DNA of 48,874 nucleotides from a virus: positions 1 to 48,874 of the IMG/VR virus record IMGVR_UViG_3300025137_005831, one strand, 5' to 3'. The notes below the pieces were generated by a model. That model had not been told where the DNA came from and did no database searches. It worked only from the letters and a program-made list of their open reading frames with translations. This document shows, piece by piece, positions 1 through 48,874 of the stretch. The position numbers and the translations under genes were made by a program. Position 1 is the stretch's first letter. Every line of letters begins with the position of its first letter.

Positions 1-2
1 CT

Positions 3-149
3 GCATCAACTCGCACACAATTATCCCAACTAACTGATCACGAACTTAAAGATTTAGGAATAGGTCGCAGCGATATTGAAAGTATTGCTAGAGGCACGTT
101 TCACGATCCAAGAGTCGGAACTAATAAGAATTTAAGAGGATGGGTATAA
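3..149 (+). CDS. DUF1127 (YjiS-like) protein, 3' part
   Basis: The reading frame is open from the window edge, and its C-terminal part reads LSDHELKDLGIGRSDIESIARG, the typical end of DUF1127 proteins. These are small basic proteins common in Alphaproteobacteria and linked in several species to RNA turnover or stress. The 5' end lies outside the window. Its stop codon overlaps the ATG of the next DUF1127-like gene (TAATG), so the two are probably translationally coupled. Confidence 0.8.
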   Translation, partial: ASTRTQLSQLTDHELKDLGIGRSDIESIARGTFHDPRVGTNKNLRGWV

Positions 150-364
150 TGACTGCGATAACACAAACTACATGGAATCTTACATGTAAACTTTGTACCA
201 TTATAAGGAATGCTTTGTTTGCATTCTGGGTTGGTACAATTGCCTTTGGCGAAACAGCAGGTCGTGCTAGAGCTGCTAATGAACTTGCCCGTATGGGTTA
301 TTTAAACGAAGCTAAGAAACTAATGACGGAGAGAGAGAATGCTTTTGTTAAAAAGATTGTATAA
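149..364 (+). CDS. DUF1127-like small protein
   Basis: A 71-residue protein. The motif GRARAANELARMGYLNEAKKLM near residues 40-60 matches the second half of alphaproteobacterial DUF1127 proteins. The ATG at 149 is preferred over the one at 140 because AAGAGGA lies 8 bases upstream and the start overlaps the upstream stop. The middle (FAFWVGTIAF) is hydrophobic but short for a membrane span. Role unknown; second of three related genes. Confidence 0.75.
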   Translation: MTAITQTTWNLTCKLCTIIRNALFAFWVGTIAFGETAGRARAANELARMGYLNEAKKLMTERENAFVKKIV

Positions 365-593
365 CAATTTAGAGATTGCCGGTTACGGTAGAGCTGCAAA
401 CGCAATGCGTTTACAAGGTTATCCAACTTTAGCAAAAGAACTATTGATCGAGCAAGAGCGTTTAAGAAGTGTTAAGCGTAGAGCAATTGAAAGACTAGAA
501 AGAGTAAAGAAAGCCAAATCTAACTATGAGCCTGGTGATCATTACTTTAAAGGAAAGTCAAAGTCTGTCGCATTCTGGAAAGGACACGCATGA
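339..593 (+). CDS. Divergent DUF1127-like basic protein
   Basis: 84 residues, Lys/Arg rich. GYGRAANAMRLQGYPTLAKELL near residues 15-36 aligns with the equivalent segment of the preceding gene, so this is a third, diverged copy with a longer C-terminal tail. It starts after GGAGAGAGAG and overlaps the previous gene by 26 bases. The basic tail would fit nucleic-acid binding (inference only). Confidence 0.7.
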   Translation: MLLLKRLYNNLEIAGYGRAANAMRLQGYPTLAKELLIEQERLRSVKRRAIERLERVKKAKSNYEPGDHYFKGKSKSVAFWKGHA

Positions 594-640
594 TGTGGCC
601 ATATACTGAAGACGAAGCTGATTGGTTAAGCGGAAAATAA
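593..640 (+). CDS. Possible 15-residue peptide
   Basis: A short frame MWPYTEDEADWLSGK whose ATG at 593 (or the adjacent ATG at 590) overlaps the stop of the preceding gene. Coupling and position are the only support. It could equally be untranslated 3' sequence. Confidence 0.35.
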   Translation: MWPYTEDEADWLSGK

Positions 641-650
641 AACTAAATGA

Positions 651-676
651 CAGAGCTGTCCGCCAAGACGGCTCTG
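651..676. terminator. Hairpin between convergent genes
   Basis: Inverted repeat CAGAGC...GCTCTG with an inner GTC/GAC extension, between the end of the rightward DUF1127 genes and the leftward gene ending at 707. On the minus strand it is followed by TCATTTAGTTTT, so it may end leftward transcription. No good U-tract follows on +. Confidence 0.4.
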
Positions 677-706
677 CCATAACTTCTAAAGTGTTATGAT
701 TTAATA

Positions 707-943
707 TTACGACTTGCGATTGTATATATGATATAACACCCATACAGCAACTAGCCCAACTAATCCTTGTGCAGATAACGCTGTTATCATTCCAGTGATG
801 TTGTCGACTACGCTGATGTTTGGCCAGAACGGAATGTTCTGTCCGTTAAAAAGGATTTCAAGCACGATAGCTAATGAAATAAGTGATATACCTACTTCAG
901 TAATTGCTCCGGCCCAACCCTTTACTTTGTTTAAGATTTCCAT
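707..943 (-). CDS. Small membrane protein, holin-like
   Basis: 78 residues with two hydrophobic segments, about residues 14-33 and 49-72, ending in a short positively charged tail (YNRKS). A strong Shine-Dalgarno, AGGAGATCC, precedes the ATG. Two spans and small size are compatible with a holin, but no lysis enzyme is adjacent, so the call is only by topology. Confidence 0.7.
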   Translation of the reverse strand: MEILNKVKGWAGAITEVGISLISLAIVLEILFNGQNIPFWPNISVVDNITGMITALSAQGLVGLVAVWVLYHIYNRKS

Positions 944-1052
944 TTGGATCTCCTTTCAAATTGCTGAGTAATAGTACCCAGTCAATTATTTAGAGTAAGA
1001 GATCCAAAAGTTAAACTACCATAAATGGTCTAAGGTATCAAAAATGTAGGAT

Positions 1053-1475
1053 TTATTTTATCCAGGCTACTTTTTCGCCTGCTTTTACTCTACGTTCTTG
1101 CTCTTTTACACTTCCTGGATATCTCCAAGCCCAAATAGCAACTAGTGCCATTGAACCACCTGTCCATGCTACTGCCGCAACATTGTAGGTTGTAAACCAA
1201 AAGAAAATAAGCGAGGATGCCATTACAGCAATCATAGCATATTTGCCTTTGGTTGGAAATACTTTCTTTTGTGTCCAGTTAGTTAGGAACGGTCCAAAGT
1301 ACTTGTGATTGTATAACCAATCGTGCATTTTCTTATTACTCTTAGCAAAACAATATGCGGCTAAGACAAGAAAAATTGAGAACGGTATGCCTGGTACTAC
1401 TACACCAACGTATGCCATTCCGAGTGATAGGAAACCTAGTCCCATCCATAGATATTTTTTAATACTAATTTTCAT
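1053..1475 (-). CDS. DUF454 (YbaN-type) inner-membrane protein
   Basis: 140 residues. The [20 protein letters not shown] segment followed by W-x5-FGPF and a second pair of hydrophobic segments matches the DUF454/YbaN family, integral membrane proteins often found next to heme or iron genes in bacteria. It starts inside the end of hemA (11-base overlap), so it is probably co-expressed with 5-aminolevulinate synthase. Function of the family is unsettled. Confidence 0.85.
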
Positions 1476-2652
1476 TTAATACTTTCCTTAATGAATCCAC
1501 CAGCTCTGAAATCATTGCATCTGTATGCAACGGTGTTGGAGCAAATCTCAAACGTTCTGTTCCTTCTGCTACTGTTGGATAGTTAATTGCTTGACAGTAA
1601 ATGCCGTGTTCTTCTAACAAAACATCACTGAGTTTCTTACAACGTACAGGATCACCTATCATTACAGGAATAATATGAGTACTTGCATCTGGGTGTACTT
1701 CTATATTATAGTGTGCAAGTTTTCTTTTGAGTTTACTTGCTTGTAGTTGATGCTGTTCGCGTAATTCGTTGTGGTCCATAACGTACTTAACACTCGCCAA
1801 AGCGCCTGCACATATAACTGGACTAGAACTTGTTGTAAAAATAAAACCAGAGGCGACAGAACGGATAGCGTCTATAACGATTGCTTCCCCAGCAATATAT
1901 CCTCCCTGTACACCAAAGGCTTTTCCTAAAGTGCCGTTGACAATATCAATTCTATCTTGCAAGCCAAGTTCTTCTAACTTACCTCCGCCATGCTCGCCAT
2001 AAAGGCCTACTGCATGTACTTCGTCGATGTATGTCATTGCACCATATTTTTCTGCTAAGTTGCAAATGTCGAGCATAGGCGAAACGTCCCCATCCATGCT
2101 ATACACGGACTCAAATACTACACAAGGTGTACCTGACACGTTCTTTAGCTTATCCTCGAGGTCCTCCATATCATTGTGCGTCCATATAACCTTGTCTGCA
2201 CCACTGTGTCGAATGCCTTGAATAAGTGAAGCGTGGTTTTCGCTATCACTTAAAAACACAATGTCGGGAATGATTTGTTTAAGAGCAACCAACGTCCATT
2301 CGTTTGCAACATAAGCGGACGTATATAATAATGCTGTCTCCTTCTTATGAAGTTTAGCCAGCTGTGATTCTAATGCGACATGGTAGTGAGTTGTACCTGC
2401 GATGTTACGTGTTCCGCCTGCACCTGCACCTGTTTGGTCTAATGCTGTGTGCATAGCATCTAACACTACTTTATTCTGTCCCATACCTAAGTAATCGTTT
2501 GAACACCAATTTACAATGTTCTTAATATTGTATGGCCCATACCATATGGCATTAGGATACTCTCCACGCTCTCGGAGTATATCATTAAAAACTCGGTATT
2601 TGCCTTCAGACTTTAGTCTGTCTATCGTCTTTTGAAATGGTTCTTTGTTCAT
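1465..2652 (-). CDS. hemA: 5-aminolevulinate synthase (C4 pathway)
   Basis: 395 residues, full length for bacterial ALAS. It condenses glycine and succinyl-CoA to 5-aminolevulinate, the first step of heme synthesis in Alphaproteobacteria. Visible family features are the N-terminal RYRVFNDI...[17 protein letters not shown] (50-59), GTRNIAGT (80-87), DEVHAVG (210-216) and the PLP lysine K244 in NGTLGKAFG. No heme-regulatory CP motif is seen at the N terminus. Downstream DUF454 overlaps by 11 bases. The gene looks intact and functional. On a phage it would boost host tetrapyrrole flux. Confidence 0.96.
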
Positions 2653-2791
2653 CTAAATACTTCTTAAATTGTTCTGTGTCTACGTGTGTAAAGTTACCAA
2701 GGTGATGAACACTGTGAAAGATACCCATATCGTTGAGCTCTTGTTGTACTGCGTTCCAATCTTTAAATAATTCTTTGATCCACTTTAACAT
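2606..2791 (-). CDS. Small hypothetical protein upstream of hemA
   Basis: 61 residues, mixed charge, no membrane segment. Its last 47 bases overlap the start of hemA in another frame, which suggests translational coupling. The Shine-Dalgarno before its ATG is weak, so it may be a leader frame. No family recognised. Confidence 0.55.
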
Positions 2792-2836
2792 ATACTTACT
2801 TATGTCTTTAGAATCCAGAACTTTTAGAAAAGATTG

Positions 2837-2862
2837 CCCCCTGCTGTTGTTTTAGCAGGGGG
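2837..2862 (-). terminator. Rho-independent terminator, leftward
   Basis: Nine-base-pair perfect stem CCCCCTGCT/AGCAGGGGG with an 8-base loop. On the minus strand it is followed by GCAATCTTTTC. It lies between the gene at 2913-3233 and the hemA cluster and would end the leftward transcript from the 3266-3294 promoter. Confidence 0.6.
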
Positions 2863-2912
2863 TGCGATGTATCTATATACTGTTGTTGTAAGAGCTATGC
2901 TCTGGGTAATAG

Positions 2913-3233
2913 TTATTTTTTTGTATCGCCGGTTACAAAGTTATAAAATTGTTCTGCGGCGTCTAATACTTCTTTGCTACCTGGTACTTCAGGTCCTTTT
3001 ATAGTTGATGCTACTTGTCCGGTTTTAGGATCACGTTCTACAGTTTGTTCAAACTGACCCCATTTAGCATAATAGTCTTTCCAGACTGAAACACTCGCTA
3101 GTTTTAATACTTCTGTGCGAATTTCATATCCGTTTTTGTTTGTGTTTACTTTTGGCATTGCCGCTTTAAACATCTCAGTAAACTCTTTGGTTTGATTAAA
3201 GATGGCTTCACCGTATTTTGTGTCTACGCTCAT
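2913..3233 (-). CDS. Conserved-looking phage protein, unknown
   Basis: 106 residues, soluble, with predicted helices (KYGEAIFNQTKEFTEMFKAAMPKV, EVLDAAEQFYNFV). The overall look recalls phasin-like helical proteins, but no diagnostic motif is present. It has its own strong leftward promoter (3266-3294) and a downstream terminator, so it is a monocistronic, probably abundant product. Confidence 0.8.
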   Translation of the reverse strand: MSVDTKYGEAIFNQTKEFTEMFKAAMPKVNTNKNGYEIRTEVLKLASVSVWKDYYAKWGQFEQTVERDPKTGQVASTIKGPEVPGSKEVLDAAEQFYNFVTGDTKK

Positions 3234-3265
3234 TATTTTCTCCTGTGTATCTGTGTAGTGTTATT

Positions 3266-3294
3266 ATTATAACAGAGTATTTAGTTCGTGTCAA
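3266..3294 (-). promoter_or_regulatory. Sigma70-type promoter, leftward
   Basis: On the minus strand TTGACA, 17 bases, TATAAT: both hexamers at consensus. Drives the 2913-3233 gene. The -35 lies inside the last codons of the upstream gene. Confidence 0.8.
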
Positions 3295-3707
3295 GTACCA
3301 TTTAAGTTCTGAGCTGGAGCAAAATTACCGCCTGCTTGTATAACGCACCAAAATACATCTCCAGGCATTTGAGCAACTAATGTATATGTTCTGTTTTGCA
3401 TATTAACATACATAACCATCTTCGCTGGCATTTGTACACCGTCTGGTCTCTTTACCATTGTTGTTCCTACAATAAAAGGAATCTCGTTGTACTTGTTAAT
3501 CATGCTCATAATCACCATTGGCGGAGAACATTCAATCATTGCTGGTAATACCATAACTGGTGGCACTGAAGGTTGCTCTGGTGTAGTCTGTGGTGTAGTC
3601 TCTTCAGTGTTGTTGTCTTGCGGAGTACTAGTTAATGTTGCAAGTGCGCCAGCATGTACAGATGTGACGAATAGAACAATGAAAAGACTTAAAAATAATT
3701 GTTTCAT
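3291..3707 (-). CDS. Exported protein of unknown function
   Basis: 138 residues. The N terminus MKQLFLSLFIVLFVTSVHAGA is a classical signal peptide with likely cleavage after AHA-type residue 19. A Thr/Pro/Gln-rich linker (28-50) follows, then a compact domain with two cysteines (about 59 and 121). Start supported by AGGAGAAAGAC upstream. A periplasmic or envelope product of a phage is unusual. No family recognised. Confidence 0.8.
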   Translation of the reverse strand: MKQLFLSLFIVLFVTSVHAGALATLTSTPQDNNTEETTPQTTPEQPSVPPVMVLPAMIECSPPMVIMSMINKYNEIPFIVGTTMVKRPDGVQMPAKMVMYVNMQNRTYTLVAQMPGDVFWCVIQAGGNFAPAQNLNGT

Positions 3708-3735
3708 AGTCTTTCTCCTCTGTAATATTATTTAT

Positions 3736-4278
3736 TTAGAAATACTGATCCATTAAACGTGAACTGGCAAGTGATACTCCTGCTTCCCATTGATCTTCGT
3801 TATCATAGTTATAAAATATATCAAGATTAGGTTCAACTACTAGCCATGCTTTATGTTTGTATATCTCTGACTGCAACTGTGGAACTAACCATGTACTCAT
3901 TCCGCTCATTAGTCTCCAACACTTAGGCATATTGTTGTGTGCCATCTTCTCTAACATTAATTCATCTGAGCTAATAGCATTACCGTGTGTTGCTGGTATT
4001 GTATTAGTAGAGTACCAGTCGTCTGTGTGTAGAAGTAACAAACTTTGTTCACTAACAGGTCCGCCTCGATACAAATGCCCTGCGGCCCCGCTGTTGACTG
4101 CGCCTCTCATTGTCTGAATGTCACCTACATTCATATAACTAGGTTTGTTTAGAATTAATCCAATACAGACTTTCTCTGTTTGTTCGTAGATGTATACCAC
4201 ACTCTTTGCAAAGTGAGGATCTTTCATTACGTTAGGCTTTGCTACCAAAAGTTTACCTTTGAAGGTGTCTAACATCAT
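3736..4278 (-). CDS. YqgE/AlgH family (UPF0301) protein
   Basis: 180 residues, the normal family length. Family signatures are GKLLVAKPNVMKDPHFAKSVVYIYE at the start, GLILNKPS (40-47), and YRGGPVSEQSLLLLH near 70-84. The biochemical role of the family is unclear; AlgH was first described as an alginate regulator. It overlaps by one base with the upstream gene (ATGA type), so it is part of the leftward 4.75-3.7 kb operon. Confidence 0.92.
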   Translation of the reverse strand: MMLDTFKGKLLVAKPNVMKDPHFAKSVVYIYEQTEKVCIGLILNKPSYMNVGDIQTMRGAVNSGAAGHLYRGGPVSEQSLLLLHTDDWYSTNTIPATHGNAISSDELMLEKMAHNNMPKCWRLMSGMSTWLVPQLQSEIYKHKAWLVVEPNLDIFYNYDNEDQWEAGVSLASSRLMDQYF

Positions 4279-4520
4279 TAGCTATAATCCGGTAATGGTC
4301 CGCCGTACTTTTTGCCTTTGATCTTCTTGCCGCCGACTGTGACTCTTGACTTCTTACTAATCTTATGACTTTTACGTCCTGATCTTGTTCGAAGACCTTG
4401 ACTCTTACAACTCGCTAGGGCACTTGCACCTAATTTGCTGTTAGGTCTTGATGAGCGACACAGCTCTTTACTAGCCTGCCATTCTAATTCTAATGATTCG
4501 TCAATATCTGTTATCTTCAT
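4278..4520 (-). CDS. Small basic protein, unknown
   Basis: 80 residues. The C-terminal half is very basic (RSGRKSHKISKKSRVTVGGKKIKGKKYGG) and the N-terminal half acidic, with CRSS...ASCKSQ in between. It is in an operon with YqgE (overlapping stop/start). Composition suggests nucleic-acid or virion association, without direct evidence. Confidence 0.75.
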   Translation of the reverse strand: MKITDIDESLELEWQASKELCRSSRPNSKLGASALASCKSQGLRTRSGRKSHKISKKSRVTVGGKKIKGKKYGGPLPDYS

Positions 4521-4521
4521 G

Positions 4522-4536
4522 CTATCTATATTTATC
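4522..4536 (-). promoter_or_regulatory. Possible T4-type late promoter
   Basis: The minus strand reads GGATAAATATAGATAG just upstream of the gene starting at 4520. ATAAATA is the core of the T4 late promoter (TATAAATA). Position is right, but the match is short. Confidence 0.35.
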
Positions 4537-4746
4537 CGCTAACGCCTCTTCACTATGGTCTAACGAATCGTTATTTTGCGATAGACTAAACGTAAGTGCC
4601 TTTCTAGTTCCACGGGTCGTTCCTAACACGACCTCCCCTGACTTTTCATGATATTCTATCTTTGTAATCTTTGCAGGCTTTTTAGATTGGCCGACAAGAA
4701 TTTCTTGGCCTAATTCAAGGCTCAAATCAATTGTTCGTAATGTCAT
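4522..4746 (-). CDS. Small protein, unknown
   Basis: 74 residues from the ATG at 4746 (MTLRTIDLS), chosen because GGAG lies six bases upstream. An in-frame ATG at 4758 would add four residues. The middle (GQEILVGQSKKPAKITKIEYHEKSGEVVLGTTRGTRKALTF) looks like a small beta-rich barrel. First gene of the leftward YqgE operon. Confidence 0.75.
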   Translation of the reverse strand: MTLRTIDLSLELGQEILVGQSKKPAKITKIEYHEKSGEVVLGTTRGTRKALTFSLSQNNDSLDHSEEALADKYR

Positions 4747-4786
4747 TGGATTCTCCATAATTGGTGTGGTCCCTTTCTACTTTGGA

Positions 4787-4803
4787 CAATAGTATTTATT
4801 TTA
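4787..4803 (-). promoter_or_regulatory. Possible T4-type late promoter
   Basis: The minus strand reads AAATAAATACTATTG. ATAAATACTATT matches the T4 late promoter core and downstream bases well. It overlaps the -10 end of a sigma70-type promoter, which would give the operon both early and late expression. Confidence 0.45.
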
Positions 4804-4828
4804 TAGCGTCATTCAATTTGTGTGTCAA
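4800..4828 (-). promoter_or_regulatory. Sigma70-type promoter, leftward
   Basis: Minus strand TTGACA, 17-base spacer, TATAAA, 54 bases upstream of the first gene of the YqgE operon. Confidence 0.75.
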
Positions 4829-4842
4829 CCAAAAAAATAAGC

Positions 4843-4859
4843 AAGGCCCCGCTGTACGG
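4843..4859 (+). repeat. AGGCCCCGCTGTA repeat, copy 1
   Basis: AAGGCCCCGCTGTACGG in an intergenic region. This is one of five copies in the window; the others are at 15868, 16063, 18322 and 18764. It is followed here by an imperfect palindrome centred on CCCATGGG. Confidence 0.7.
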
Positions 4860-4891
4860 TCCCATGGGTCCGTCTGTTGCTAAATATTAAT

Positions 4892-5074
4892 ATGAGATAT
4901 AGAATGTTAGACGATGATATCGGTAACTATTTGATTATTGATACCTGGGCAAACCAAATACTGGCAAAGGTGACCACCATTGAGTTGGCGGCCCGCACCT
5001 GTCAGCAACTTAACAAACGACTTGGAACACAAAAATACCTAGACGAACTTCGCCAAAAAGTCTTGACAAACTGA
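4892..5074 (+). CDS. Small hypothetical protein
   Basis: 60 residues from the ATG at 4892. No strong Shine-Dalgarno is visible, and an in-frame TTG at 4877 is less likely. The sequence (IGNYLIIDTWANQILAKVTTIELAARTCQQLNKRL) looks like a real compact fold of strand and helix. First gene of the rightward early region. Confidence 0.65.
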   Translation: MRYRMLDDDIGNYLIIDTWANQILAKVTTIELAARTCQQLNKRLGTQKYLDELRQKVLTN

Positions 5075-5089
5075 CCTATATAGTATAGT
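5063..5089 (+). promoter_or_regulatory. Sigma70-type promoter, suboptimal spacing
   Basis: TTGACA inside the end of the preceding gene, then TATAGT after 15 bases. Alternative -10 frames in the TATAGTATAGTATATAG stretch give other spacings. Upstream of the small membrane protein and lipoprotein genes. Confidence 0.45.
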
Positions 5090-5137
5090 ATATAGAGGTA
5101 AGTTAGAAAAGTAAATGAAATTTGAAAGGTAAAATCT

Positions 5138-5245
5138 ATGTCGTACTTAACTATTCTTGGCAGTTTATTCTTACTTCAGATGGTTGCCAGTGCAGTCTCT
5201 GGTGATCCTAATCCATTTATGATTTGTGTGTCGGGGTGCAACTAA
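5138..5245 (+). CDS. Tiny membrane or exported peptide
   Basis: 35 residues, MSYLTILGSLFLLQMVASAVSG followed by a short tail with two cysteines (ICVSGCN). AAAGG lies upstream. Its stop overlaps the ATG of the lipoprotein gene (TAATG), so the pair is coupled. A small membrane protein overlapping a small lipoprotein recalls spanin pairs, but it is too short to claim that. Confidence 0.6.
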   Translation: MSYLTILGSLFLLQMVASAVSGDPNPFMICVSGCN

Positions 5246-5478
5246 TGAAAACTATAGCTCTTATTATTATTGCAATGAGTCTTAGTGCCTGTGGTGCAAC
5301 GACTCAAACTGTTCTTAATGAATGGTACACTACTAATATTAATCCAACAGGAACAACTTCTTATGATCCTCCCAACGGAGATTGGACCTTTATTAGAAAT
5401 GAACCAGGTGGGTCTCAGGCTCACTTAAAAAGAACACAGAATTGGGATTGGTCCTCAGGTACTGTTCCAAAATACTAA
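5245..5478 (+). CDS. Small lipoprotein
   Basis: 77 residues. MKTIALIIIAMSLSACG is a lipoprotein signal with lipobox LSAC, lipidated at C17. The mature part is polar and aromatic (NWDWSSG). The start at 5245 overlaps the upstream stop; the longer in-frame start is rejected because it would mask the signal. Candidate outer spanin or envelope modifier, function not established. Confidence 0.75.
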   Translation: MKTIALIIIAMSLSACGATTQTVLNEWYTTNINPTGTTSYDPPNGDWTFIRNEPGGSQAHLKRTQNWDWSSGTVPKY

Positions 5479-5483
5479 TATAC

Positions 5484-5560
5484 CTGCCCTTAGCTCAGCT
5501 GGATAGAGCGTTGGTTTGCGGAACCAGAGGCCAGGGGTTCGAATCCCTTAGGGCAGGCCA
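5484..5560 (+). tRNA. tRNA-Arg (anticodon GCG)
   Basis: 77 bases including encoded CCA. The acceptor stem is CTGCCCT/AGGGCAG, the D-arm contains GGATAG with A20, and the T-arm is AGGGG-TTCGAAT-CCCTT. The anticodon loop TTGCGGA gives GCG at 5518-5520, reading CGC/CGU. Bacteria normally read these with inosine-modified ACG, so GCG is unusual. The first half is nearly identical to the Arg-UCU tRNA at 21930, which supports arginine identity. Confidence 0.93.
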
Positions 5561-5597
5561 ATAATAAATCTTTTCTGTATCATTCGTCCAAAAGTGG

Positions 5598-5626
5598 TTG
5601 ACTTCTACTAATAATGATCGTATAAT
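5598..5626 (+). promoter_or_regulatory. Early sigma70-type promoter
   Basis: TTGACT, 17 bases, TATAAT, preceded by CCAAAAGTGG. The downstream GTATATAATAATTAGGCA is shared with promoters at 8786, 9730 and 11809. Confidence 0.85.
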
Positions 5627-5662
5627 GTATATAATAATTAGGCAAACAGAGAGGCACAACGA

Positions 5663-5899
5663 ATGATTTATTCCGTACTAGAATCCACAATGCGTTCAGC
5701 AATTGACAAGGATGAAAATAAAAAAGAAGACGGTTCCATTAATTGGAACTTCGTAGATGCAGACGCTTATATGGATTGCAAGAACTTATTCCGTAGCGAT
5801 GCAGACTTTTATGAAGCATTTGACGACATTGGTGACAAGATCCAAGCAGAGCAAAGAGGCGTCGATGCATTTGGTAATCAACTTGAGATGGAGGTATAA
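5663..5899 (+). CDS. Early acidic protein, unknown
   Basis: 78 residues, strongly acidic (DKDENKKEDG, DADAYMDCK, DDIGDKIQAEQ). GAGAGGCA precedes the ATG. It is the first gene after a strong early promoter and is followed three bases later by the next gene. No family recognised. Confidence 0.75.
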   Translation: MIYSVLESTMRSAIDKDENKKEDGSINWNFVDADAYMDCKNLFRSDADFYEAFDDIGDKIQAEQRGVDAFGNQLEMEV

Positions 5900-5902
5900 A
5901 TT

Positions 5903-6229
5903 ATGTTTTACATTTATGAAAAGAGTTCAACTTATATTATAGGCAAGCCAGATAGAAATGGTGTTGCTCGTCCTGACCATAGACAATATTATAAAACAAT
6001 GTCGGCGGCCAAAGCAGGACTGACTAGGATTGCAAAGGCAGAAGGTTTGTTAGAAACGGATGACAACCATGCGTTCTTTCGTTATGCAATCGCAGAAACA
6101 GAATACTTCCACAAGAGCATTGAAGCAAGTCGCAAGGCAAAGAATATGATGAGTGGCGAATGGTTTGTAGAGCCAATTAACACCCCAGGTTATATGAGCC
6201 CGGCACGTGAATCTTATTGGAGTATGTAA
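5903..6229 (+). CDS. Early protein, unknown
   Basis: 108 residues, mixed charge, no membrane segment or known motif. The start lies three bases after the previous stop, with GAGGTA upstream, and the stop overlaps the next ATG (TAATG). It is inside the 5.66-6.67 kb operon. Confidence 0.75.
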   Translation: MFYIYEKSSTYIIGKPDRNGVARPDHRQYYKTMSAAKAGLTRIAKAEGLLETDDNHAFFRYAIAETEYFHKSIEASRKAKNMMSGEWFVEPINTPGYMSPARESYWSM

Positions 6230-6477
6230 TGCCAAAATTTAAGCAATCTTATATGAAGCCGACTTTCAAATACGATACGAGCATATTCGAAGGCTTGATA
6301 TGGAAAGAACCCAACTCTAAAGGTACTGACACCTATGACATCACACTAGAGGCCAAAGGCTTCACTTGTGATTGTCCAGGCTTTACTTTTAGGGGTAGGT
6401 GTAAACATACTCTAATCGTTAACAACAGGGTCAAGAGAGCTATTGATAGCGAAGTCCCTGAATACTATACTGTCTAG
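6229..6477 (+). CDS. SWIM zinc-finger small protein
   Basis: 82 residues. TCDCPGFTFRGRCKHT (about 49-64) fits the SWIM pattern CxCx(n)CxH, a zinc-binding module used for DNA or protein contacts. The rest is a short beta-rich lead-in. The start at 6229 overlaps the upstream stop. A stand-alone SWIM protein is common in phages, with no defined role. Confidence 0.8.
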   Translation: MPKFKQSYMKPTFKYDTSIFEGLIWKEPNSKGTDTYDITLEAKGFTCDCPGFTFRGRCKHTLIVNNRVKRAIDSEVPEYYTV

Positions 6478-6490
6478 GAGGACATATGAA

Positions 6491-6673
6491 ATGGTAGAAG
6501 GATTTATTTTATTAGCCTATATATTAGGCACAGGCTTTGGCTGGTGGATTGGTAGAAGTTCGGGCATGAAACAAGGCATTGCCCAAACTGTTGATAATCT
6601 TATTGAACAAGGCTTTCTTAAATGGAAGGGTTCAAAAACCAATCCAGAAGTTATGAAATGGAACGAAGAATAA
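6491..6673 (+). CDS. Small single-span membrane protein
   Basis: 60 residues with one N-terminal membrane segment (GFILLAYILGTGFGWWIG) and a charged cytosolic tail. The ATG at 6491 follows AGGAGG by nine bases. An ATG four bases earlier is out of frame and closes at once. Unknown role, last gene of its operon. Confidence 0.7.
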   Translation: MVEGFILLAYILGTGFGWWIGRSSGMKQGIAQTVDNLIEQGFLKWKGSKTNPEVMKWNEE

Positions 6674-6687
6674 TCTTCCAAAAGAGG

Positions 6688-6716
6688 TTGACTTTTATAT
6701 CAACTGACCATATACT
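6688..6716 (+). promoter_or_regulatory. Early sigma70-type promoter
   Basis: CCAAAAGAGG then TTGACT, 17 bases, TATACT. Drives the 6755-8784 gene series. Confidence 0.85.
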
Positions 6717-6754
6717 GTAAAGACAATAAGGCAATTAAACAGAGAGGCAATTAA

Positions 6755-7054
6755 ATGGCAAACTTAGTAACAAAGGCAAGCGAACTTATCTATCAAATGG
6801 ATGGTACTCAACTTCAAGAGATTATCGAGGCTGTTCAACTCAAACGACAATACCTAGCCAAGCAGGCTATTAAGAACTTTATCAAAGGCGATATGGTTCA
6901 GTTCATTTCACGTAGAACAGGCGGCAAGGTGAATGCCACTGTTGAAAAAGTGAATAAGAAATATGTTATTGTTTCAACTCACATTGGTGGTGAGAAGTGG
7001 AGAGTACCTGCAACCATGCTAACCAAATTGAGTGACATCAAGGCATCTGCATAA
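6755..7054 (+). CDS. Early protein with SH3/KOW-like C-terminal part
   Basis: 99 residues. The N-terminal helix (ELIYQMDGTQLQEIIEAVQLKRQYLAKQAIKNF) is followed by a small beta-barrel-like segment: GDMVQFISRRTGGKVNATVEKVNKKYVIV...WRVPATML. Such barrels bind nucleic acid in other proteins, so that role is an inference. First gene after the 6688 promoter, GAGAGGCA upstream. Confidence 0.75.
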   Translation: MANLVTKASELIYQMDGTQLQEIIEAVQLKRQYLAKQAIKNFIKGDMVQFISRRTGGKVNATVEKVNKKYVIVSTHIGGEKWRVPATMLTKLSDIKASA

Positions 7055-7272
7055 TGGGTCCTTGGTCCGAAGCAAAACAAATGGAAAGAGCAGAGTCGAT
7101 CAAACGCCTGCTCGATACCAACCCTCAATTAGATCCTATCTATAAAGGTATGTGGCAGAAGCATCTATCTAATTTGGCGTTGAATGAAGCCACATATAAT
7201 TATAGAGTGAAACACGTCTATTCATTATTGAAACCAAAGATTAAGGTGTGGAATAGTTATGTCCAAAAATGA
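7054..7272 (+). CDS. Early protein, unknown
   Basis: 72 residues, basic and helical. It starts in a TAATG overlap with the previous stop and ends 14 bases inside the next gene. No motif recognised. Confidence 0.7.
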   Translation: MGPWSEAKQMERAESIKRLLDTNPQLDPIYKGMWQKHLSNLALNEATYNYRVKHVYSLLKPKIKVWNSYVQK

Positions 7273-7477
7273 ACCTAAACCCTGGGCTTGGAAGATTAGT
7301 TATTCTTTCACTCAGCCTTACAGCCAAGAGACTGCTCCTCAAATCTACAATCGATTATCTGTAGAAGAGGAACTTATTCGATTAGATCAGACAGATAAAA
7401 TTGTCCAAAATATGTTGACTTATACAGACGCTGATGCTATTATTAAAAAAATAACAAAGGAGATGCGAAATGATTAA
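7259..7477 (+). CDS. Early protein, unknown
   Basis: 72 residues, Trp/Tyr/Pro-rich N terminus (KPWAWKISYSFTQPYSQE) and a helical C terminus. It overlaps both neighbours. No family recognised. Confidence 0.7.
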   Translation: MSKNEPKPWAWKISYSFTQPYSQETAPQIYNRLSVEEELIRLDQTDKIVQNMLTYTDADAIIKKITKEMRND

Positions 7478-7613
7478 AGCGATCGTTTACATGGGAGTAG
7501 GTGCTTTTCTTGCCTATCTTTACATGAACCCAGGTGATGTTACCGGAGCCACAGATATGCTCAAGTCAGGTATCAATCAAGGTGCAACGATTATTCAAGA
7601 GGCTACTGAATAA
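7470..7613 (+). CDS. 47-residue membrane peptide
   Basis: MIKAIVYMGVGAFLAYLYMNPGD is a single N-terminal hydrophobic segment, followed by a polar helix. AAGGAGA lies upstream of the ATG. The gene overlaps the preceding stop and ends in a TAATG overlap with the next gene, so it fits the operon perfectly. Confidence 0.65.
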   Translation: MIKAIVYMGVGAFLAYLYMNPGDVTGATDMLKSGINQGATIIQEATE

Positions 7614-7879
7614 TGATTGACATTCGAAAAGTTGAAGCAGGTAAATCATATGCCTGCAAGTTTAAGGTAGAACATATGTTAGATACCTTTGGACGTATTC
7701 CAGGCCTAAGCGACACACCGTTGGCAGGCTTAGGTTGGTACGAAGGCTTTGGTGAATTGATGCAAAGAGATTCCGAAAAAGAATTAGTTAAGATACTCGA
7801 TGAAAAGAGTAAAAAAGAATTCGTTGTTCCATTTGATCAGATATGGGATGTCGACGTAGTAGAATACGTAGAGGAATAA
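7613..7879 (+). CDS. Early protein, unknown
   Basis: 88 residues: MIDIRKVEAGKSYACKFKVEHML...VVPFDQIWDVDVVEYVEE. The beta-rich start and end with an acidic tail suggest a small barrel. It sits between the membrane peptide and the alarmone hydrolase in the same transcript. No named family. Confidence 0.75.
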   Translation: MIDIRKVEAGKSYACKFKVEHMLDTFGRIPGLSDTPLAGLGWYEGFGELMQRDSEKELVKILDEKSKKEFVVPFDQIWDVDVVEYVEE

Positions 7880-7880
7880 A

Positions 7881-8393
7881 ATGAAAGACTCAGCAATTAT
7901 TACTGCCGCCAAGATGTTGGCAGGCGAAGCTCACAAAGGACAGATGAGAAAATATGGCGGATTGCCGTATATCATTCACCCTGTTGAGGTAGCCACTATT
8001 GTAGAAGAAGCAGGCGGGACTGACGATATGATTGCGGCGGCTTTATTGCATGACGTGGTAGAAGATTGCCCAGGTTACACCTTTGAGACTATTGCAGACA
8101 AGGTTAGTCCAGAGGTTGCCGAATTGGTTAGAGGTATGACAGAAGCATCTAAGCCTGAAGATGGTAATAGAGCCACTAGGAAGGAAATAGATAAAAACTT
8201 CTTAGCCGAGCAGAGTGCAGAAGTTCAAACCATTAAGTATGCCGATGTCATTTCAAATAGCAAAGACATTAGAGCTTATGATCCTAAGTTCGCAGAGGTT
8301 TATTTCACAGAGATTAAAGCCTTGTTAGAAGTTATGGACAAAGGCGATCCTACATTGTATCAGAAAGCCAAAGACGTTGTCTACTCCTCTTAG
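7881..8393 (+). CDS. Small alarmone hydrolase-like HD protein (RelA/SpoT HD domain)
   Basis: 170 residues, the size of stand-alone HD hydrolases of the MESH1/SAH type that remove the 3' pyrophosphate of (p)ppGpp. All metal-site motifs are present: H33 in YIIHPVEVA, H57-D58 in LLHDVVED with E61-D62, and D122/N126 in KYADVISN. No synthetase domain follows. A phage copy would lower ppGpp and oppose the stringent response (inference). It overlaps the next gene by 17 bases. Confidence 0.85.
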   Translation: MKDSAIITAAKMLAGEAHKGQMRKYGGLPYIIHPVEVATIVEEAGGTDDMIAAALLHDVVEDCPGYTFETIADKVSPEVAELVRGMTEASKPEDGNRATRKEIDKNFLAEQSAEVQTIKYADVISNSKDIRAYDPKFAEVYFTEIKALLEVMDKGDPTLYQKAKDVVYSS

Positions 8394-8784
8394 AGACGAC
8401 CTTATGGTCCAACAACAGATTGATGGCCCCTGGCAACATATGGTAGGGGTCATTATGCTCAACCTCACAGGTAGGAAACAAGTGAAGAAGGTACTCCCTA
8501 ATTTCTTAGCACGTTGGCCTAACCCAGAGTCTTTGCTCCATGCAACCAGCAGACAGATAGAAAAAGTTATCGAACCTTTAGGTATGAAAAAGGTAAGAGC
8601 AGAAAGACTGTATCGAATGAGTGAACAGTTTTTAGATTGGGACGGCGAAGATGCCACAGAACTATACGGCATAGGAAAGTATGGTTCGGACTCATATAGA
8701 TTATTCTTTAAAAAAGAAATGCCTTTAGATGTAGGCGACCACGAACTCCAAAGATATGTTAAAGAAGAATTTCTGCCAAATTAG
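8377..8784 (+). CDS. MBD4-like mismatch-specific DNA glycosylase (HhH-GPD)
   Basis: 135 residues from a TTG at 8377. The ATG at 8404 is an alternative, but residues 3-19 (TPLRDDLMVQQQIDGPW) still align with the MBD4 domain, favouring the earlier start. Matching segments are GPWQHMVGVIMLNLTGRKQV, PLGMKKVRAERL, the hairpin ELYGIGKYGSDSYRLF (95-110) and catalytic D121 in DVGDHELQRY. MBD4 removes T or U opposite G, the products of cytosine deamination. Endonuclease III cysteines are absent. Substrate in this phage is unknown. Confidence 0.82.
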   Translation: MSTPLRDDLMVQQQIDGPWQHMVGVIMLNLTGRKQVKKVLPNFLARWPNPESLLHATSRQIEKVIEPLGMKKVRAERLYRMSEQFLDWDGEDATELYGIGKYGSDSYRLFFKKEMPLDVGDHELQRYVKEEFLPN

Positions 8785-8785
8785 G

Positions 8786-8814
8786 TTGACTTCTGTTTCT
8801 AATGATCGTATAAT
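8786..8814 (+). promoter_or_regulatory. Early sigma70-type promoter
   Basis: TTGACT, 17 bases, TATAAT. The AATGATCGTATAATGTATAT block is repeated at other early promoters. Starts the 8849-9749 operon. Confidence 0.85.
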
Positions 8815-8848
8815 GTATATATAATTAGAAAACAACGGAGGGCATCCA

Positions 8849-9124
8849 ATGTCTACAGATTTAAGAAACGTTCCAAACTGTGAAGCACAATTTGAATTGA
8901 CCCAGACTAGGTTCTGGGGTGGCAAGGACAGAATGACTTGTGTACAGGTCACTCAACGTAAAGGTAAAGGTGAGAGCAACGGTATAGCCGGAGACTTTTT
9001 CAACCATATACAATTGACCAAGCACCAAGCACGGATGTTGGCCACAGAGTTAATGTTATTCGCAGAAGGCCGTGAAGTAACTGACTTAGATGAGTTCATT
9101 AATAGTGAATTGGAGGACAAATAA
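8849..9124 (+). CDS. Early protein, unknown
   Basis: 91 residues, soluble. GGAGGGCATCCA precedes the ATG. Its stop overlaps the next ATG. The pattern TKHQARMLATELMLFAEGREV near the C terminus is helical. No family recognised. Confidence 0.75.
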   Translation: MSTDLRNVPNCEAQFELTQTRFWGGKDRMTCVQVTQRKGKGESNGIAGDFFNHIQLTKHQARMLATELMLFAEGREVTDLDEFINSELEDK

Positions 9125-9327
9125 TGTCAACTGAAAAGGATTGGGTAGCTGATCCTCTTCCACCATTACCAAGCAAGTTTCGTCTATTCTGTTCTAACAA
9201 ATGGTGGGAACACCAAGACGAAATCTTTGCATGGACAGGATCTAATCCTAAATACGATAACCGATATTATTTCAATAAGCATAAATGGATGCTCAGAGAT
9301 ATGTTTAAAGAACAAGAAGGGAAATAA
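9124..9327 (+). CDS. Early protein, unknown
   Basis: 67 residues, rich in Trp, Pro and Lys (KWWEHQDEIFAWTGSNPKY). GGAGGACAA lies upstream and the start overlaps the upstream stop. No motif recognised. Confidence 0.7.
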   Translation: MSTEKDWVADPLPPLPSKFRLFCSNKWWEHQDEIFAWTGSNPKYDNRYYFNKHKWMLRDMFKEQEGK

Positions 9328-9328
9328 G

Positions 9329-9589
9329 ATGGCTTATTATACTCACACAAAAGATCCTATTGGTGCATTCGTTGAAAAGAGTGTAGGCAATACTTTTGAA
9401 TTCTCAGAGAACACTGACGAACATAAGGACGAATATCCGCATTTGATTTGGGTAGGCGACACTATAGGTTGGCCTTACCGTTATGGCGAAGTGAAAAAGA
9501 CTGTGGCCTATGTGGTTACTGATGAAGACGAAAGAGGCGGTGACTTCGTAGAGAAGTGGATGCTAAAGAAGAAGTGGGATTATGTCTAA
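9329..9589 (+). CDS. Early protein, unknown
   Basis: 86 residues from the ATG at 9329, chosen for GAAGGG upstream and its spacing of one base from the previous stop. A longer frame from 9227 would overlap the previous gene by 100 bases and is rejected. Aromatic and acidic, no family recognised. Confidence 0.72.
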   Translation: MAYYTHTKDPIGAFVEKSVGNTFEFSENTDEHKDEYPHLIWVGDTIGWPYRYGEVKKTVAYVVTDEDERGGDFVEKWMLKKKWDYV

Positions 9590-9749
9590 GAATAATTGTA
9601 GCAGACCTCAAGCACCTAAGATCCGTAATTGGGTCGCCAAGGCATTAAGGAGCACTGAGAGTCCTTTCAAAGCTCGTACCGAACGAGATCGCACTAAATG
9701 GAATAGGAAAATAAAACATCCAAAAGGGGTTGACTTATACGATAAATGA
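9582..9749 (+). CDS. Small basic protein running into a promoter
   Basis: 55 residues, MSKNNCSRPQAPKIRNW..., with a basic RTERDRTKWNRKIKH segment. It starts inside the previous gene. The last codons run through the CCAAAAGGGG and -35 of the next early promoter, so promoter sequence doubles as coding sequence. Confidence 0.6.
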   Translation: MSKNNCSRPQAPKIRNWVAKALRSTESPFKARTERDRTKWNRKIKHPKGVDLYDK

Positions 9750-9758
9750 TCGTATAAT
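9730..9758 (+). promoter_or_regulatory. Early sigma70-type promoter
   Basis: CCAAAAGGGG then TTGACT, 17 bases, TATAAT, with the shared downstream GTATATAATAATTAGGCA. Confidence 0.85.
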
Positions 9759-9795
9759 GTATATAATAATTAGGCAATAGAGAAGGGCGAATAAC

Positions 9796-10002
9796 ATGAC
9801 AGACAAAAGACAATATATAATGATTGGCACTAAGGTTGATAGCAATCACGGTGAGGCTAAGGTTACAGGAATCGAGCTATGCAAGAATGGCGAGAAGTAC
9901 GGTATTGATATGCCAAAGATTTTTGTAGAAGATAAAGACAGATGCACATTTGATCTAGACAACGGTCATTGGGCTTATGGTTATCAAGTTCAACCAATAT
10001 AG
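9796..10002 (+). CDS. Early protein, paralogue of the gene at 22087
   Basis: 68 residues. The segments GEAKVTGIELCK, GEKYGI and FDLDNGHWAYGYQ are shared almost unchanged with the protein at 22087-22287. Both sit alone behind early promoters, so this is a dispersed duplication inside the early region. Looks like a small beta-rich fold. Function unknown. Confidence 0.8.
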   Translation: MTDKRQYIMIGTKVDSNHGEAKVTGIELCKNGEKYGIDMPKIFVEDKDRCTFDLDNGHWAYGYQVQPI

Positions 10003-10031
10003 TTGACATCTTCAACTGAAGGTGCTATATT
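10003..10031 (+). promoter_or_regulatory. Early sigma70-type promoter
   Basis: TTGACA, 17 bases, TATATT, starting right at the stop of the preceding gene. This one lacks the CCAAAAG box. Confidence 0.75.
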
Positions 10032-10062
10032 AAATTATAAACTTAAACGAAGGGTAGATAAA

Positions 10063-10515
10063 ATGGGAACTAGAAGTTCAATCGCAATCAAAACTGAAGA
10101 CGGAATCAAAGCAATTTATTGTCACTGGGATGGTTATGTAGATCATAACGGTAAGATTCTAAAAGAATTCTATAATACCACAGACAAGGTTAATGAGCTG
10201 ATTGCTCTAGGTGACCTTTCAAGTCTACGACAAGAGCCAGGCGAAGTACATGACTTTGACAGAGGTGATGACAGCCTAGGACTTACAGACAATTGGTGTA
10301 TGGCCTACGGCAGAGACCGTGGTGAAGCTGATACAGAGGCTCAGACATTCGAAACTATTGCTGAGTGGGTAGAGGCTGAAGCTCAAAGATGGTGTGAATA
10401 CTTTTACCTGTTTGATGGTCAAGACTGGATCGTATCAAACGGCAAGAAGGACTCATCAGATTGCTTCGAGTTTGATTTCTTAGAGGTAGCAATCTTAAAA
10501 GAAATTGTAAGTTAA
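10063..10515 (+). CDS. Conserved phage-type protein, unknown
   Basis: 150 residues from MGTRSSIAIKTEDGIKAIYCHWDGYVDHNG. The ATG at 10063 is chosen because GAAGGG precedes it. An upstream in-frame start would lie inside the promoter. The GTRSxIxI...YCHWDGY opening is widespread in phage early proteins of unknown role. Acidic overall, Trp rich. Confidence 0.8.
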   Translation: MGTRSSIAIKTEDGIKAIYCHWDGYVDHNGKILKEFYNTTDKVNELIALGDLSSLRQEPGEVHDFDRGDDSLGLTDNWCMAYGRDRGEADTEAQTFETIAEWVEAEAQRWCEYFYLFDGQDWIVSNGKKDSSDCFEFDFLEVAILKEIVS

Positions 10516-10528
10516 TTTCCAAAAGGGG

Positions 10529-10557
10529 TTGACTTCTATGCAGAAAGATCATATACT
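10529..10557 (+). promoter_or_regulatory. Early sigma70-type promoter
   Basis: CCAAAAGGGG then TTGACT, 17 bases, TATACT. Followed by an unusually long leader of about 130 bases before the first gene. Confidence 0.85.
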
Positions 10558-10575
10558 GTATAGACAATAAAGAAT

Positions 10576-10664
10576 TAGAAAGTGGTTATGAATGGTGAAT
10601 ACTAGTTTACGTTATATTAAACCAGAGTCCGATTATTTGCAAACCAAGGCTCGGCCACTTTCTA
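10576..10664 (+). promoter_or_regulatory. Structured 5' leader (10-bp closing stem)
   Basis: TAGAAAGTGG at 10576-10585 and CCACTTTCTA at 10655-10664 are perfect complements enclosing 69 bases, all between promoter 10529 and the Shine-Dalgarno of the gene at 10694. Other early leaders here are only 25-60 bases. It could be a regulatory element or a riboswitch-like fold. No known riboswitch consensus recognised. Confidence 0.5.
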
Positions 10665-10693
10665 CCTTAAACAATTTAACCGGAGGGCATTCC

Positions 10694-11050
10694 ATGGAAG
10701 ACACTTTTATTCAAGAACGTGATCATTACGATAACCTAAAAGCAGATCTAGGTTATGAAACTGTATTTGATGCGGTTGAAGGCATCAAACCTTTAGACTA
10801 CAAATATTTCACAGACGACAAGCCGTTGATGATTACCTACAAGGTGATCAAAGACATGGGTCCTACCTTTGACGATACTGAATGGGTGACATTCACAGCC
10901 GTTGCAAAGGATGGCACATTAGGCGAGCTATGGAAGGCTGGTGAGTCATTATTCCAACAGGCCAAACTGGCTGTAGGTGACTGGCACTATTTTATTGAAG
11001 GCTTCGACGAAGCAGATGATGGGTCATTAGAACTGGTAACAGGTTCATAA
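10694..11050 (+). CDS. Early acidic protein, unknown
   Basis: 118 residues from the ATG at 10694, chosen for the strong CGGAGGGCATTCC before it. The frame is open upstream to 10592, but that stretch forms the leader stem. It ends in a TAATG overlap with the lipoprotein gene. No family recognised. Confidence 0.75.
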   Translation: MEDTFIQERDHYDNLKADLGYETVFDAVEGIKPLDYKYFTDDKPLMITYKVIKDMGPTFDDTEWVTFTAVAKDGTLGELWKAGESLFQQAKLAVGDWHYFIEGFDEADDGSLELVTGS

Positions 11051-11229
11051 TGAGGCTTATCTTAATATTGGCACTGGCATTCTCTTTGAGTGCCTGTGGC
11101 TCCCATACAATTAAACAAATCAACAAGGTTAGAATGATTGGTACCCTTTCGAAAGCAGGGGTCACCGAAGAAGCAACCAATTGCATCAAAGACATCTTCG
11201 ACCCTAACAATAGAGGAAGTGGGTGTTGA
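11050..11229 (+). CDS. Small lipoprotein
   Basis: 59 residues. MRLILILALAFSLSACGS is a lipoprotein signal with lipobox LSAC, and the mature part is about 43 residues with a terminal Cys. The start overlaps the upstream stop and the TGA abuts the next TTG. Second small lipoprotein of the window (other at 5245). Role unknown; possibly an envelope or superinfection factor. Confidence 0.75.
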   Translation: MRLILILALAFSLSACGSHTIKQINKVRMIGTLSKAGVTEEATNCIKDIFDPNNRGSGC

Positions 11230-11475
11230 TTGGACAAAACTTATAAGTCTTATCCTGCCTGTGTAGGGTTATCTTACATAGGAAGTGGTTGGGCTAAAGG
11301 ATCTAGAACAGAATGTTGGAACGATATGAAAAGTCGACCCTGGCCTTTGTACCTTAGATTTCTACCCCCGAGCTGGGTATCATTTGATAGAGATGGTGCT
11401 AGGCTCTTTATATTTCATAAAGAAAGGATCAAGCAATGGCAAGAGAAGAAACGACGACAGAAGAACAGGCATTAA
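11230..11475 (+). CDS. Small basic protein, unknown
   Basis: 81 residues from a TTG directly after the lipoprotein stop. Trp, Arg and Lys rich, with a basic helix KERIKQWQEKKRRQKNRH at the end. The start codon is uncertain, since no good ATG exists. It overlaps the following gene by 40 bases. Confidence 0.55.
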   Translation: MDKTYKSYPACVGLSYIGSGWAKGSRTECWNDMKSRPWPLYLRFLPPSWVSFDRDGARLFIFHKERIKQWQEKKRRQKNRH

Positions 11476-11603
11476 TCGATGCATGGCTAAAGAAGAATAA
11501 GCCTACTATCTGTCCACCAATGGAACGTACCAACCCAGACGATGTAAAGGCTATCTGGAAAAGAGGACGTGGTAGAAAGCCTGCCGCAAAGAAAAAAGAT
11601 TAA
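11436..11603 (+). CDS. Small protein with basic tail
   Basis: 55 residues, MAREETTTEEQALIDAWLKKNKPTICPP...GRGRKPAAKKKD. AAAGGATC lies upstream of the ATG. The acidic helix, ICPP turn and a RGRGRKP AT-hook-like tail suggest nucleic-acid contact (inference). Confidence 0.65.
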   Translation: MAREETTTEEQALIDAWLKKNKPTICPPMERTNPDDVKAIWKRGRGRKPAAKKKD

Positions 11604-11775
11604 GAGACGTGGTGTTGATAGCACCTAATAGGGGATGGTAGCACCCTATGATGAGAAGATGGATAACACCGTCAAAACTCAGACCCGATGGTAGTATGCC
11701 CGGCACTAGGATGTCGTTAGATAGGTAAGGTGAGGCCGGCTTGAACCGGGTTCGATCTAATCGTTTTGAAACTAT
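11604..11775 (+). ncRNA. Candidate structured RNA, unknown
   Basis: This 170-base gene-free stretch is GC-richer than its surroundings and full of complementary pairs. GGTGTT (near 11611) pairs with AACACC (near 11663). It encloses GGTG/CACC and ATAGGG/CCCTAT hairpins. A second part has GCCGG..CCGG inside TTAGAT/ATCTAA, with AGATAGG/CCTATCT as a competing 7-bp stem. It looks like a multi-branched RNA at the end of the 10.5 kb transcript. Not a recognisable tRNA, tmRNA or intron. Confidence 0.4.
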
Positions 11776-11808
11776 TCCTATCTCCTAAATCTTTTCTGCC
11801 AAAAGAGG

Positions 11809-11837
11809 TTGACTTTCATAGATAATGATCGTATAAT
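11809..11837 (+). promoter_or_regulatory. Early sigma70-type promoter
   Basis: CCAAAAGAGG then TTGACT, 17 bases, TATAAT, shared downstream block. Starts the 11876-13114 operon. Confidence 0.85.
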
Positions 11838-11875
11838 GTATATAATAATTAGGCATAACAGAGAGGCACAAATAA

Positions 11876-12529
11876 ATGGCATATGTATCACAAGACGATA
11901 AGGCAAAACTAGCACCACAGATTAAGAAGGTGCTTAACAAATACGGAATGAAAGGTTCTATTTCAATCCGACATCATTCAACATTGGTAGTGACACTTCA
12001 AAGCGGAGCAATCCAATTTGATCATTCACATGGTGATGGTTATACTCAAGTAAATGTTTACCACATTGACAGTCATTACGAAGGTCATGCTAAGTCATTC
12101 CTATTAGAACTGTTGGCCGCAATGAAAGGTCCAGACTATTTCAATAATGATGATGCGATGACAGACTATTTTCATAGATCACATTATACAGATATCAACA
12201 TAGGTAAATGGAATAAGCCTTACTTCTTACAAGACTTGCACAAGCCTAAGAAGGCTAAGGTAGCTAAGAAGACGTCTAAGACGGTCGTAAAGGCGTCTAA
12301 GACTACATCATTCAACGGATGGACACCTGAAGTAATCCAAGGTTCTAAAAGTATTACAGTACCTAAGAGCTTTACTATATCAGACAAAGATACTGCTGAG
12401 GATCTAGCTCGAATGAATGACAAAGAACTAGACAAGGTAGTTGATAGACTAGTTGATAGTTATCCAACCCTAGCAGAATTGCTTATGAGTCGAATTGGCT
12501 ATGCAATGTTAGACAAAGAAGGCATTTAA
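11876..12529 (+). CDS. Conserved phage-type protein with basic linker
   Basis: 217 residues. Residues 1-125 form a compact domain (QIKKVLNKYGMKGSISIRHHSTLVV...HYTDINIGKWNKPYFLQDL) of a type seen in phages and plasmids without known function. Residues 126-150 are a Lys/Thr/Ser linker (KPKKAKVAKKTSKTVVKASK), followed by a helical C-terminal domain. The linker suggests a two-domain fusion, perhaps DNA-bound. Confidence 0.8.
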   Translation: MAYVSQDDKAKLAPQIKKVLNKYGMKGSISIRHHSTLVVTLQSGAIQFDHSHGDGYTQVNVYHIDSHYEGHAKSFLLELLAAMKGPDYFNNDDAMTDYFHRSHYTDINIGKWNKPYFLQDLHKPKKAKVAKKTSKTVVKASKTTSFNGWTPEVIQGSKSITVPKSFTISDKDTAEDLARMNDKELDKVVDRLVDSYPTLAELLMSRIGYAMLDKEGI

Positions 12530-12615
12530 TGATATTGGCTATTTTAGGGGTTATGGCTTGTTTGGCCTTTCCCCTGATAATGCTTTTAATTTGGAACAAG
12601 GAGGATCCTAAATGA
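12529..12615 (+). CDS. 28-residue membrane peptide
   Basis: MILAILGVMACLAFPLIMLLIW followed by a short polar tail. The ATG overlaps the previous stop (TAATG) and its TGA overlaps the next ATG, so it sits exactly in the operon. Function unknown. Confidence 0.55.
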   Translation: MILAILGVMACLAFPLIMLLIWNKEDPK

Positions 12616-12896
12616 AGTTTAAAGACATTCCATTCAACGAAACAAAAATGCCTAAAGGTATTCAGGCGATGCTCAAATTTAATAAGTTTGATCTCAGCAT
12701 AATTAAGAACGAAAGTTCATATGGTAATGCCAATGGTCTATATGAGATTGCGGTATTCAGTGGCAATGATCAAATTGAGATGCCCGGCATAACTGAAGAA
12801 GGAGATACTGTAAAAGGTTTCCTATCAGAGAGTGATGTTGAAGGTATCATCAAAAAAATGCACCTTGTATCAGGAGCAGATCCGGAGACTGCTTGA
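12612..12896 (+). CDS. Early protein, unknown
   Basis: 94 residues, soluble. The AAGGAGGATCCTAA Shine-Dalgarno is strong. ATGA overlap with the membrane peptide and TTGA overlap with the next gene. No motif recognised. Confidence 0.72.
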   Translation: MKFKDIPFNETKMPKGIQAMLKFNKFDLSIIKNESSYGNANGLYEIAVFSGNDQIEMPGITEEGDTVKGFLSESDVEGIIKKMHLVSGADPETA

Positions 12897-13114
12897 AAGG
12901 CATAATCCTAATCCTACTATTCACAGGTGAACTAGAATATAGATCATTTGACTACGAGCCTCAAGGCACAACCAATGAAGAGATTGTTATATCATGTTCC
13001 GAACGAGCAGAAGAACTAAGAGAACAGATATCAACTCACAGTTGGGACGATCCTAGAGGACATGGCTACTATCTAAAGGACGGTACAGGAACAATACAGG
13101 GTCACATCTGTTAA
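12893..13114 (+). CDS. Early protein, possible exported
   Basis: 73 residues from a TTG overlapping the previous TGA. The first 12 residues are hydrophobic (KGIILILLFTGEL), followed by an acidic domain with two cysteines (about 34 and 73). Start codon uncertain. Confidence 0.6.
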   Translation: MKGIILILLFTGELEYRSFDYEPQGTTNEEIVISCSERAEELREQISTHSWDDPRGHGYYLKDGTGTIQGHIC

Positions 13115-13123
13115 CCAAATAGG

Positions 13124-13152
13124 TTGACTTTCTCATAGAAAGATCGTATACT
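13124..13152 (+). promoter_or_regulatory. Early sigma70-type promoter
   Basis: CCAAATAGG then TTGACT, 17 bases, TATACT. The block GAAAGATCGTATACTGTATA recurs at 13823 and 22314. Confidence 0.85.
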
Positions 13153-13186
13153 GTATATAATAAGAAATTAACTTAATGAGGGCAAT

Positions 13187-13789
13187 ATGATAAACATTTC
13201 AAAAGAACAAATTAAAAAAGCATTCGTCAGTGAAGTTGGAAACATTGGTGAATATGTCTATAACAATCAAGATTGGTATCAAGCAGATAGTCAAAGGATT
13301 AGATATATCCTAGCTACCTTAGAACTATCTCCAGGTGATAGCTATGCAGACAAGAAGCAATTAGAACTAGGCCAAGAAGACAATAGGTTCTATGGTTGCA
13401 TAGAGTTTGGTGACAACGGTTCTTATACTGTTAAGGATGAGGCTTTACTTTCAGAGCTGATTGTGATGACTGATGTTCAACTTAAAGCCTACGTGGACGA
13501 CAATGAATATGATTGGCTAGGTGATGACTATGATCATGCAAATGAATACCTATTTGGTATTATGAATCATTGGCAGGACCAAACTGAATTTGATACAGAA
13601 GATTATGACAACTGCGATCAAATGACTGTGGTCAAAAGAGCTAGACAATGGAATGTAGATCCTGAGACAGGTTACAAGAGCGAGAATAAGCATGAAGTGG
13701 CCTATCAGATACTAATGGATTACTTCGATGAACTACCTGAAGAAACAAGAGTAGAAGCCCACAAAAGACTTGAGGCTGTAGAACTTTAA
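13187..13789 (+). CDS. Large acidic early protein, unknown
   Basis: 200 residues, very acidic (DDNEYDWLGDDYDHANEY, EFDTEDYDNCDQ). GAGGGCAAT precedes the ATG. Single gene between two promoters. The charge pattern could suit a DNA-mimic or an inhibitor of a nucleic-acid enzyme (inference). No family recognised. Confidence 0.8.
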   Translation: MINISKEQIKKAFVSEVGNIGEYVYNNQDWYQADSQRIRYILATLELSPGDSYADKKQLELGQEDNRFYGCIEFGDNGSYTVKDEALLSELIVMTDVQLKAYVDDNEYDWLGDDYDHANEYLFGIMNHWQDQTEFDTEDYDNCDQMTVVKRARQWNVDPETGYKSENKHEVAYQILMDYFDELPEETRVEAHKRLEAVEL

Positions 13790-13799
13790 CCAAAAGAGG

Positions 13800-13828
13800 T
13801 TGACTTTCTTATAGAAAGATCGTATACT
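13800..13828 (+). promoter_or_regulatory. Early sigma70-type promoter
   Basis: CCAAAAGAGG then TTGACT, 17 bases, TATACT, directly after the preceding stop. Confidence 0.85.
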
Positions 13829-13881
13829 GTATAGACAATGAGGCAATGATGACTCATTAGCATTAATCAAAGGAGAATAAT

Positions 13882-14115
13882 ATGCTATCAACTATTTTAT
13901 ATTCAATCAATCCAAAGAACGGTCAAAAGATGGACGGCTTCGTGTCGTTTAGTGAGACTGACTCAAACACAGTCAATCGAAAGAATGAACTTATTAAAGC
14001 TGTCGAAGGCGACGGCTGGATGAAGTGGTCAGGAAGTCGAAGACGTGATCTTGTTGAAGTAGCCAAAAAGAAAGGCTATGATATCAAAGTCAGTCTTTGT
14101 TTGATTGAAAACTAA
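13882..14115 (+). CDS. Early protein, unknown
   Basis: 77 residues, mostly basic, AAAGGAG upstream. The middle (DGWMKWSGSRRRDLVEVAKKKGYD) is a charged helix. Single-gene unit ended by the 14124 inverted repeat. Confidence 0.72.
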   Translation: MLSTILYSINPKNGQKMDGFVSFSETDSNTVNRKNELIKAVEGDGWMKWSGSRRRDLVEVAKKKGYDIKVSLCLIEN

Positions 14116-14123
14116 AATGGTAT

Positions 14124-14151
14124 CATAGGGGGTTGCAATATACCCCCTATG
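14124..14151 (+). promoter_or_regulatory. Inverted repeat over the 14133 promoter
   Basis: CATAGGGGG and CCCCCTATG are perfect 9-bp arms with a 10-base loop that contains the -35 (TTGCAA). It is either an operator for this promoter or a terminator of the gene ending at 14115. No T-run follows, which favours an operator or dual use. Confidence 0.5.
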
Positions 14152-14161
14152 GTGTTATACT
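14133..14161 (+). promoter_or_regulatory. Sigma70-type promoter with TTGCAA -35
   Basis: TTGCAA, 17 bases, TATACT. Starts the DUF1281 gene and the following operon. Confidence 0.75.
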
Positions 14162-14194
14162 GTATAAACAATAAGGAAACAGAAGGAGGGCAAT

Positions 14195-14803
14195 ATGCCA
14201 AATTGGTGTAACAATTCAATAACAATTCAAGGGTCAATAGACACAATCAAGCCACTATGGGAAGAAGCCAACAGAGAAGGTTCAGGCTTGTTAAATGCGA
14301 TGAAGCCTATGCCCGAAGCTCTAAGAGGCACTACGAGCCCAGATGCTTCAGCAAAGACTCCACAGCCTACAGTAGATGGCTTCACTAACTGGTATGATTG
14401 GTCAGTGGCCAACTGGGGTTGCAAGTGGGACATAGACCCTACAGAAGGATTGGAATTCACAGACTGTGGTGATGGTACTGCACATATTTCAGGATGGTTT
14501 CAATCACCTTGGGCACCACCTATTGAAGCCTATAACACGTTCTTAGATGACATGGATGGTTGTAGTTTGACAGCTGACTATCACGAGCCTGGTATGGACT
14601 TTGCAGGCATTTATATGGATGGTGATGATCAATACATGGAAGGGCTAGGAGAATATTGTGAGGCTGTGGTTAAAGGCACAACCGCTCTAGAAGATACCCC
14701 TGAACTATTCCAGACACTAGACGACACTTTCGAATTGGTCGAAAATGCTCGAGACTGGATTGAAGAACAAATGGATGAAGACAAGGAGGCTATCAATGTA
14801 TAA
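14195..14803 (+). CDS. DUF1281 (MPNWCxN) family protein
   Basis: 202 residues. The MPNWCNNSITIQG opening, followed by a ferredoxin-like alpha/beta start and W-x-S/T-rich middle (GWFQSPWAPPIEAY), is the hallmark of the DUF1281 family found on plasmids and phages. GGAGGGCAAT precedes the ATG. The long acidic C-terminal tail is extra. Function of the family unknown. Confidence 0.85.
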   Translation: MPNWCNNSITIQGSIDTIKPLWEEANREGSGLLNAMKPMPEALRGTTSPDASAKTPQPTVDGFTNWYDWSVANWGCKWDIDPTEGLEFTDCGDGTAHISGWFQSPWAPPIEAYNTFLDDMDGCSLTADYHEPGMDFAGIYMDGDDQYMEGLGEYCEAVVKGTTALEDTPELFQTLDDTFELVENARDWIEEQMDEDKEAINV

Positions 14804-14996
14804 TGTAGATAGAGTAAACAAGGTCAAGAATCTTCTAGGCCTACGTGGCACGGATGACTCAAAAGAGTATTATAGAGTCGCAGACGTTATATCAGATCTT
14901 AGACACTTCTGTGACAGTCTAGACATTGACTTTGAACAAGAGCTACAAATGGCTGAAACCTATTACGTTAACGAATGTGAAGAGGAGACTGCATAA
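14796..14996 (+). CDS. Early protein, unknown
   Basis: 66 residues from the ATG at 14796, chosen for AAGGAGG seven bases upstream. An earlier in-frame ATG at 14745 lies deep in the previous gene. Acidic, helical. Ends in a TAATG overlap with the next gene. Confidence 0.7.
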   Translation: MYNVDRVNKVKNLLGLRGTDDSKEYYRVADVISDLRHFCDSLDIDFEQELQMAETYYVNECEEETA

Positions 14997-15151
14997 TGAA
15001 CATATGGGAACAGGTTATAGAGCAGATCAAAATTGACCTAGACAGCAAGGATGAAACTGCTCTCTATGAAATGCTTAAAAACGTAGATAGAACTCAATTG
15101 ATTGCTTATCTGCCAGAAGAACAATGGCATAGATTCGCGGCTGTTAAATAA
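14996..15151 (+). CDS. Small acidic protein, unknown
   Basis: 51 residues, MNIWEQVIEQIKIDLDSKDETALYEMLKNV..., all helical. GAGGAGAC precedes, and the ATG overlaps the upstream stop. Looks like a small helical adaptor. No family recognised. Confidence 0.65.
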   Translation: MNIWEQVIEQIKIDLDSKDETALYEMLKNVDRTQLIAYLPEEQWHRFAAVK

Positions 15152-15179
15152 CACACAAGACACAGAGGAGATTTATGAA

Positions 15180-15512
15180 GTGTCAGATCAAGAACACCCC
15201 CAATACGTCATTGATGACGATACCCAAGAACTGCTAGAATCATGTATGAATCTCGCTCAGTATGTGATTGATATCCAACAGGACGATGCTACCCACGAGA
15301 CTATGCAATTCGAACTTGAAGAACTAGCAGAGCGATTCAACATTCAAAGAGGCAGGGTAACAACCACACAGACCACACGTGAAGACGGCTCAGTTGATCT
15401 AAACATTAAGATAGAACAAGACAAACAGCCTCCCAAGCTCACAGTGATAGAAGGCAACAAGGAAGATCCTAAGATTGTTCCTATCAAGCCCACAGATCCA
15501 AGCAAGCCGTGA
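15180..15512 (+). CDS. Early acidic protein, unknown
   Basis: 110 residues from a GTG at 15180, chosen for GAGGAG nine bases upstream. The ATG at 15175 is out of frame. The N-terminal half is acidic and helical, the C-terminal half Pro/Lys rich (KQPPKLTVIEGNKEDPKIVPIKPTDPSKP) and probably unstructured. Last protein gene before the tRNA-Leu. Confidence 0.65.
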   Translation: MSDQEHPQYVIDDDTQELLESCMNLAQYVIDIQQDDATHETMQFELEELAERFNIQRGRVTTTQTTREDGSVDLNIKIEQDKQPPKLTVIEGNKEDPKIVPIKPTDPSKP

Positions 15513-15594
15513 AACGGTACGCAGAAAATCCTACAAGGCGCGAAGCGTCTTTTCGCTAGAAAAGGAACGGTAAACTAGAGTTAGAAAGGTTAAA

Positions 15595-15681
15595 GCTCGC
15601 GTGGCGGAATAGGTAGACGCAACGGACTTAAAATCCGTTATTCATCAGAGTGTGTGGGTTCGAGTCCCTCCGCGAGCACCA
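15595..15681 (+). tRNA. tRNA-Leu (anticodon UAA)
   Basis: 87 bases, class II with a long variable arm, CCA encoded. Acceptor stem GCTCGCG/CGCGAGC. The anticodon stem ACGGA/TCCGT holds loop CTTAAAA with TAA at 15629-15631. Reads UUA, a frequent codon in this AT-rich phage. Confidence 0.95.
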
Positions 15682-15697
15682 ATTACGAGAGTATCCC

Positions 15698-15883
15698 ATG
15701 AGAAGAAACATAGGCAAAGGTGTAGACCCTATCAAGTATCTAAAGATCCGCATTGAGCTTCTCACACAAGAGAGACGCAAGAACGACTGTAAAGACACAC
15801 GTATGGTTCTAGATAAAAGCATATTAGAACTGAGCGTCGTATTAGATCTACTAGAACAGAATTATGCAAAGGCCCCGCTGTAA
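15698..15883 (+). CDS. Small basic helical protein
   Basis: 61 residues from the ATG at 15698, 17 bases after the tRNA-Leu. MRRNIGKGVDPIKYLKIRIELLTQERRKN... is basic and helical. The last four codons and stop (KAPL-stop) are the AGGCCCCGCTGTAAG repeat, so a repeat copy forms the end of the gene. Confidence 0.55.
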   Translation: MRRNIGKGVDPIKYLKIRIELLTQERRKNDCKDTRMVLDKSILELSVVLDLLEQNYAKAPL

Positions 15884-15884
15884 G
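15868..15884 (+). repeat. AGGCCCCGCTGTA repeat, copy 2
   Basis: AAAGGCCCCGCTGTAAG. Here it supplies the last codons and the TAA stop of the preceding gene. Confidence 0.7.
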
Positions 15885-16062
15885 TATCTAGATAGTTCGA
15901 ACTGACAGGTCACATTAACCTATTGAGTCTAGCATACGAGCAGAGCTAAGAGGTTCTGTTTGATTACAGTATAGTGATAGAGAGTTATAGTATAGAGAAC
16001 CGTACGGAGCGTTCGTTCGCTATAGAGTAGATGAGTATAGTAGAGTAGATTGGTCTAGTGTA

Positions 16063-16079
16063 GAGGCCCCGCTGTAAGG
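16063..16079 (+). repeat. AGGCCCCGCTGTA repeat, copy 3
   Basis: GAGGCCCCGCTGTAAGG, identical over 17 bases to copy 4. Followed by CTCTAGGTAGCCTATCTAGG, which can fold back. Confidence 0.75.
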
Positions 16080-16335
16080 CTCTAGGTAGCCTATCTAGGG
16101 TAGAAATCCACAATAGAATCTACGGTTAGATAGAGTTGAGCAGGTTGGTGCAAAAGGTTCAAGAGTATTTGAACTATGCCTCTCGTCACCACGGTCAAGA
16201 GAAAAGTTTTTTGACAGTAGACCTACGGTTCTCGTATTTGAATCACCGATATTGCTACGGCCACCCCCACGATAGACCCCTGTCAATAGCCTTATTTCAC
16301 CGTAAATGAACCATTTTTACTGTGGTTTCAACGAG

Positions 16336-16370
16336 ACCCCTCCGGGGTTCACAATGGCCCCTTCGGGGCT
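16336..16370 (-). other. Two tandem GC hairpins
   Basis: ACCCC-TCC-GGGGT (16336-16348) and GGCCCC-TTC-GGGGCT (16356-16370); the latter contains a C(UUCG)G tetraloop on the plus strand. They sit downstream of both leftward promoters of this region and could stabilise or end a leftward small RNA. Confidence 0.4.
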
Positions 16371-16492
16371 CCATTCTTGGAACTATGCTCGCTCTGCCGT
16401 GTTTATATAGACTCGCTTATAGTATAGGGAATAGGGGTGGTTGTTCTCTACTATACTATAAGCGTCAACCTCTAGTATACTGTTAACACGTT

Positions 16493-16504
16493 AAGCAAAA
16501 GATT
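16493..16504. repeat. TTAACAYGTTAA-type palindrome, copy 1
   Basis: TTAACACGTTAA, one base from the perfect palindrome TTAACATGTTAA found at 19696 and 19782. Confidence 0.5.
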
Positions 16505-16635
16505 CAATGATTTCAATGACTTAGGTCTCCTAATGGTTAACCTCTACTATACTGTATAAGCCTTTGATTTAATTGAATAAAATTTTTGATTTCCATTGAT
16601 CCAGGTTCGCTTCTGCTTTTTAATTAATTGCACAT

Positions 16636-16664
16636 AGTATAACACCAGCTTTCGTATAATGCAA
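16636..16664 (-). promoter_or_regulatory. Sigma70-type promoter, leftward, no gene behind it
   Basis: Minus strand TTGCAT, 17 bases, TATACT. No reading frame follows to the left, so it may make a small RNA crossing 16.6-16.3 kb. Confidence 0.6.
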
Positions 16665-16675
16665 GCGAAAAGAGC

Positions 16676-16687
16676 TTAACTTGTTAA
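16676..16687. repeat. TTAACAYGTTAA-type palindrome, copy 2
   Basis: TTAACTTGTTAA, just upstream (on the minus strand) of the 16636 promoter. Confidence 0.45.
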
Positions 16688-16941
16688 CTATCTCAGCCTA
16701 CTTTTTGTTCTTTAGTCCGTGCGAGGAATTAGTCTATATATTACAATGACTTAGGGGAGAAGAACACAATTTTTTCGTGTCGTTGTGTGCCTGCCGAAAT
16801 TCATCAATGTTTTCAAGAGGTTAGCCGGTCCCAGAAGGTTCAGTCGCGTGGGGTGTATTGGACTCCGGTATCTACAATCTAATGCTAACGTTCCCGGCTT
16901 TTTGGAGATTTTATGTAAGCCCTCTCCCTTATTGTTCTTAT

Positions 16942-16970
16942 AGTATACGATCATCTGGCCGAGAAGTCAA
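16942..16970 (-). promoter_or_regulatory. Sigma70-type promoter, leftward
   Basis: Minus strand TTGACT, 17 bases, TATACT, preceded by AGGGG as in the early promoters, and followed by a good Shine-Dalgarno (GGGAGAGGGC) but no start codon at the expected distance. Either a gene that lost its start or an RNA gene. Confidence 0.65.
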
Positions 16971-17085
16971 CCCCTAATTTGCCATTTATTCATCTTATTT
17001 CATTTCTGAGCCTTCGGGCATCGGGAGCGTACTTTATTATAACATATTTTTTGAGGCTTGTCAACCCCTTTTTTAATTTTTTTAG

Positions 17086-17097
17086 TTAACATGTTAT
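17086..17097. repeat. TTAACAYGTTAA-type palindrome, copy 3
   Basis: TTAACATGTTAT, 12 bases upstream of the first promoter of the YC-free gene block. Confidence 0.5.
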
Positions 17098-17108
17098 GTT
17101 TATTTTAC

Positions 17109-17137
17109 TTGCATTTATTAAAAAGAGATGCTATATT
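17109..17137 (+). promoter_or_regulatory. Promoter, TTGCAT type
   Basis: TTGCAT, 17 bases, TATATT. First of a group of promoters in 17.1-20.2 kb using TTGCA instead of TTGAC at -35. Confidence 0.75.
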
Positions 17138-17170
17138 ATATAAACAATAACAATTAAGCATGAGGGCAAT

Positions 17171-17332
17171 ATGCAAAATATATTACAAAACTTAACTGAA
17201 AAAGAAATTAACACACTAACACACAAGTTGATGGAACGTGCTTTTACACAAATGGAGCAAAGTGAAGACTTGCAAAATGCGGATAAAGTTGCGGAGCACA
17301 TGGAAGATTATTATACAAACTTTGTAAAATAA
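17171..17332 (+). CDS. Small acidic protein in the YC-free block
   Basis: 53 residues: MQNILQNLTEKEINTLTHKLMERAFTQMEQSEDLQNADKVAEHMEDYYTNFVK. GAGGGCAAT precedes the ATG. Entirely helical in appearance. Its coding strand contains no TC or CC, so it has no Pro and no TCN serine. Unknown function. Confidence 0.72.
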   Translation: MQNILQNLTEKEINTLTHKLMERAFTQMEQSEDLQNADKVAEHMEDYYTNFVK

Positions 17333-17366
17333 TTAAAAAAAAGTTTAGTTATAGTGCATTTTTTGG

Positions 17367-17395
17367 TTGCATTACATTTAAAAGTGTGCTATAAC
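17367..17395 (+). promoter_or_regulatory. Promoter, TTGCAT type
   Basis: TTGCAT, 17 bases, TATAAC, upstream of the gene at 17436. Confidence 0.7.
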
Positions 17396-17435
17396 TATAA
17401 TACAATAAGTTAACAACTAACGCAAGGGGCATTGC

Positions 17436-17771
17436 ATGTTAAAAATTACAAACACTACTATTGAAAAAGACGGCACTTTTGGACTTAACACAAACTATAC
17501 TGTGGAAGGGACTGTAAAACTTGCTATGGATAGCATATGGAACTATGACGGCAAGGATGTTGTTACAGTTGAAAACATACAAATGTACACACACTTTGAT
17601 GACGACGGCAACGACAGCAATGTGGATGTAAATGTTACACACAATGCAACGTGGAACATATACACGGACAAAGGCTTTGAAAGTGCAATTAGTAACTTGT
17701 TGGGCTTTGACGTACAATTTACGGAACAAGGCATGCAAGACGACGGCTATGCTAGTATGGAAACAGCGTAA
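17436..17771 (+). CDS. YC-free protein, unknown
   Basis: 111 residues with alternating short strands (TNTTIEKDGTFGLNTNYTVEGTVKLAMDSIWNYDGKDVVTVENIQMY). AAGGGGCATTGC upstream. No TC or CC in 336 coding bases, all serines are AGY, no proline. Acidic. The 118-residue minus-strand frame over it is a shadow. Confidence 0.78.
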   Translation: MLKITNTTIEKDGTFGLNTNYTVEGTVKLAMDSIWNYDGKDVVTVENIQMYTHFDDDGNDSNVDVNVTHNATWNIYTDKGFESAISNLLGFDVQFTEQGMQDDGYASMETA

Positions 17772-17789
17772 AATAAAATAAAAAAAAGG

Positions 17790-17819
17790 TTGCACTATAG
17801 TATTTTTTATGCTATAGTG
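17790..17819 (+). promoter_or_regulatory. Promoter with internal inverted repeat
   Basis: TTGCAC, 17 bases, TATAGT. CACTATAG (17793) and CTATAGTG (17812) are perfect 8-bp arms covering the spacer ends and the -10, a likely operator. Confidence 0.65.
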
Positions 17820-17851
17820 TAACTATAATAATAACAAAGCATGAGGGCAAT

Positions 17852-18253
17852 ATGCAAAATACAGATACTAAGTTTACACAATGCGAAAAAGATTTTGTTG
17901 TAGAATTTTTGGCAGACGTACTATACAGCTTAACAATTAACAATGTACTAAGCAGACAAGAAGGTAACGGCTTTGTGCGTATGTGTGACGCACAAGAAGT
18001 AATGCAGAATTTAGAAAAGCTATATGATGCACACAACGAAGATGAAGGCGATTGGGTTGCAGAACAAGTAAAAGCAATTTGGACGTTTACAATAGACGAT
18101 GCGGAAGACGCACTTAAAAGCTATGACACAGAATACAGAGATTGTATATGCGAACAGTTTGAAGATGCGTGTACAGACGCACTAGCAGACGAGCACAAAA
18201 AACTATTGGATGCAGACTATGCAACACTAGCAGAAAGAATTTTGGGCTACTAA
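17852..18253 (+). CDS. YC-free acidic protein, unknown
   Basis: 133 residues, strongly acidic and helical (DAEDALKSYDTEYRDCICEQFEDACTDALADEHKKLLDADYATL). GAGGGCAAT before the ATG. No TC or CC in 402 coding bases. The pattern of helices suggests a bundle. A distant relation to the minus-strand gene at 18956 is possible (similar helix lengths), not proven. Confidence 0.78.
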   Translation: MQNTDTKFTQCEKDFVVEFLADVLYSLTINNVLSRQEGNGFVRMCDAQEVMQNLEKLYDAHNEDEGDWVAEQVKAIWTFTIDDAEDALKSYDTEYRDCICEQFEDACTDALADEHKKLLDADYATLAERILGY

Positions 18254-18271
18254 AATAAAATAAAATAACAG

Positions 18272-18300
18272 TTGACAACGTGTGTGTAGTGTGTTATAAT
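18272..18300 (+). promoter_or_regulatory. Consensus promoter for a likely small RNA
   Basis: TTGACA, 17 bases, TATAAT: full consensus. TGTGTAGT and ACTACACA arms flank the -10. The only thing before the next promoter is repeat copy 4 and a T-run. Confidence 0.75.
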
Positions 18301-18306
18301 AAAGCA

Positions 18307-18368
18307 TACTACACAAACTGTGAGGCCCCGCTGTAAGGTGGTAGGCTAGACGCACAAACTTTTTTAAA
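18307..18368 (+). ncRNA. Candidate small RNA carrying the AGGCCCCG repeat
   Basis: Bounded by a consensus promoter and a TTTTTT run at 18360-18365, with no reading frame of note. The 17-base repeat sits in its middle. A short RNA of about 60 bases is predicted. The stem before the T-run is not convincing, so the 3' end is uncertain. Confidence 0.4.
18322..18338 (+). repeat. AGGCCCCGCTGTA repeat, copy 4
   Basis: GAGGCCCCGCTGTAAGG. It is the only place between 17069 and 18756 where the plus strand has a CC or TC. Confidence 0.8.
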
Positions 18369-18375
18369 TTAATAC

Positions 18376-18404
18376 TTGACTTTATAATATAGCTGTGCTA
18401 TATT
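18376..18404 (+). promoter_or_regulatory. Sigma70-type promoter
   Basis: TTGACT, 17 bases, TATATT, upstream of the gene at 18436. Confidence 0.75.
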
Positions 18405-18435
18405 AACTTATACAATAACAAACATAGAGGGCAAT

Positions 18436-18711
18436 ATGTTAAACACAACACAAGTAAAAGAACTAGTTAAACAACGCTTTGGTGGAAGTATTAAACAAGT
18501 ATACTTAAACAAATGCTACAGCAATAAACAAGAACTAGCAGACAAACGCAACATGGCTTTTGCTGTAGATGGAGACGTGTACAAAGGCGTAGACTTAACT
18601 GCACTTGCACAAGAGATAGGATGCAAACGTGTTAAGCTACACACAGCATTTTTAAGAGGCTTTGCAGATGGCTGTTGGTTACGCTTACAGCATGTAAACT
18701 ATAACAAGTAA
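18436..18711 (+). CDS. YC-free basic protein, unknown
   Basis: 91 residues, basic. GAGGGCAAT upstream. The N-terminal LNTTQVKELVKQRFGGSIKQVYLNKCYSNKQELADKRNMAFAVDG looks like a small alpha/beta fold. No TC or CC in 276 coding bases. No family recognised. Confidence 0.75.
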   Translation: MLNTTQVKELVKQRFGGSIKQVYLNKCYSNKQELADKRNMAFAVDGDVYKGVDLTALAQEIGCKRVKLHTAFLRGFADGCWLRLQHVNYNK

Positions 18712-18723
18712 TTGTGTAGCATA

Positions 18724-18755
18724 GTGTAGTATGTGCTTTAGTGTGCATACTACAC
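18724..18755. repeat. Inverted repeat before repeat copy 5
   Basis: GTGTAGTATG (18724-18733) and CATACTACAC (18746-18755), perfect 10-bp arms. The right arm GCATACTACAC also precedes repeat copy 4, so copies 4 and 5 share a larger cassette. Confidence 0.6.
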
Positions 18756-18763
18756 GCCCCCAC

Positions 18764-18780
18764 TAGGCCCCGGTGTAAGG
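18764..18780 (+). repeat. AGGCCCCGCTGTA repeat, copy 5 (variant)
   Basis: TAGGCCCCGGTGTAAGG, one base different in the core. It lies in a 240-base gene-free stretch between convergent genes. Confidence 0.7.
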
Positions 18781-18915
18781 GGTTAATGCTTTAACGCTTG
18801 TAGGCTAATAGGCTTAGGTCCGATGGTGTAGGAGGCTAGGTGGTGTACAGATAACGGCACATGCGTTACGGCGAGGTTTGTGCTAACAGCATAATAAATT
18901 TTAGTCAAAAAAATA

Positions 18916-18945
18916 ACAGCACACGTTTCCGTATGCTGTCTTTTT
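18916..18945. terminator. Bidirectional terminator
   Basis: ACAGCACACG and CGTATGCTGT form a 10-bp stem with one mismatch and a 4-base loop. It is followed by CTTTTTG on + and by TTATTTTTTTG on -. It separates the convergent genes ending at 18711 and 18956. Confidence 0.75.
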
Positions 18946-18955
18946 GTACTTTTTG

Positions 18956-19300
18956 TTAGTTACTTAAATAAACGTAATTTTCTAACAGTACTTTTTGCAT
19001 TGCTGTATTTTCAACAACAAATTCATACAAACTACGTTCATCGTAGTATGTTATGTTGTTAGCAAAAACTTCCATAACACTTTGTATGCTAACGTAATCG
19101 TTAGTTTCGTTTTCGCAATATAACATTTGTAGTTGTGCAAAAATGTTAGCACTATTAATAAAGTAACTTGCACTTGTGCAGTCTGCTTCCATTACTTGCA
19201 AGCTGTTGTAGCAATTTTGTATTACTGCGTATAATGTTTCCATATGTACGCTATCTTGTTTAGTGCTTGTTTTTACTGTTATTGTTTTTAATTGTTGCAT
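18956..19300 (-). CDS. YC-free protein, unknown
   Basis: 114 residues from the ATG at 19300, chosen for GGAGGGCT nine bases upstream. The longer frame would run through the promoter. Helical, rich in Asn, Tyr and Cys. Although it is on the other strand, its own coding strand also lacks TC and CC completely, so the rule follows the mRNA and not the replication direction. Confidence 0.75.
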   Translation of the reverse strand: MQQLKTITVKTSTKQDSVHMETLYAVIQNCYNSLQVMEADCTSASYFINSANIFAQLQMLYCENETNDYVSIQSVMEVFANNITYYDERSLYEFVVENTAMQKVLLENYVYLSN

Positions 19301-19333
19301 ATGTAGCCCTCCGTATGCATTTGTTATTGTTTT

Positions 19334-19366
19334 AATATAGCACACTTGCAAATAAATTGCAAGTGT
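19334..19366 (-). promoter_or_regulatory. Promoter with 10-bp operator-like repeat
   Basis: Minus strand TTGCAA (19357-19362), 17 bases, TATATT (19334-19339). The perfect repeat ACACTTGCAA/TTGCAAGTGT (19342-19366) overlaps the -35 and spacer. The same repeat recurs at 20147. Confidence 0.7.
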
Positions 19367-19380
19367 TTTTTTAGTTTTTT

Positions 19381-19623
19381 TTAGTTGTTAAGCAACTGTT
19401 TAACAAGTGCATTGTTAACAATAAAGTTTTTAGTTTTTTGCATAACTGTACTTTGCAAACTGTTAAATGCTTGCAACTGTTGTGCGTTTGCATTGCGTAT
19501 AATTTTACTACTATTAACTGTATATTGCAAATGTGCTTTATTATTTTTATGCACAAAAATTGTGTTTGTAGTTGTGCATAGTGTAGCTGTAAGTTTTTTA
19601 GTAAGTGCTTTTTGTGTTAACAT
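19381..19623 (-). CDS. Protein free of Asp, Glu, Gly, Pro and Trp
   Basis: 80 residues, strongly basic, rich in Thr, Asn, Gln, Lys and Leu. The whole 243-base frame has no TC, CC, GA or GG on the coding strand. CGGAAG precedes the ATG and a promoter is present, so it looks expressed. Could be a DNA-binding or membrane-active peptide. No family recognised. Confidence 0.6.
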   Translation of the reverse strand: MLTQKALTKKLTATLCTTTNTIFVHKNNKAHLQYTVNSSKIIRNANAQQLQAFNSLQSTVMQKTKNFIVNNALVKQLLNN

Positions 19624-19655
19624 ATATAAACTTCCGTTTTGTTATTGTATAAGTG

Positions 19656-19684
19656 ATAGTAGCACACTATTTTCCAAAATGCAA
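19656..19684 (-). promoter_or_regulatory. Promoter, TTGCAT type, leftward
   Basis: Minus strand TTGCAT, 17 bases, TACTAT, upstream of the gene at 19623. Confidence 0.6.
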
Positions 19685-19695
19685 GTAAAATAAAC

Positions 19696-19707
19696 TTAAC
19701 ATGTTAA
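19696..19707. repeat. TTAACATGTTAA palindrome, left of insert
   Basis: Perfect 12-base palindrome. With the copy at 19782 it brackets a GC-rich element. Confidence 0.7.
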
Positions 19708-19781
19708 CTACCGGTCTCGATATTTTTCTGGGGTCAGACCAGGTCGTTCGTTCATCTGAGGTCACCCCTGGTAGGAGATAC
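19708..19781. ncRNA. GC-rich structured element between two palindromes
   Basis: 74 bases, rich in CC and TC, inside DNA that otherwise lacks them. Complementary pairs CTACC/GGTAG close the element, and GGGGT/ACCCC and GGTCT/AGACC lie inside. It lies between divergent promoters 19656 and 19814. Candidates are a small structured RNA, a protein-binding DNA fold or a mobile insertion. Confidence 0.4.
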
Positions 19782-19793
19782 TTAACATGTTAA
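19782..19793. repeat. TTAACATGTTAA palindrome, right of insert
   Basis: Identical to 19696-19707, including the preceding AC and following A/C context (ACTTAACATGTTAA). Confidence 0.7.
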
Positions 19794-19813
19794 TTAAAAA
19801 AATAAAATAATGC

Positions 19814-19842
19814 TTGCATTATGTTTAAAACTGTGCTACATT
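19814..19842 (+). promoter_or_regulatory. Promoter, TTGCAT type
   Basis: TTGCAT, 17 bases, TACATT, with TGTGC before the -10 as in the neighbouring promoters. Confidence 0.6.
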
Positions 19843-19877
19843 AACTTATACAATAACAAATAGCAAAGTAGTAATAT

Positions 19878-20129
19878 ATGCAAAAAATACAAAATACACA
19901 ATTTACAATTAGTACTAATAAAATGTTTAACAATAGTATTTTTATAAAAACTAATACAAAAAATAATTTAACTTATATGTGTAGTAGTATGCAAAAAGTT
20001 GCATTGTGTTTACAAGCACACAATTTAAAAAATGCAACTGTTAAATTTGCAAGTAACTTTTTAATTAATAAAAATGCTGTGCAAACTAATTTAGCACACG
20101 CAACTTATATACGCATTGCTAACGCATAA
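19878..20129 (+). CDS. Protein free of Asp, Glu, Gly, Pro and Trp
   Basis: 83 residues, Asn/Thr/Lys rich, basic. Same composition as the product at 19381. The 252-base frame has no TC, CC, GA or GG. Unlike almost all other early genes it has no Shine-Dalgarno: the leader reads AAAGTAGTAATAT, as if the GG/GA exclusion removed it. Function unknown. Confidence 0.6.
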   Translation: MQKIQNTQFTISTNKMFNNSIFIKTNTKNNLTYMCSSMQKVALCLQAHNLKNATVKFASNFLINKNAVQTNLAHATYIRIANA

Positions 20130-20146
20130 CAGTTATGCAAAAAATG

Positions 20147-20178
20147 CACTTGCAATTTATTTGCAAGTGTGTTACATT
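20147..20178 (+). promoter_or_regulatory. Promoter with operator-like repeat
   Basis: TTGCAA (20150), 17 bases, TACATT (20173). CACTTGCAA and TTGCAAGTG arms (20147-20169) repeat the element at 19342, suggesting one regulator for both genes. Confidence 0.65.
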
Positions 20179-20213
20179 AATAAAATAACAATAGTAAAAC
20201 GAGGGTAGCACAT

Positions 20214-20483
20214 ATGCAAAAAACAAAAGTAAGTTTAAACAAAAGCATTGCAAATTTAACTGCAAATATATTAAGCAATACTGCAAATTTTGTAATGCAA
20301 GAAAGTACAAAAAATAGTTGTAAAAGCATTTACAAAAATTTTAAATTTAACAGTACAACAAAAAGCAAAAGCGGAAATGAAACGCACTTTACTGCACAAA
20401 TGTATAATAATTATTACTGCGGGCGTTTGTGTATGCTAACATTTAAAAATAATGCGTTTGTTAGTATGTACACACTAGATTAA
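20214..20483 (+). CDS. YC-free basic protein, unknown
   Basis: 89 residues, Asn/Lys/Ser/Thr rich. GAGGGTAGC precedes the ATG. No TC or CC in 270 bases. GA/GG is absent for the first 80 bases and rare after. N-terminal similarity in style to the two neighbours (MQKxK...N) suggests a small paralogous group, too diverged to be sure. Confidence 0.65.
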   Translation: MQKTKVSLNKSIANLTANILSNTANFVMQESTKNSCKSIYKNFKFNSTTKSKSGNETHFTAQMYNNYYCGRLCMLTFKNNAFVSMYTLD

Positions 20484-20502
20484 AATGTGTAGCAAAAACA
20501 AG

Positions 20503-20527
20503 CACTTAGCAATTAATTTGCTAAGTG
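20503..20527 (+). terminator. Hairpin after the YC-free block
   Basis: CACTTAGCAA and TTGCTAAGTG, perfect 10-bp arms with a 5-base loop, 20 bases after the gene. TTTG then CTTTTTTTT follow. Ends the YC-free region; the first TC is at 20543. Confidence 0.5.
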
Positions 20528-20562
20528 TTTGAAAACATTGGATCTTTTTTTTAAAAAAGAGG

Positions 20563-20591
20563 TTGACAAACAAGACAATCTTTGCTATAGT
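20563..20591 (+). promoter_or_regulatory. Early sigma70-type promoter
   Basis: AAAAAAGAGG then TTGACA, 17 bases, TATAGT. Confidence 0.8.
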
Positions 20592-20623
20592 AAGATATAG
20601 TTAGAAACAAACGGAGGGCTCCA

Positions 20624-20821
20624 ATGATTAAGATTTTCAATTCAGCATACGGACGTAATTCAGAAGCACGTGAGATTCCACTTTCTGAAGTCAACATTGT
20701 AACACAAGAGATCAACTGTTACACCTCACAGCCATACATCTTGTTCGAACACAAAGACTTTCCACTAGGTGCTTTGATGGCTACCTTCGATGGTGCCTAT
20801 TGGCAATGTGATATGGATTAA
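20624..20821 (+). CDS. Early protein, unknown
   Basis: 65 residues, soluble. GGAGGGCTCCA precedes the ATG. Ordinary dinucleotide use, marking return to normal early-region composition. Single-gene unit. No family recognised. Confidence 0.72.
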   Translation: MIKIFNSAYGRNSEAREIPLSEVNIVTQEINCYTSQPYILFEHKDFPLGALMATFDGAYWQCDMD

Positions 20822-20829
20822 ATTAGGGG

Positions 20830-20858
20830 TTGACATTCGGATTAAAAGAATGTATACT
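20830..20858 (+). promoter_or_regulatory. Early sigma70-type promoter
   Basis: TTAGGGG then TTGACA, 17 bases, TATACT. Confidence 0.82.
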
Positions 20859-20887
20859 GTAAGTATAACAATTAGAAAGTAGGGCAA

Positions 20888-21103
20888 ATGAGCAAAACAA
20901 AAAATTGGATTATGGACATAGAGGAAAAACTTTGGGACAATGTTGCAAAGGAAATTCCTAACTGCGAACACGAAACAGAGGCGCAGGCTAAGGCAATTAA
21001 ACTTGCAGACGAAACAGGACTGCTAGGAAACTACATTGAGGTTGAACAGTTAGAAGAAGCTGTGAACGAAATGTGGAACGAGTTTTGGGCAAAGTTTAAT
21101 TAA
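20888..21103 (+). CDS. Acidic helical early protein
   Basis: 71 residues, helical and acidic (VEQLEEAVNEMWNEFWAKFN). TAGGGCAA before the ATG. Single-gene unit between two near-identical promoters. Unknown role. Confidence 0.72.
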   Translation: MSKTKNWIMDIEEKLWDNVAKEIPNCEHETEAQAKAIKLADETGLLGNYIEVEQLEEAVNEMWNEFWAKFN

Positions 21104-21111
21104 ATTAGGGG

Positions 21112-21140
21112 TTGACTTCCGGATAGCTTGATGCTATACT
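21112..21140 (+). promoter_or_regulatory. Early sigma70-type promoter
   Basis: TTAGGGG then TTGACT, 17 bases, TATACT. Confidence 0.82.
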
Positions 21141-21169
21141 GTAAGTATAATAATTAGAAAGAGGGCAAA

Positions 21170-21370
21170 ATGAAAACAATTATAAACACGATCGCAGGAT
21201 TTTTAATAGCAGGCGGACTGATAGCAATGGCTGGCAGTGCAAACGACTGTGACGGCAAGTGCATGGAGCAGGCTAACACACTAGGCGAGATGCTTATGGT
21301 GGCTGGCATAGGTGTAACGATGATGGCATTCGGTGCTATGATTTTGTTAAGCAACAGAGCGGAGGGTTAA
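21170..21370 (+). CDS. Two-span small membrane protein
   Basis: 66 residues. Hydrophobic segments at about 5-22 and 40-60 are joined by a loop with two cysteines (NDCDGKCMEQ). GAGGGCAAA upstream. Holin-like topology, but it is an early gene, so an envelope-exclusion role is equally possible. Confidence 0.7.
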   Translation: MKTIINTIAGFLIAGGLIAMAGSANDCDGKCMEQANTLGEMLMVAGIGVTMMAFGAMILLSNRAEG

Positions 21371-21372
21371 TA

Positions 21373-21540
21373 ATGTATATGAAGATGGCAAGCAATTCTA
21401 GAGACAAAGCTCTAGAGATGGTAGAAGAAGGCAGGGTCTCAGCAGAGGATATGCTGACTATGGCGCTGAAGTATATGTCTACAGACGATGTAGAGGATAT
21501 GCTAGACACTAATGAATTATCGGAAAGATTCGATAATTAG
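21373..21540 (+). CDS. Small acidic protein, unknown
   Basis: 55 residues, MYMKMASNSRDKALEMVEEGRVSAEDMLTMALKYMSTDDVEDMLDTNEL. GGAGGG precedes by nine bases; co-transcribed with the membrane protein two bases upstream. The pattern of a helical protein ending DDVxDMLDxNELS is of a type seen in other phage early regions. Confidence 0.68.
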   Translation: MYMKMASNSRDKALEMVEEGRVSAEDMLTMALKYMSTDDVEDMLDTNELSERFDN

Positions 21541-21543
21541 GGG

Positions 21544-21572
21544 TTGACATTCGAATCGTTCGGATGTATACT
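21544..21572 (+). promoter_or_regulatory. Early sigma70-type promoter
   Basis: TTAGGGG then TTGACA, 17 bases, TATACT, starting five bases after the stop. Confidence 0.82.
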
Positions 21573-21613
21573 GTAAGAACAATTAAACAATAACGCCTAG
21601 GAGGGCTTCTAAT

Positions 21614-21907
21614 ATGGCAACATCAAAAACTTTTAATACTGCTGGTACTTCAACTCACAATGGTGTGACGAAGGTCAGATTCGCTAACGACTACATTGGT
21701 AGGTTCAAGATCCTACACAAGAACGGTCATGAGAACATCGAGCTTGTAGAACTAGGTCAGGACTTGACCAAGGCGCAGGTATGTCAGGTGCTTATGGCTC
21801 ATGCGAAGTTTCAGAGCGATGCTCAACAGGATGCGATTTACGAATTCGTCTTAAGGAACTGTAACGAAATCAAAGCGGAGATCGAGGCACAACTAGAGAC
21901 AGCTTAG
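21614..21907 (+). CDS. Early protein, unknown
   Basis: 97 residues, soluble, N-terminal beta part (GVTKVRFANDYIGRFKILHKNGHENIELVELG) and C-terminal helices. GGAGGGCTTCTAAT upstream. The tRNA-Arg(UCU) follows 22 bases after the stop and is probably on the same transcript. Confidence 0.75.
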   Translation: MATSKTFNTAGTSTHNGVTKVRFANDYIGRFKILHKNGHENIELVELGQDLTKAQVCQVLMAHAKFQSDAQQDAIYEFVLRNCNEIKAEIEAQLETA

Positions 21908-21929
21908 GCTGTCCTGGACTTTGGAGATA

Positions 21930-22006
21930 CTGCCCTTAGCTCAGCTGGATAGAGCAACAGCCTTCTAAGCTGTGGGTCGCAAGTTCGAATCTTGCAGGGC
22001 AGGCCA
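21930..22006 (+). tRNA. tRNA-Arg (anticodon UCU)
   Basis: 77 bases with encoded CCA. Acceptor CTGCCCT/AGGGCAG and D-arm identical to the Arg-GCG tRNA at 5484. The anticodon stem ACAGC/GCTGT holds loop CTTCTAA with TCT at 21964-21966. Reads AGA, a common codon here. The two tRNAs are likely derived from one another. Confidence 0.95.
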
Positions 22007-22025
22007 AAGTTTTTTCCAAAAGGGG

Positions 22026-22054
22026 TTGCATTCAGTTTCATAAGGTGCTATAGT
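22026..22054 (+). promoter_or_regulatory. Early sigma70-type promoter
   Basis: CCAAAAGGGG then TTGCAT, 17 bases, TATAGT. Confidence 0.78.
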
Positions 22055-22086
22055 ATAAACACAATAAGAAAACAGAGAGGGCATAA

Positions 22087-22287
22087 ATGAAAAGACAATA
22101 TATCAAAATCGGAACCAAGGTCGATACTAAATGGGGTGAGGCTAAGGTTACAGGGATTGAACTGTGCAAGGCTGGTGAGAAATACGGCATAGGCATGGAG
22201 AAGATCTGGGCAGAACACAAGGATGATTCCGTGTTTGATCTAGACAACGGACATTGGGCATACGGATATCAAATAAATCTAAATTAG
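22087..22287 (+). CDS. Early protein, paralogue of the gene at 9796
   Basis: 66 residues, sharing KRQYIxIGTKVD, WGEAKVTGIELCK, GEKYGI and FDLDNGHWAYGYQ with the 9796 product. GAGGGCATAA upstream. The pair shows that early genes here spread by duplication together with their promoters. Confidence 0.8.
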   Translation: MKRQYIKIGTKVDTKWGEAKVTGIELCKAGEKYGIGMEKIWAEHKDDSVFDLDNGHWAYGYQINLN

Positions 22288-22290
22288 GGG

Positions 22291-22319
22291 TTGACTTTAG
22301 GTTTGAAAGATCGTATACT
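22291..22319 (+). promoter_or_regulatory. Early sigma70-type promoter
   Basis: TTAGGGG then TTGACT, 17 bases, TATACT. GAAAGATCGTATACTGTATA block as at 13147 and 13823. Confidence 0.84.
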
Positions 22320-22357
22320 GTATATAATAAGAAATTAACTTAATGAGGGCAAAAAAT

Positions 22358-22717
22358 ATGTTTATAGTTACTACACAAGGTTTAGAGAATTACGGTGCAC
22401 ACGCTGAGAGCGGTAAGTTTGCTGATGGGCAGAACTACTGGAAGTTCAAGAGCGGGTCTACTTACCTAGTTGAGGACCTAGACAGGGCACAGGATGCAAT
22501 GGCATTCGTAGCGGCCTTGACTATGGACAACGGCATTGGATGGAAAGAGTATCCATGTCATATCCAAACTGTAACGGAGTGGGCAAGTGAACTGCCAGAC
22601 GATGCAGGTGAGATGCAGTCCAGCAGGGACTACTACCTCAGCCAAGTGATTAGGGTTAGCCCTAACAATCCGAAAGACTTCTCCAAAAGGGGAATAACAG
22701 AAGGAGAGGTGGCATGA
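22358..22717 (+). CDS. Early protein, unknown
   Basis: 119 residues from the ATG at 22358, because GAGGGCAAAAAAT directly precedes it. An upstream in-frame ATG overlaps the Shine-Dalgarno. Soluble, with a helix AQDAMAFVAALTMDNGIGW. ATGA-type overlap with the next gene. Confidence 0.73.
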   Translation: MFIVTTQGLENYGAHAESGKFADGQNYWKFKSGSTYLVEDLDRAQDAMAFVAALTMDNGIGWKEYPCHIQTVTEWASELPDDAGEMQSSRDYYLSQVIRVSPNNPKDFSKRGITEGEVA

Positions 22718-22878
22718 TGGTAGAGTTTGCAGACAAGATGGACATCGTGCAAGGTCTCCTTGCAATGGGGTTCACGATAGGTCTTGTGGTAGTGGTGATA
22801 GTAGCCGCGGCACGGATTGGTTGGAAGTTGGCTCCTTGGATGCTGGGTGTGGGATTAATAGCTTGGTTACTTTTTTAA
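22714..22878 (+). CDS. Small membrane protein
   Basis: 54 residues with two hydrophobic segments (about 13-32 and 40-54). AAGGAGAGG precedes. Starts inside the previous gene's stop. Its end abuts the next promoter. Function unknown. Confidence 0.65.
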   Translation: MMVEFADKMDIVQGLLAMGFTIGLVVVVIVAAARIGWKLAPWMLGVGLIAWLLF

Positions 22879-22888
22879 CCAAAAGAGG

Positions 22889-22917
22889 TTGACTTTAGAT
22901 ACAGTTGAAAGTATACT
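22889..22917 (+). promoter_or_regulatory. Early sigma70-type promoter
   Basis: CCAAAAGAGG then TTGACT, 17 bases, TATACT. Drives the AAA+ gene. Confidence 0.85.
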
Positions 22918-22957
22918 GTATAAACAATAAGAAATTAAATAACTGAAAGAGGGCAAT

Positions 22958-23965
22958 ATGAAGAAAATCAAAATAATAAGCGGTACTTACAAGATCCGAG
23001 GCAAAGACGTCGACCTAGCTGGTATGGTGTTTCCGATGACTGAGGGTTTCAAAGTAGGAGCCAAAGGTGGCTACGTAACAGTAGATGGTAAGAGCATTGC
23101 AGGGTTCCCAGACAGGAACATCAAGATCGCATGTGATGGCGAACATGCATATGAAGCTGTTGATGCAAGTACTAAGACATCAGTGCGTGAAGAGACCGAC
23201 GAAGAGACTGTTGATCGATTGCGTGAACGTTTCGAGATGCTAGAAGACATGACCAAGGCAACTAAGAAGGGTGATGTACGTGCAATGATCGTATCAGGTC
23301 CTCCAGGTGTAGGTAAGTCACATGGTGTTGAGAAAGTGCTGGGCAAGCATGATTTGATTGCTACACTAGGTGAGAGAGCTCCCAAGTATGAAGTTGTCAA
23401 AGGTGCTATGTCAGCAATAGGTTTATATTGCAAGCTGTACAAGATGGCAGACAAAGATAATGTTATCGTGTTTGATGACTGTGACAGCATCTTCAGCGAT
23501 GAGTTGAGCTTGAACATTTTAAAAGCCGCACTGGACAGCAAGAAGAACAGACGTATCCATTGGAACACTGATTCATTCAAGTTGCGTAACGAAGGTGTGC
23601 CAGATAGCTTTGAGTTCAAAGGCAGTGCTATCTTTATTACCAACATCAAGTTCGACAACGTTAAGAGCAAGAAGATGAGAGATCACCTGGAAGCACTTGA
23701 GTCACGTTGTCACTACATTGACCTAGCTATCGACACAGACAGAGAGAAGCTGTTGCGAATCAAGCAGATCACCAATGATGGTATGTTGAATGAGTACAAG
23801 TTAACAGAAGAAACAGTGCAAGAGATTGTGGACTTCTGCGATATTAATAAGAAGAGATTACGAGAGCTGAGTCTAAGAACAGTTCTTAAAGTAGCCGACT
23901 TAGCCAAAGCCTTTCCAGACAAATGGGAAGCGATGGCTGAGAACACTGTGATGCGTCGAGGCTAA
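22958..23965 (+). CDS. AAA+ ATPase
   Basis: 335 residues. Walker A GPPGVGKS (114-121), Walker B VIVFDDCDS (169-177), a sensor-1-like FITNIKFDN (about 227), and a helical lid (KLTEETVQEIVDFCDINKKRLRELSLRTVLKVADL). The N-terminal 100 residues are beta-rich and unassigned. GAGGGCAAT upstream. Monocistronic, ends in the twin-hairpin region. Similar stand-alone AAA+ proteins occur in many large phages; client unknown. Confidence 0.88.
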   Translation: MKKIKIISGTYKIRGKDVDLAGMVFPMTEGFKVGAKGGYVTVDGKSIAGFPDRNIKIACDGEHAYEAVDASTKTSVREETDEETVDRLRERFEMLEDMTKATKKGDVRAMIVSGPPGVGKSHGVEKVLGKHDLIATLGERAPKYEVVKGAMSAIGLYCKLYKMADKDNVIVFDDCDSIFSDELSLNILKAALDSKKNRRIHWNTDSFKLRNEGVPDSFEFKGSAIFITNIKFDNVKSKKMRDHLEALESRCHYIDLAIDTDREKLLRIKQITNDGMLNEYKLTEETVQEIVDFCDINKKRLRELSLRTVLKVADLAKAFPDKWEAMAENTVMRRG

Positions 23966-23981
23966 CTCCGCCACAGTGTTC

Positions 23982-24058
23982 TAGGAAGTAAACGTATGCC
24001 CTCACGCTTTACTTCCTACTTCGAACCCAGTAGTATGTGCCCTCGTACTACTGGGTTC
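23982..24058 (+). ncRNA. Twin hairpins with TGCCCTC loops complementary to the early Shine-Dalgarno
   Basis: Hairpin 1 (23982-24018): 11-bp perfect stem TAGGAAGTAAA/TTTACTTCCTA. Hairpin 2 (24023-24058): 13-bp perfect stem GAACCCAGTAGTA/TACTACTGGGTTC. The stems are unrelated, but both loops contain TGCCCTC (23997-24003 and 24038-24044). This is the exact complement of GAGGGCA, present just before the start codon of more than ten early genes. A third pair (AACACTGTG/CACAGTGTT, 23942-23980) spans the AAA+ stop codon. Likely a 3'-derived regulatory RNA. Confidence 0.6.
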
Positions 24059-24108
24059 CCTTATCTAGTACACACAAAATAAACCTGAGTATTCCCCACC
24101 AAAAGAGG

Positions 24109-24137
24109 TTGACCTTTGGTTCATATGAGTCTATAAT
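24109..24137 (+). promoter_or_regulatory. Early sigma70-type promoter
   Basis: CCAAAAGAGG then TTGACC, 17 bases, TATAAT. Confidence 0.82.
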
Positions 24138-24172
24138 ACATAGTATATTAAATAAAAAAGAGGGCAAAATAT

Positions 24173-24502
24173 ATGAGTTACATGATTGATAAATGGAACG
24201 CAGGCGAAGTTAAACAACAGAACGGAGCATGCGGTTGGTTAATGGCAGACGGAGAGTTTCGTCCGCTTATGAGCGATGCTATGCAAGAGCTTAAGGATGC
24301 AGGCCTAGTAGATCAAACTACTGTAACAAGAACAGCAGTTGCACGTGATGTACACACTACAGCATTCCTTAAAGAGTATCGTGCGGCACAGCTGAATAGA
24401 TCAGCAGAGCAGATACGTGAAGAACGTTGGGAAGCAAGAGCGGCTTATGGTGCAGGTGAAACTGTAGTAAACATCGTAACAGGGGAGCGTTATACAACCT
24501 AG
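24173..24502 (+). CDS. Early protein, unknown
   Basis: 109 residues, soluble, with a charged helix (EYRAAQLNRSAEQIREERWEARAAYGAG). GAGGGCAAAATAT precedes. Single-gene unit. No family recognised. Confidence 0.75.
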   Translation: MSYMIDKWNAGEVKQQNGACGWLMADGEFRPLMSDAMQELKDAGLVDQTTVTRTAVARDVHTTAFLKEYRAAQLNRSAEQIREERWEARAAYGAGETVVNIVTGERYTT

Positions 24503-24520
24503 TGTTGTGTAACTTAGGGG

Positions 24521-24549
24521 TTGACTTCTCCTAATAAAGAAGCTATTAT
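24521..24549 (+). promoter_or_regulatory. Early sigma70-type promoter
   Basis: TTAGGGG then TTGACT, 17 bases, TATTAT. Confidence 0.75.
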
Positions 24550-24582
24550 CTATATATAAACTTAACAAGAGGGCTATACAAT

Positions 24583-24963
24583 ATGACAAACTTACTAAAC
24601 ATTGATGCTAACACAGTAGCAACACAAGCAAACAACGCGGCTAACATTGCTAAGGACGCTTACTTAACTAAGTGGAAAGAAGCAACAGGAGGCAACGAAT
24701 ACGGTGAGCCTATGTACTGTGGCTTTGGTTGGGTACAGTGTACACCCGAGCACAAGGGCAACACTACGCTGGGCAAGCAGGAGCGTAGAGTGCTAGAGGC
24801 TATGGGCTTTAAGAAGGACTGGACAGGCAAGAGCTACCAGTTGTGGAACGCAGGAGGCTATGCAGGACAGAGCATGGACGTTAAAGAAGCCGCTTGTGAT
24901 GCGTATGCGAGTGTGCTTAACAGCTACGGTGTAAAGGCACATGCTTGTAGCAGAGCAGACTAA
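24583..24963 (+). CDS. Early protein, unknown
   Basis: 126 residues. Alanine/asparagine-rich N-terminal helix, then a Gly/Trp/Cys part (EPMYCGFGWVQCTPEHKGNTTLGKQERRVLEAMGF). GAGGGCTATACAAT upstream. Last rightward gene before the terminator at 24990. Confidence 0.78.
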   Translation: MTNLLNIDANTVATQANNAANIAKDAYLTKWKEATGGNEYGEPMYCGFGWVQCTPEHKGNTTLGKQERRVLEAMGFKKDWTGKSYQLWNAGGYAGQSMDVKEAACDAYASVLNSYGVKAHACSRAD

Positions 24964-24989
24964 CAGCAAGAATTAATAAACGAGATGAG

Positions 24990-25016
24990 AGGCAAGCAGA
25001 AATGTTTGCCTTTTTT
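24990..25016 (+). terminator. Rho-independent terminator of the early region
   Basis: AGGCAA/TTGCCT stem with a 10-base loop and a TTTTTC tail. Ends rightward transcription before the leftward block. Confidence 0.7.
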
Positions 25017-25228
25017 CTTGACCGAGGCTTAATAAAAAAAATAATTTTCGAAGGTCGGGGCGTAATAAGCAAAAAAACAAACTAGCTAAATTTGAGCTTA
25101 GTGGTGTCAAATCACCACCTCACTTCTGTAAGTACTTCATAGTAATTTTTTACGCGGCAATTTTTTTAGGGCTGTAGAACCCATTTCGGGCTAACCAACA
25201 ATCTACACTCTCTCTAACCAACACATGA
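25017..25228. other. Short gene-free boundary
   Basis: AT-rich sequence between convergent blocks. The only clear structure is GTGGTG-TCAAAT-CACCAC at 25101-25118, possibly the end of the leftward transcripts. Confidence 0.5.
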
Positions 25229-25402
25229 CTACTTGCTTATAGTCCATGTAAAGTTATGTCCATCAGGATACAGTCCCTGTAGTCCACAGTCGTGTTGTAC
25301 ATATTCGTCCCAGTCATAAAACAGTTCTGCACAGTATGTACACTCACAGAAACCCATGTTACGAAAGAACTCACGCTTGATATCGTTATCGTCTACAGTC
25401 AT
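25229..25402 (-). CDS. Small Cys-rich protein, putative zinc binder
   Basis: 57 residues. CECTYC (19-24) and HDC (38-40) could bind a metal. It starts four bases after the previous stop (leftward), so it is in the same transcript. The acidic body includes FYDWDEYVQHDCG. No family recognised. Confidence 0.6.
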   Translation of the reverse strand: MTVDDNDIKREFFRNMGFCECTYCAELFYDWDEYVQHDCGLQGLYPDGHNFTWTISK

Positions 25403-25405
25403 AGT

Positions 25406-25669
25406 CTAACGCATTTGATCTAGCATGTGTGGATAGTTGGTTAGAAACTCTTGCGGCTTAACAGGATCACAACCCACTGCTAGTAGTACATCAACACCTT
25501 TGCGTGTAAGCCACATGTCACCTTCTTTGTTTGTTTCTAAATAACCTTTGTCAAAGTAAGGCTGTAGTTGCACTAGTGCATCTTTGTGTGTTTTATCCCA
25601 ATGTCCGCTCTTTGCTTTTATAATACGATTATAGTCTTCGTACTTTAGCTCTATATCTTCTTTGTGCAT
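25406..25669 (-). CDS. Small protein, winged-helix-like
   Basis: 87 residues. ALVQLQPYFDKGYLETNKEGDMWLTRKGVDVLLAVG looks like the recognition part of a winged helix. AGAGGAGGCG precedes the ATG and TTAAATACAC (late-promoter-like) lies 20 bases farther up. Role unknown. Confidence 0.7.
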   Translation of the reverse strand: MHKEDIELKYEDYNRIIKAKSGHWDKTHKDALVQLQPYFDKGYLETNKEGDMWLTRKGVDVLLAVGCDPVKPQEFLTNYPHMLDQMR

Positions 25670-26013
25670 AACGCCTCCTCTTTAGTGTATTTAACAGTGA
25701 CGCTAGTCTGCTGTTACAGTTACGGCACATCTACTCATACACTAGTAGCAGTTAGCTACAGTATGTACACACTACTAACACTATACTAACAGTTGTTGCC
25801 AAGAGGCTAGATCACCGCTTCCGATTTTTCTGCGAAACTACTTCGTAGCTTACGTGATCTGCGTTTACCGCTTCGCGGCTTTGTTCTCGATGTGTGGTGC
25901 GTATACGTGTATTAAATAGGTGTTTAACAGGTGCTATTTGCTTAGGTAGTACAATGTATAGCTTTTTGCCTTAAGTGCAGTTTAAGAGCCATATAGGCGT
26001 GTTTTTCATGTGT
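25670..26013. other. 340-base gene-free stretch with hairpins
   Basis: No credible frame. Contains GATCAC/GTGATC arms (about 25810-25858) enclosing a CTACTTCGTAG hairpin, then CGCTTCGCG, and several ACTAACA/TGTTAGT-like repeats. Possible RNA or regulatory element. Confidence 0.45.
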
Positions 26014-26178
26014 TTAAGATGTCTGTCGTGGTGGGGGATTTAAACGGAGGCTTTTAATAATTTCTGCTCTTTGTTGGTCTGTATAGCGAGTCCACTGTTG
26101 TATCTGTTCAACAGTTCTGCCACAGCCTGTGCATATGCTGTTGTTGATTATGCATATGCTTTGGCAGGGGCTGTCCAC
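26014..26178 (-). CDS. DUF1289 family Fe-S-type small protein
   Basis: 54 residues from a GTG two bases after the stop of the receptor gene. SPCQSICIINNSICTGCGRTVEQIQQWTRYTDQQRAEIIKSL has the DUF1289 pattern: C5, C9, C17, C20 and the GCGRTxEEIxxW motif. These proteins are common in Proteobacteria and thought to bind a metal or cluster. No Shine-Dalgarno, so translation probably depends on the upstream gene. Confidence 0.82.
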   Translation of the reverse strand: MDSPCQSICIINNSICTGCGRTVEQIQQWTRYTDQQRAEIIKSLRLNPPPRQTS

Positions 26179-26180
26179 GT

Positions 26181-27938
26181 TTAAAAAACTATCTTGTAAC
26201 TGATTTCAAACGTTCTACCAGATTGGTTGTATCCGTCTGGTTGTTCGTACTGTTCATCTAGTATGTTGCGTACACTAGCTGTTACTGGTCCAACTTGATG
26301 ATGTAGGTCTACTGTGTTTACTGCACTCATATCTTTTCTAGCATATGTGCTTGCATCTAGATCTACATGTTTACCGTTGTAGTTGTGTACTATTGTTGTA
26401 GAGTATTTGTCAGTGGTCTTAGCAAGTGTTTGGCTTAGTGTCCACTTGGGTCTACGCAGTAGTGTTGTGTCATTTGCATCTTCTGCATGACTCCAATGTG
26501 CGCCTAGGTTGTGTGTCCATTCATCTGTTAGTGCGTAGTTGTAGTTGGCTTCTACACCTTGTCTTGTGCTGACGCCTGTTACATTAGTGTATGAACTGTT
26601 TGCATATGTTATTGTGTTGTCTATATCAGTTGTATAGTACACAACATCTAATGCTCCCAGTGTAACACCTAGGTCAACAGTCTCGCCTCGTTCTACATCT
26701 AAACTAGGATTACCTTTGTAGCCAAAGTTGTCTGCACCGTACTTCTCGTATAGCGTAGGTGTTCTAACACTGTTGCTCCAATTTGATCTAAGTTTTAAAT
26801 TGTCGTTTACTGTGTATGCACCACCAAAACGTAGTGTGGTATAATCATCATAGTCTTCAAGTGTGTCTTGTCTTATGCCTGAGCTTATGATTAAATTATT
26901 ACTAGCTCGCCAATTTGAGTTTAGAAAGTATGCTGTGTTGTATTCCCAAGCATCTACACTTGAGTTATAACTTCCTCTGTTGTTAAACTCTGCACTCTTG
27001 TGTTCATACTCTATGCCAGGAACAAGATCCATTGTGTCAAGTACAAATGTATGTGTAGCTAGTATGTTGTGTCTATCACTGTTGTACTGATCTATTTCTG
27101 TTCCGTTTGTATATGTTCTATCGTATGTACTATACCCATATGCAACACTAGTGTTGTTGATGTCGTAGTGCATTTGATAGATGTTTGAATTGTTATCGGC
27201 TGTGTAATCCAGATCATCTTGTGTAGTATCTAAATCACTGTTGTTGCGATTGAGCATGATGTTAGTTTTTAATCGTGCATTGTTATCTAATATAGTCAGT
27301 GTGTTTACACTTATACTGTTTGCGTTGTATCCATCTGCTTCTGAACCACTAGGTACAACACTAATACCATCTGACTGTTTGCCATCTACCATTAGCCCTA
27401 GAGTTGTATTGTTGATTGTGGTGTGTGTTTTTAGATTAAATTTTTGTGAGTCATGTGATCCAATGCCAACAGTTAGACTATTTTCATATACGTTACCTGT
27501 TATAAAGTTCACCACACCACCTATTGAGTTAGGTCCTACTAGTGCTCCGCTTGGGTTTTTAATTATTTCTATACCTGTTACAGTACCCATAAAGTTATTA
27601 CCAAAGTCATGTAGTCCGTTGGTTGTACTAGCATCACCTATAGGTAATCCGTTCATAGTTACCAGTGTGTGATTACTATCACCGCCACGCATAAACAAAC
27701 TTACATTTTGTCCTGTAGGTCCGCTTTGCACTAGAGATAGTCCTGTTACTGTGTTTACTGCTTGAACAAAGTCTGTACTGTTGGTTGATGATATTTGATA
27801 AGAATCAACATAGTCATATGTTGTGGTTGCTGTTGTAGCATCTGTGTTGCTACGCATCATATAGATTGTTATTTCTAGATCAGCTTTAGCTGGAAATGCT
27901 ATTAATACGAATAGTAACGATAGTAATATTTTATACAT
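26181..27938 (-). CDS. TonB-dependent outer-membrane receptor, BtuB-like
   Basis: 585 residues from the ATG at 27938, chosen for TAGGAG seven bases upstream and the signal peptide MYKILLSLLFVLIAFPAKA. The plug domain has SLFMRGGDSNHTLVTMNGLPI and GIEIIKNPSGALVGPNSIGGVVNFIT (plug motifs of the BtuB/CirA group). It is followed by a 22-strand-type barrel ending in a terminal aromatic strand (FEISYKIVF). A clear TonB box is not obvious. Genes for TonB, an ABC importer or a cobalamin riboswitch are absent. It may feed the host during infection, or block the cognate receptor (inference). Confidence 0.9.
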   Translation of the reverse strand: MYKILLSLLFVLIAFPAKADLEITIYMMRSNTDATTATTTYDYVDSYQISSTNSTDFVQAVNTVTGLSLVQSGPTGQNVSLFMRGGDSNHTLVTMNGLPIGDASTTNGLHDFGNNFMGTVTGIEIIKNPSGALVGPNSIGGVVNFITGNVYENSLTVGIGSHDSQKFNLKTHTTINNTTLGLMVDGKQSDGISVVPSGSEADGYNANSISVNTLTILDNNARLKTNIMLNRNNSDLDTTQDDLDYTADNNSNIYQMHYDINNTSVAYGYSTYDRTYTNGTEIDQYNSDRHNILATHTFVLDTMDLVPGIEYEHKSAEFNNRGSYNSSVDAWEYNTAYFLNSNWRASNNLIISSGIRQDTLEDYDDYTTLRFGGAYTVNDNLKLRSNWSNSVRTPTLYEKYGADNFGYKGNPSLDVERGETVDLGVTLGALDVVYYTTDIDNTITYANSSYTNVTGVSTRQGVEANYNYALTDEWTHNLGAHWSHAEDANDTTLLRRPKWTLSQTLAKTTDKYSTTIVHNYNGKHVDLDASTYARKDMSAVNTVDLHHQVGPVTASVRNILDEQYEQPDGYNQSGRTFEISYKIVF

Positions 27939-28288
27939 AAGTCTCCTAGTAGAACACATATCAAAGTGCTTACTAAAAGATTAAAATCAAAAGGTATTGC
28001 TTGGATATATGTTTGAAGTAGATTCCCACCGTACATGTGCCATACAGCATAGTTCACTACTATGTGCCACACAAACACTCCTGTAAATGTAGCAGTTATT
28101 GGTTTAAGATATTTTCCTAGCAAGCAAAACAATATTGTACATGCATACACAGGAAACATTAAAGAATGAAATCCAATAAAAAAATCCTTTGTCAACATCA
28201 TTAACAAAGGAATCAGCAGTTGTAAGTATCTATTACTGGTCACATGAGGCAATAGGATTGCAACTGCGAATATTGGTGTTATGTTCAT
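27902..28288 (-). CDS. DUF6580-like membrane protein
   Basis: 128 residues with four to five membrane segments. NITPIFAVAILLPH...LIPLLMMLTKDFFIGFHSLMFPVYACTILFCLLGKYLK and NYAVWHMYGG...YIQAIPF match the DUF6580 family, small proteins that resemble vitamin-uptake S components and often neighbour TonB receptors. It overlaps the receptor gene by 37 bases, so the two are a unit. Substrate unknown; cobalamin is a guess. Confidence 0.75.
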   Translation of the reverse strand: MNITPIFAVAILLPHVTSNRYLQLLIPLLMMLTKDFFIGFHSLMFPVYACTILFCLLGKYLKPITATFTGVFVWHIVVNYAVWHMYGGNLLQTYIQAIPFDFNLLVSTLICVLLGDLCIKYYYRYYSY

Positions 28289-28295
28289 TTGTTAT

Positions 28296-28324
28296 ATTTT
28301 ATACTATTTTGAGTCTTATGTCAA
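28296..28324 (-). promoter_or_regulatory. Sigma70-type promoter for the receptor unit
   Basis: Minus strand TTGACA, 17 bases, TAAAAT (or TATAAA at 15 bases), just upstream of the DUF6580 gene. Confidence 0.6.
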
Positions 28325-28325
28325 C

Positions 28326-29111
28326 CTATTTTGGAATAGTATTTCCAGGTTGTTTCGCCATTTCAATCAGCTGTGGACACAATCCTGGGTGTGTTAGTTT
28401 GTCTCTGTGTGTGAGCATACCACGATCAAATCCTGATTCAAGATCCAAAGGTTTACCTTCATCTAGACTCACTACTAGTTTACGTGCAAACACTGAATGA
28501 TTTGCTTGTGTCATGTGATTGGCTCTAGTATCAATTGATTGATTGTACCACAGTCTCATTTCATTTTGATTAGCAAATTCTCCATCACATACACTAAAGG
28601 TCATGTTGCCCTGCACAGGTATAAGGTCAGTAAAGCTCATGTTGCTAATGAAACTTGGAATTACTATTAGTCTTAGTTCGCCTTCAATAGTCTGTACACG
28701 TATGCTGTCAATCATATGTTCCATACGCAGTTGATCAATATCATCACGCTGTAGGTGTAACCAGTAGTCCATAATAGCACGATACTTCTCTGGCTCTGAC
28801 TCCTCAAGTTCTTTTGCATCTTGTGTGTCAGTTATACTAGCAAGGTTACTTAGATAAGGTCTATCTTCAAAGAACCATTGACGAGTACTTTCTGTAGTAA
28901 AGAACACAACAATGTCTCCGGGCTTTTGTTCATCGTTACGCAACTGCATAGCACTCCATTCATTTGATGAGCCAGCACATGCTTGGTTAACAACTCTGTC
29001 TACATCTAACATAACAGCCGCTTGTCTTTGCCAACCCCAATCAACCTTCCAGTCAACTGCGAAACTGTCTCCGTATATCCATAATGTTCTACCGTTTTGT
29101 TTTCTATCCAA
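28326..29111 (-). CDS. SGNH/GDSL-type hydrolase
   Basis: 261 residues from a TTG overlapping the nitrilase stop, with GGAG eight bases up. Block I WIYGDSFA (11-18, S16), block II NQACAGSSNEWS (about 42-53) and block V NHMTQANHSVFA (H near 204) fit SGNH esterases. No signal peptide. It sits with the nitrilase, heme and DUF6065-like genes. Substrate unknown. Confidence 0.8.
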   Translation of the reverse strand: MDRKQNGRTLWIYGDSFAVDWKVDWGWQRQAAVMLDVDRVVNQACAGSSNEWSAMQLRNDEQKPGDIVVFFTTESTRQWFFEDRPYLSNLASITDTQDAKELEESEPEKYRAIMDYWLHLQRDDIDQLRMEHMIDSIRVQTIEGELRLIVIPSFISNMSFTDLIPVQGNMTFSVCDGEFANQNEMRLWYNQSIDTRANHMTQANHSVFARKLVVSLDEGKPLDLESGFDRGMLTHRDKLTHPGLCPQLIEMAKQPGNTIPK

Positions 29112-29883
29112 AGTCTATCTCCGCTGACACAGTGTCCATGCCTTGTTCTTTACACTTGGCAATCCATTCGCCTGTGTCTGATATAATGCCACTTGGTGCT
29201 TGTGTGTGTTGTACTACTACACCGTTCATGTCTGTACATGCACTACTTACCACAACATGCATGTTATAGCTCTTGGCCATAATGCGTAGCATGCTTTCGT
29301 GGAAGTTGTACACTATCTCATCTCTTACATCCATTGTACAGTTAGCACTTACAAACACAATGTTACAGCCCATCTCTCTTAGTGTACGCCAATAGTATGG
29401 GTTACCATTTGGACTTGCTAGAGGGTATGCCCAAGCATCGTTACACACAAGAGCTCCTGCTCGAACGTTGGGTGCTAGGTCAATTGTTTCTAGTTTAACT
29501 CCGGGTACATAGAAATGATACTCGCCCATAAACTCTGGCCCATGTGTTAGTAACTGTTTAGCATAGTACTTTTGAAAGTTACCCTCTTTGTAAAAACGTA
29601 TTTCATTATAGGGTAGCTTGTCTTGTTCAATATGTCCTGTGCCTAGTGCTAGGTTGCGTCTATTCTCTTTCAAATAGTTTTCTAGTTTAAGTACATAGTC
29701 GTTGTATTCATCTTTTGTTTCTTGTGTACAGTTGTGTACAGGACCTTCGCAATAACCACTGAGGCTACCTTCGGGTGTTAGTACCCAATCTGAATCTTTG
29801 GTATTCTCTAGTACATCATATATGCACTCATAGTTTTCTTTTACTTGTTTGAATACAGGTTGTTGGCTAGCTGTAAATATCAT
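29104..29883 (-). CDS. Nitrilase superfamily amidohydrolase
   Basis: 259 residues, normal for the carbon-nitrogen hydrolase fold. The Glu-Lys-Cys triad is visible: E38 in TPEGSLSGY, K109 in YYAKQLL, C147 in ALVCNDAW. It hydrolyses a C-N bond of an amide, nitrile or N-carbamoyl compound; the substrate cannot be read from the sequence. It overlaps ferrochelatase and the SGNH gene by a few bases each. Confidence 0.88.
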   Translation of the reverse strand: MIFTASQQPVFKQVKENYECIYDVLENTKDSDWVLTPEGSLSGYCEGPVHNCTQETKDEYNDYVLKLENYLKENRRNLALGTGHIEQDKLPYNEIRFYKEGNFQKYYAKQLLTHGPEFMGEYHFYVPGVKLETIDLAPNVRAGALVCNDAWAYPLASPNGNPYYWRTLREMGCNIVFVSANCTMDVRDEIVYNFHESMLRIMAKSYNMHVVVSSACTDMNGVVVQHTQAPSGIISDTGEWIAKCKEQGMDTVSAEIDFG

Positions 29884-30992
29884 TTTTTATTCATAACCTG
29901 CTGGGGCATCTTTTTGTAATACTTACTGTCAACAACATATTCAATATTTTCTTTGTCTTGTGCAGAACCTTCTGCTTGAGTTAGAGTATACTTTGCAAAA
30001 TCTTTACACCATTGTTCGTTAGTGTTAAGGCATTCTACAGGGTAAATGTTACCACCCCATTCTTTTGCATCGTTAACTAACTCATGACCTAGTTCGTCTG
30101 TTGTTTCTAAACAATCAGCTACAAAGCTAGGAGAGTATATTACAATTTCTTTTTTGCCTTTGTTTATTAAATCTTCAACTACTTCTTCGGTATAAGGAGT
30201 AATCCATTCCTCAGAACCAAAACGACTTTGAAAACTCATTGTGCATTGTTGTGGTTTAATATTTTTTAACTTGTTTGTAATTAAACAAAATGTTTCATAG
30301 CAATGTCTATAGTAATCATCACCTTTACTTACAACTCTACGTTTTTGCATTCCGTGGAAAGTAATAACCAATGTATCAATTTTCTTCCCTTGCTTTTTAA
30401 GTTCTTTAAGTTTTGCATCAACTTGTCTTACACTGTTATCTATGAATGCATGTGTTCTATGAAAGTTAGTAATTACTTCAAAGGTTGGAATCTTTACTCG
30501 CTTGGATAGTTCTTTAGCCAATGCATCAATTCCTGAAGCTATGGTGCTTTCTGAATACTGTGGAAACATTGGTATGACTAATAGTTTTGTTGCGCCTATA
30601 TTATTTTTAAGATCATTTTCCCAATCATCATATACTTCATTTACAAAAGGCGGAGACAAAAGAAAAGCATGATTAACTTCAACATGTCCTTTAGGATCAA
30701 TCTTTTTTAATTCTTTACTTACGTTGTTTGTAAAATCTCTTGTGTTAGTAATTAATGGAAAACTTTTGCCGTCCCAAATTCTTTCATATAGTTTTGCAGA
30801 CTTCTTAGGACGAAAGGGTAAAACAAAACAATTAAGAATTATCTTCCAAAGCCAAGGATTAAGATCTACTACTCGAGGATCTCCAAGAAACTCACGTAAA
30901 TATTTTCTTAATGCTTTTGCTGTAGGTGCTGTTGGCGAGCCTAGTTGTACAAAAACTACTTTGGTTTTTCTTTTAGGATGTTTGTATATCAT
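29880..30992 (-). CDS. hemH: Ferrochelatase
   Basis: 370 residues, slightly longer than most. It inserts ferrous iron into protoporphyrin IX, the last step of heme synthesis. Conserved features are VQLGSP, YLREFLGDPRV (31-41), PMFPQYSEST (141-150), catalytic H213 in TFHGMQKR, GDDYYRHC (224-231) and E296 in FVADCLET. No [2Fe-2S] C-terminal cysteine cluster is evident. ATGA overlaps on both sides put it in the leftward operon. It complements phage hemA (2.65 kb) and hemE (42.2 kb). Confidence 0.95.
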   Translation of the reverse strand: MIYKHPKRKTKVVFVQLGSPTAPTAKALRKYLREFLGDPRVVDLNPWLWKIILNCFVLPFRPKKSAKLYERIWDGKSFPLITNTRDFTNNVSKELKKIDPKGHVEVNHAFLLSPPFVNEVYDDWENDLKNNIGATKLLVIPMFPQYSESTIASGIDALAKELSKRVKIPTFEVITNFHRTHAFIDNSVRQVDAKLKELKKQGKKIDTLVITFHGMQKRRVVSKGDDYYRHCYETFCLITNKLKNIKPQQCTMSFQSRFGSEEWITPYTEEVVEDLINKGKKEIVIYSPSFVADCLETTDELGHELVNDAKEWGGNIYPVECLNTNEQWCKDFAKYTLTQAEGSAQDKENIEYVVDSKYYKKMPQQVMNKK

Positions 30993-31681
30993 TTGAACTT
31001 CTTCTTTTTGTGAAACATTCTAGCATAAGCATTGCCCAACCAAAACTTTAAGCCTGTGTCTCTGTTGTCCGAAGCTGGGTCATATTCAACTTCCATATCC
31101 CAGTCTTCACGTTTGAAAGGTATTACTTGTACTAGTGGGGCTCCTGGTTCAATTAGCACACGGTCTTTGTGTACTTGTCCAGGCCAGTTGTTCCAAGGTA
31201 CGTCAATTACATCTGTATCAACAATAGCAGGAAACACAGTAAAGCGATCTTCCATATTATAAAACGGTTGCATAATAAGACATGAATAACCCGGGGGTGT
31301 TTCTATACGCCATGGTACACTAAAGGTTACATAGTCTTGCTTCTCACCTTTGTGTGCTACAGGGCATTGTGAATAGTCATGTCCTTCTTGTGGGTCTTGT
31401 CTTTCCCATGCCATTGGATACCTACGCATAAACTTTTTAACGTCAGGGTGTCCTTCTTTATCAGCACGTACTATCTCTTGTTCAACAGGGTTATAAATCA
31501 TATAGCCTGCTGTGATTAGATCATACACAGGCATACACTTTTTAATAGTGGGCCAACTGTTGTGAGCTTCACCTAACCAACCCCCTAGGTTATTATACCA
31601 ATCGGGTCTTGCCTTACTCATAGGAGTAGGTGGAAAGTATTTCTCTACGTGTGGGTCACCTGTGATAAATTTAATCTTCAT
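30989..31681 (-). CDS. DUF6065-like protein
   Basis: 230 residues. ARPDWYNNLGGW, CMPVYDLITAGYMIYNP, TFSVPWRIETPPGYSCLIMQPF and FTVFPAIVDTD form a conserved pattern seen in large marine phages and a few bacteria, which I connect to DUF6065. Beta-rich. No catalytic residues assigned. Overlaps ferrochelatase by four bases. Confidence 0.75.
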   Translation of the reverse strand: MKIKFITGDPHVEKYFPPTPMSKARPDWYNNLGGWLGEAHNSWPTIKKCMPVYDLITAGYMIYNPVEQEIVRADKEGHPDVKKFMRRYPMAWERQDPQEGHDYSQCPVAHKGEKQDYVTFSVPWRIETPPGYSCLIMQPFYNMEDRFTVFPAIVDTDVIDVPWNNWPGQVHKDRVLIEPGAPLVQVIPFKREDWDMEVEYDPASDNRDTGLKFWLGNAYARMFHKKKKFK

Positions 31682-31894
31682 TTAAATAAATTCCAATACA
31701 ACAACATATGCTCCGTATCCAAACAGTGTCCATACTGGAATACAAATAACCATGTTAGGGTCATGTAAAAACTTAATTACTTTTTTCATATTATTAAACT
31801 CCGTGTTTCTAAACCATATAGGTAAGTTAAGCATTATGTAGAAAACTATAACAATCGATGCTAACCCTAGTCCTAATATTATGCCAGTGCTCAT
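31682..31894 (-). CDS. Two-span small membrane protein
   Basis: 70 residues, hydrophobic at 5-25 and about 49-70, with a basic loop between. It starts exactly at the helicase stop (31894) and ends one base before the next start. Unknown role. Confidence 0.75.
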   Translation of the reverse strand: MSTGIILGLGLASIVIVFYIMLNLPIWFRNTEFNNMKKVIKFLHDPNMVICIPVWTLFGYGAYVVVLEFI

Positions 31895-33345
31895 TACTCA
31901 TCACTTCCGAGATTGTTAATGAAAGATCTAAGTTTAGTTGAATCAACATCTGCTTTAGTGTTCTTAACTGTTTCACCATCACTTGGATTTGCATTTGGAT
32001 CTTGTGTGTTTTGCCGTTTTAAATTACTTACAATACTGTTTGTGTTTTGACTGCCACTTGTATAACCACTAGTGTTTCCACTATCATCGTCATCATCACA
32101 GTCACTAATACGTAGTGTGTCTAAGTCAAATTCTAGATCAATCTTTTGTCCTACGCCACCACTGTTACGTGTCTTCATTAGCTGTAATTGATAGCGTCCA
32201 CGTTCACGCATTGCTCTACTTGTAAATATACCAAACACGTTATCTGCAGTTTGTATCTTACTAAGTCCACCACTAATGTGCGAGTGATCAAATTCTATTT
32301 CTTCTACAGCACCTCTGTTCAACTGTGCCGCTGTAACAAATACTGTGTTTAATTCCATTGCTAGGTTACGTAGTTCTTCACTTACATACTTGTCTTTAAT
32401 AAACAAGTTCTCAGCACTTACCTTTGTGCTTGCTGGCATCAATAAATCTAAGTAGTCAATTAATAATACGTCTACTCTTTTGCCTGTTTTAATCTCGTAC
32501 TCTTTAATGTAACTACGTACATCATTTGCTGTCTTACCACTAGGCATATACTTGACTTGGAATGCACCTGACTTCTTACCAATCATCTTAACTTTCATCT
32601 CAACATCATCAATATTCTTAAACACATCACGACTTGGAATGCCTGTTACCATACTATCAACACGCATACTAACTAATGCTTCACTAAGTTCTAGTGTCAA
32701 GTAAATTACGTTAAGACCTTTCTCAGCCATGTTAACACCAATGTTTGCCAAGAACAAACTCTTACCTGCACCTGAACCACCTGCAAAGATGTTTAGCTCT
32801 CCTCTATTGAATCCACCAAACAGTTTCTTATCAATAGCGTTCCAACCTGTGCTTACTTGTCCATTACTACTCTTAATGCCTTCTAGTCTTGCTCTAGGAT
32901 CAGCAAAGTAGTTTGTACCTAAATCTTTTTGTAAACCAATCTGTACAGCTTTTTTTACTATGTCTTCACATGCACCATACTCACCTTTTTCAAGTAAGTC
33001 AGCACTCTTAAGGATTGCGGCCTCTAGTGCTTTGTGTTTACTAAACGTTTCAAACTCTGCTAGTAACCAATCATAATGACTTTCATTTAGTTCACCTGTA
33101 TGCTTTAGTAGATTTGGCCCTTGTAGGTCAGCCGCCGCATTAATCATATCAAGTGTAGGAAGTGTATTAAATTCTGTAACGTAGTTACCCAAAAACTCTG
33201 CCGCTGGCTTTAGTCGTCTATCAAAGCTACCTGGATCAAATACAGCCTGACAACGTACAAAACTTTCTGCATCTTGTAACATCATTTCTAGATATACTTT
33301 TTGTATATCATATCCGTAGTCTGTATTCTGTCTAGTGTCGCTCAT
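31894..33345 (-). CDS. Replicative DNA helicase, DnaB/T4 gp41 type
   Basis: 483 residues. The N-terminal helical domain is followed by a RecA-like core: Walker A GGSGAGKS (189-196), a Walker-B-type DVLLIDYLDLL (near 288-298), and AAQLNRG (Q-loop). The C-terminal 80 residues are Asp/Ser/Asn rich and probably flexible. Unwinds DNA at the fork together with the primase at 34794. The order helicase-small genes-primase matches T4-like marine phages. Confidence 0.95.
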   Translation of the reverse strand: MSDTRQNTDYGYDIQKVYLEMMLQDAESFVRCQAVFDPGSFDRRLKPAAEFLGNYVTEFNTLPTLDMINAAADLQGPNLLKHTGELNESHYDWLLAEFETFSKHKALEAAILKSADLLEKGEYGACEDIVKKAVQIGLQKDLGTNYFADPRARLEGIKSSNGQVSTGWNAIDKKLFGGFNRGELNIFAGGSGAGKSLFLANIGVNMAEKGLNVIYLTLELSEALVSMRVDSMVTGIPSRDVFKNIDDVEMKVKMIGKKSGAFQVKYMPSGKTANDVRSYIKEYEIKTGKRVDVLLIDYLDLLMPASTKVSAENLFIKDKYVSEELRNLAMELNTVFVTAAQLNRGAVEEIEFDHSHISGGLSKIQTADNVFGIFTSRAMRERGRYQLQLMKTRNSGGVGQKIDLEFDLDTLRISDCDDDDDSGNTSGYTSGSQNTNSIVSNLKRQNTQDPNANPSDGETVKNTKADVDSTKLRSFINNLGSDE

Positions 33346-33493
33346 AAATTACCTTTTCTAATTCCTTCAGTATCTCTGTATAATCTAACACAGCCTTTAG
33401 TTTTTCTTCTTGCGTTGTATCACCGTTTACAATGTCCATCATTTTTGGAAACTCTTCTGTGAGTCTCTTGTTTATTATAGCTTCTAATGCCAT
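33332..33493 (-). CDS. Small helical protein between carbamoyltransferase and helicase
   Basis: 53 residues, MALEAIINKRLTEEFPKMMDIVNGDTTQEEKLKAVLDYTEILKELEKVIYERH. Overlaps the helicase start by 14 bases and the carbamoyltransferase end by 10. Its position upstream of the helicase suggests a helicase partner (inference). Confidence 0.75.
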   Translation of the reverse strand: MALEAIINKRLTEEFPKMMDIVNGDTTQEEKLKAVLDYTEILKELEKVIYERH

Positions 33494-34473
33494 TGGTTGT
33501 CAAGTTCTATTTTGGTTTTTGTTTTAGCTAATACAGCACCTATACACGATCCAGGGTCTCCTGGATTTTGTGGCACATGTATATTAGTCCATTTAGACCT
33601 AATTAAGTCAACTGCTTGTTTATTTAATGCTCCGCCTCCAGCTAGTGCTAGATTCTTACTACCTGTTTTATTCTTAGCCCATTGTGTAACATGCTTAACA
33701 GCAAGTTCGTACACCCTTTGTACTGCCGCCGCTAAGTCGTTTAGTTGTTGCTCAGATGTAATATCATCAGCCCACCACATACAACCTCTGTGTAAGTTCT
33801 CTCTACATTTGATGTAAGGTTCGTTTGCACATACTTCTAATAGCTCGCTCATAATACGCTTACTGTATATTTTATAGTTTCCTTTGCTTGCCATTTGGCC
33901 AACTAGGTATTCATCACGATTAGGTACCAGTCCAAGGCGTTGTGTCATTGCACTATAGAATAATCCTAAACTGTGTGGATACCCTTGCGAGTGTATCTTC
34001 TTTAGTTTGTTGTTCTTACCGTGCCATACTGTTAGTGTTTCAAACTCTCCAATACTATCTAAACACACTACTGCACAATTATCATGTGGTTGTGTGTAAT
34101 AAGCATATGCCGCATGACTTAAATGGTGTTGTGTATATTCTATCTTACAAGATATATCCCATTGTTTGAGATAGGCTCTAATATCGTTTTCTTTATACAG
34201 CCAACCTTGTCCAGCCCACAACTGTCTAGCTGTTTTAAGCAACGGACGTTCGTACCAAATGACTTTATCTGGACGAGGCAGTCCTTGTGTAACAGTAACA
34301 TGTTGCAACATCTCCCAATTAAAATCAGGATCATTAGGTACTCCACTAAAGTCTTTTGATAGTCCTGCCCATAATAATTTTGTTCTCGATTGACTAGATA
34401 AGCCGCTAATCTTTGTTTCAAAAACTGCTAAACTAGCATCGTGGCTGTTACCAACCATACCCCAAGTAATCAT
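33484..34473 (-). CDS. Carbamoyltransferase N-terminal domain (NodU/TobZ-type), half length
   Basis: 329 residues. WGMVGNSHDASLAVFE at the start, HHLSHAAYAYYTQP (about 124-137; the metal-site HxxxH pair), CLDSIGE, NRDEYLVGQMASKG and LALAGGGALNKQAV form the Kae1-like half of the NodU/TobZ family. The second, YrdC-fold-like half (about 200 residues) is missing. Phage relatives make carbamoylated hydroxymethylcytosine in DNA in reported cases. Here a DNA or sugar acceptor is possible. Confidence 0.85.
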   Translation of the reverse strand: MITWGMVGNSHDASLAVFETKISGLSSQSRTKLLWAGLSKDFSGVPNDPDFNWEMLQHVTVTQGLPRPDKVIWYERPLLKTARQLWAGQGWLYKENDIRAYLKQWDISCKIEYTQHHLSHAAYAYYTQPHDNCAVVCLDSIGEFETLTVWHGKNNKLKKIHSQGYPHSLGLFYSAMTQRLGLVPNRDEYLVGQMASKGNYKIYSKRIMSELLEVCANEPYIKCRENLHRGCMWWADDITSEQQLNDLAAAVQRVYELAVKHVTQWAKNKTGSKNLALAGGGALNKQAVDLIRSKWTNIHVPQNPGDPGSCIGAVLAKTKTKIELDNQWH

Positions 34474-34700
34474 TTATATTTTTTCCATAGTTTATGTAAT
34501 ACGTAAAACCATACACCATTTATGCAAGGTTCAACCAGTGCTACTGCTCCGGCCTCCCATATGCTTGCGCCAGTCATCCAATAAACAACATTCATTGCTA
34601 TTACAACATGGCCGCAAGTATAAATTAATGCTAAAGCAATACTTTCATCCATGTTGTGTTTGAAAACATTAACTATTCCTTTAGTAAATTCAGTCATCAA
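34470..34700 (-). CDS. DUF2061-like membrane protein
   Basis: 76 residues with two membrane segments (20-42, 50-68). ESIALALIYTCGHVVIAMNVVYWMTGASIWEAGAVALVEP...WFYVLHKLW resembles DUF2061, small inner-membrane proteins. ATGA overlap with the carbamoyltransferase. Function unknown. Confidence 0.72.
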   Translation of the reverse strand: MMTEFTKGIVNVFKHNMDESIALALIYTCGHVVIAMNVVYWMTGASIWEAGAVALVEPCINGVWFYVLHKLWKKYK

Positions 34701-34713
34701 TTTTTGGCTCTCC

Positions 34714-34818
34714 TTACTTGTAGATAAAAGGATCTCTCTTTTTAAGTTCTTCTATTTTCTTTTTTAATGCCTTCTTACGTTTGTAATCAGCAATTAATCT
34801 TTTAATCCACTTAACCAT
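34714..34818 (-). CDS. 34-residue basic peptide
   Basis: MVKWIKRLIADYKRKKALKKKIEELKKRDPFIYK. GGAG lies six bases upstream, and the start lies within the last codons of the primase gene. Amphipathic and strongly basic. Probably expressed with the primase. Confidence 0.65.
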   Translation of the reverse strand: MVKWIKRLIADYKRKKALKKKIEELKKRDPFIYK

Positions 34819-35789
34819 TTTTTACTCCGTAGTCTAATTTTAAGTTCGTTAGACTCTGCGTTATTAACAATACTATACAATGTATATAGTCTACCATACT
34901 TTGCAACAGCATCACCAATGTCATTAATGTCGTCAGTCCACTCTGGTAAACTAACTGACCATCCAAGCTCTATTGCTTGATCTATTAACTTAGCACCTGC
35001 TTGATCTCTATCAGGTACTACAATAATTTGTTTGCCTACTCTATTAATTAGCATGGCTTGTTGGTCTTTTACTTCTGATCCGAGAAGTGCTACACCATCA
35101 ATGTGTATAGCATCCATAGGACCTTCACATACTATACAAAATACTTTGTTATGTCCTTGCTCATCTAATCCATATACAAAGCCGGGTTGTTGTTCACTCA
35201 TGTACTTAGGTTGTTTATCAGCTTGTACTGTTCTAGCAGTCCAGCCTACAATACGTTTTTCATATAAGAATGGGATAATAAGTCTATCACGATATCCTAA
35301 ACTAGGTGACCAATAGTAATCAGTGTCATCTAAGTTAAGTCCTCGTGTTGACATGTATTCAAGTATTGCTAAACTATACTTGTTAAATTCTGTTATGTCT
35401 GCAATCTTAATAGCATCATCTGGTAGTGGCACAGTTTTAAATGTTGGTAGTTCTACTAACTGCTGTGTTGTTTGTATACCTTCGTTCTCTTGCATAACAG
35501 TAAGTGCAAGTTTATTAATAGTATCATCAGGTGCATTAAGCCATTGTAGTAGTCTACGCATTTTACCACTTAGGTTACGCCCTGGTTGCCAACTACATTT
35601 GAAACCACAATTAAAACAGTGATAGCTTACACCTTCGTCACCGTTAGATATTAATCCACCACGTTGTCTTTTATCTGCACTATCTCCGTTGTGTATACAA
35701 CAAGGTGCATTAAACGAAGTCCAACCACTAGGAGTAGTCTTACGCTTTGGCGGCAAATACTGTGTTAATGTGTCAAAGACTATACTCAT
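34794..35789 (-). CDS. DNA primase, T4 gp61 type
   Basis: 331 residues. An N-terminal zinc-binding part (CC-IH near 30-33, CFNCGFKC 58-65) is followed by a Toprim core with E222 in VCEGPMDAIH and D260/D262 in VVPDRDQAG. It makes RNA primers at the fork with the gp41-type helicase. The C-terminal region (ELGWSVSLPEWTDDINDIGDAVAKYG) is typical of the Toprim primases. Own promoter at 35797. Confidence 0.94.
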   Translation of the reverse strand: MSIVFDTLTQYLPPKRKTTPSGWTSFNAPCCIHNGDSADKRQRGGLISNGDEGVSYHCFNCGFKCSWQPGRNLSGKMRRLLQWLNAPDDTINKLALTVMQENEGIQTTQQLVELPTFKTVPLPDDAIKIADITEFNKYSLAILEYMSTRGLNLDDTDYYWSPSLGYRDRLIIPFLYEKRIVGWTARTVQADKQPKYMSEQQPGFVYGLDEQGHNKVFCIVCEGPMDAIHIDGVALLGSEVKDQQAMLINRVGKQIIVVPDRDQAGAKLIDQAIELGWSVSLPEWTDDINDIGDAVAKYGRLYTLYSIVNNAESNELKIRLRSKKWLSGLKD

Positions 35790-35796
35790 ACTACAT

Positions 35797-35825
35797 AGTA
35801 TACTATCTTTAATACACTATGTCAA
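35797..35825 (-). promoter_or_regulatory. Sigma70-type promoter for primase operon
   Basis: Minus strand TTGACA, 17 bases, TATACT, eight bases before the primase ATG. Unless the ATG used is internal, the mRNA would be nearly leaderless. Confidence 0.65.
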
Positions 35826-35828
35826 GTA

Positions 35829-36026
35829 TTATTTTACCAATTTAAACAAAATAAATTCGTCAGCATGTTCTGGCTTTATTGTGATAGCAGGGTCACCCGA
35901 TGGTGCTTGCTTACCTACATATGTCCATTTATATCCCTGTGCGATCTGTTCATTACTTCGTTCGATAAATTCTGCATTTGAATGTGAGGCCATAGCCAGA
36001 AAGATGACAGCAATTAGATTTTCCAT
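35829..36026 (-). CDS. Small exported protein
   Basis: 65 residues. MENLIAVIFLAMASHSNA is a signal peptide, and the mature part EFIERSNEQIAQGYKWTYVGKQAPSGDPAITI... is small and polar. The gene ends just where the primase promoter begins. Envelope role unknown. Confidence 0.75.
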   Translation of the reverse strand: MENLIAVIFLAMASHSNAEFIERSNEQIAQGYKWTYVGKQAPSGDPAITIKPEHADEFILFKLVK

Positions 36027-36039
36027 TACTTGTACCCTT

Positions 36040-36807
36040 CTAGTTTCTAATTAAGATTTTATCTATGCTTCCTACATTACCAGAGTCGTTTGTTTTTACA
36101 AAACGTAAATTACTAAACACTCCGTTGAAGTTCACATAGTGAGGAGTTGTTGGAGTTGATAACGTTTCCGTTGTAATATCAAACCAACTAGTGCTGGTAT
36201 TGTCACCTAAAGTACCTTGTACTTTTACTGTGCCAGCAAATCCTGTTGAGTATATAGCCGCAGTGTGTAGAGCTTCGTTGCTGTTAATATGTGGTTCAGC
36301 ATCTACTACTGTGCTAGTATCATCTAAAAATGTTGATACTGACTTACTATCAATAGCACCTGGGAAAGCAGAGCCTATTAATTCAATTGTACCTGATGGT
36401 CCAAATTGTGAATCAGCATATGTTAGTGTGTTAGTAGCATCAGCTGTTTTATTAAGGTATACAACATAACTCATATACTGTCCATCAATATTCAATGTAT
36501 CAGCATCTGTAATATTGATTGTAAACTGTCCTTTGTAGTTTGGGGTACTAGTTTCCTTAATAGTTCCTGTGTAACGCTTGAGCATTACTTTATCTTCTGT
36601 AAACACTTCTACATACGGTATGTATGTATTAAGTATTGATACAGGTTTATGGTCGCTGTTCTTAATTGTAAAGGTAATAACATTGTCTATCCCTTTAGTA
36701 ACTTTTATATTATTCTGGTACACTTTCCTATACTCCACGTTGCCGGCAAAGCCATCTGAGACTACCACCGATTGATTAGTTGCTAAATATCTTGTAACTA
36801 GTTGCAT
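36040..36807 (-). CDS. Virion-type structural protein (fibre or baseplate-like)
   Basis: 255 residues, beta-rich, Thr/Ser/Asn rich, few charged clusters. The early part (NNIKVTKGIDNVITFTIKNSDHKPVSI...VEVFTEDKVMLKRYTGTI) recalls baseplate/upper-fibre N-terminal Ig-like modules of phages. The rest has repeated short strands. A T4-late-like ATAAATAC lies upstream at 36824. Confidence 0.65.
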   Translation of the reverse strand: MQLVTRYLATNQSVVVSDGFAGNVEYRKVYQNNIKVTKGIDNVITFTIKNSDHKPVSILNTYIPYVEVFTEDKVMLKRYTGTIKETSTPNYKGQFTINITDADTLNIDGQYMSYVVYLNKTADATNTLTYADSQFGPSGTIELIGSAFPGAIDSKSVSTFLDDTSTVVDAEPHINSNEALHTAAIYSTGFAGTVKVQGTLGDNTSTSWFDITTETLSTPTTPHYVNFNGVFSNLRFVKTNDSGNVGSIDKILIRN

Positions 36808-36823
36808 AATTAATTTCCTAACA

Positions 36824-36840
36824 CTAGTTGTATTTATTGG
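36824..36840 (-). promoter_or_regulatory. Possible T4-type late promoter
   Basis: Minus strand CCAATAAATACAACTAG, upstream of the structural-type gene at 36807. Matches the ATAAATAC core. Confidence 0.45.
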
Positions 36841-36843
36841 ATT

Positions 36844-37215
36844 ATGTTGAGAAAAGATATAGAAGAAAAATTTCCGTTTTTAAGCGTTGTTACGTATGGT
36901 GGCAACGAATATATAGGAATCATTAACAATCAAGATGCTTTTATAACAAGCATGTACATCTACACCAATCTGCGATCTGACGTTGATAAAGCTAAGTTTG
37001 TACAACTAGGCGAAGACTGGTGGTGGGAATCAAATAGAATGATTCCTATTAATATATTTTTAAACAAAGATATGGAGCAGTTTAAGTATATTATGATGAC
37101 TATGAATAGCAAAGATGTTAAAGTAACCTTAGGGCCTACAGTTAATCTTAACAAGTTATCTGTAAAACGAGTGAAACGTAAAAGCGTACAGTTACTTAAA
37201 AAACCCTCTAAGTAA
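36844..37215 (+). CDS. Protein on the opposite strand, unknown
   Basis: 123 residues, divergent from the structural-type gene and the only rightward gene between 25 and 49 kb. MLRKDIEEKFPFLSVVTYGGNEYIGIINNQDAFITSMYIY... has a strand-rich opening. The C terminus is basic (KRVKRKSVQLLKKPSK). No Shine-Dalgarno visible, so it may start on a short leader. Confidence 0.75.
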   Translation: MLRKDIEEKFPFLSVVTYGGNEYIGIINNQDAFITSMYIYTNLRSDVDKAKFVQLGEDWWWESNRMIPINIFLNKDMEQFKYIMMTMNSKDVKVTLGPTVNLNKLSVKRVKRKSVQLLKKPSK

Positions 37216-37444
37216 TATTATTCTTATATTGTAGATAAGTGAAGTAATCAATTACTAGTAATTGTAGGAAGAATCCTGCTGGCGTAAGTATTGATCCAAA
37301 TATTAAGATTGGAACTAGTAATGTCCAAAACATAATTCTCCAAAGATATGCTCCAACTAGTTCTCTTGGCCATGCCCATGTTATCCAAGGCCCTGGATCT
37401 TGTTTTGGTTTTTTGCGTCTAAAGTCTTCTACTTCCCAATTCAA
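37208..37444 (-). CDS. Small membrane protein
   Basis: 78 residues. A basic, Trp-rich N terminus (EVEDFRRKKPKQDPGPWITWAW) is followed by two hydrophobic segments (35-55, 57-70). It starts two bases after the upstream stop and converges with the + gene at its end. Unknown. Confidence 0.75.
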   Translation of the reverse strand: MNWEVEDFRRKKPKQDPGPWITWAWPRELVGAYLWRIMFWTLLVPILIFGSILTPAGFFLQLLVIDYFTYLQYKNNIT

Positions 37445-37446
37445 TG

Positions 37447-37998
37447 TTATGCTCCTTCGCAGATTAAATTCATATGTACAACTACTGCGGCCGCATAACT
37501 TACAGCATGTGCTTTCTTAAAGAAGTAACCTTCTTCTGGTTTAGCCCACACTTGTTCTGTAATAGTATTCCAATTGCTATCTTGTAGATGTCTCTTTGCT
37601 GGACGTATGATAGCCAATACAGCGGCCAGTTGTGGGATATTCTTTGGCTTTAGTTTTTTGATTAGTTCGTGATGTCCTGATACATGAAACACTAGATCGC
37701 AAAAGTCTTTTTCTTCTAACAGTTCCCATAACGGCTCCTTGTTCATTAAGTGTCGTAAGTGTTCTTCGTCTCTTACCTTATCGTATATGCTTACATTAAG
37801 AAAGTCTAATTTAAAATAACCTCTGTCTTCTGCTGTCTTGTAATCAACAGTACATAGGTTATCAACTGGATTGTGTGGACATTCTGTAACATACACTCCA
37901 GTGTTATGTTTTTTACCTGTATCTAATTTTGCCACACGATGTGTTAGCTTTTTAAGAGCAATCGTTCTATCAGCAAAATCGATATCAATATCAGGCAT
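37447..37998 (-). CDS. Miniature DnaE-like (C-family polymerase palm) protein
   Basis: 183 residues against about 1150 for DnaE. The visible DnaE pieces, in order, are MPDIDIDF (D3/D5, like PDFDVDF with catalytic Asp401/403), GVYVTE, GYFKLDFLNV (D65, like KFDFLGL with Asp555), AVLAIIRPAKR (like ALFRPGPM) and FFKKAHAVSYA (like FNKSHAVAY). All three catalytic aspartates seem kept, while the PHP, finger and tau-binding parts are gone. Polymerase activity is uncertain. It may be a structural or regulatory relic. Confidence 0.8.
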   Translation of the reverse strand: MPDIDIDFADRTIALKKLTHRVAKLDTGKKHNTGVYVTECPHNPVDNLCTVDYKTAEDRGYFKLDFLNVSIYDKVRDEEHLRHLMNKEPLWELLEEKDFCDLVFHVSGHHELIKKLKPKNIPQLAAVLAIIRPAKRHLQDSNWNTITEQVWAKPEEGYFFKKAHAVSYAAAVVVHMNLICEGA

Positions 37999-38166
37999 TT
38001 ATACAGTCCAACTCTTTAATTGTTCTTTTGTAGGCTTCATAGGATCTACTTTTTCTATCTTGCCACCCTTTGCTAAAAACTTAGCCATACGTTCATCAAG
38101 TTGTTGTTGTAGTTCTTGTGGTGACGGAATCGTATAGTCTTTCTTATCTTTAGTATCTCTAATCAT
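37999..38166 (-). CDS. 55-residue protein, unknown
   Basis: MIRDTKDKKDYTIPSPQELQQQLDERMAKFLAKGGKIEKVDPMKPTKEQLKSWTV, basic. The stop abuts the ATG of the DnaE-like gene, so the two are co-translated. Start overlaps the previous stop (ATGA). Confidence 0.72.
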   Translation of the reverse strand: MIRDTKDKKDYTIPSPQELQQQLDERMAKFLAKGGKIEKVDPMKPTKEQLKSWTV

Positions 38167-38342
38167 AGTTTTCTCCAACTGTTAGGTTGGCCTTCTTTAG
38201 GAGTTTGTCCAACGTACTCTTCTCCTGTTTCTTGATCAATTAGTTTCCACTTCATAGGCGCTCTTGTTTTTACTATAAGCTCAACTGGTTCATCAAGCTC
38301 ATACACTGTAACTCCGTTCTTAAGTTTTCTTTGCTTCTGCAT
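38163..38342 (-). CDS. 59-residue protein, unknown
   Basis: MQKQRKLKNGVTVYELDEPVELIVKTRAPMKWKLIDQETGEEYVGQTPKEGQPNSWRKL. Beta-rich, basic. Starts within the last codons of the deformylase gene. No family recognised. Confidence 0.72.
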   Translation of the reverse strand: MQKQRKLKNGVTVYELDEPVELIVKTRAPMKWKLIDQETGEEYVGQTPKEGQPNSWRKL

Positions 38343-38838
38343 TTGCTACAGCTTCTCTCCATATCTTAGGTGAAACGTGTTCGTTCATGCTTATGCCATC
38401 TAAGTGATCCATCTCATGCATAAAGCAACGTGCTTGGTATCCATACAATTCATCTTCCCACTGTTTTCCATCTATAGATTTCCATTTAGCTTTAATACGT
38501 GCTGGACGAACAATGCTCAATGTTATATCTGGAAAACTTAAACAACCTTCAAACATTCCAACTTCTGGATGTTCTGTAACTACTTCATATGACGGATGTA
38601 ATGCTAATACGTTTCTATCATAGTCGTTGTTTGCTTGATTGTTTTGAAATAGAAAACATCTTGCGTCCATTATACCTACTTGGTTTGCAGATAACCCAAG
38701 ACCGCGATGCTTTATCATTACTGCAATCATTGCCTCTTTAAGTTCTACTGCATCATACTGTGGATTATCAAAATCCCATTCTTTAGTAACTGCTGTATCT
38801 AGTCTTTCGTCTGGTGCAATAATAAGTTCTAGTTCCAT
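38320..38838 (-). CDS. def: Peptide deformylase
   Basis: 172 residues. It removes the formyl group from new proteins. Motif 1 GLGLSANQVG (46-55, usually GxGLAAxQ), motif 2 EGCLSF (97-102, metal ligand C99) and motif 3 HEMDHLDG (141-148, ligands H141 and H145, catalytic E142). S-A-N in motif 1 is a mild variant. Phage deformylases are known in marine T4-like phages and are thought to support host membrane protein or photosystem turnover. Confidence 0.93.
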   Translation of the reverse strand: MELELIIAPDERLDTAVTKEWDFDNPQYDAVELKEAMIAVMIKHRGLGLSANQVGIMDARCFLFQNNQANNDYDRNVLALHPSYEVVTEHPEVGMFEGCLSFPDITLSIVRPARIKAKWKSIDGKQWEDELYGYQARCFMHEMDHLDGISMNEHVSPKIWREAVANAEAKKT

Positions 38839-38850
38839 ATTATTAATCTC

Positions 38851-39414
38851 CTATTGTTTATCTTTGTAAAAGTAGTCAACTACAAATACTCTTTTGTTTT
38901 GTCTTACTGGATATGATCCATGTAATACTGTGCTTTTTAATATTAGTACGTCACCTATATTAGGCTTGTAACATAAGTCATGTGTGTTACCTTCACCGTC
39001 ATACAAGTATGCAAAAGTTGCTCCGTGAAATGATGTTGTATCTTCATCAGGTTCAGTTAAGTAACATACTGCACTAATCTTCTTTGCAGTTTGGTCACTG
39101 TGCCTATGTGCTTTCTGCCAACCACCTTTACGATACTCAACTGTCCACAATGCACACAACTCTGTTAACTCTATATTTAATCCTACTTTGTCTATTTTAG
39201 ACTGCAAAAATGGCTTATACTTCCATTCATTTAAAAATGCTTGTGGATGAATATTCCACTGCTTACCTCTGTATGTACTAGTTTGATCACTTACATCTTC
39301 ACGTGTTTCTGCTGGAAAAACTTTCTTATCCCAGTGATAATCAAACTCTTCACTATCATCATAGTGTGTTTCAATAATCCATTGATGTTCATTACCTAAT
39401 AAATGTGTTTTCAT
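38851..39414 (-). CDS. 2-oxoglutarate/Fe(II) oxygenase-like protein
   Basis: 187 residues. ELCALWTVEYRKGGWQKAHRHSD (likely H118 and D121), ISAVCYLTEP, PNIGDVLILKSTVLHGSYPV (H near 165) and NKRVFVVDYF (Arg for 2OG) give the jelly-roll order of this family, widespread in marine T4-like phages. Substrate unknown. It could act on DNA bases, proteins or a lipid. Confidence 0.82.
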   Translation of the reverse strand: MKTHLLGNEHQWIIETHYDDSEEFDYHWDKKVFPAETREDVSDQTSTYRGKQWNIHPQAFLNEWKYKPFLQSKIDKVGLNIELTELCALWTVEYRKGGWQKAHRHSDQTAKKISAVCYLTEPDEDTTSFHGATFAYLYDGEGNTHDLCYKPNIGDVLILKSTVLHGSYPVRQNKRVFVVDYFYKDKQ

Positions 39415-40097
39415 AATTTACTTTCCCTAGCTACTTCTTTTACTACTTCAACATCGCTTGATGCTCTTCTGAAGCGTAATGCCCAATGTTTAGGTTCTAT
39501 TACTTCATATACAAATCCTAATTGTTCATCACTAAATTTGCTTAACATTTCTTTTCCACTGTTACAGTTTAGTATAAGCCAAGGACTAACTTTACCGTCC
39601 TTAATATCTCTAGTAACTCTATTTAAACTTGCATACCTAAAGTAATCATTCCAAGGTGCTTCAGCTTCAGTAGCCCAATCCATCATAGTTTGTATTGACC
39701 TCTCAATAGCAGTTTCCATACTTTCTTTAAGTACTAGTTCTGTTGCATACTTTTCATACAATGCATCACGACACCAGTGGTCAAGTTTAACTCCTGAAGT
39801 AACAACATAGTCAATATACTTCTCTGGATATAAAGGACGTACATTGTTTACAAATGATCCAAACTTTACAAATGCATTGTAATAAGGACTTGCACAAAAG
39901 TCTTCATATGTTTTTTCTTTTTTAGTGCCTGCACTTATTGTATAAAAACGGGTAAATGCATAGTATCCTGTTTGTACACGTTTTTCATTTTTTTGTAATC
40001 TACGCCTTTTCTTCTCACACATATGTACAGCTAGAGTTTTTTCTCTTGTGAAAGAAGCTCCGCAGTATTCGCATTTGTATGGTTTAGATATTGACAT
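39411..40097 (-). CDS. C2H2 zinc-finger phage protein
   Basis: 228 residues from the ATG at 40097. The longer frame from 40178 overlaps the upstream gene by 94 bases and is disfavoured. The finger KPYKCEYCGASFTREKTLAVHMCEKK (5-30) is followed by a basic stretch and a helical domain with conserved Trp (DHWCRDALYEKYATEL, MMDWATEAEAPWNDYFRY). Probably DNA- or RNA-binding. No closer family name. Confidence 0.8.
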   Translation of the reverse strand: MSISKPYKCEYCGASFTREKTLAVHMCEKKRRRLQKNEKRVQTGYYAFTRFYTISAGTKKEKTYEDFCASPYYNAFVKFGSFVNNVRPLYPEKYIDYVVTSGVKLDHWCRDALYEKYATELVLKESMETAIERSIQTMMDWATEAEAPWNDYFRYASLNRVTRDIKDGKVSPWLILNCNSGKEMLSKFSDEQLGFVYEVIEPKHWALRFRRASSDVEVVKEVARESKL

Positions 40098-40539
40098 CTT
40101 TTTTATCAGTTCCGTGGGCTTCTGCGTATTCCCGTAATTCTTTTTTTGTAGATATTCTAGCAAGTAATTCCACCTCATCTTGTTTCATATTAGGAAACAT
40201 ATTACTTAAAAACTTTGCGGCTTTAGAGTTGTCTCCAGTTTTCTTTTTATAACCAATCCATTCGTGATATGCAATCTTACCTGTGTTACCACTTAAACAT
40301 AATAGTTGCCATAAAAGTTTTTTGTGCTTTTGTAATACAAAGAAACCTTTGTTGTAGTATTCATTTGTTTTGAATACAGCAAGTTCTTGCTTTTCTCTAT
40401 CGCCCTTTACACTGCTAACATATCTGTTTAATAAGTAGAAACTTACTTGTTTGCGTTCTTCATCTGACAGTTCATCCCACACTGTTAATGCACCCATGTC
40501 AACTGCGGCTAATATATCTTTAATTGGAAGTTTATTCAT
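40084..40539 (-). CDS. Conserved-looking phage protein, unknown
   Basis: 151 residues, helical and basic: WDELSDEERKQVSFYLLNRYVSSVKGDREKQELAVFKTNEYYNKGFF...LSGNTGKIAYHEWIGYKKK...DEVELLARISTKKELREYAEAHG. Own promoter at 40546. It is upstream of and overlapping the zinc-finger gene by 14 bases, so they are probably partners. Confidence 0.8.
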   Translation of the reverse strand: MNKLPIKDILAAVDMGALTVWDELSDEERKQVSFYLLNRYVSSVKGDREKQELAVFKTNEYYNKGFFVLQKHKKLLWQLLCLSGNTGKIAYHEWIGYKKKTGDNSKAAKFLSNMFPNMKQDEVELLARISTKKELREYAEAHGTDKKDVNI

Positions 40540-40545
40540 AGTTTA

Positions 40546-40574
40546 ATTATAGTACCTTTTACTAGTAAAGTCAA
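40546..40574 (-). promoter_or_regulatory. Sigma70-type promoter, leftward
   Basis: Minus strand TTGACT, 17 bases, TATAAT, seven bases before the gene start at 40539. Confidence 0.7.
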
Positions 40575-41236
40575 GCATTATTTTTGTAATTCCAAAGAAG
40601 AATATCTTCCTGTGTGTTTATTTCTACACCATTAAAATCTGTATGAAAACAACCAATTTTAAATCCATTTTTTAACCATCGCAACTGTTCTAGTTTTTCT
40701 ACGGTCTCTTCAACAAATATATCTAAATGTAGATACATATCTAGTGCAACTTTAACATATCCATATATACCTAAATGCCAGTCACCGTAACCTGTCATAC
40801 CTCTACCCATCCATAGTGCTTCGTCGCCGTTTCTAATTAACTTTACACTATCGGGTTTGTTTTGTTCTTCTTCACGCATGTCTGTATACAATGTTGTCAC
40901 AGAATATTCATGCTTTAATTGTTCAGCTACTAAGTTAATCATGTCGGGCCTAATGTCAGGCATATCACCTTGTACGTTTACATAGTAATCATAATCTAAT
41001 TGCTTTGCGGCCATTGCACATCTTTCTGTACCGTTACGTGCTTCTTCTGTAAGAATAAAACTAGGACATATTTCTGCAATCTCTAAACTGTCTGTAACAA
41101 CATATGTGTCATAATCAGTTTGACTACATATATCATACACTCTTTTAATAAGTGGTACTCCGTCAAGTTCACATAGCATCTTATCAGCTAAACGTGTACT
41201 CTTTAATCTTGCTGGTATTAATATTGCTGTTTTCAT
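40571..41236 (-). CDS. kdsB: CMP-KDO synthetase (3-deoxy-manno-octulosonate cytidylyltransferase)
   Basis: 221 residues, shorter than the usual 245-250. It activates KDO with CTP. IPARLKSTRLADKML (7-21), NGTERCA (about 68-74), VNVQGDMPDI (Q-G-D metal site), HLGIYGY, EKLEQLRWLKNG and VEINTQEDI are all family motifs. It overlaps hemE by four bases, and kdsA is two genes upstream, so KDO synthesis and activation are in one operon. Confidence 0.92.
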   Translation of the reverse strand: MKTAILIPARLKSTRLADKMLCELDGVPLIKRVYDICSQTDYDTYVVTDSLEIAEICPSFILTEEARNGTERCAMAAKQLDYDYYVNVQGDMPDIRPDMINLVAEQLKHEYSVTTLYTDMREEEQNKPDSVKLIRNGDEALWMGRGMTGYGDWHLGIYGYVKVALDMYLHLDIFVEETVEKLEQLRWLKNGFKIGCFHTDFNGVEINTQEDILLWNYKNNA

Positions 41237-42210
41237 TTGAACCTTTCTCTAATCATACTTACAAACATTTGAACATTTTCTTCTGGTGTAGTTTTATGAA
41301 TACCATGTCCTAGTCCACAAACCCAACCTGTATGGTCCACTCTTTGCATTGTGTTACAAAAATCTTCAATGTGTGATCTACATTCTTCTTTAGGTAACAG
41401 TAAAAGTTTTTCATCAAAGTTGCCTTGAATAAATCCGTCGTTGTATTTTTTAAATGTGTTTGTAATATCTACTATACTATCAACTCCTATTCCTGCCCAA
41501 CCCATTTTATATAAAGTAGGCAAGCACTTTTGATTTAAGTACTGTGTATAATACCCTGTGTCGGTTTGTATCATTGGTTGTAGTGTATTAACATAATGTT
41601 TTTTGAAATAGCTTTCGCTCATATTACCTACGCCACTATCAAGTATCATTACCTTTTCAGCACCGGCATCTAATTGTAAATGAATATTACGTACAAGCAA
41701 AGGCATAATAACTTCATTCATATATTTTGTTTTCCAACCTAAACTTACTTTTGCATCTTTGCCTATAGCATAGTTTAGCAGTGTCCAAGGTCCGCCAACA
41801 AAACCTATTAAACTTTTTTTAGCAGGTAATGTTTCTCTTGTTGCTGTTACTGCTCTTGCTTGGAACTCCATATGTTTTACTGCAAGTTCAATATTAGAAT
41901 GATCTTTATAATTTTCTTCATTAATAAACCATTCAAACTTTGGACCTGGATCAAACTTTAATGGTACGCCTAATCCTTCAATAGGAAATAGTATATCACT
42001 AAACAGTATTGCAATATCAAAATCAAACTGATTAATTGGTAGCATAGCAACTTCGCATGCTAGTCTTGGTAGTTTACACATTTGTTCAAACGACCATTGC
42101 TCTTTCATAGCCATGTAACCTTTTTGGTATCTACCTGCTTGTCGCATCATCCATATAGGTGGGCAGGCTTGTTTTATTCCGTTACATGCATTTTGAAATT
42201 TATTGTTCAT
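41233..42210 (-). CDS. hemE: Uroporphyrinogen decarboxylase
   Basis: 325 residues, slightly short. It removes four carboxyls from uroporphyrinogen III. PIWMMRQAGRYQKGY (18-32), ILFSDILFPIE (68-78, catalytic D72), FVGGPWTLLNYAIG and the C-terminal GLGHGIHKTTPEENV fit the family. It lies between kdsA and kdsB with overlaps on both sides. Third heme-pathway gene of the phage. Confidence 0.94.
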   Translation of the reverse strand: MNNKFQNACNGIKQACPPIWMMRQAGRYQKGYMAMKEQWSFEQMCKLPRLACEVAMLPINQFDFDIAILFSDILFPIEGLGVPLKFDPGPKFEWFINEENYKDHSNIELAVKHMEFQARAVTATRETLPAKKSLIGFVGGPWTLLNYAIGKDAKVSLGWKTKYMNEVIMPLLVRNIHLQLDAGAEKVMILDSGVGNMSESYFKKHYVNTLQPMIQTDTGYYTQYLNQKCLPTLYKMGWAGIGVDSIVDITNTFKKYNDGFIQGNFDEKLLLLPKEECRSHIEDFCNTMQRVDHTGWVCGLGHGIHKTTPEENVQMFVSMIRERFK

Positions 42211-42973
42211 ATTGATATTTAACTAAGTCATCCACTACTTGTTCAAAGTCATCTAGTCTAAGCATATTTGGACCATCGCTTGGCGAGTCATCAGGCATAG
42301 GGTGGACTTCGAGGAAGAAGGAAGTGATCCCAAGAGCAGACCCAGCACGAGCGAGCCCAGGCACGTAATCACGATTCCCGCCGCTACTATCCCCCAGTCC
42401 TCCGGGTTTTTGTACAGAGTGCGTGACATCAAACACAATATCAGAATCATAATTATCGAGCATATAGATAAGACCAGTATAATCCACAACAAGACTATTG
42501 TATCCAAAACTTGTTCCTCTCTCAGTAATCCAAACTTCTTTAGCGTCTGTACACTTGCTTAGTATACCTTTGACATCCCAGGGAGCTAAGAATTGTCCCT
42601 TCTTTATATTTACTATTTTGTCTGTAGAACAAGCCGCTTGTAGTAGGTCAGTTTGTCTACAAAGAAATGCGGGTATTTGTAGTACGTCTACAGCATTATT
42701 AAAGAAAGTAGTAACGTGACTAATTTGCTCTACTGTATGAACGTCTGTGAGCGTCTTAGAGCCCACTGTGTCTTTTATTTGTTGAAAGTCAGTTAGTGTT
42801 GCATTTAATCCAACACCTCGCTTGCCTTGCATACTACTTCTATTTGCTTTGTCAAAACTTGCTTTAAAGTAATACTCAATGCCGTGTTTATCACATACAC
42901 GTTGACACTCTTTAGCAATCATTAAACTTTCTGTAAGTGTTTCGTGTTGACAAGGTCCTGCTATAATTCTCAA
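42200..42973 (-). CDS. kdsA: KDO-8-phosphate synthase
   Basis: 257 residues. It condenses phosphoenolpyruvate and arabinose-5-phosphate. IIAGPCQHE (C8), YYFKASFDKANRSS, TDVHT, VLQIPAFLCRQTDLL, NIKKGQFLAPWD, ERGTSFGYNSLVVD, SGGNRDY and FLEVHPMPDDSPSDGPN are present. Cys in the AGPC motif marks the metal-dependent class, where the E. coli type has Asn. It overlaps the cupin gene by four bases (ATGA) and hemE by 11. Confidence 0.95.
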   Translation of the reverse strand: MRIIAGPCQHETLTESLMIAKECQRVCDKHGIEYYFKASFDKANRSSMQGKRGVGLNATLTDFQQIKDTVGSKTLTDVHTVEQISHVTTFFNNAVDVLQIPAFLCRQTDLLQAACSTDKIVNIKKGQFLAPWDVKGILSKCTDAKEVWITERGTSFGYNSLVVDYTGLIYMLDNYDSDIVFDVTHSVQKPGGLGDSSGGNRDYVPGLARAGSALGITSFFLEVHPMPDDSPSDGPNMLRLDDFEQVVDDLVKYQYEQ

Positions 42974-43299
42974 TGTGATCTCCTTCCATCAAACACACAT
43001 ACAAAATAAAGTTCTTCGTACATACCTGCATGTACTCTATGGAATACTCCATCTTCAATTAGTACAACATCGCCAGGCTGAACTTTGATAGTATCACCAT
43101 CTAGTTCCATCTTACCAGTACCTTCAATAAAGTAATATACTTCTTCTTGGCCTTCGTGCTTGTGACCTGATGTTGCTTTGCGTGGTTGTAGTCTAGTGCT
43201 ACTAACTACTAAATTCTTTAGTGTTGTATTATCTTTTACAACATATCTTTCATCTTGTTTAGCAACTTCTCCGCCAATATCATTAACACTTAATCTCAT
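42970..43299 (-). CDS. Cupin-domain protein (sugar-type)
   Basis: 109 residues. TSGHKHEGQEEVYYFIEGTGKMELDGDTIKVQPGDVVLIEDGVFHRVHAG has both cupin motifs: GHxH...E in the first, H in the second. Its place right before kdsA and kdsB suggests an enzyme or binding protein in sugar-phosphate metabolism (isomerase or epimerase), inference from context. Confidence 0.88.
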   Translation of the reverse strand: MRLSVNDIGGEVAKQDERYVVKDNTTLKNLVVSSTRLQPRKATSGHKHEGQEEVYYFIEGTGKMELDGDTIKVQPGDVVLIEDGVFHRVHAGMYEELYFVCVFDGRRSH

Positions 43300-43565
43300 T
43301 GCGACTCCGTTTCATCTTTTACTATATAATACATTGTCATTAATCTTTGTAATGCATTTTTAATATTTGCATTACTTTCTGCAATATGCATTACTTTTTT
43401 CCATTCGTCGTAACTTACAATGCCTAATGCTCTTGCAGTTGAATCTGGTTCACCACCTATTACCCAACGCGGTATTTTGTTATGTGGTGGGTCGCGATAA
43501 TGAGCGTAGACAACACCGTCGCTACGCTCATATATCAATGCTTGATTGGGTATAAGATTACCCAT
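43296..43565 (-). CDS. Small protein, unknown
   Basis: 89 residues. GNLIPNQALIYERSDGVVYAHYRDPPHNKIPRWVIGG is a likely small beta domain, followed by a helix YDEWKKVMHIAESNANIKNALQRLMTMYY. ATGA overlap with the cupin gene. Seems conserved in style with other marine T4-like phages. No name. Confidence 0.75.
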   Translation of the reverse strand: MGNLIPNQALIYERSDGVVYAHYRDPPHNKIPRWVIGGEPDSTARALGIVSYDEWKKVMHIAESNANIKNALQRLMTMYYIVKDETESQ

Positions 43566-43570
43566 ATCAA

Positions 43571-44287
43571 TTATGTCTTTTTCTTTGTAGTTCTTTTCTT
43601 AGCCTTAGGCTTTTCAACTACTTCGTCTTTAAGTACTAATGGTTCTGTTGCAACTTTTTTACCTAAGTAAGAAAGTAATAATCCATATGCTGGAAGGAAT
43701 ACAATTAAACCAACTGCAATCTTAGTCAGTGTATTGTTCTGTGCAACAATGTGCCAGTTTTCACCAATCCAAGTTAGTTTGCCTTCAGCGTCTGTTGAAC
43801 CTGCAAATGCCACATAAAAGAATGAGTATGTGTCAATAACGTTTGCAACAACTGTTGAAAGTGCTGGTGCCGCCCACCATGCATTTGAACGTTCTCTAAT
43901 TGCTTGGAATACATATACGTCAAGCATTGTACCAATTGCGTATGCAGTACCTGATGCAAAACCTACTCTGTATGCATGTTCATCACCTAGTGCTAATAGT
44001 ACTAGTACTGATGCTACAATAGCTGGAATAATTGCCATTGCTACAACAGCTCTACCTGCTTCTTTACCAACAAGTCTTACAGTCAAGTCAGTTGCTACAA
44101 CAACGATCGGAAATGTAAATGCCGCCGCCGCTAATGGAAATGATCCAAACAAAGGCAACTCTGCCCCTGGGAATAGATCAAATCTAATTGTTACCAAGTA
44201 ATTACTTACTGCAATTACTAGGGTGTGTAGAATCACAAGATTCCTAACAAGCGTCTTGTCTACACCTTCTAAAAGTTTTGTTAACAT
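43571..44287 (-). CDS. Queuosine-precursor transporter (YhhQ/VUT family)
   Basis: 238 residues with six membrane segments (about 12-32, 46-64, 79-99, 106-125, 136-155, 184-205). LVILHTLVIAVSNYLVTIRFDLFP...SFPLAAAAFTFPIVVVATDLTVRLVGKEAGRAVV and SNAWWAAPALSTVVANVIDTYSFFYVAF are typical. It imports preQ0/preQ1-type bases. A Lys-rich tail (KPKAKKRTTKKKT) is an addition. No tgt or que genes are in the window, so the base may serve host tRNA or phage DNA modification made elsewhere. Confidence 0.9.
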   Translation of the reverse strand: MLTKLLEGVDKTLVRNLVILHTLVIAVSNYLVTIRFDLFPGAELPLFGSFPLAAAAFTFPIVVVATDLTVRLVGKEAGRAVVAMAIIPAIVASVLVLLALGDEHAYRVGFASGTAYAIGTMLDVYVFQAIRERSNAWWAAPALSTVVANVIDTYSFFYVAFAGSTDAEGKLTWIGENWHIVAQNNTLTKIAVGLIVFLPAYGLLLSYLGKKVATEPLVLKDEVVEKPKAKKRTTKKKT

Positions 44288-44298
44288 ATGTTCTCCTG

Positions 44299-44667
44299 TT
44301 ATTTTACTTTTGTTCCGACAGATCTACGCACAATATCATTGTGGTTAAATTCTGCCCAATAAAGTTCAAAGGCTACTCCATCTTCGAGACCTTCGAACTG
44401 ATGGATCTTACCTGGTTTAACCTGTGTAAAATCCCCTGCTTCAAGAATGGTTTCATCTACGAGACCATCTTGATCATCTTGCCAAACACGGACAATCATC
44501 TTGCCCGATTCAACAAAGAATCCGTTCCATTTAAATTCGTGTTCATGTTCTGAACATTTGTATCCTGCTTTGTATTCAATACGGTGAAATTCTAGTACAC
44601 CGTTTGCGTGGATCAATTCTGTTTGACCCCAAATTTTTCCTGCTTTCATTTTAGAATAATTCTCCAT
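44299..44667 (-). CDS. Cupin-domain protein
   Basis: 122 residues. AGYKCSEHEHEFKWNGFFVESGKMIVRVW and GDFTQVKPGKIHQFEGLEDG have the two cupin motifs (HxH...E/G and H). It starts inside the upstream gene by 17 bases. A later ATG (residue 7) is a possible start. Substrate unknown; separate from the KDO cupin. Confidence 0.85.
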   Translation of the reverse strand: MENYSKMKAGKIWGQTELIHANGVLEFHRIEYKAGYKCSEHEHEFKWNGFFVESGKMIVRVWQDDQDGLVDETILEAGDFTQVKPGKIHQFEGLEDGVAFELYWAEFNHNDIVRRSVGTKVK

Positions 44668-45157
44668 ATTTTATTACTTCCGTTTGCCTTGTAATGTCTT
44701 TGATGAAAAATGCACATAATGGCTCTTTCTTTGTTTCCATAGGTACAGTAAGAAGTTGTCCATTACGCATCTTAGGGAAGTACCATTTAACATCGTTGTA
44801 ATAATTAATTACCTTTACTTCTCCAAACTCAGGTTTGAAGCTGGCTAGTGGATTAAATAAAAATGCTTCAAATCCTCTATCACCTATACTTGTTAGTGGT
44901 AACACTTCTAAGTCGTTTCCGCTTTCGCTACAGCCTACAGCAATGTGCCAATCAATTGGCATTTGTATTTCTGTCTCGCCAACTTTTAAAACAACGCCAG
45001 GCGAGCTAAATGATTCTAAGAAAATTAAAGGAATGTAAAAGAAATCAGGATTTTCTTTATCCGAATTATCTAATACACTAAATCTAATATCTTCCTCAAT
45101 TTGATCAGGTAAAGTGTTTAAATCTAATGCTTCATTTTCTAATGTTAATATTTGCAT
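44651..45157 (-). CDS. Phage protein, unknown
   Basis: 168 residues, beta-rich, acidic N terminus. SFSSPGVVLKVGETEIQMPIDWHIAVGCSESGNDLEVLPLTSIGDRGFEAFLFNP...WYFPKMRNGQLLTVPM suggests an SH3/OB-like barrel. It follows uvsW by three bases. Seen in style next to helicase genes in marine T4-like phages. Function unknown. Confidence 0.75.
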   Translation of the reverse strand: MQILTLENEALDLNTLPDQIEEDIRFSVLDNSDKENPDFFYIPLIFLESFSSPGVVLKVGETEIQMPIDWHIAVGCSESGNDLEVLPLTSIGDRGFEAFLFNPLASFKPEFGEVKVINYYNDVKWYFPKMRNGQLLTVPMETKKEPLCAFFIKDITRQTEVIKYGELF

Positions 45158-45160
45158 ATA

Positions 45161-46624
45161 TTAGTTCCAGTCTATTTTTTCAATTGTAAAAGGATACTCT
45201 GCCTCTTTGTAAAACTTTTTACGTTGAGTCAGATGTCGCTTCGCAAACTTGCATGTAGATGTCAAGTCCCATATTTGTACGAAGTCTTTATCTTTTGCCT
45301 TACGGACACCTCTACCAATTGACTGAATTACCCGAACAAAAGATTTTCCAGGTTCAATAAGTACAAGATTAAAAATCCTAGGTATATTAAGCCCCACTGC
45401 CGCAACTCCGTAAGTTGCGATAATGACCTTATTAGTTCCTTCACGTATTTCATCATAAGTCTCTTTTCGGTCTTTAACTTTAACACTTCCGCTTACGAAG
45501 GTGCTGTCTGGTATTAGCTCTGCTAACATTTCGCCTGCACTAATCCTATCAACAAGGATTAGAGTATTGCCTGATTGTGATATCTTATCTAATAACTTTG
45601 CCATATATTCTATACGTGCAGTATTAGTAACAAGATATTTTAATTCTGATTGATAATCGCTATGTGCTACAGTATCAATTAACTGACACACATTAACATG
45701 ACAGTTTGATAGTACGCCTTTGTCTTGTAATTCTTTTGCTGTAATGTTGCCTATCACAGGACCTAAACTTGCATGTATACTTTCAAACTCAAACTTCTCT
45801 TTTGGAACAGTACCAGTAAGTCCCCAACGGATTGGAGCATTACGTAGGTTACGTGTTAACAAGTTTTTAAGTACTTCTGCTTTTGCTTGGTGTACTTCAT
45901 CAATAATAATTGTGTTCACACCTTCAAGAAACTCTGCTAATGATAACATTGCTGAGCCATCTTTATTCTTCTTGTCAAGTATATTTAAACTTTGCCAAGT
46001 ACAAATAGTATGAGTCTTACCTAATTGTTTCCTATCACCAAAGTACACACCCACATCTAGATTACAATTAATGTAGTCCTCTTCCGTTTGCTCGACGAGA
46101 CTTTTATTGGGGACAATAACAAGGCTACGCCCGTATTTCTCTGTCATATGACTTAGTGTTGCTGTGGTGATAGTCTTGCCTGCACCAGTAGCGATCTGTT
46201 GCAAGCTCTGCGGATTATCAAGAAAATTATTAATAGCTTCAACTTGATAATCACGCAGGATAATTTCTTCGCCTTCTGCTGGATGACCTTCTGGCCAACA
46301 TACGCCTTGGTCTGCCCAATAGCGTTCATTACAATGTGTAAATTTTAAATCAATAGGATGTCTTCTGTCTTCAATGTCACTTATTTCTACATTATTTTTT
46401 GCAAGAACATCTTGTACTACATTAAGATGATTAACATACCCTGTGCCTCCAATACCAAAGAAAGCTACTTTGCCATCCCAACGTCCTAATTTGTATTGTG
46501 GCATATAACGTGCATACGGTACTTCAAACTTTAATGCACTTGCAAGTTTTCTCCGTACATCTACCTCTAGTCCTTCTAGTTTAATATTCACTTCGTCTTC
46601 AATGACTAGTTTACATGTTCGCAC
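45161..46624 (-). CDS. uvsW: UvsW-type DNA helicase
   Basis: 487 residues from a GTG at 46624, chosen for AGGAG eight bases upstream and a 14-base overlap with the preceding gene. An ATG at 46696 would overlap by 86. The N-terminal substrate domain (FEVPYARYMPQYKLGRWDGKVAFF) is like UvsW. Walker A ATGAGKT (145-151), DEVH (242-245), motif VI VIQSIGRGVRKA. SF2 helicase that rewinds DNA and dissolves R-loops and stalled forks. T4 UvsW is about 500 residues, so this is full length. Confidence 0.94.
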   Translation of the reverse strand: MRTCKLVIEDEVNIKLEGLEVDVRRKLASALKFEVPYARYMPQYKLGRWDGKVAFFGIGGTGYVNHLNVVQDVLAKNNVEISDIEDRRHPIDLKFTHCNERYWADQGVCWPEGHPAEGEEIILRDYQVEAINNFLDNPQSLQQIATGAGKTITTATLSHMTEKYGRSLVIVPNKSLVEQTEEDYINCNLDVGVYFGDRKQLGKTHTICTWQSLNILDKKNKDGSAMLSLAEFLEGVNTIIIDEVHQAKAEVLKNLLTRNLRNAPIRWGLTGTVPKEKFEFESIHASLGPVIGNITAKELQDKGVLSNCHVNVCQLIDTVAHSDYQSELKYLVTNTARIEYMAKLLDKISQSGNTLILVDRISAGEMLAELIPDSTFVSGSVKVKDRKETYDEIREGTNKVIIATYGVAAVGLNIPRIFNLVLIEPGKSFVRVIQSIGRGVRKAKDKDFVQIWDLTSTCKFAKRHLTQRKKFYKEAEYPFTIEKIDWN

Positions 46625-47834
46625 GTATATATCTCCTCTCGCCTCTATCCCAAAGTCCACCAATTGCAATCTCATCATATGTAATACGCAAATCAAATCC
46701 GTCTACATAATTAGTTACATTGTTAAATGTTAACTTAGAACTATCAAAAGATAGAACACAGCTCGCTTTCCAATTTGCTTGTAATAACGGCTTTGGTAAT
46801 TTTATACTACTAATATACACTACTTTGGTGGCTTTGTCAACCATATTATTAAGTTTTTGTTCTTTAATATATTCATTAATTGGATCATTGCCTAGTTTCC
46901 TAAACATTACACTCATTTGTTCAGTAGGTATGATGTGTTTAAGTACATTATGTACTGCAAACAATGTATCGTGTGCATTATCTGGGTTAAGCGAGACAAG
47001 CATAGGTAGCCTATTAATTTCAGGTATTGCTGATAATAAGTCATTTAAGTTTACACTTTTATTGTTAAGTAGCACAACTGCATTATCTCTTTTAATAATA
47101 GTTTGAGCTATAATACTGTGTTGCTTTATACTTTCATCAACTAGATGCTGATTAAATTCTTTTAATCCGTACAAGTATCTTCGGTCGTAGTATAGTGATA
47201 ATGTATCTTTGTCACACTCTCCTAATTCGTTTTTTAAATTTTCTTTTGCTATATCTGGAATATTTGAAACGGTATAATCATATACACCTGGTATGTAATC
47301 ATCTTTATTCTTTTCATATTCTAACAGCTGATTATAGATATTAATTATATCATCCTGTACAGTAAATTTAGTATTAAACCTATTTGCTATTTCAACTATT
47401 TGAAATATATTTTTAGGTGTTAACGGAAAACAATGTGTATTATCTTTATAGTAATGACTTTTTTGATTATAGGTATCTAACTTACGTAAGTCTTCTATTC
47501 TATCAATAACTTTTTTATTAAAAGGAAACCTAATACCAATTACTTCTTTATCTTGATAATCAAGTATTTTAATCCAATGTGCTCTATCTATTTCTCTTAA
47601 TGGATATTTTAAATTATCTAATACACTTTCGTCAATATCATTTTGTTGCCAACACCTAGAATAGTTTAGCAACTTGCCTTTTAACAATGCATATTGTCTA
47701 TCAGTTAGTGCAATTTTTTTAGATAACTGCTTATTGAGACTAACTAATATACCTTTATCTGGTATCGATGCTTGTCCTTCTTTAAGTAAAAAAGATAAGC
47801 AGTCCTCACACGTAGATGGTTTTTCTAAGTTCAT
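46611..47834 (-). CDS. Phage protein, unknown
   Basis: 407 residues, soluble, rich in Lys, Asn, Ile. The N terminus CEDCLSFLLKEGQASIPDKGILVSLNKQLSKKIALTDRQYALLKGKL resembles a small helical ligand domain. No NTP-binding motif, no zinc pair beyond C-x2-C (9-12). It sits immediately before uvsW and overlaps its start, so a DNA-repair or R-loop role is the best context guess. Confidence 0.78.
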   Translation of the reverse strand: MNLEKPSTCEDCLSFLLKEGQASIPDKGILVSLNKQLSKKIALTDRQYALLKGKLLNYSRCWQQNDIDESVLDNLKYPLREIDRAHWIKILDYQDKEVIGIRFPFNKKVIDRIEDLRKLDTYNQKSHYYKDNTHCFPLTPKNIFQIVEIANRFNTKFTVQDDIINIYNQLLEYEKNKDDYIPGVYDYTVSNIPDIAKENLKNELGECDKDTLSLYYDRRYLYGLKEFNQHLVDESIKQHSIIAQTIIKRDNAVVLLNNKSVNLNDLLSAIPEINRLPMLVSLNPDNAHDTLFAVHNVLKHIIPTEQMSVMFRKLGNDPINEYIKEQKLNNMVDKATKVVYISSIKLPKPLLQANWKASCVLSFDSSKLTFNNVTNYVDGFDLRITYDEIAIGGLWDRGERRYIRANM

Positions 47835-47840
47835 ATATGT

Positions 47841-47869
47841 ATTATAACTTAAATTAACTTAGAAGTCAA
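47841..47869 (-). promoter_or_regulatory. Sigma70-type promoter for the uvsW operon
   Basis: Minus strand TTGACT, 17 bases, TATAAT, ending seven bases before the gene at 47834. Confidence 0.7.
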
Positions 47870-48685
47870 GTGTTTTAGTGGAATTCCTTGTGATATTTCT
47901 CCAATAGTATATTCGGTGTGTGCATAGTCATTAAGCCATTGTGTTCTATCACCATATAAAGGATTCTCAATATTACGTAAGTTTTGTTCTGCTACATCAA
48001 ATGCAAGACTGCTTGGACCAGTAAATGCAGGTACACCGTTAATTATACTGTGTATACCTGGGTTACTTGACCAACTAACTGTAGCCCATATGTTATTGAA
48101 TTGCATATCAAAGTCATCATAAGACCCTTTAATTTGTAAGGGTTCTTGTCTTTTTACACCTTTGAAGTCGTGTTCAATAGCAGGTAAAGGACAGCGTGGG
48201 TGCGGTCTAAATATAATAGGTCGATCAGTTTGAGCTCGAATAAATGTTATTGTGTCGTGTACCCAAGTAGACATTGAGGGCATATCTTTCCATTGTAAAC
48301 TCTTATCATGTTGTCCTGCTATAAGAATATGTTCGCCGCCATACTTCCAAGGTTTTACTTGTAAGCCGAGTAAACGCACACGATCAGAGCTATTACCACT
48401 AGGGCCAAAGTAAGCATCTCTATTAATCCCATTCAGTCCTACCTTCCATGTAGTGCCACGGTTAATGCCTCCTACTTCTAATACTATTGTTGGTTTTTGT
48501 TGTTCCCAGACTGCTTTGTTTCCAGCCATTCTTCCATTAAACAACACGCTCCAAATAACATTAACATCGGCACTAAGATCATTATAAGCAACATCATGCC
48601 CGTTATTGTTAAGGCTATTTGCAAAAGCATCAAAAACAGGCTTACTATTGAGTGCGCCATACTGCGTCCATAAACTAAATTTCAT
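47849..48685 (-). CDS. Capsule-polysaccharide/glycosyltransferase-like protein
   Basis: 278 residues. ITFIRAQTDRPIIFRPHPRCPLP (about 147-169) and ATVSWSSNPGIHSIINGVPAFTGPSSLAFD (202-231) resemble the RPHP and S-x-E/N-AxxxGxP motifs of capsule-synthesis and CDP-glycerol-transferase GT-B enzymes. It overlaps by 11 bases with the following partial gene. With kdsA/kdsB it points to glycan modification. The exact activity is uncertain. Confidence 0.7.
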   Translation of the reverse strand: MKFSLWTQYGALNSKPVFDAFANSLNNNGHDVAYNDLSADVNVIWSVLFNGRMAGNKAVWEQQKPTIVLEVGGINRGTTWKVGLNGINRDAYFGPSGNSSDRVRLLGLQVKPWKYGGEHILIAGQHDKSLQWKDMPSMSTWVHDTITFIRAQTDRPIIFRPHPRCPLPAIEHDFKGVKRQEPLQIKGSYDDFDMQFNNIWATVSWSSNPGIHSIINGVPAFTGPSSLAFDVAEQNLRNIENPLYGDRTQWLNDYAHTEYTIGEISQGIPLKHLTSKLI

Positions 48686-48874
48686 TCCAATACGCTTCGT
48701 TGCGATTACCCATTAGGTCTTTACGCTTCGAATGTCCATCGTCCTTGCGGCCGCCTTTCATATGATCAATCCATTTGCCTAAGTCACTGTTAATAAGTGG
48801 ATGTCCTCCTCCACCAGTCTTAGCAGTCTGTACATAAATGTGTTCACTGTAATCATGTACACTAGCATCAATGT
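48675..48874 (-). CDS. C-terminal part of an unknown protein
   Basis: The frame is open to the window edge and ends ...TGGGGHPLINSDLGKWIDHMKGGRKDDGHSKRKDLMGNRNEAYWNEI. Basic, with no membrane segment. The ATG of the next gene overlaps its end. Probably part of the same glycan gene group, but the visible 66 residues carry no diagnostic motif. Confidence 0.6.
   Translation of the reverse strand, partial: IDASVHDYSEHIYVQTAKTGGGGHPLINSDLGKWIDHMKGGRKDDGHSKRKDLMGNRNEAYWNEI

Follow-up and report, generated by a model that had tools for sequence, protein, structure and literature searches.

A likely multi-loop antisense RNA behind a phage AAA ATPase gene, with loops matched to a lineage-specific Shine-Dalgarno extension

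The alpha-r14/NfeR1 ("cuckoo") sRNAs of Alphaproteobacteria comprise three hairpins that leave the same anti-Shine-Dalgarno (anti-SD) motif unpaired on strongly different stems, and they are predicted to act as antisense RNAs at the SD of many mRNAs (PMC10746234). The CcsR1-4 RNAs of Rhodobacter, found with CcaF1, are related regulatory RNAs arranged in a row on one transcript behind a protein gene, with a terminator at the end (PMC10253847). In phages P1 and P7, c4 RNA carries complementary sequences, probably in loops, that pair around the ribosome-binding site (RBS) of the phage's own mRNA, with a specificity that differs between P1 and P7 (reviewed in PMC12197685). At the protein level, T4 RegB cuts GGAG in the SDs of many early mRNAs, its own included, and RegA binds start regions (reviewed in PMC3014915). 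The locus described here is a row of hairpins in the 3′ UTR of a phage AAA ATPase gene, whose loops are complementary to the RBSs of many genes around it.

A hairpin array and tagged RBSs in one phage

The window, the whole stretch of DNA that was analysed, is a 48.9-kb IMG/VR virus record. Its plus strand from ~5.6 to 25 kb carries many short genes, many of them with a sigma70-like promoter and a short leader; the remaining genes lie mostly on the minus strand. The array and its gene comprise the following features:

22889..22917, plus strand: sigma70-like promoter TTGACT-17-TATACT of the AAA gene (consensus scan, 10/12 positions; alone no proof of function)
22958..23965, plus strand: AAA ATPase gene, T4 nrdC.10-like, with the hairpin array as its 3′ UTR (phrog_1250, E 2.5e-83; AAA; tblastn to Aeromonas phage 25 nrdC.10)
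23940..23982, plus strand: hairpin 0, loop without GCCCTC, spanning the AAA stop codon
23982..24018, plus strand: hairpin 1, anti-RBS loop, 11-bp perfect arms (23982-23992/24008-24018)
23997..24003, plus strand: anti-RBS loop motif TGCCCTC of hairpin 1
24023..24058, plus strand: hairpin 2, anti-RBS loop, 13-bp perfect arms (24023-24035/24046-24058)
24038..24044, plus strand: anti-RBS loop motif TGCCCTC of hairpin 2

The AAA gene product (335 aa) shares 40% identity with a protein of Cronobacter phage S13, and its counterpart in Aeromonas phage 25 carries the name nrdC.10. No promoter-like site was found directly before the array; the nearest upstream is that of the AAA gene, which we infer, from sequence alone, to be the likely source of the array transcript. 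The next gene has its own promoter at 24109-24137 (11/12 consensus positions), between the array and the RBS at 24160.

The earlier note had described two perfect stems of 11 and 13 bp, unrelated in sequence, that share TGCCCTC in their loops. Both claims held and the coordinates were confirmed, each motif lying between the arms of its hairpin. In the minimum free energy structure of hairpin 2, the last C of the motif enters a weak two-pair stem extension and UGCCCU remains in the loop. The 141-nt hairpin region folds at -63.6 kcal/mol, compared with -34.2 kcal/mol in dinucleotide shuffles (z -7.7; 0/200). A third hairpin with 11-bp arms, hairpin 0, precedes the other two and overlaps the stop codon; its loop lacks GCCCTC in the window phage, and many relatives carry GCCCTC there. 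A ribosome finishing the AAA gene would open hairpin 0, so that AAA translation could influence folding of the array. There is no T run after the last hairpin of the window, and no terminator was called there. At the gathering threshold, only tRNAs matched Rfam in the window and eight related loci, and a nucleotide search of isolate phages with the hairpin region gave no match.

TGCCCTC or its complement GAGGGCA occurs 15 times in the window against 2.6 expected, a count that none of 100 shuffles reached. Two copies lie in the loops, 12 are GAGGGCA right before start codons and one lies elsewhere; the 12 start codons are those that had been named in the earlier note, and all 12 held. Three further RBSs read GAGGGCT (at 20614, 21601 and 24569), bringing the tagged starts to 15. 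The putative target RBSs are:

8838..8844, plus strand: GAGGGCA, gene 8849
10683..10689, plus strand: GAGGGCA, gene 10694
13178..13184, plus strand: GAGGGCA, gene 13187
14186..14192, plus strand: GAGGGCA, gene 14195
17162..17168, plus strand: GAGGGCA, gene 17171
17843..17849, plus strand: GAGGGCA, gene 17852
18427..18433, plus strand: GAGGGCA, gene 18436
20614..20620, plus strand: GAGGGCT, gene 20624
21161..21167, plus strand: GAGGGCA, gene 21170
21601..21607, plus strand: GAGGGCT, gene 21614
22077..22083, plus strand: GAGGGCA, gene 22087
22345..22351, plus strand: GAGGGCA, gene 22358
22949..22955, plus strand: GAGGGCA, the AAA gene itself (22958)
24160..24166, plus strand: GAGGGCA, gene 24173
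24569..24575, plus strand: GAGGGCT, gene 24583

GAGGGC thus precedes 15 of 41 hand-picked plus-strand starts and none of 33 minus-strand starts. The "early" status of the tagged genes is inferred from their sigma70-type promoters and gene block, with no expression data, and a search for protein families among the target genes found nearly none.

Two further observations concern the gene starts of the window. Genes 17171, 17852, 18436, 19878 and 20214 share almost the same leaders and starts (ATGCAAAAXA or similar; regions 17140-18440 and 19878-20214), which suggests duplicated small early genes. On the minus strand, 24 of 33 starts (1475 to 48685) have no recognisable SD-like motif, unlike those of the plus-strand block.

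Conservation and joint change of loops and RBSs in relatives

A search with the AAA protein returned 80 viral contigs. Approximately 60 distinct loci, here termed class A, carry one to five copies of GCCCTC (usually two or three) 3′ of the AAA stop codon, and mostly two to four hairpins. Their stems are largely unrelated or compensatorily changed, with GCCCTC staying in the loop: 179 of 241 copies, at 61 of 64 class A loci, fall in predicted hairpin loops, compared with 7-17% for control hexamers of like composition. The motif is strictly stranded, with 159 sense copies of GCCCTC in the 3′ UTRs and no GAGGGC. For the commonest loop type, TGTGCCCTCG, a gapless alignment of 40 distinct hairpins has 77% of cells paired and contains 119 double changes, and its covariation score of 0.80 compares with 0.23 after shuffling and at most 0.21 after sliding. 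According to the earlier note, loops not conserved in relatives would have refuted its reading; across these ~60 relatives, the loop motif is retained on replaced stems. In 36 of 62 class A arrays the last loop is followed by a T run, as expected for a 3′ UTR that ends in a terminator. At one locus (L048:2192-2640), the array persists although an insertion of ~440 bp, with no relation to the usual 3′ UTR, lies between the AAA gene and hairpin one of the array.

The RBSs of array-bearing loci carry the matching extension. GAGG before the start codon is followed by GC in 333 of 565 RBSs of these loci; this is not so in relatives without a GCCCTC array. Tagged RBSs cluster within ~10 kb around the AAA gene: a 268-kb record has 11 of its 13 in a 7-kb stretch, a 257-kb record 13 of 16 in 8.5 kb and a 275-kb record 19 of 24 in 11 kb. 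The next gene downstream of the array usually has a tagged RBS nearby. Of the 498 class A cases of GAGGGC itself, folding places 120 in loops; the folded stretch includes untranscribed promoter DNA, and we therefore leave this figure uninterpreted.

A protein-independent DNA pattern search found genuine arrays only 3′ of the AAA gene. About one third of its matches on viral contigs were rejected as chance (coding, GC-rich DNA). A pattern scan of GTDB genome DNA gave 89 stretches, which we take to be chance, with no array-plus-RBS cluster among those examined (GC under 0.55). The isolates with related capsids PA5oct, Vibrio 2.275.O, GAP32 and XbC2 have a distant AAA gene with no array 3′ of it and no excess of GAGGGC RBSs; Phosso has no AAA match.

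Many contigs (L001, L005, L007, L014, L023, L029 and L032) end 4-8 kb from the AAA gene, and the tagged early block may possibly lie near a genome end or an assembly break. Separately, a long-branch class A locus (L054:9884-10130) shows degenerate hairpin loops, almost no GAGGGC RBS and TAAATA-rich leaders; possibly, array and tag are decaying together there.

Turning to more distant relatives, a single-protein search with L057 yielded only four loci and was replaced by a profile search, which reached relatives at roughly 50-70% identity. Many of these lack a GCCCTC array and use another extended SD, GGAGCGAA (AGGAGCGA(A)). The loop expected for this class B was predicted from the RBS beforehand, and CGCTCC copies were then found 3′ of the AAA gene: class B loops TTCGCTCC, behind the AAA gene or the next gene, are the exact complement of the RBS GGAGCGAA. 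The loop consensus TTCGCTCCC matches the RBS consensus AGGAGCGAA over eight bases. Class B hairpins are tight (CCG-ATTCGCTCC-CGG); many 3′ UTRs carry two of them, and a T run follows the final one. In a further group, a single hairpin of this kind is found downstream of the next gene, ~700-850 nt from the AAA stop. Strand bias in the class B 3′ UTRs is 26 to 0. Class B RBSs also cluster around the AAA gene, with 14 of 18 in a 10-kb stretch out of 142 kb and 14 of 15 in 10 kb out of 107 kb. The perfect-stem search missed composite hairpins, and some class B hairpins (for example at L248, L249, L253 and L284) were missed by the folding criterion although the sequence is present.

Joint states of loop and RBS were scored on 140 of the 143 loci in the locus table. 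Loop and RBS were both class A at 58 loci, both class B at 35 and both absent at 30; one side was missing at 16, and a single locus combined an A loop with a B RBS. The latter (L285) has a stray GCCCTC in apparent coding sequence. Thirteen rows (L069, L261 and kin) form a clade branching with class A in which the array is absent and tagged RBSs are all but absent. Loop and RBS thus change together between lineages, through few independent events. As a side observation, members of this array-less clade (L069 and kin: L261-L265, L071, L076-L078) have little SD-like RBS, TAAATA being the commonest upstream hexamer in L069, and their hosts may possibly not rely on SD sequences.

Several limits apply. 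Few branches of the AAA tree carry a change of state, so that independent-contrast tests lack power and no significance is possible. Among independent pairs differing in loop state, the RBS agreed in 0.9, disagreed in 0.0 and showed no difference in 2.1 for class A (n=3), with corresponding values of 2.3, 0.0 and 6.7 for class B (n=9). One-base variants within class A gave no significant correlation between loop and RBS (rho 0.17, p 0.26). There are also unexplained exceptions. L039:5576-5700 has four hairpins with CCCTC loops (GCCCTC) but RBSs that are mostly GAGGAGCA, a broken match that remains unexplained; L109 has GCCCTC loops but the RBS GAGGGA, L267 has the loop GTCGCTCC but the RBS GGAGCAA, and no array was found at L285, L293 and L294. 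Two loci fit the pairing anecdotally: L053, with the RBS GAGGGAA and one TTCCCTC loop, and L058, with AAGGGCA and one TGCCCTT loop. The case is built from four elements: two exact complementary pairs of 7-8 nt, unrelated to each other, found at one and the same genomic position; the strand consistency; the covariation of the stems; and a sister clade that lacks both array and tag.

Proposed mechanism and alternatives

We propose that the array acts as an antisense RNA with several loops, located in a 3′ UTR, and that it prevents ribosomes from binding early phage mRNAs that carry a private SD tag. This reading is likely. The sequences show the hairpins, loops conserved on stems that differ, a consistent strand, complementarity, targets gathered near the array and a joint change of loop and RBS, and they strongly support pairing between loop and RBS; the transcript, its stability, repression and timing are inferred, with no expression data.

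In this model, the 3′ UTR of the AAA (nrdC.10-like) mRNA would serve as a regulatory RNA, a row of hairpins in which each loop presents a short anti-RBS sequence, GCCCUC in the window phage and UUCGCUCC in the sister lineage. Early-gene RBSs would combine a host-readable SD core (GAGG or GGAG) with a phage-specific tag of 2-4 nt (GCA or CGAA) read by the loops. The 16S anti-SD (CCUCC) pairs with GAGG and not with the GC(A) extension, so that the extension needs another reader. The AAA mRNA would be made early in infection from a host-type promoter, each copy with mostly two to four anti-RBS loops; as the RNA accumulates, the loops would pair in trans with tagged RBSs and exclude 30S subunits. 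Tagged early genes would be turned down and untagged genes largely spared. The AAA gene would be among those turned down, and since it is itself tagged the circuit would limit itself, which we regard as a possibility.

Modelled duplex energies are -12.0/-12.4 kcal/mol for cognate pairs, -5.4/-5.0 kcal/mol for non-cognate pairs and -6.3/-7.6 kcal/mol for the leader with the 16S anti-SD; these cover short duplexes only, without loop strain or initiation factors. At ~-12 against ~-5 and -6 to -8 kcal/mol, the loops could outcompete 30S subunits at tagged genes and leave other SDs mostly untouched.

The earlier note had suggested that RNA with such loops could pair with many early leaders and shut off or tune their translation, as a phage-encoded anti-SD RNA. 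The pairing is supported by the conserved loops and by the matching switch of loop and RBS in class B. Shut-off or tuning is supported as far as the sequence tells, a stable transcript and repression being inferred; to that extent the interpretation is right, and more general than one window could show.

A bolder extension, which we hold to be unlikely, is a private translational address code: each phage lineage would mark its early genes with an SD plus tag, to be decoded by an RNA whose loops fit that tag, and would change code (GAGGGCA, GGAGCGAA, perhaps others) as an escape from other lineages. The tag would then act as an immunity type, since any co-infecting phage that shares it would be exposed to silencing as well. 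Such code switching would resemble that of P1 and P7 c4 RNA, which there concerns a single gene.

Four rivals to the antisense reading were considered. The first keeps the same pairing between RNA and RBS and has it mainly raise or protect expression, through nuclease shielding or opening of leader structure. The sign of the effect is not fixed by pairing, and T4 RegB provides a precedent for nuclease attack on phage SDs (PMC3014915). However, the paired bases include the SD core GAGG/GGAG, so that a bound RBS is unavailable to 16S; for RNAs already known to carry anti-SD loops, a canonical antisense mechanism is assumed (PMC10746234); and the RegB family (Pfam PF10715) had no match anywhere in the search, which was thus without a positive control. 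We judge this rival very unlikely.

The second rival is an attenuator acting only in cis, with the loops pairing, on a transcript that reads through the array, to the next RBS downstream (24160 in the window). In its favour, a tagged RBS is usually close by in the next gene. Against it, the promoter between array and next RBS means that most mRNA of that gene would lack the array, two to five loops are superfluous for a single site, and about 10-20 tagged RBSs surround the array. A role in cis alone is accordingly very improbable.

As a third rival, the hairpins could be DNA or protein-binding elements, such as a repeated operator or sites for an RNA-binding protein, with an incidental resemblance to the RBS. 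Inverted repeats can bind proteins, and the loop flanks are partly conserved too (TGTGCCCTCG, CCGATTCGCTCCCGG). However, the stem sequence is unconserved, every copy of the motif lies on the coding strand (159 to 0), and two lineages have unrelated loop motifs that each fit the local RBS over 7-8 bases, which makes this rival very hard to sustain.

Chance, with CCCTC as a generic anti-SD core on ordinary terminator-like hairpins, would be compatible with only two copies in the window alone and with the T runs, by which the last hairpin often doubles as a terminator, but is all but excluded by the 15 occurrences against 2.6, by the loop at 61 of 64 class A loci and by relatives whose class B loops turned up as the RBS had predicted. 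A terminator-only reading is rejected because the loop sequence would then need no match to the RBS.

Significance and comparison with known systems

If the antisense reading is true, a single RNA together with a lineage-specific SD extension gives large phages control over an entire early regulon, an RNA counterpart of early shut-off by T4 RegB/RegA. Classes A and B would then amount to two orthogonal RBS/antisense sets provided by nature, and the system would clearly exemplify a trans-acting RNA that changes jointly with a regulon of RBSs. The phages are uncultured, yet the pairing of array and RBS is testable by plasmid reporters.

The likeness to RegB/RegA lies in early phage mRNA inactivation at the SD or start, by proteins there and by RNA here. 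RegA (Pfam PF01818) was found in none of 17 related virus records, several of them fragments, and was found in the positive control, Cronobacter phage S13.

Among RNAs, c4 shares loops complementary to the RBS of the phage's own mRNA, a feature that the array meets. However, c4 serves one gene (ant) in a temperate phage, whereas the array belongs to large phages, has multiple hairpins in a 3′ UTR and is matched by 10-20 RBSs, and neither c4 RNA nor any other Rfam family matched it. The CcsR1-4 RNAs share the row of regulatory RNAs behind a protein gene; these are DUF1127-associated, stress-controlled and cut by RNase E into separate sRNAs, whereas the phage array has no such protein. The array also meets the alpha-r14/cuckoo pattern of a common loop motif on differing stems. 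In contrast, the cuckoo motif is CCUCCUCCC, complementary to the generic SD, which the phage loops GCCCUC (class A) or UUCGCUCC (class B) do not contain; the cuckoo RNAs are bacterial sRNAs with their own sigma70-type promoter, whereas the array lies in the 3′ UTR of the AAA gene, with one to five hairpins, a phage-specific extended RBS and lineage-specific loop/RBS pairs.

The array differs from the alpha-r14/cuckoo, CcsR and c4 RNAs in motif, context and targets and matches no Rfam family; we assign it to none of them. In the open-access literature that was searched (open-licence papers only), we found no account of a phage RNA array directed at a private RBS shared by a whole regulon. The known part of the system is the multi-loop anti-SD RNA, and its distinctive part is the lineage-specific, matched pairs of loop and RBS.
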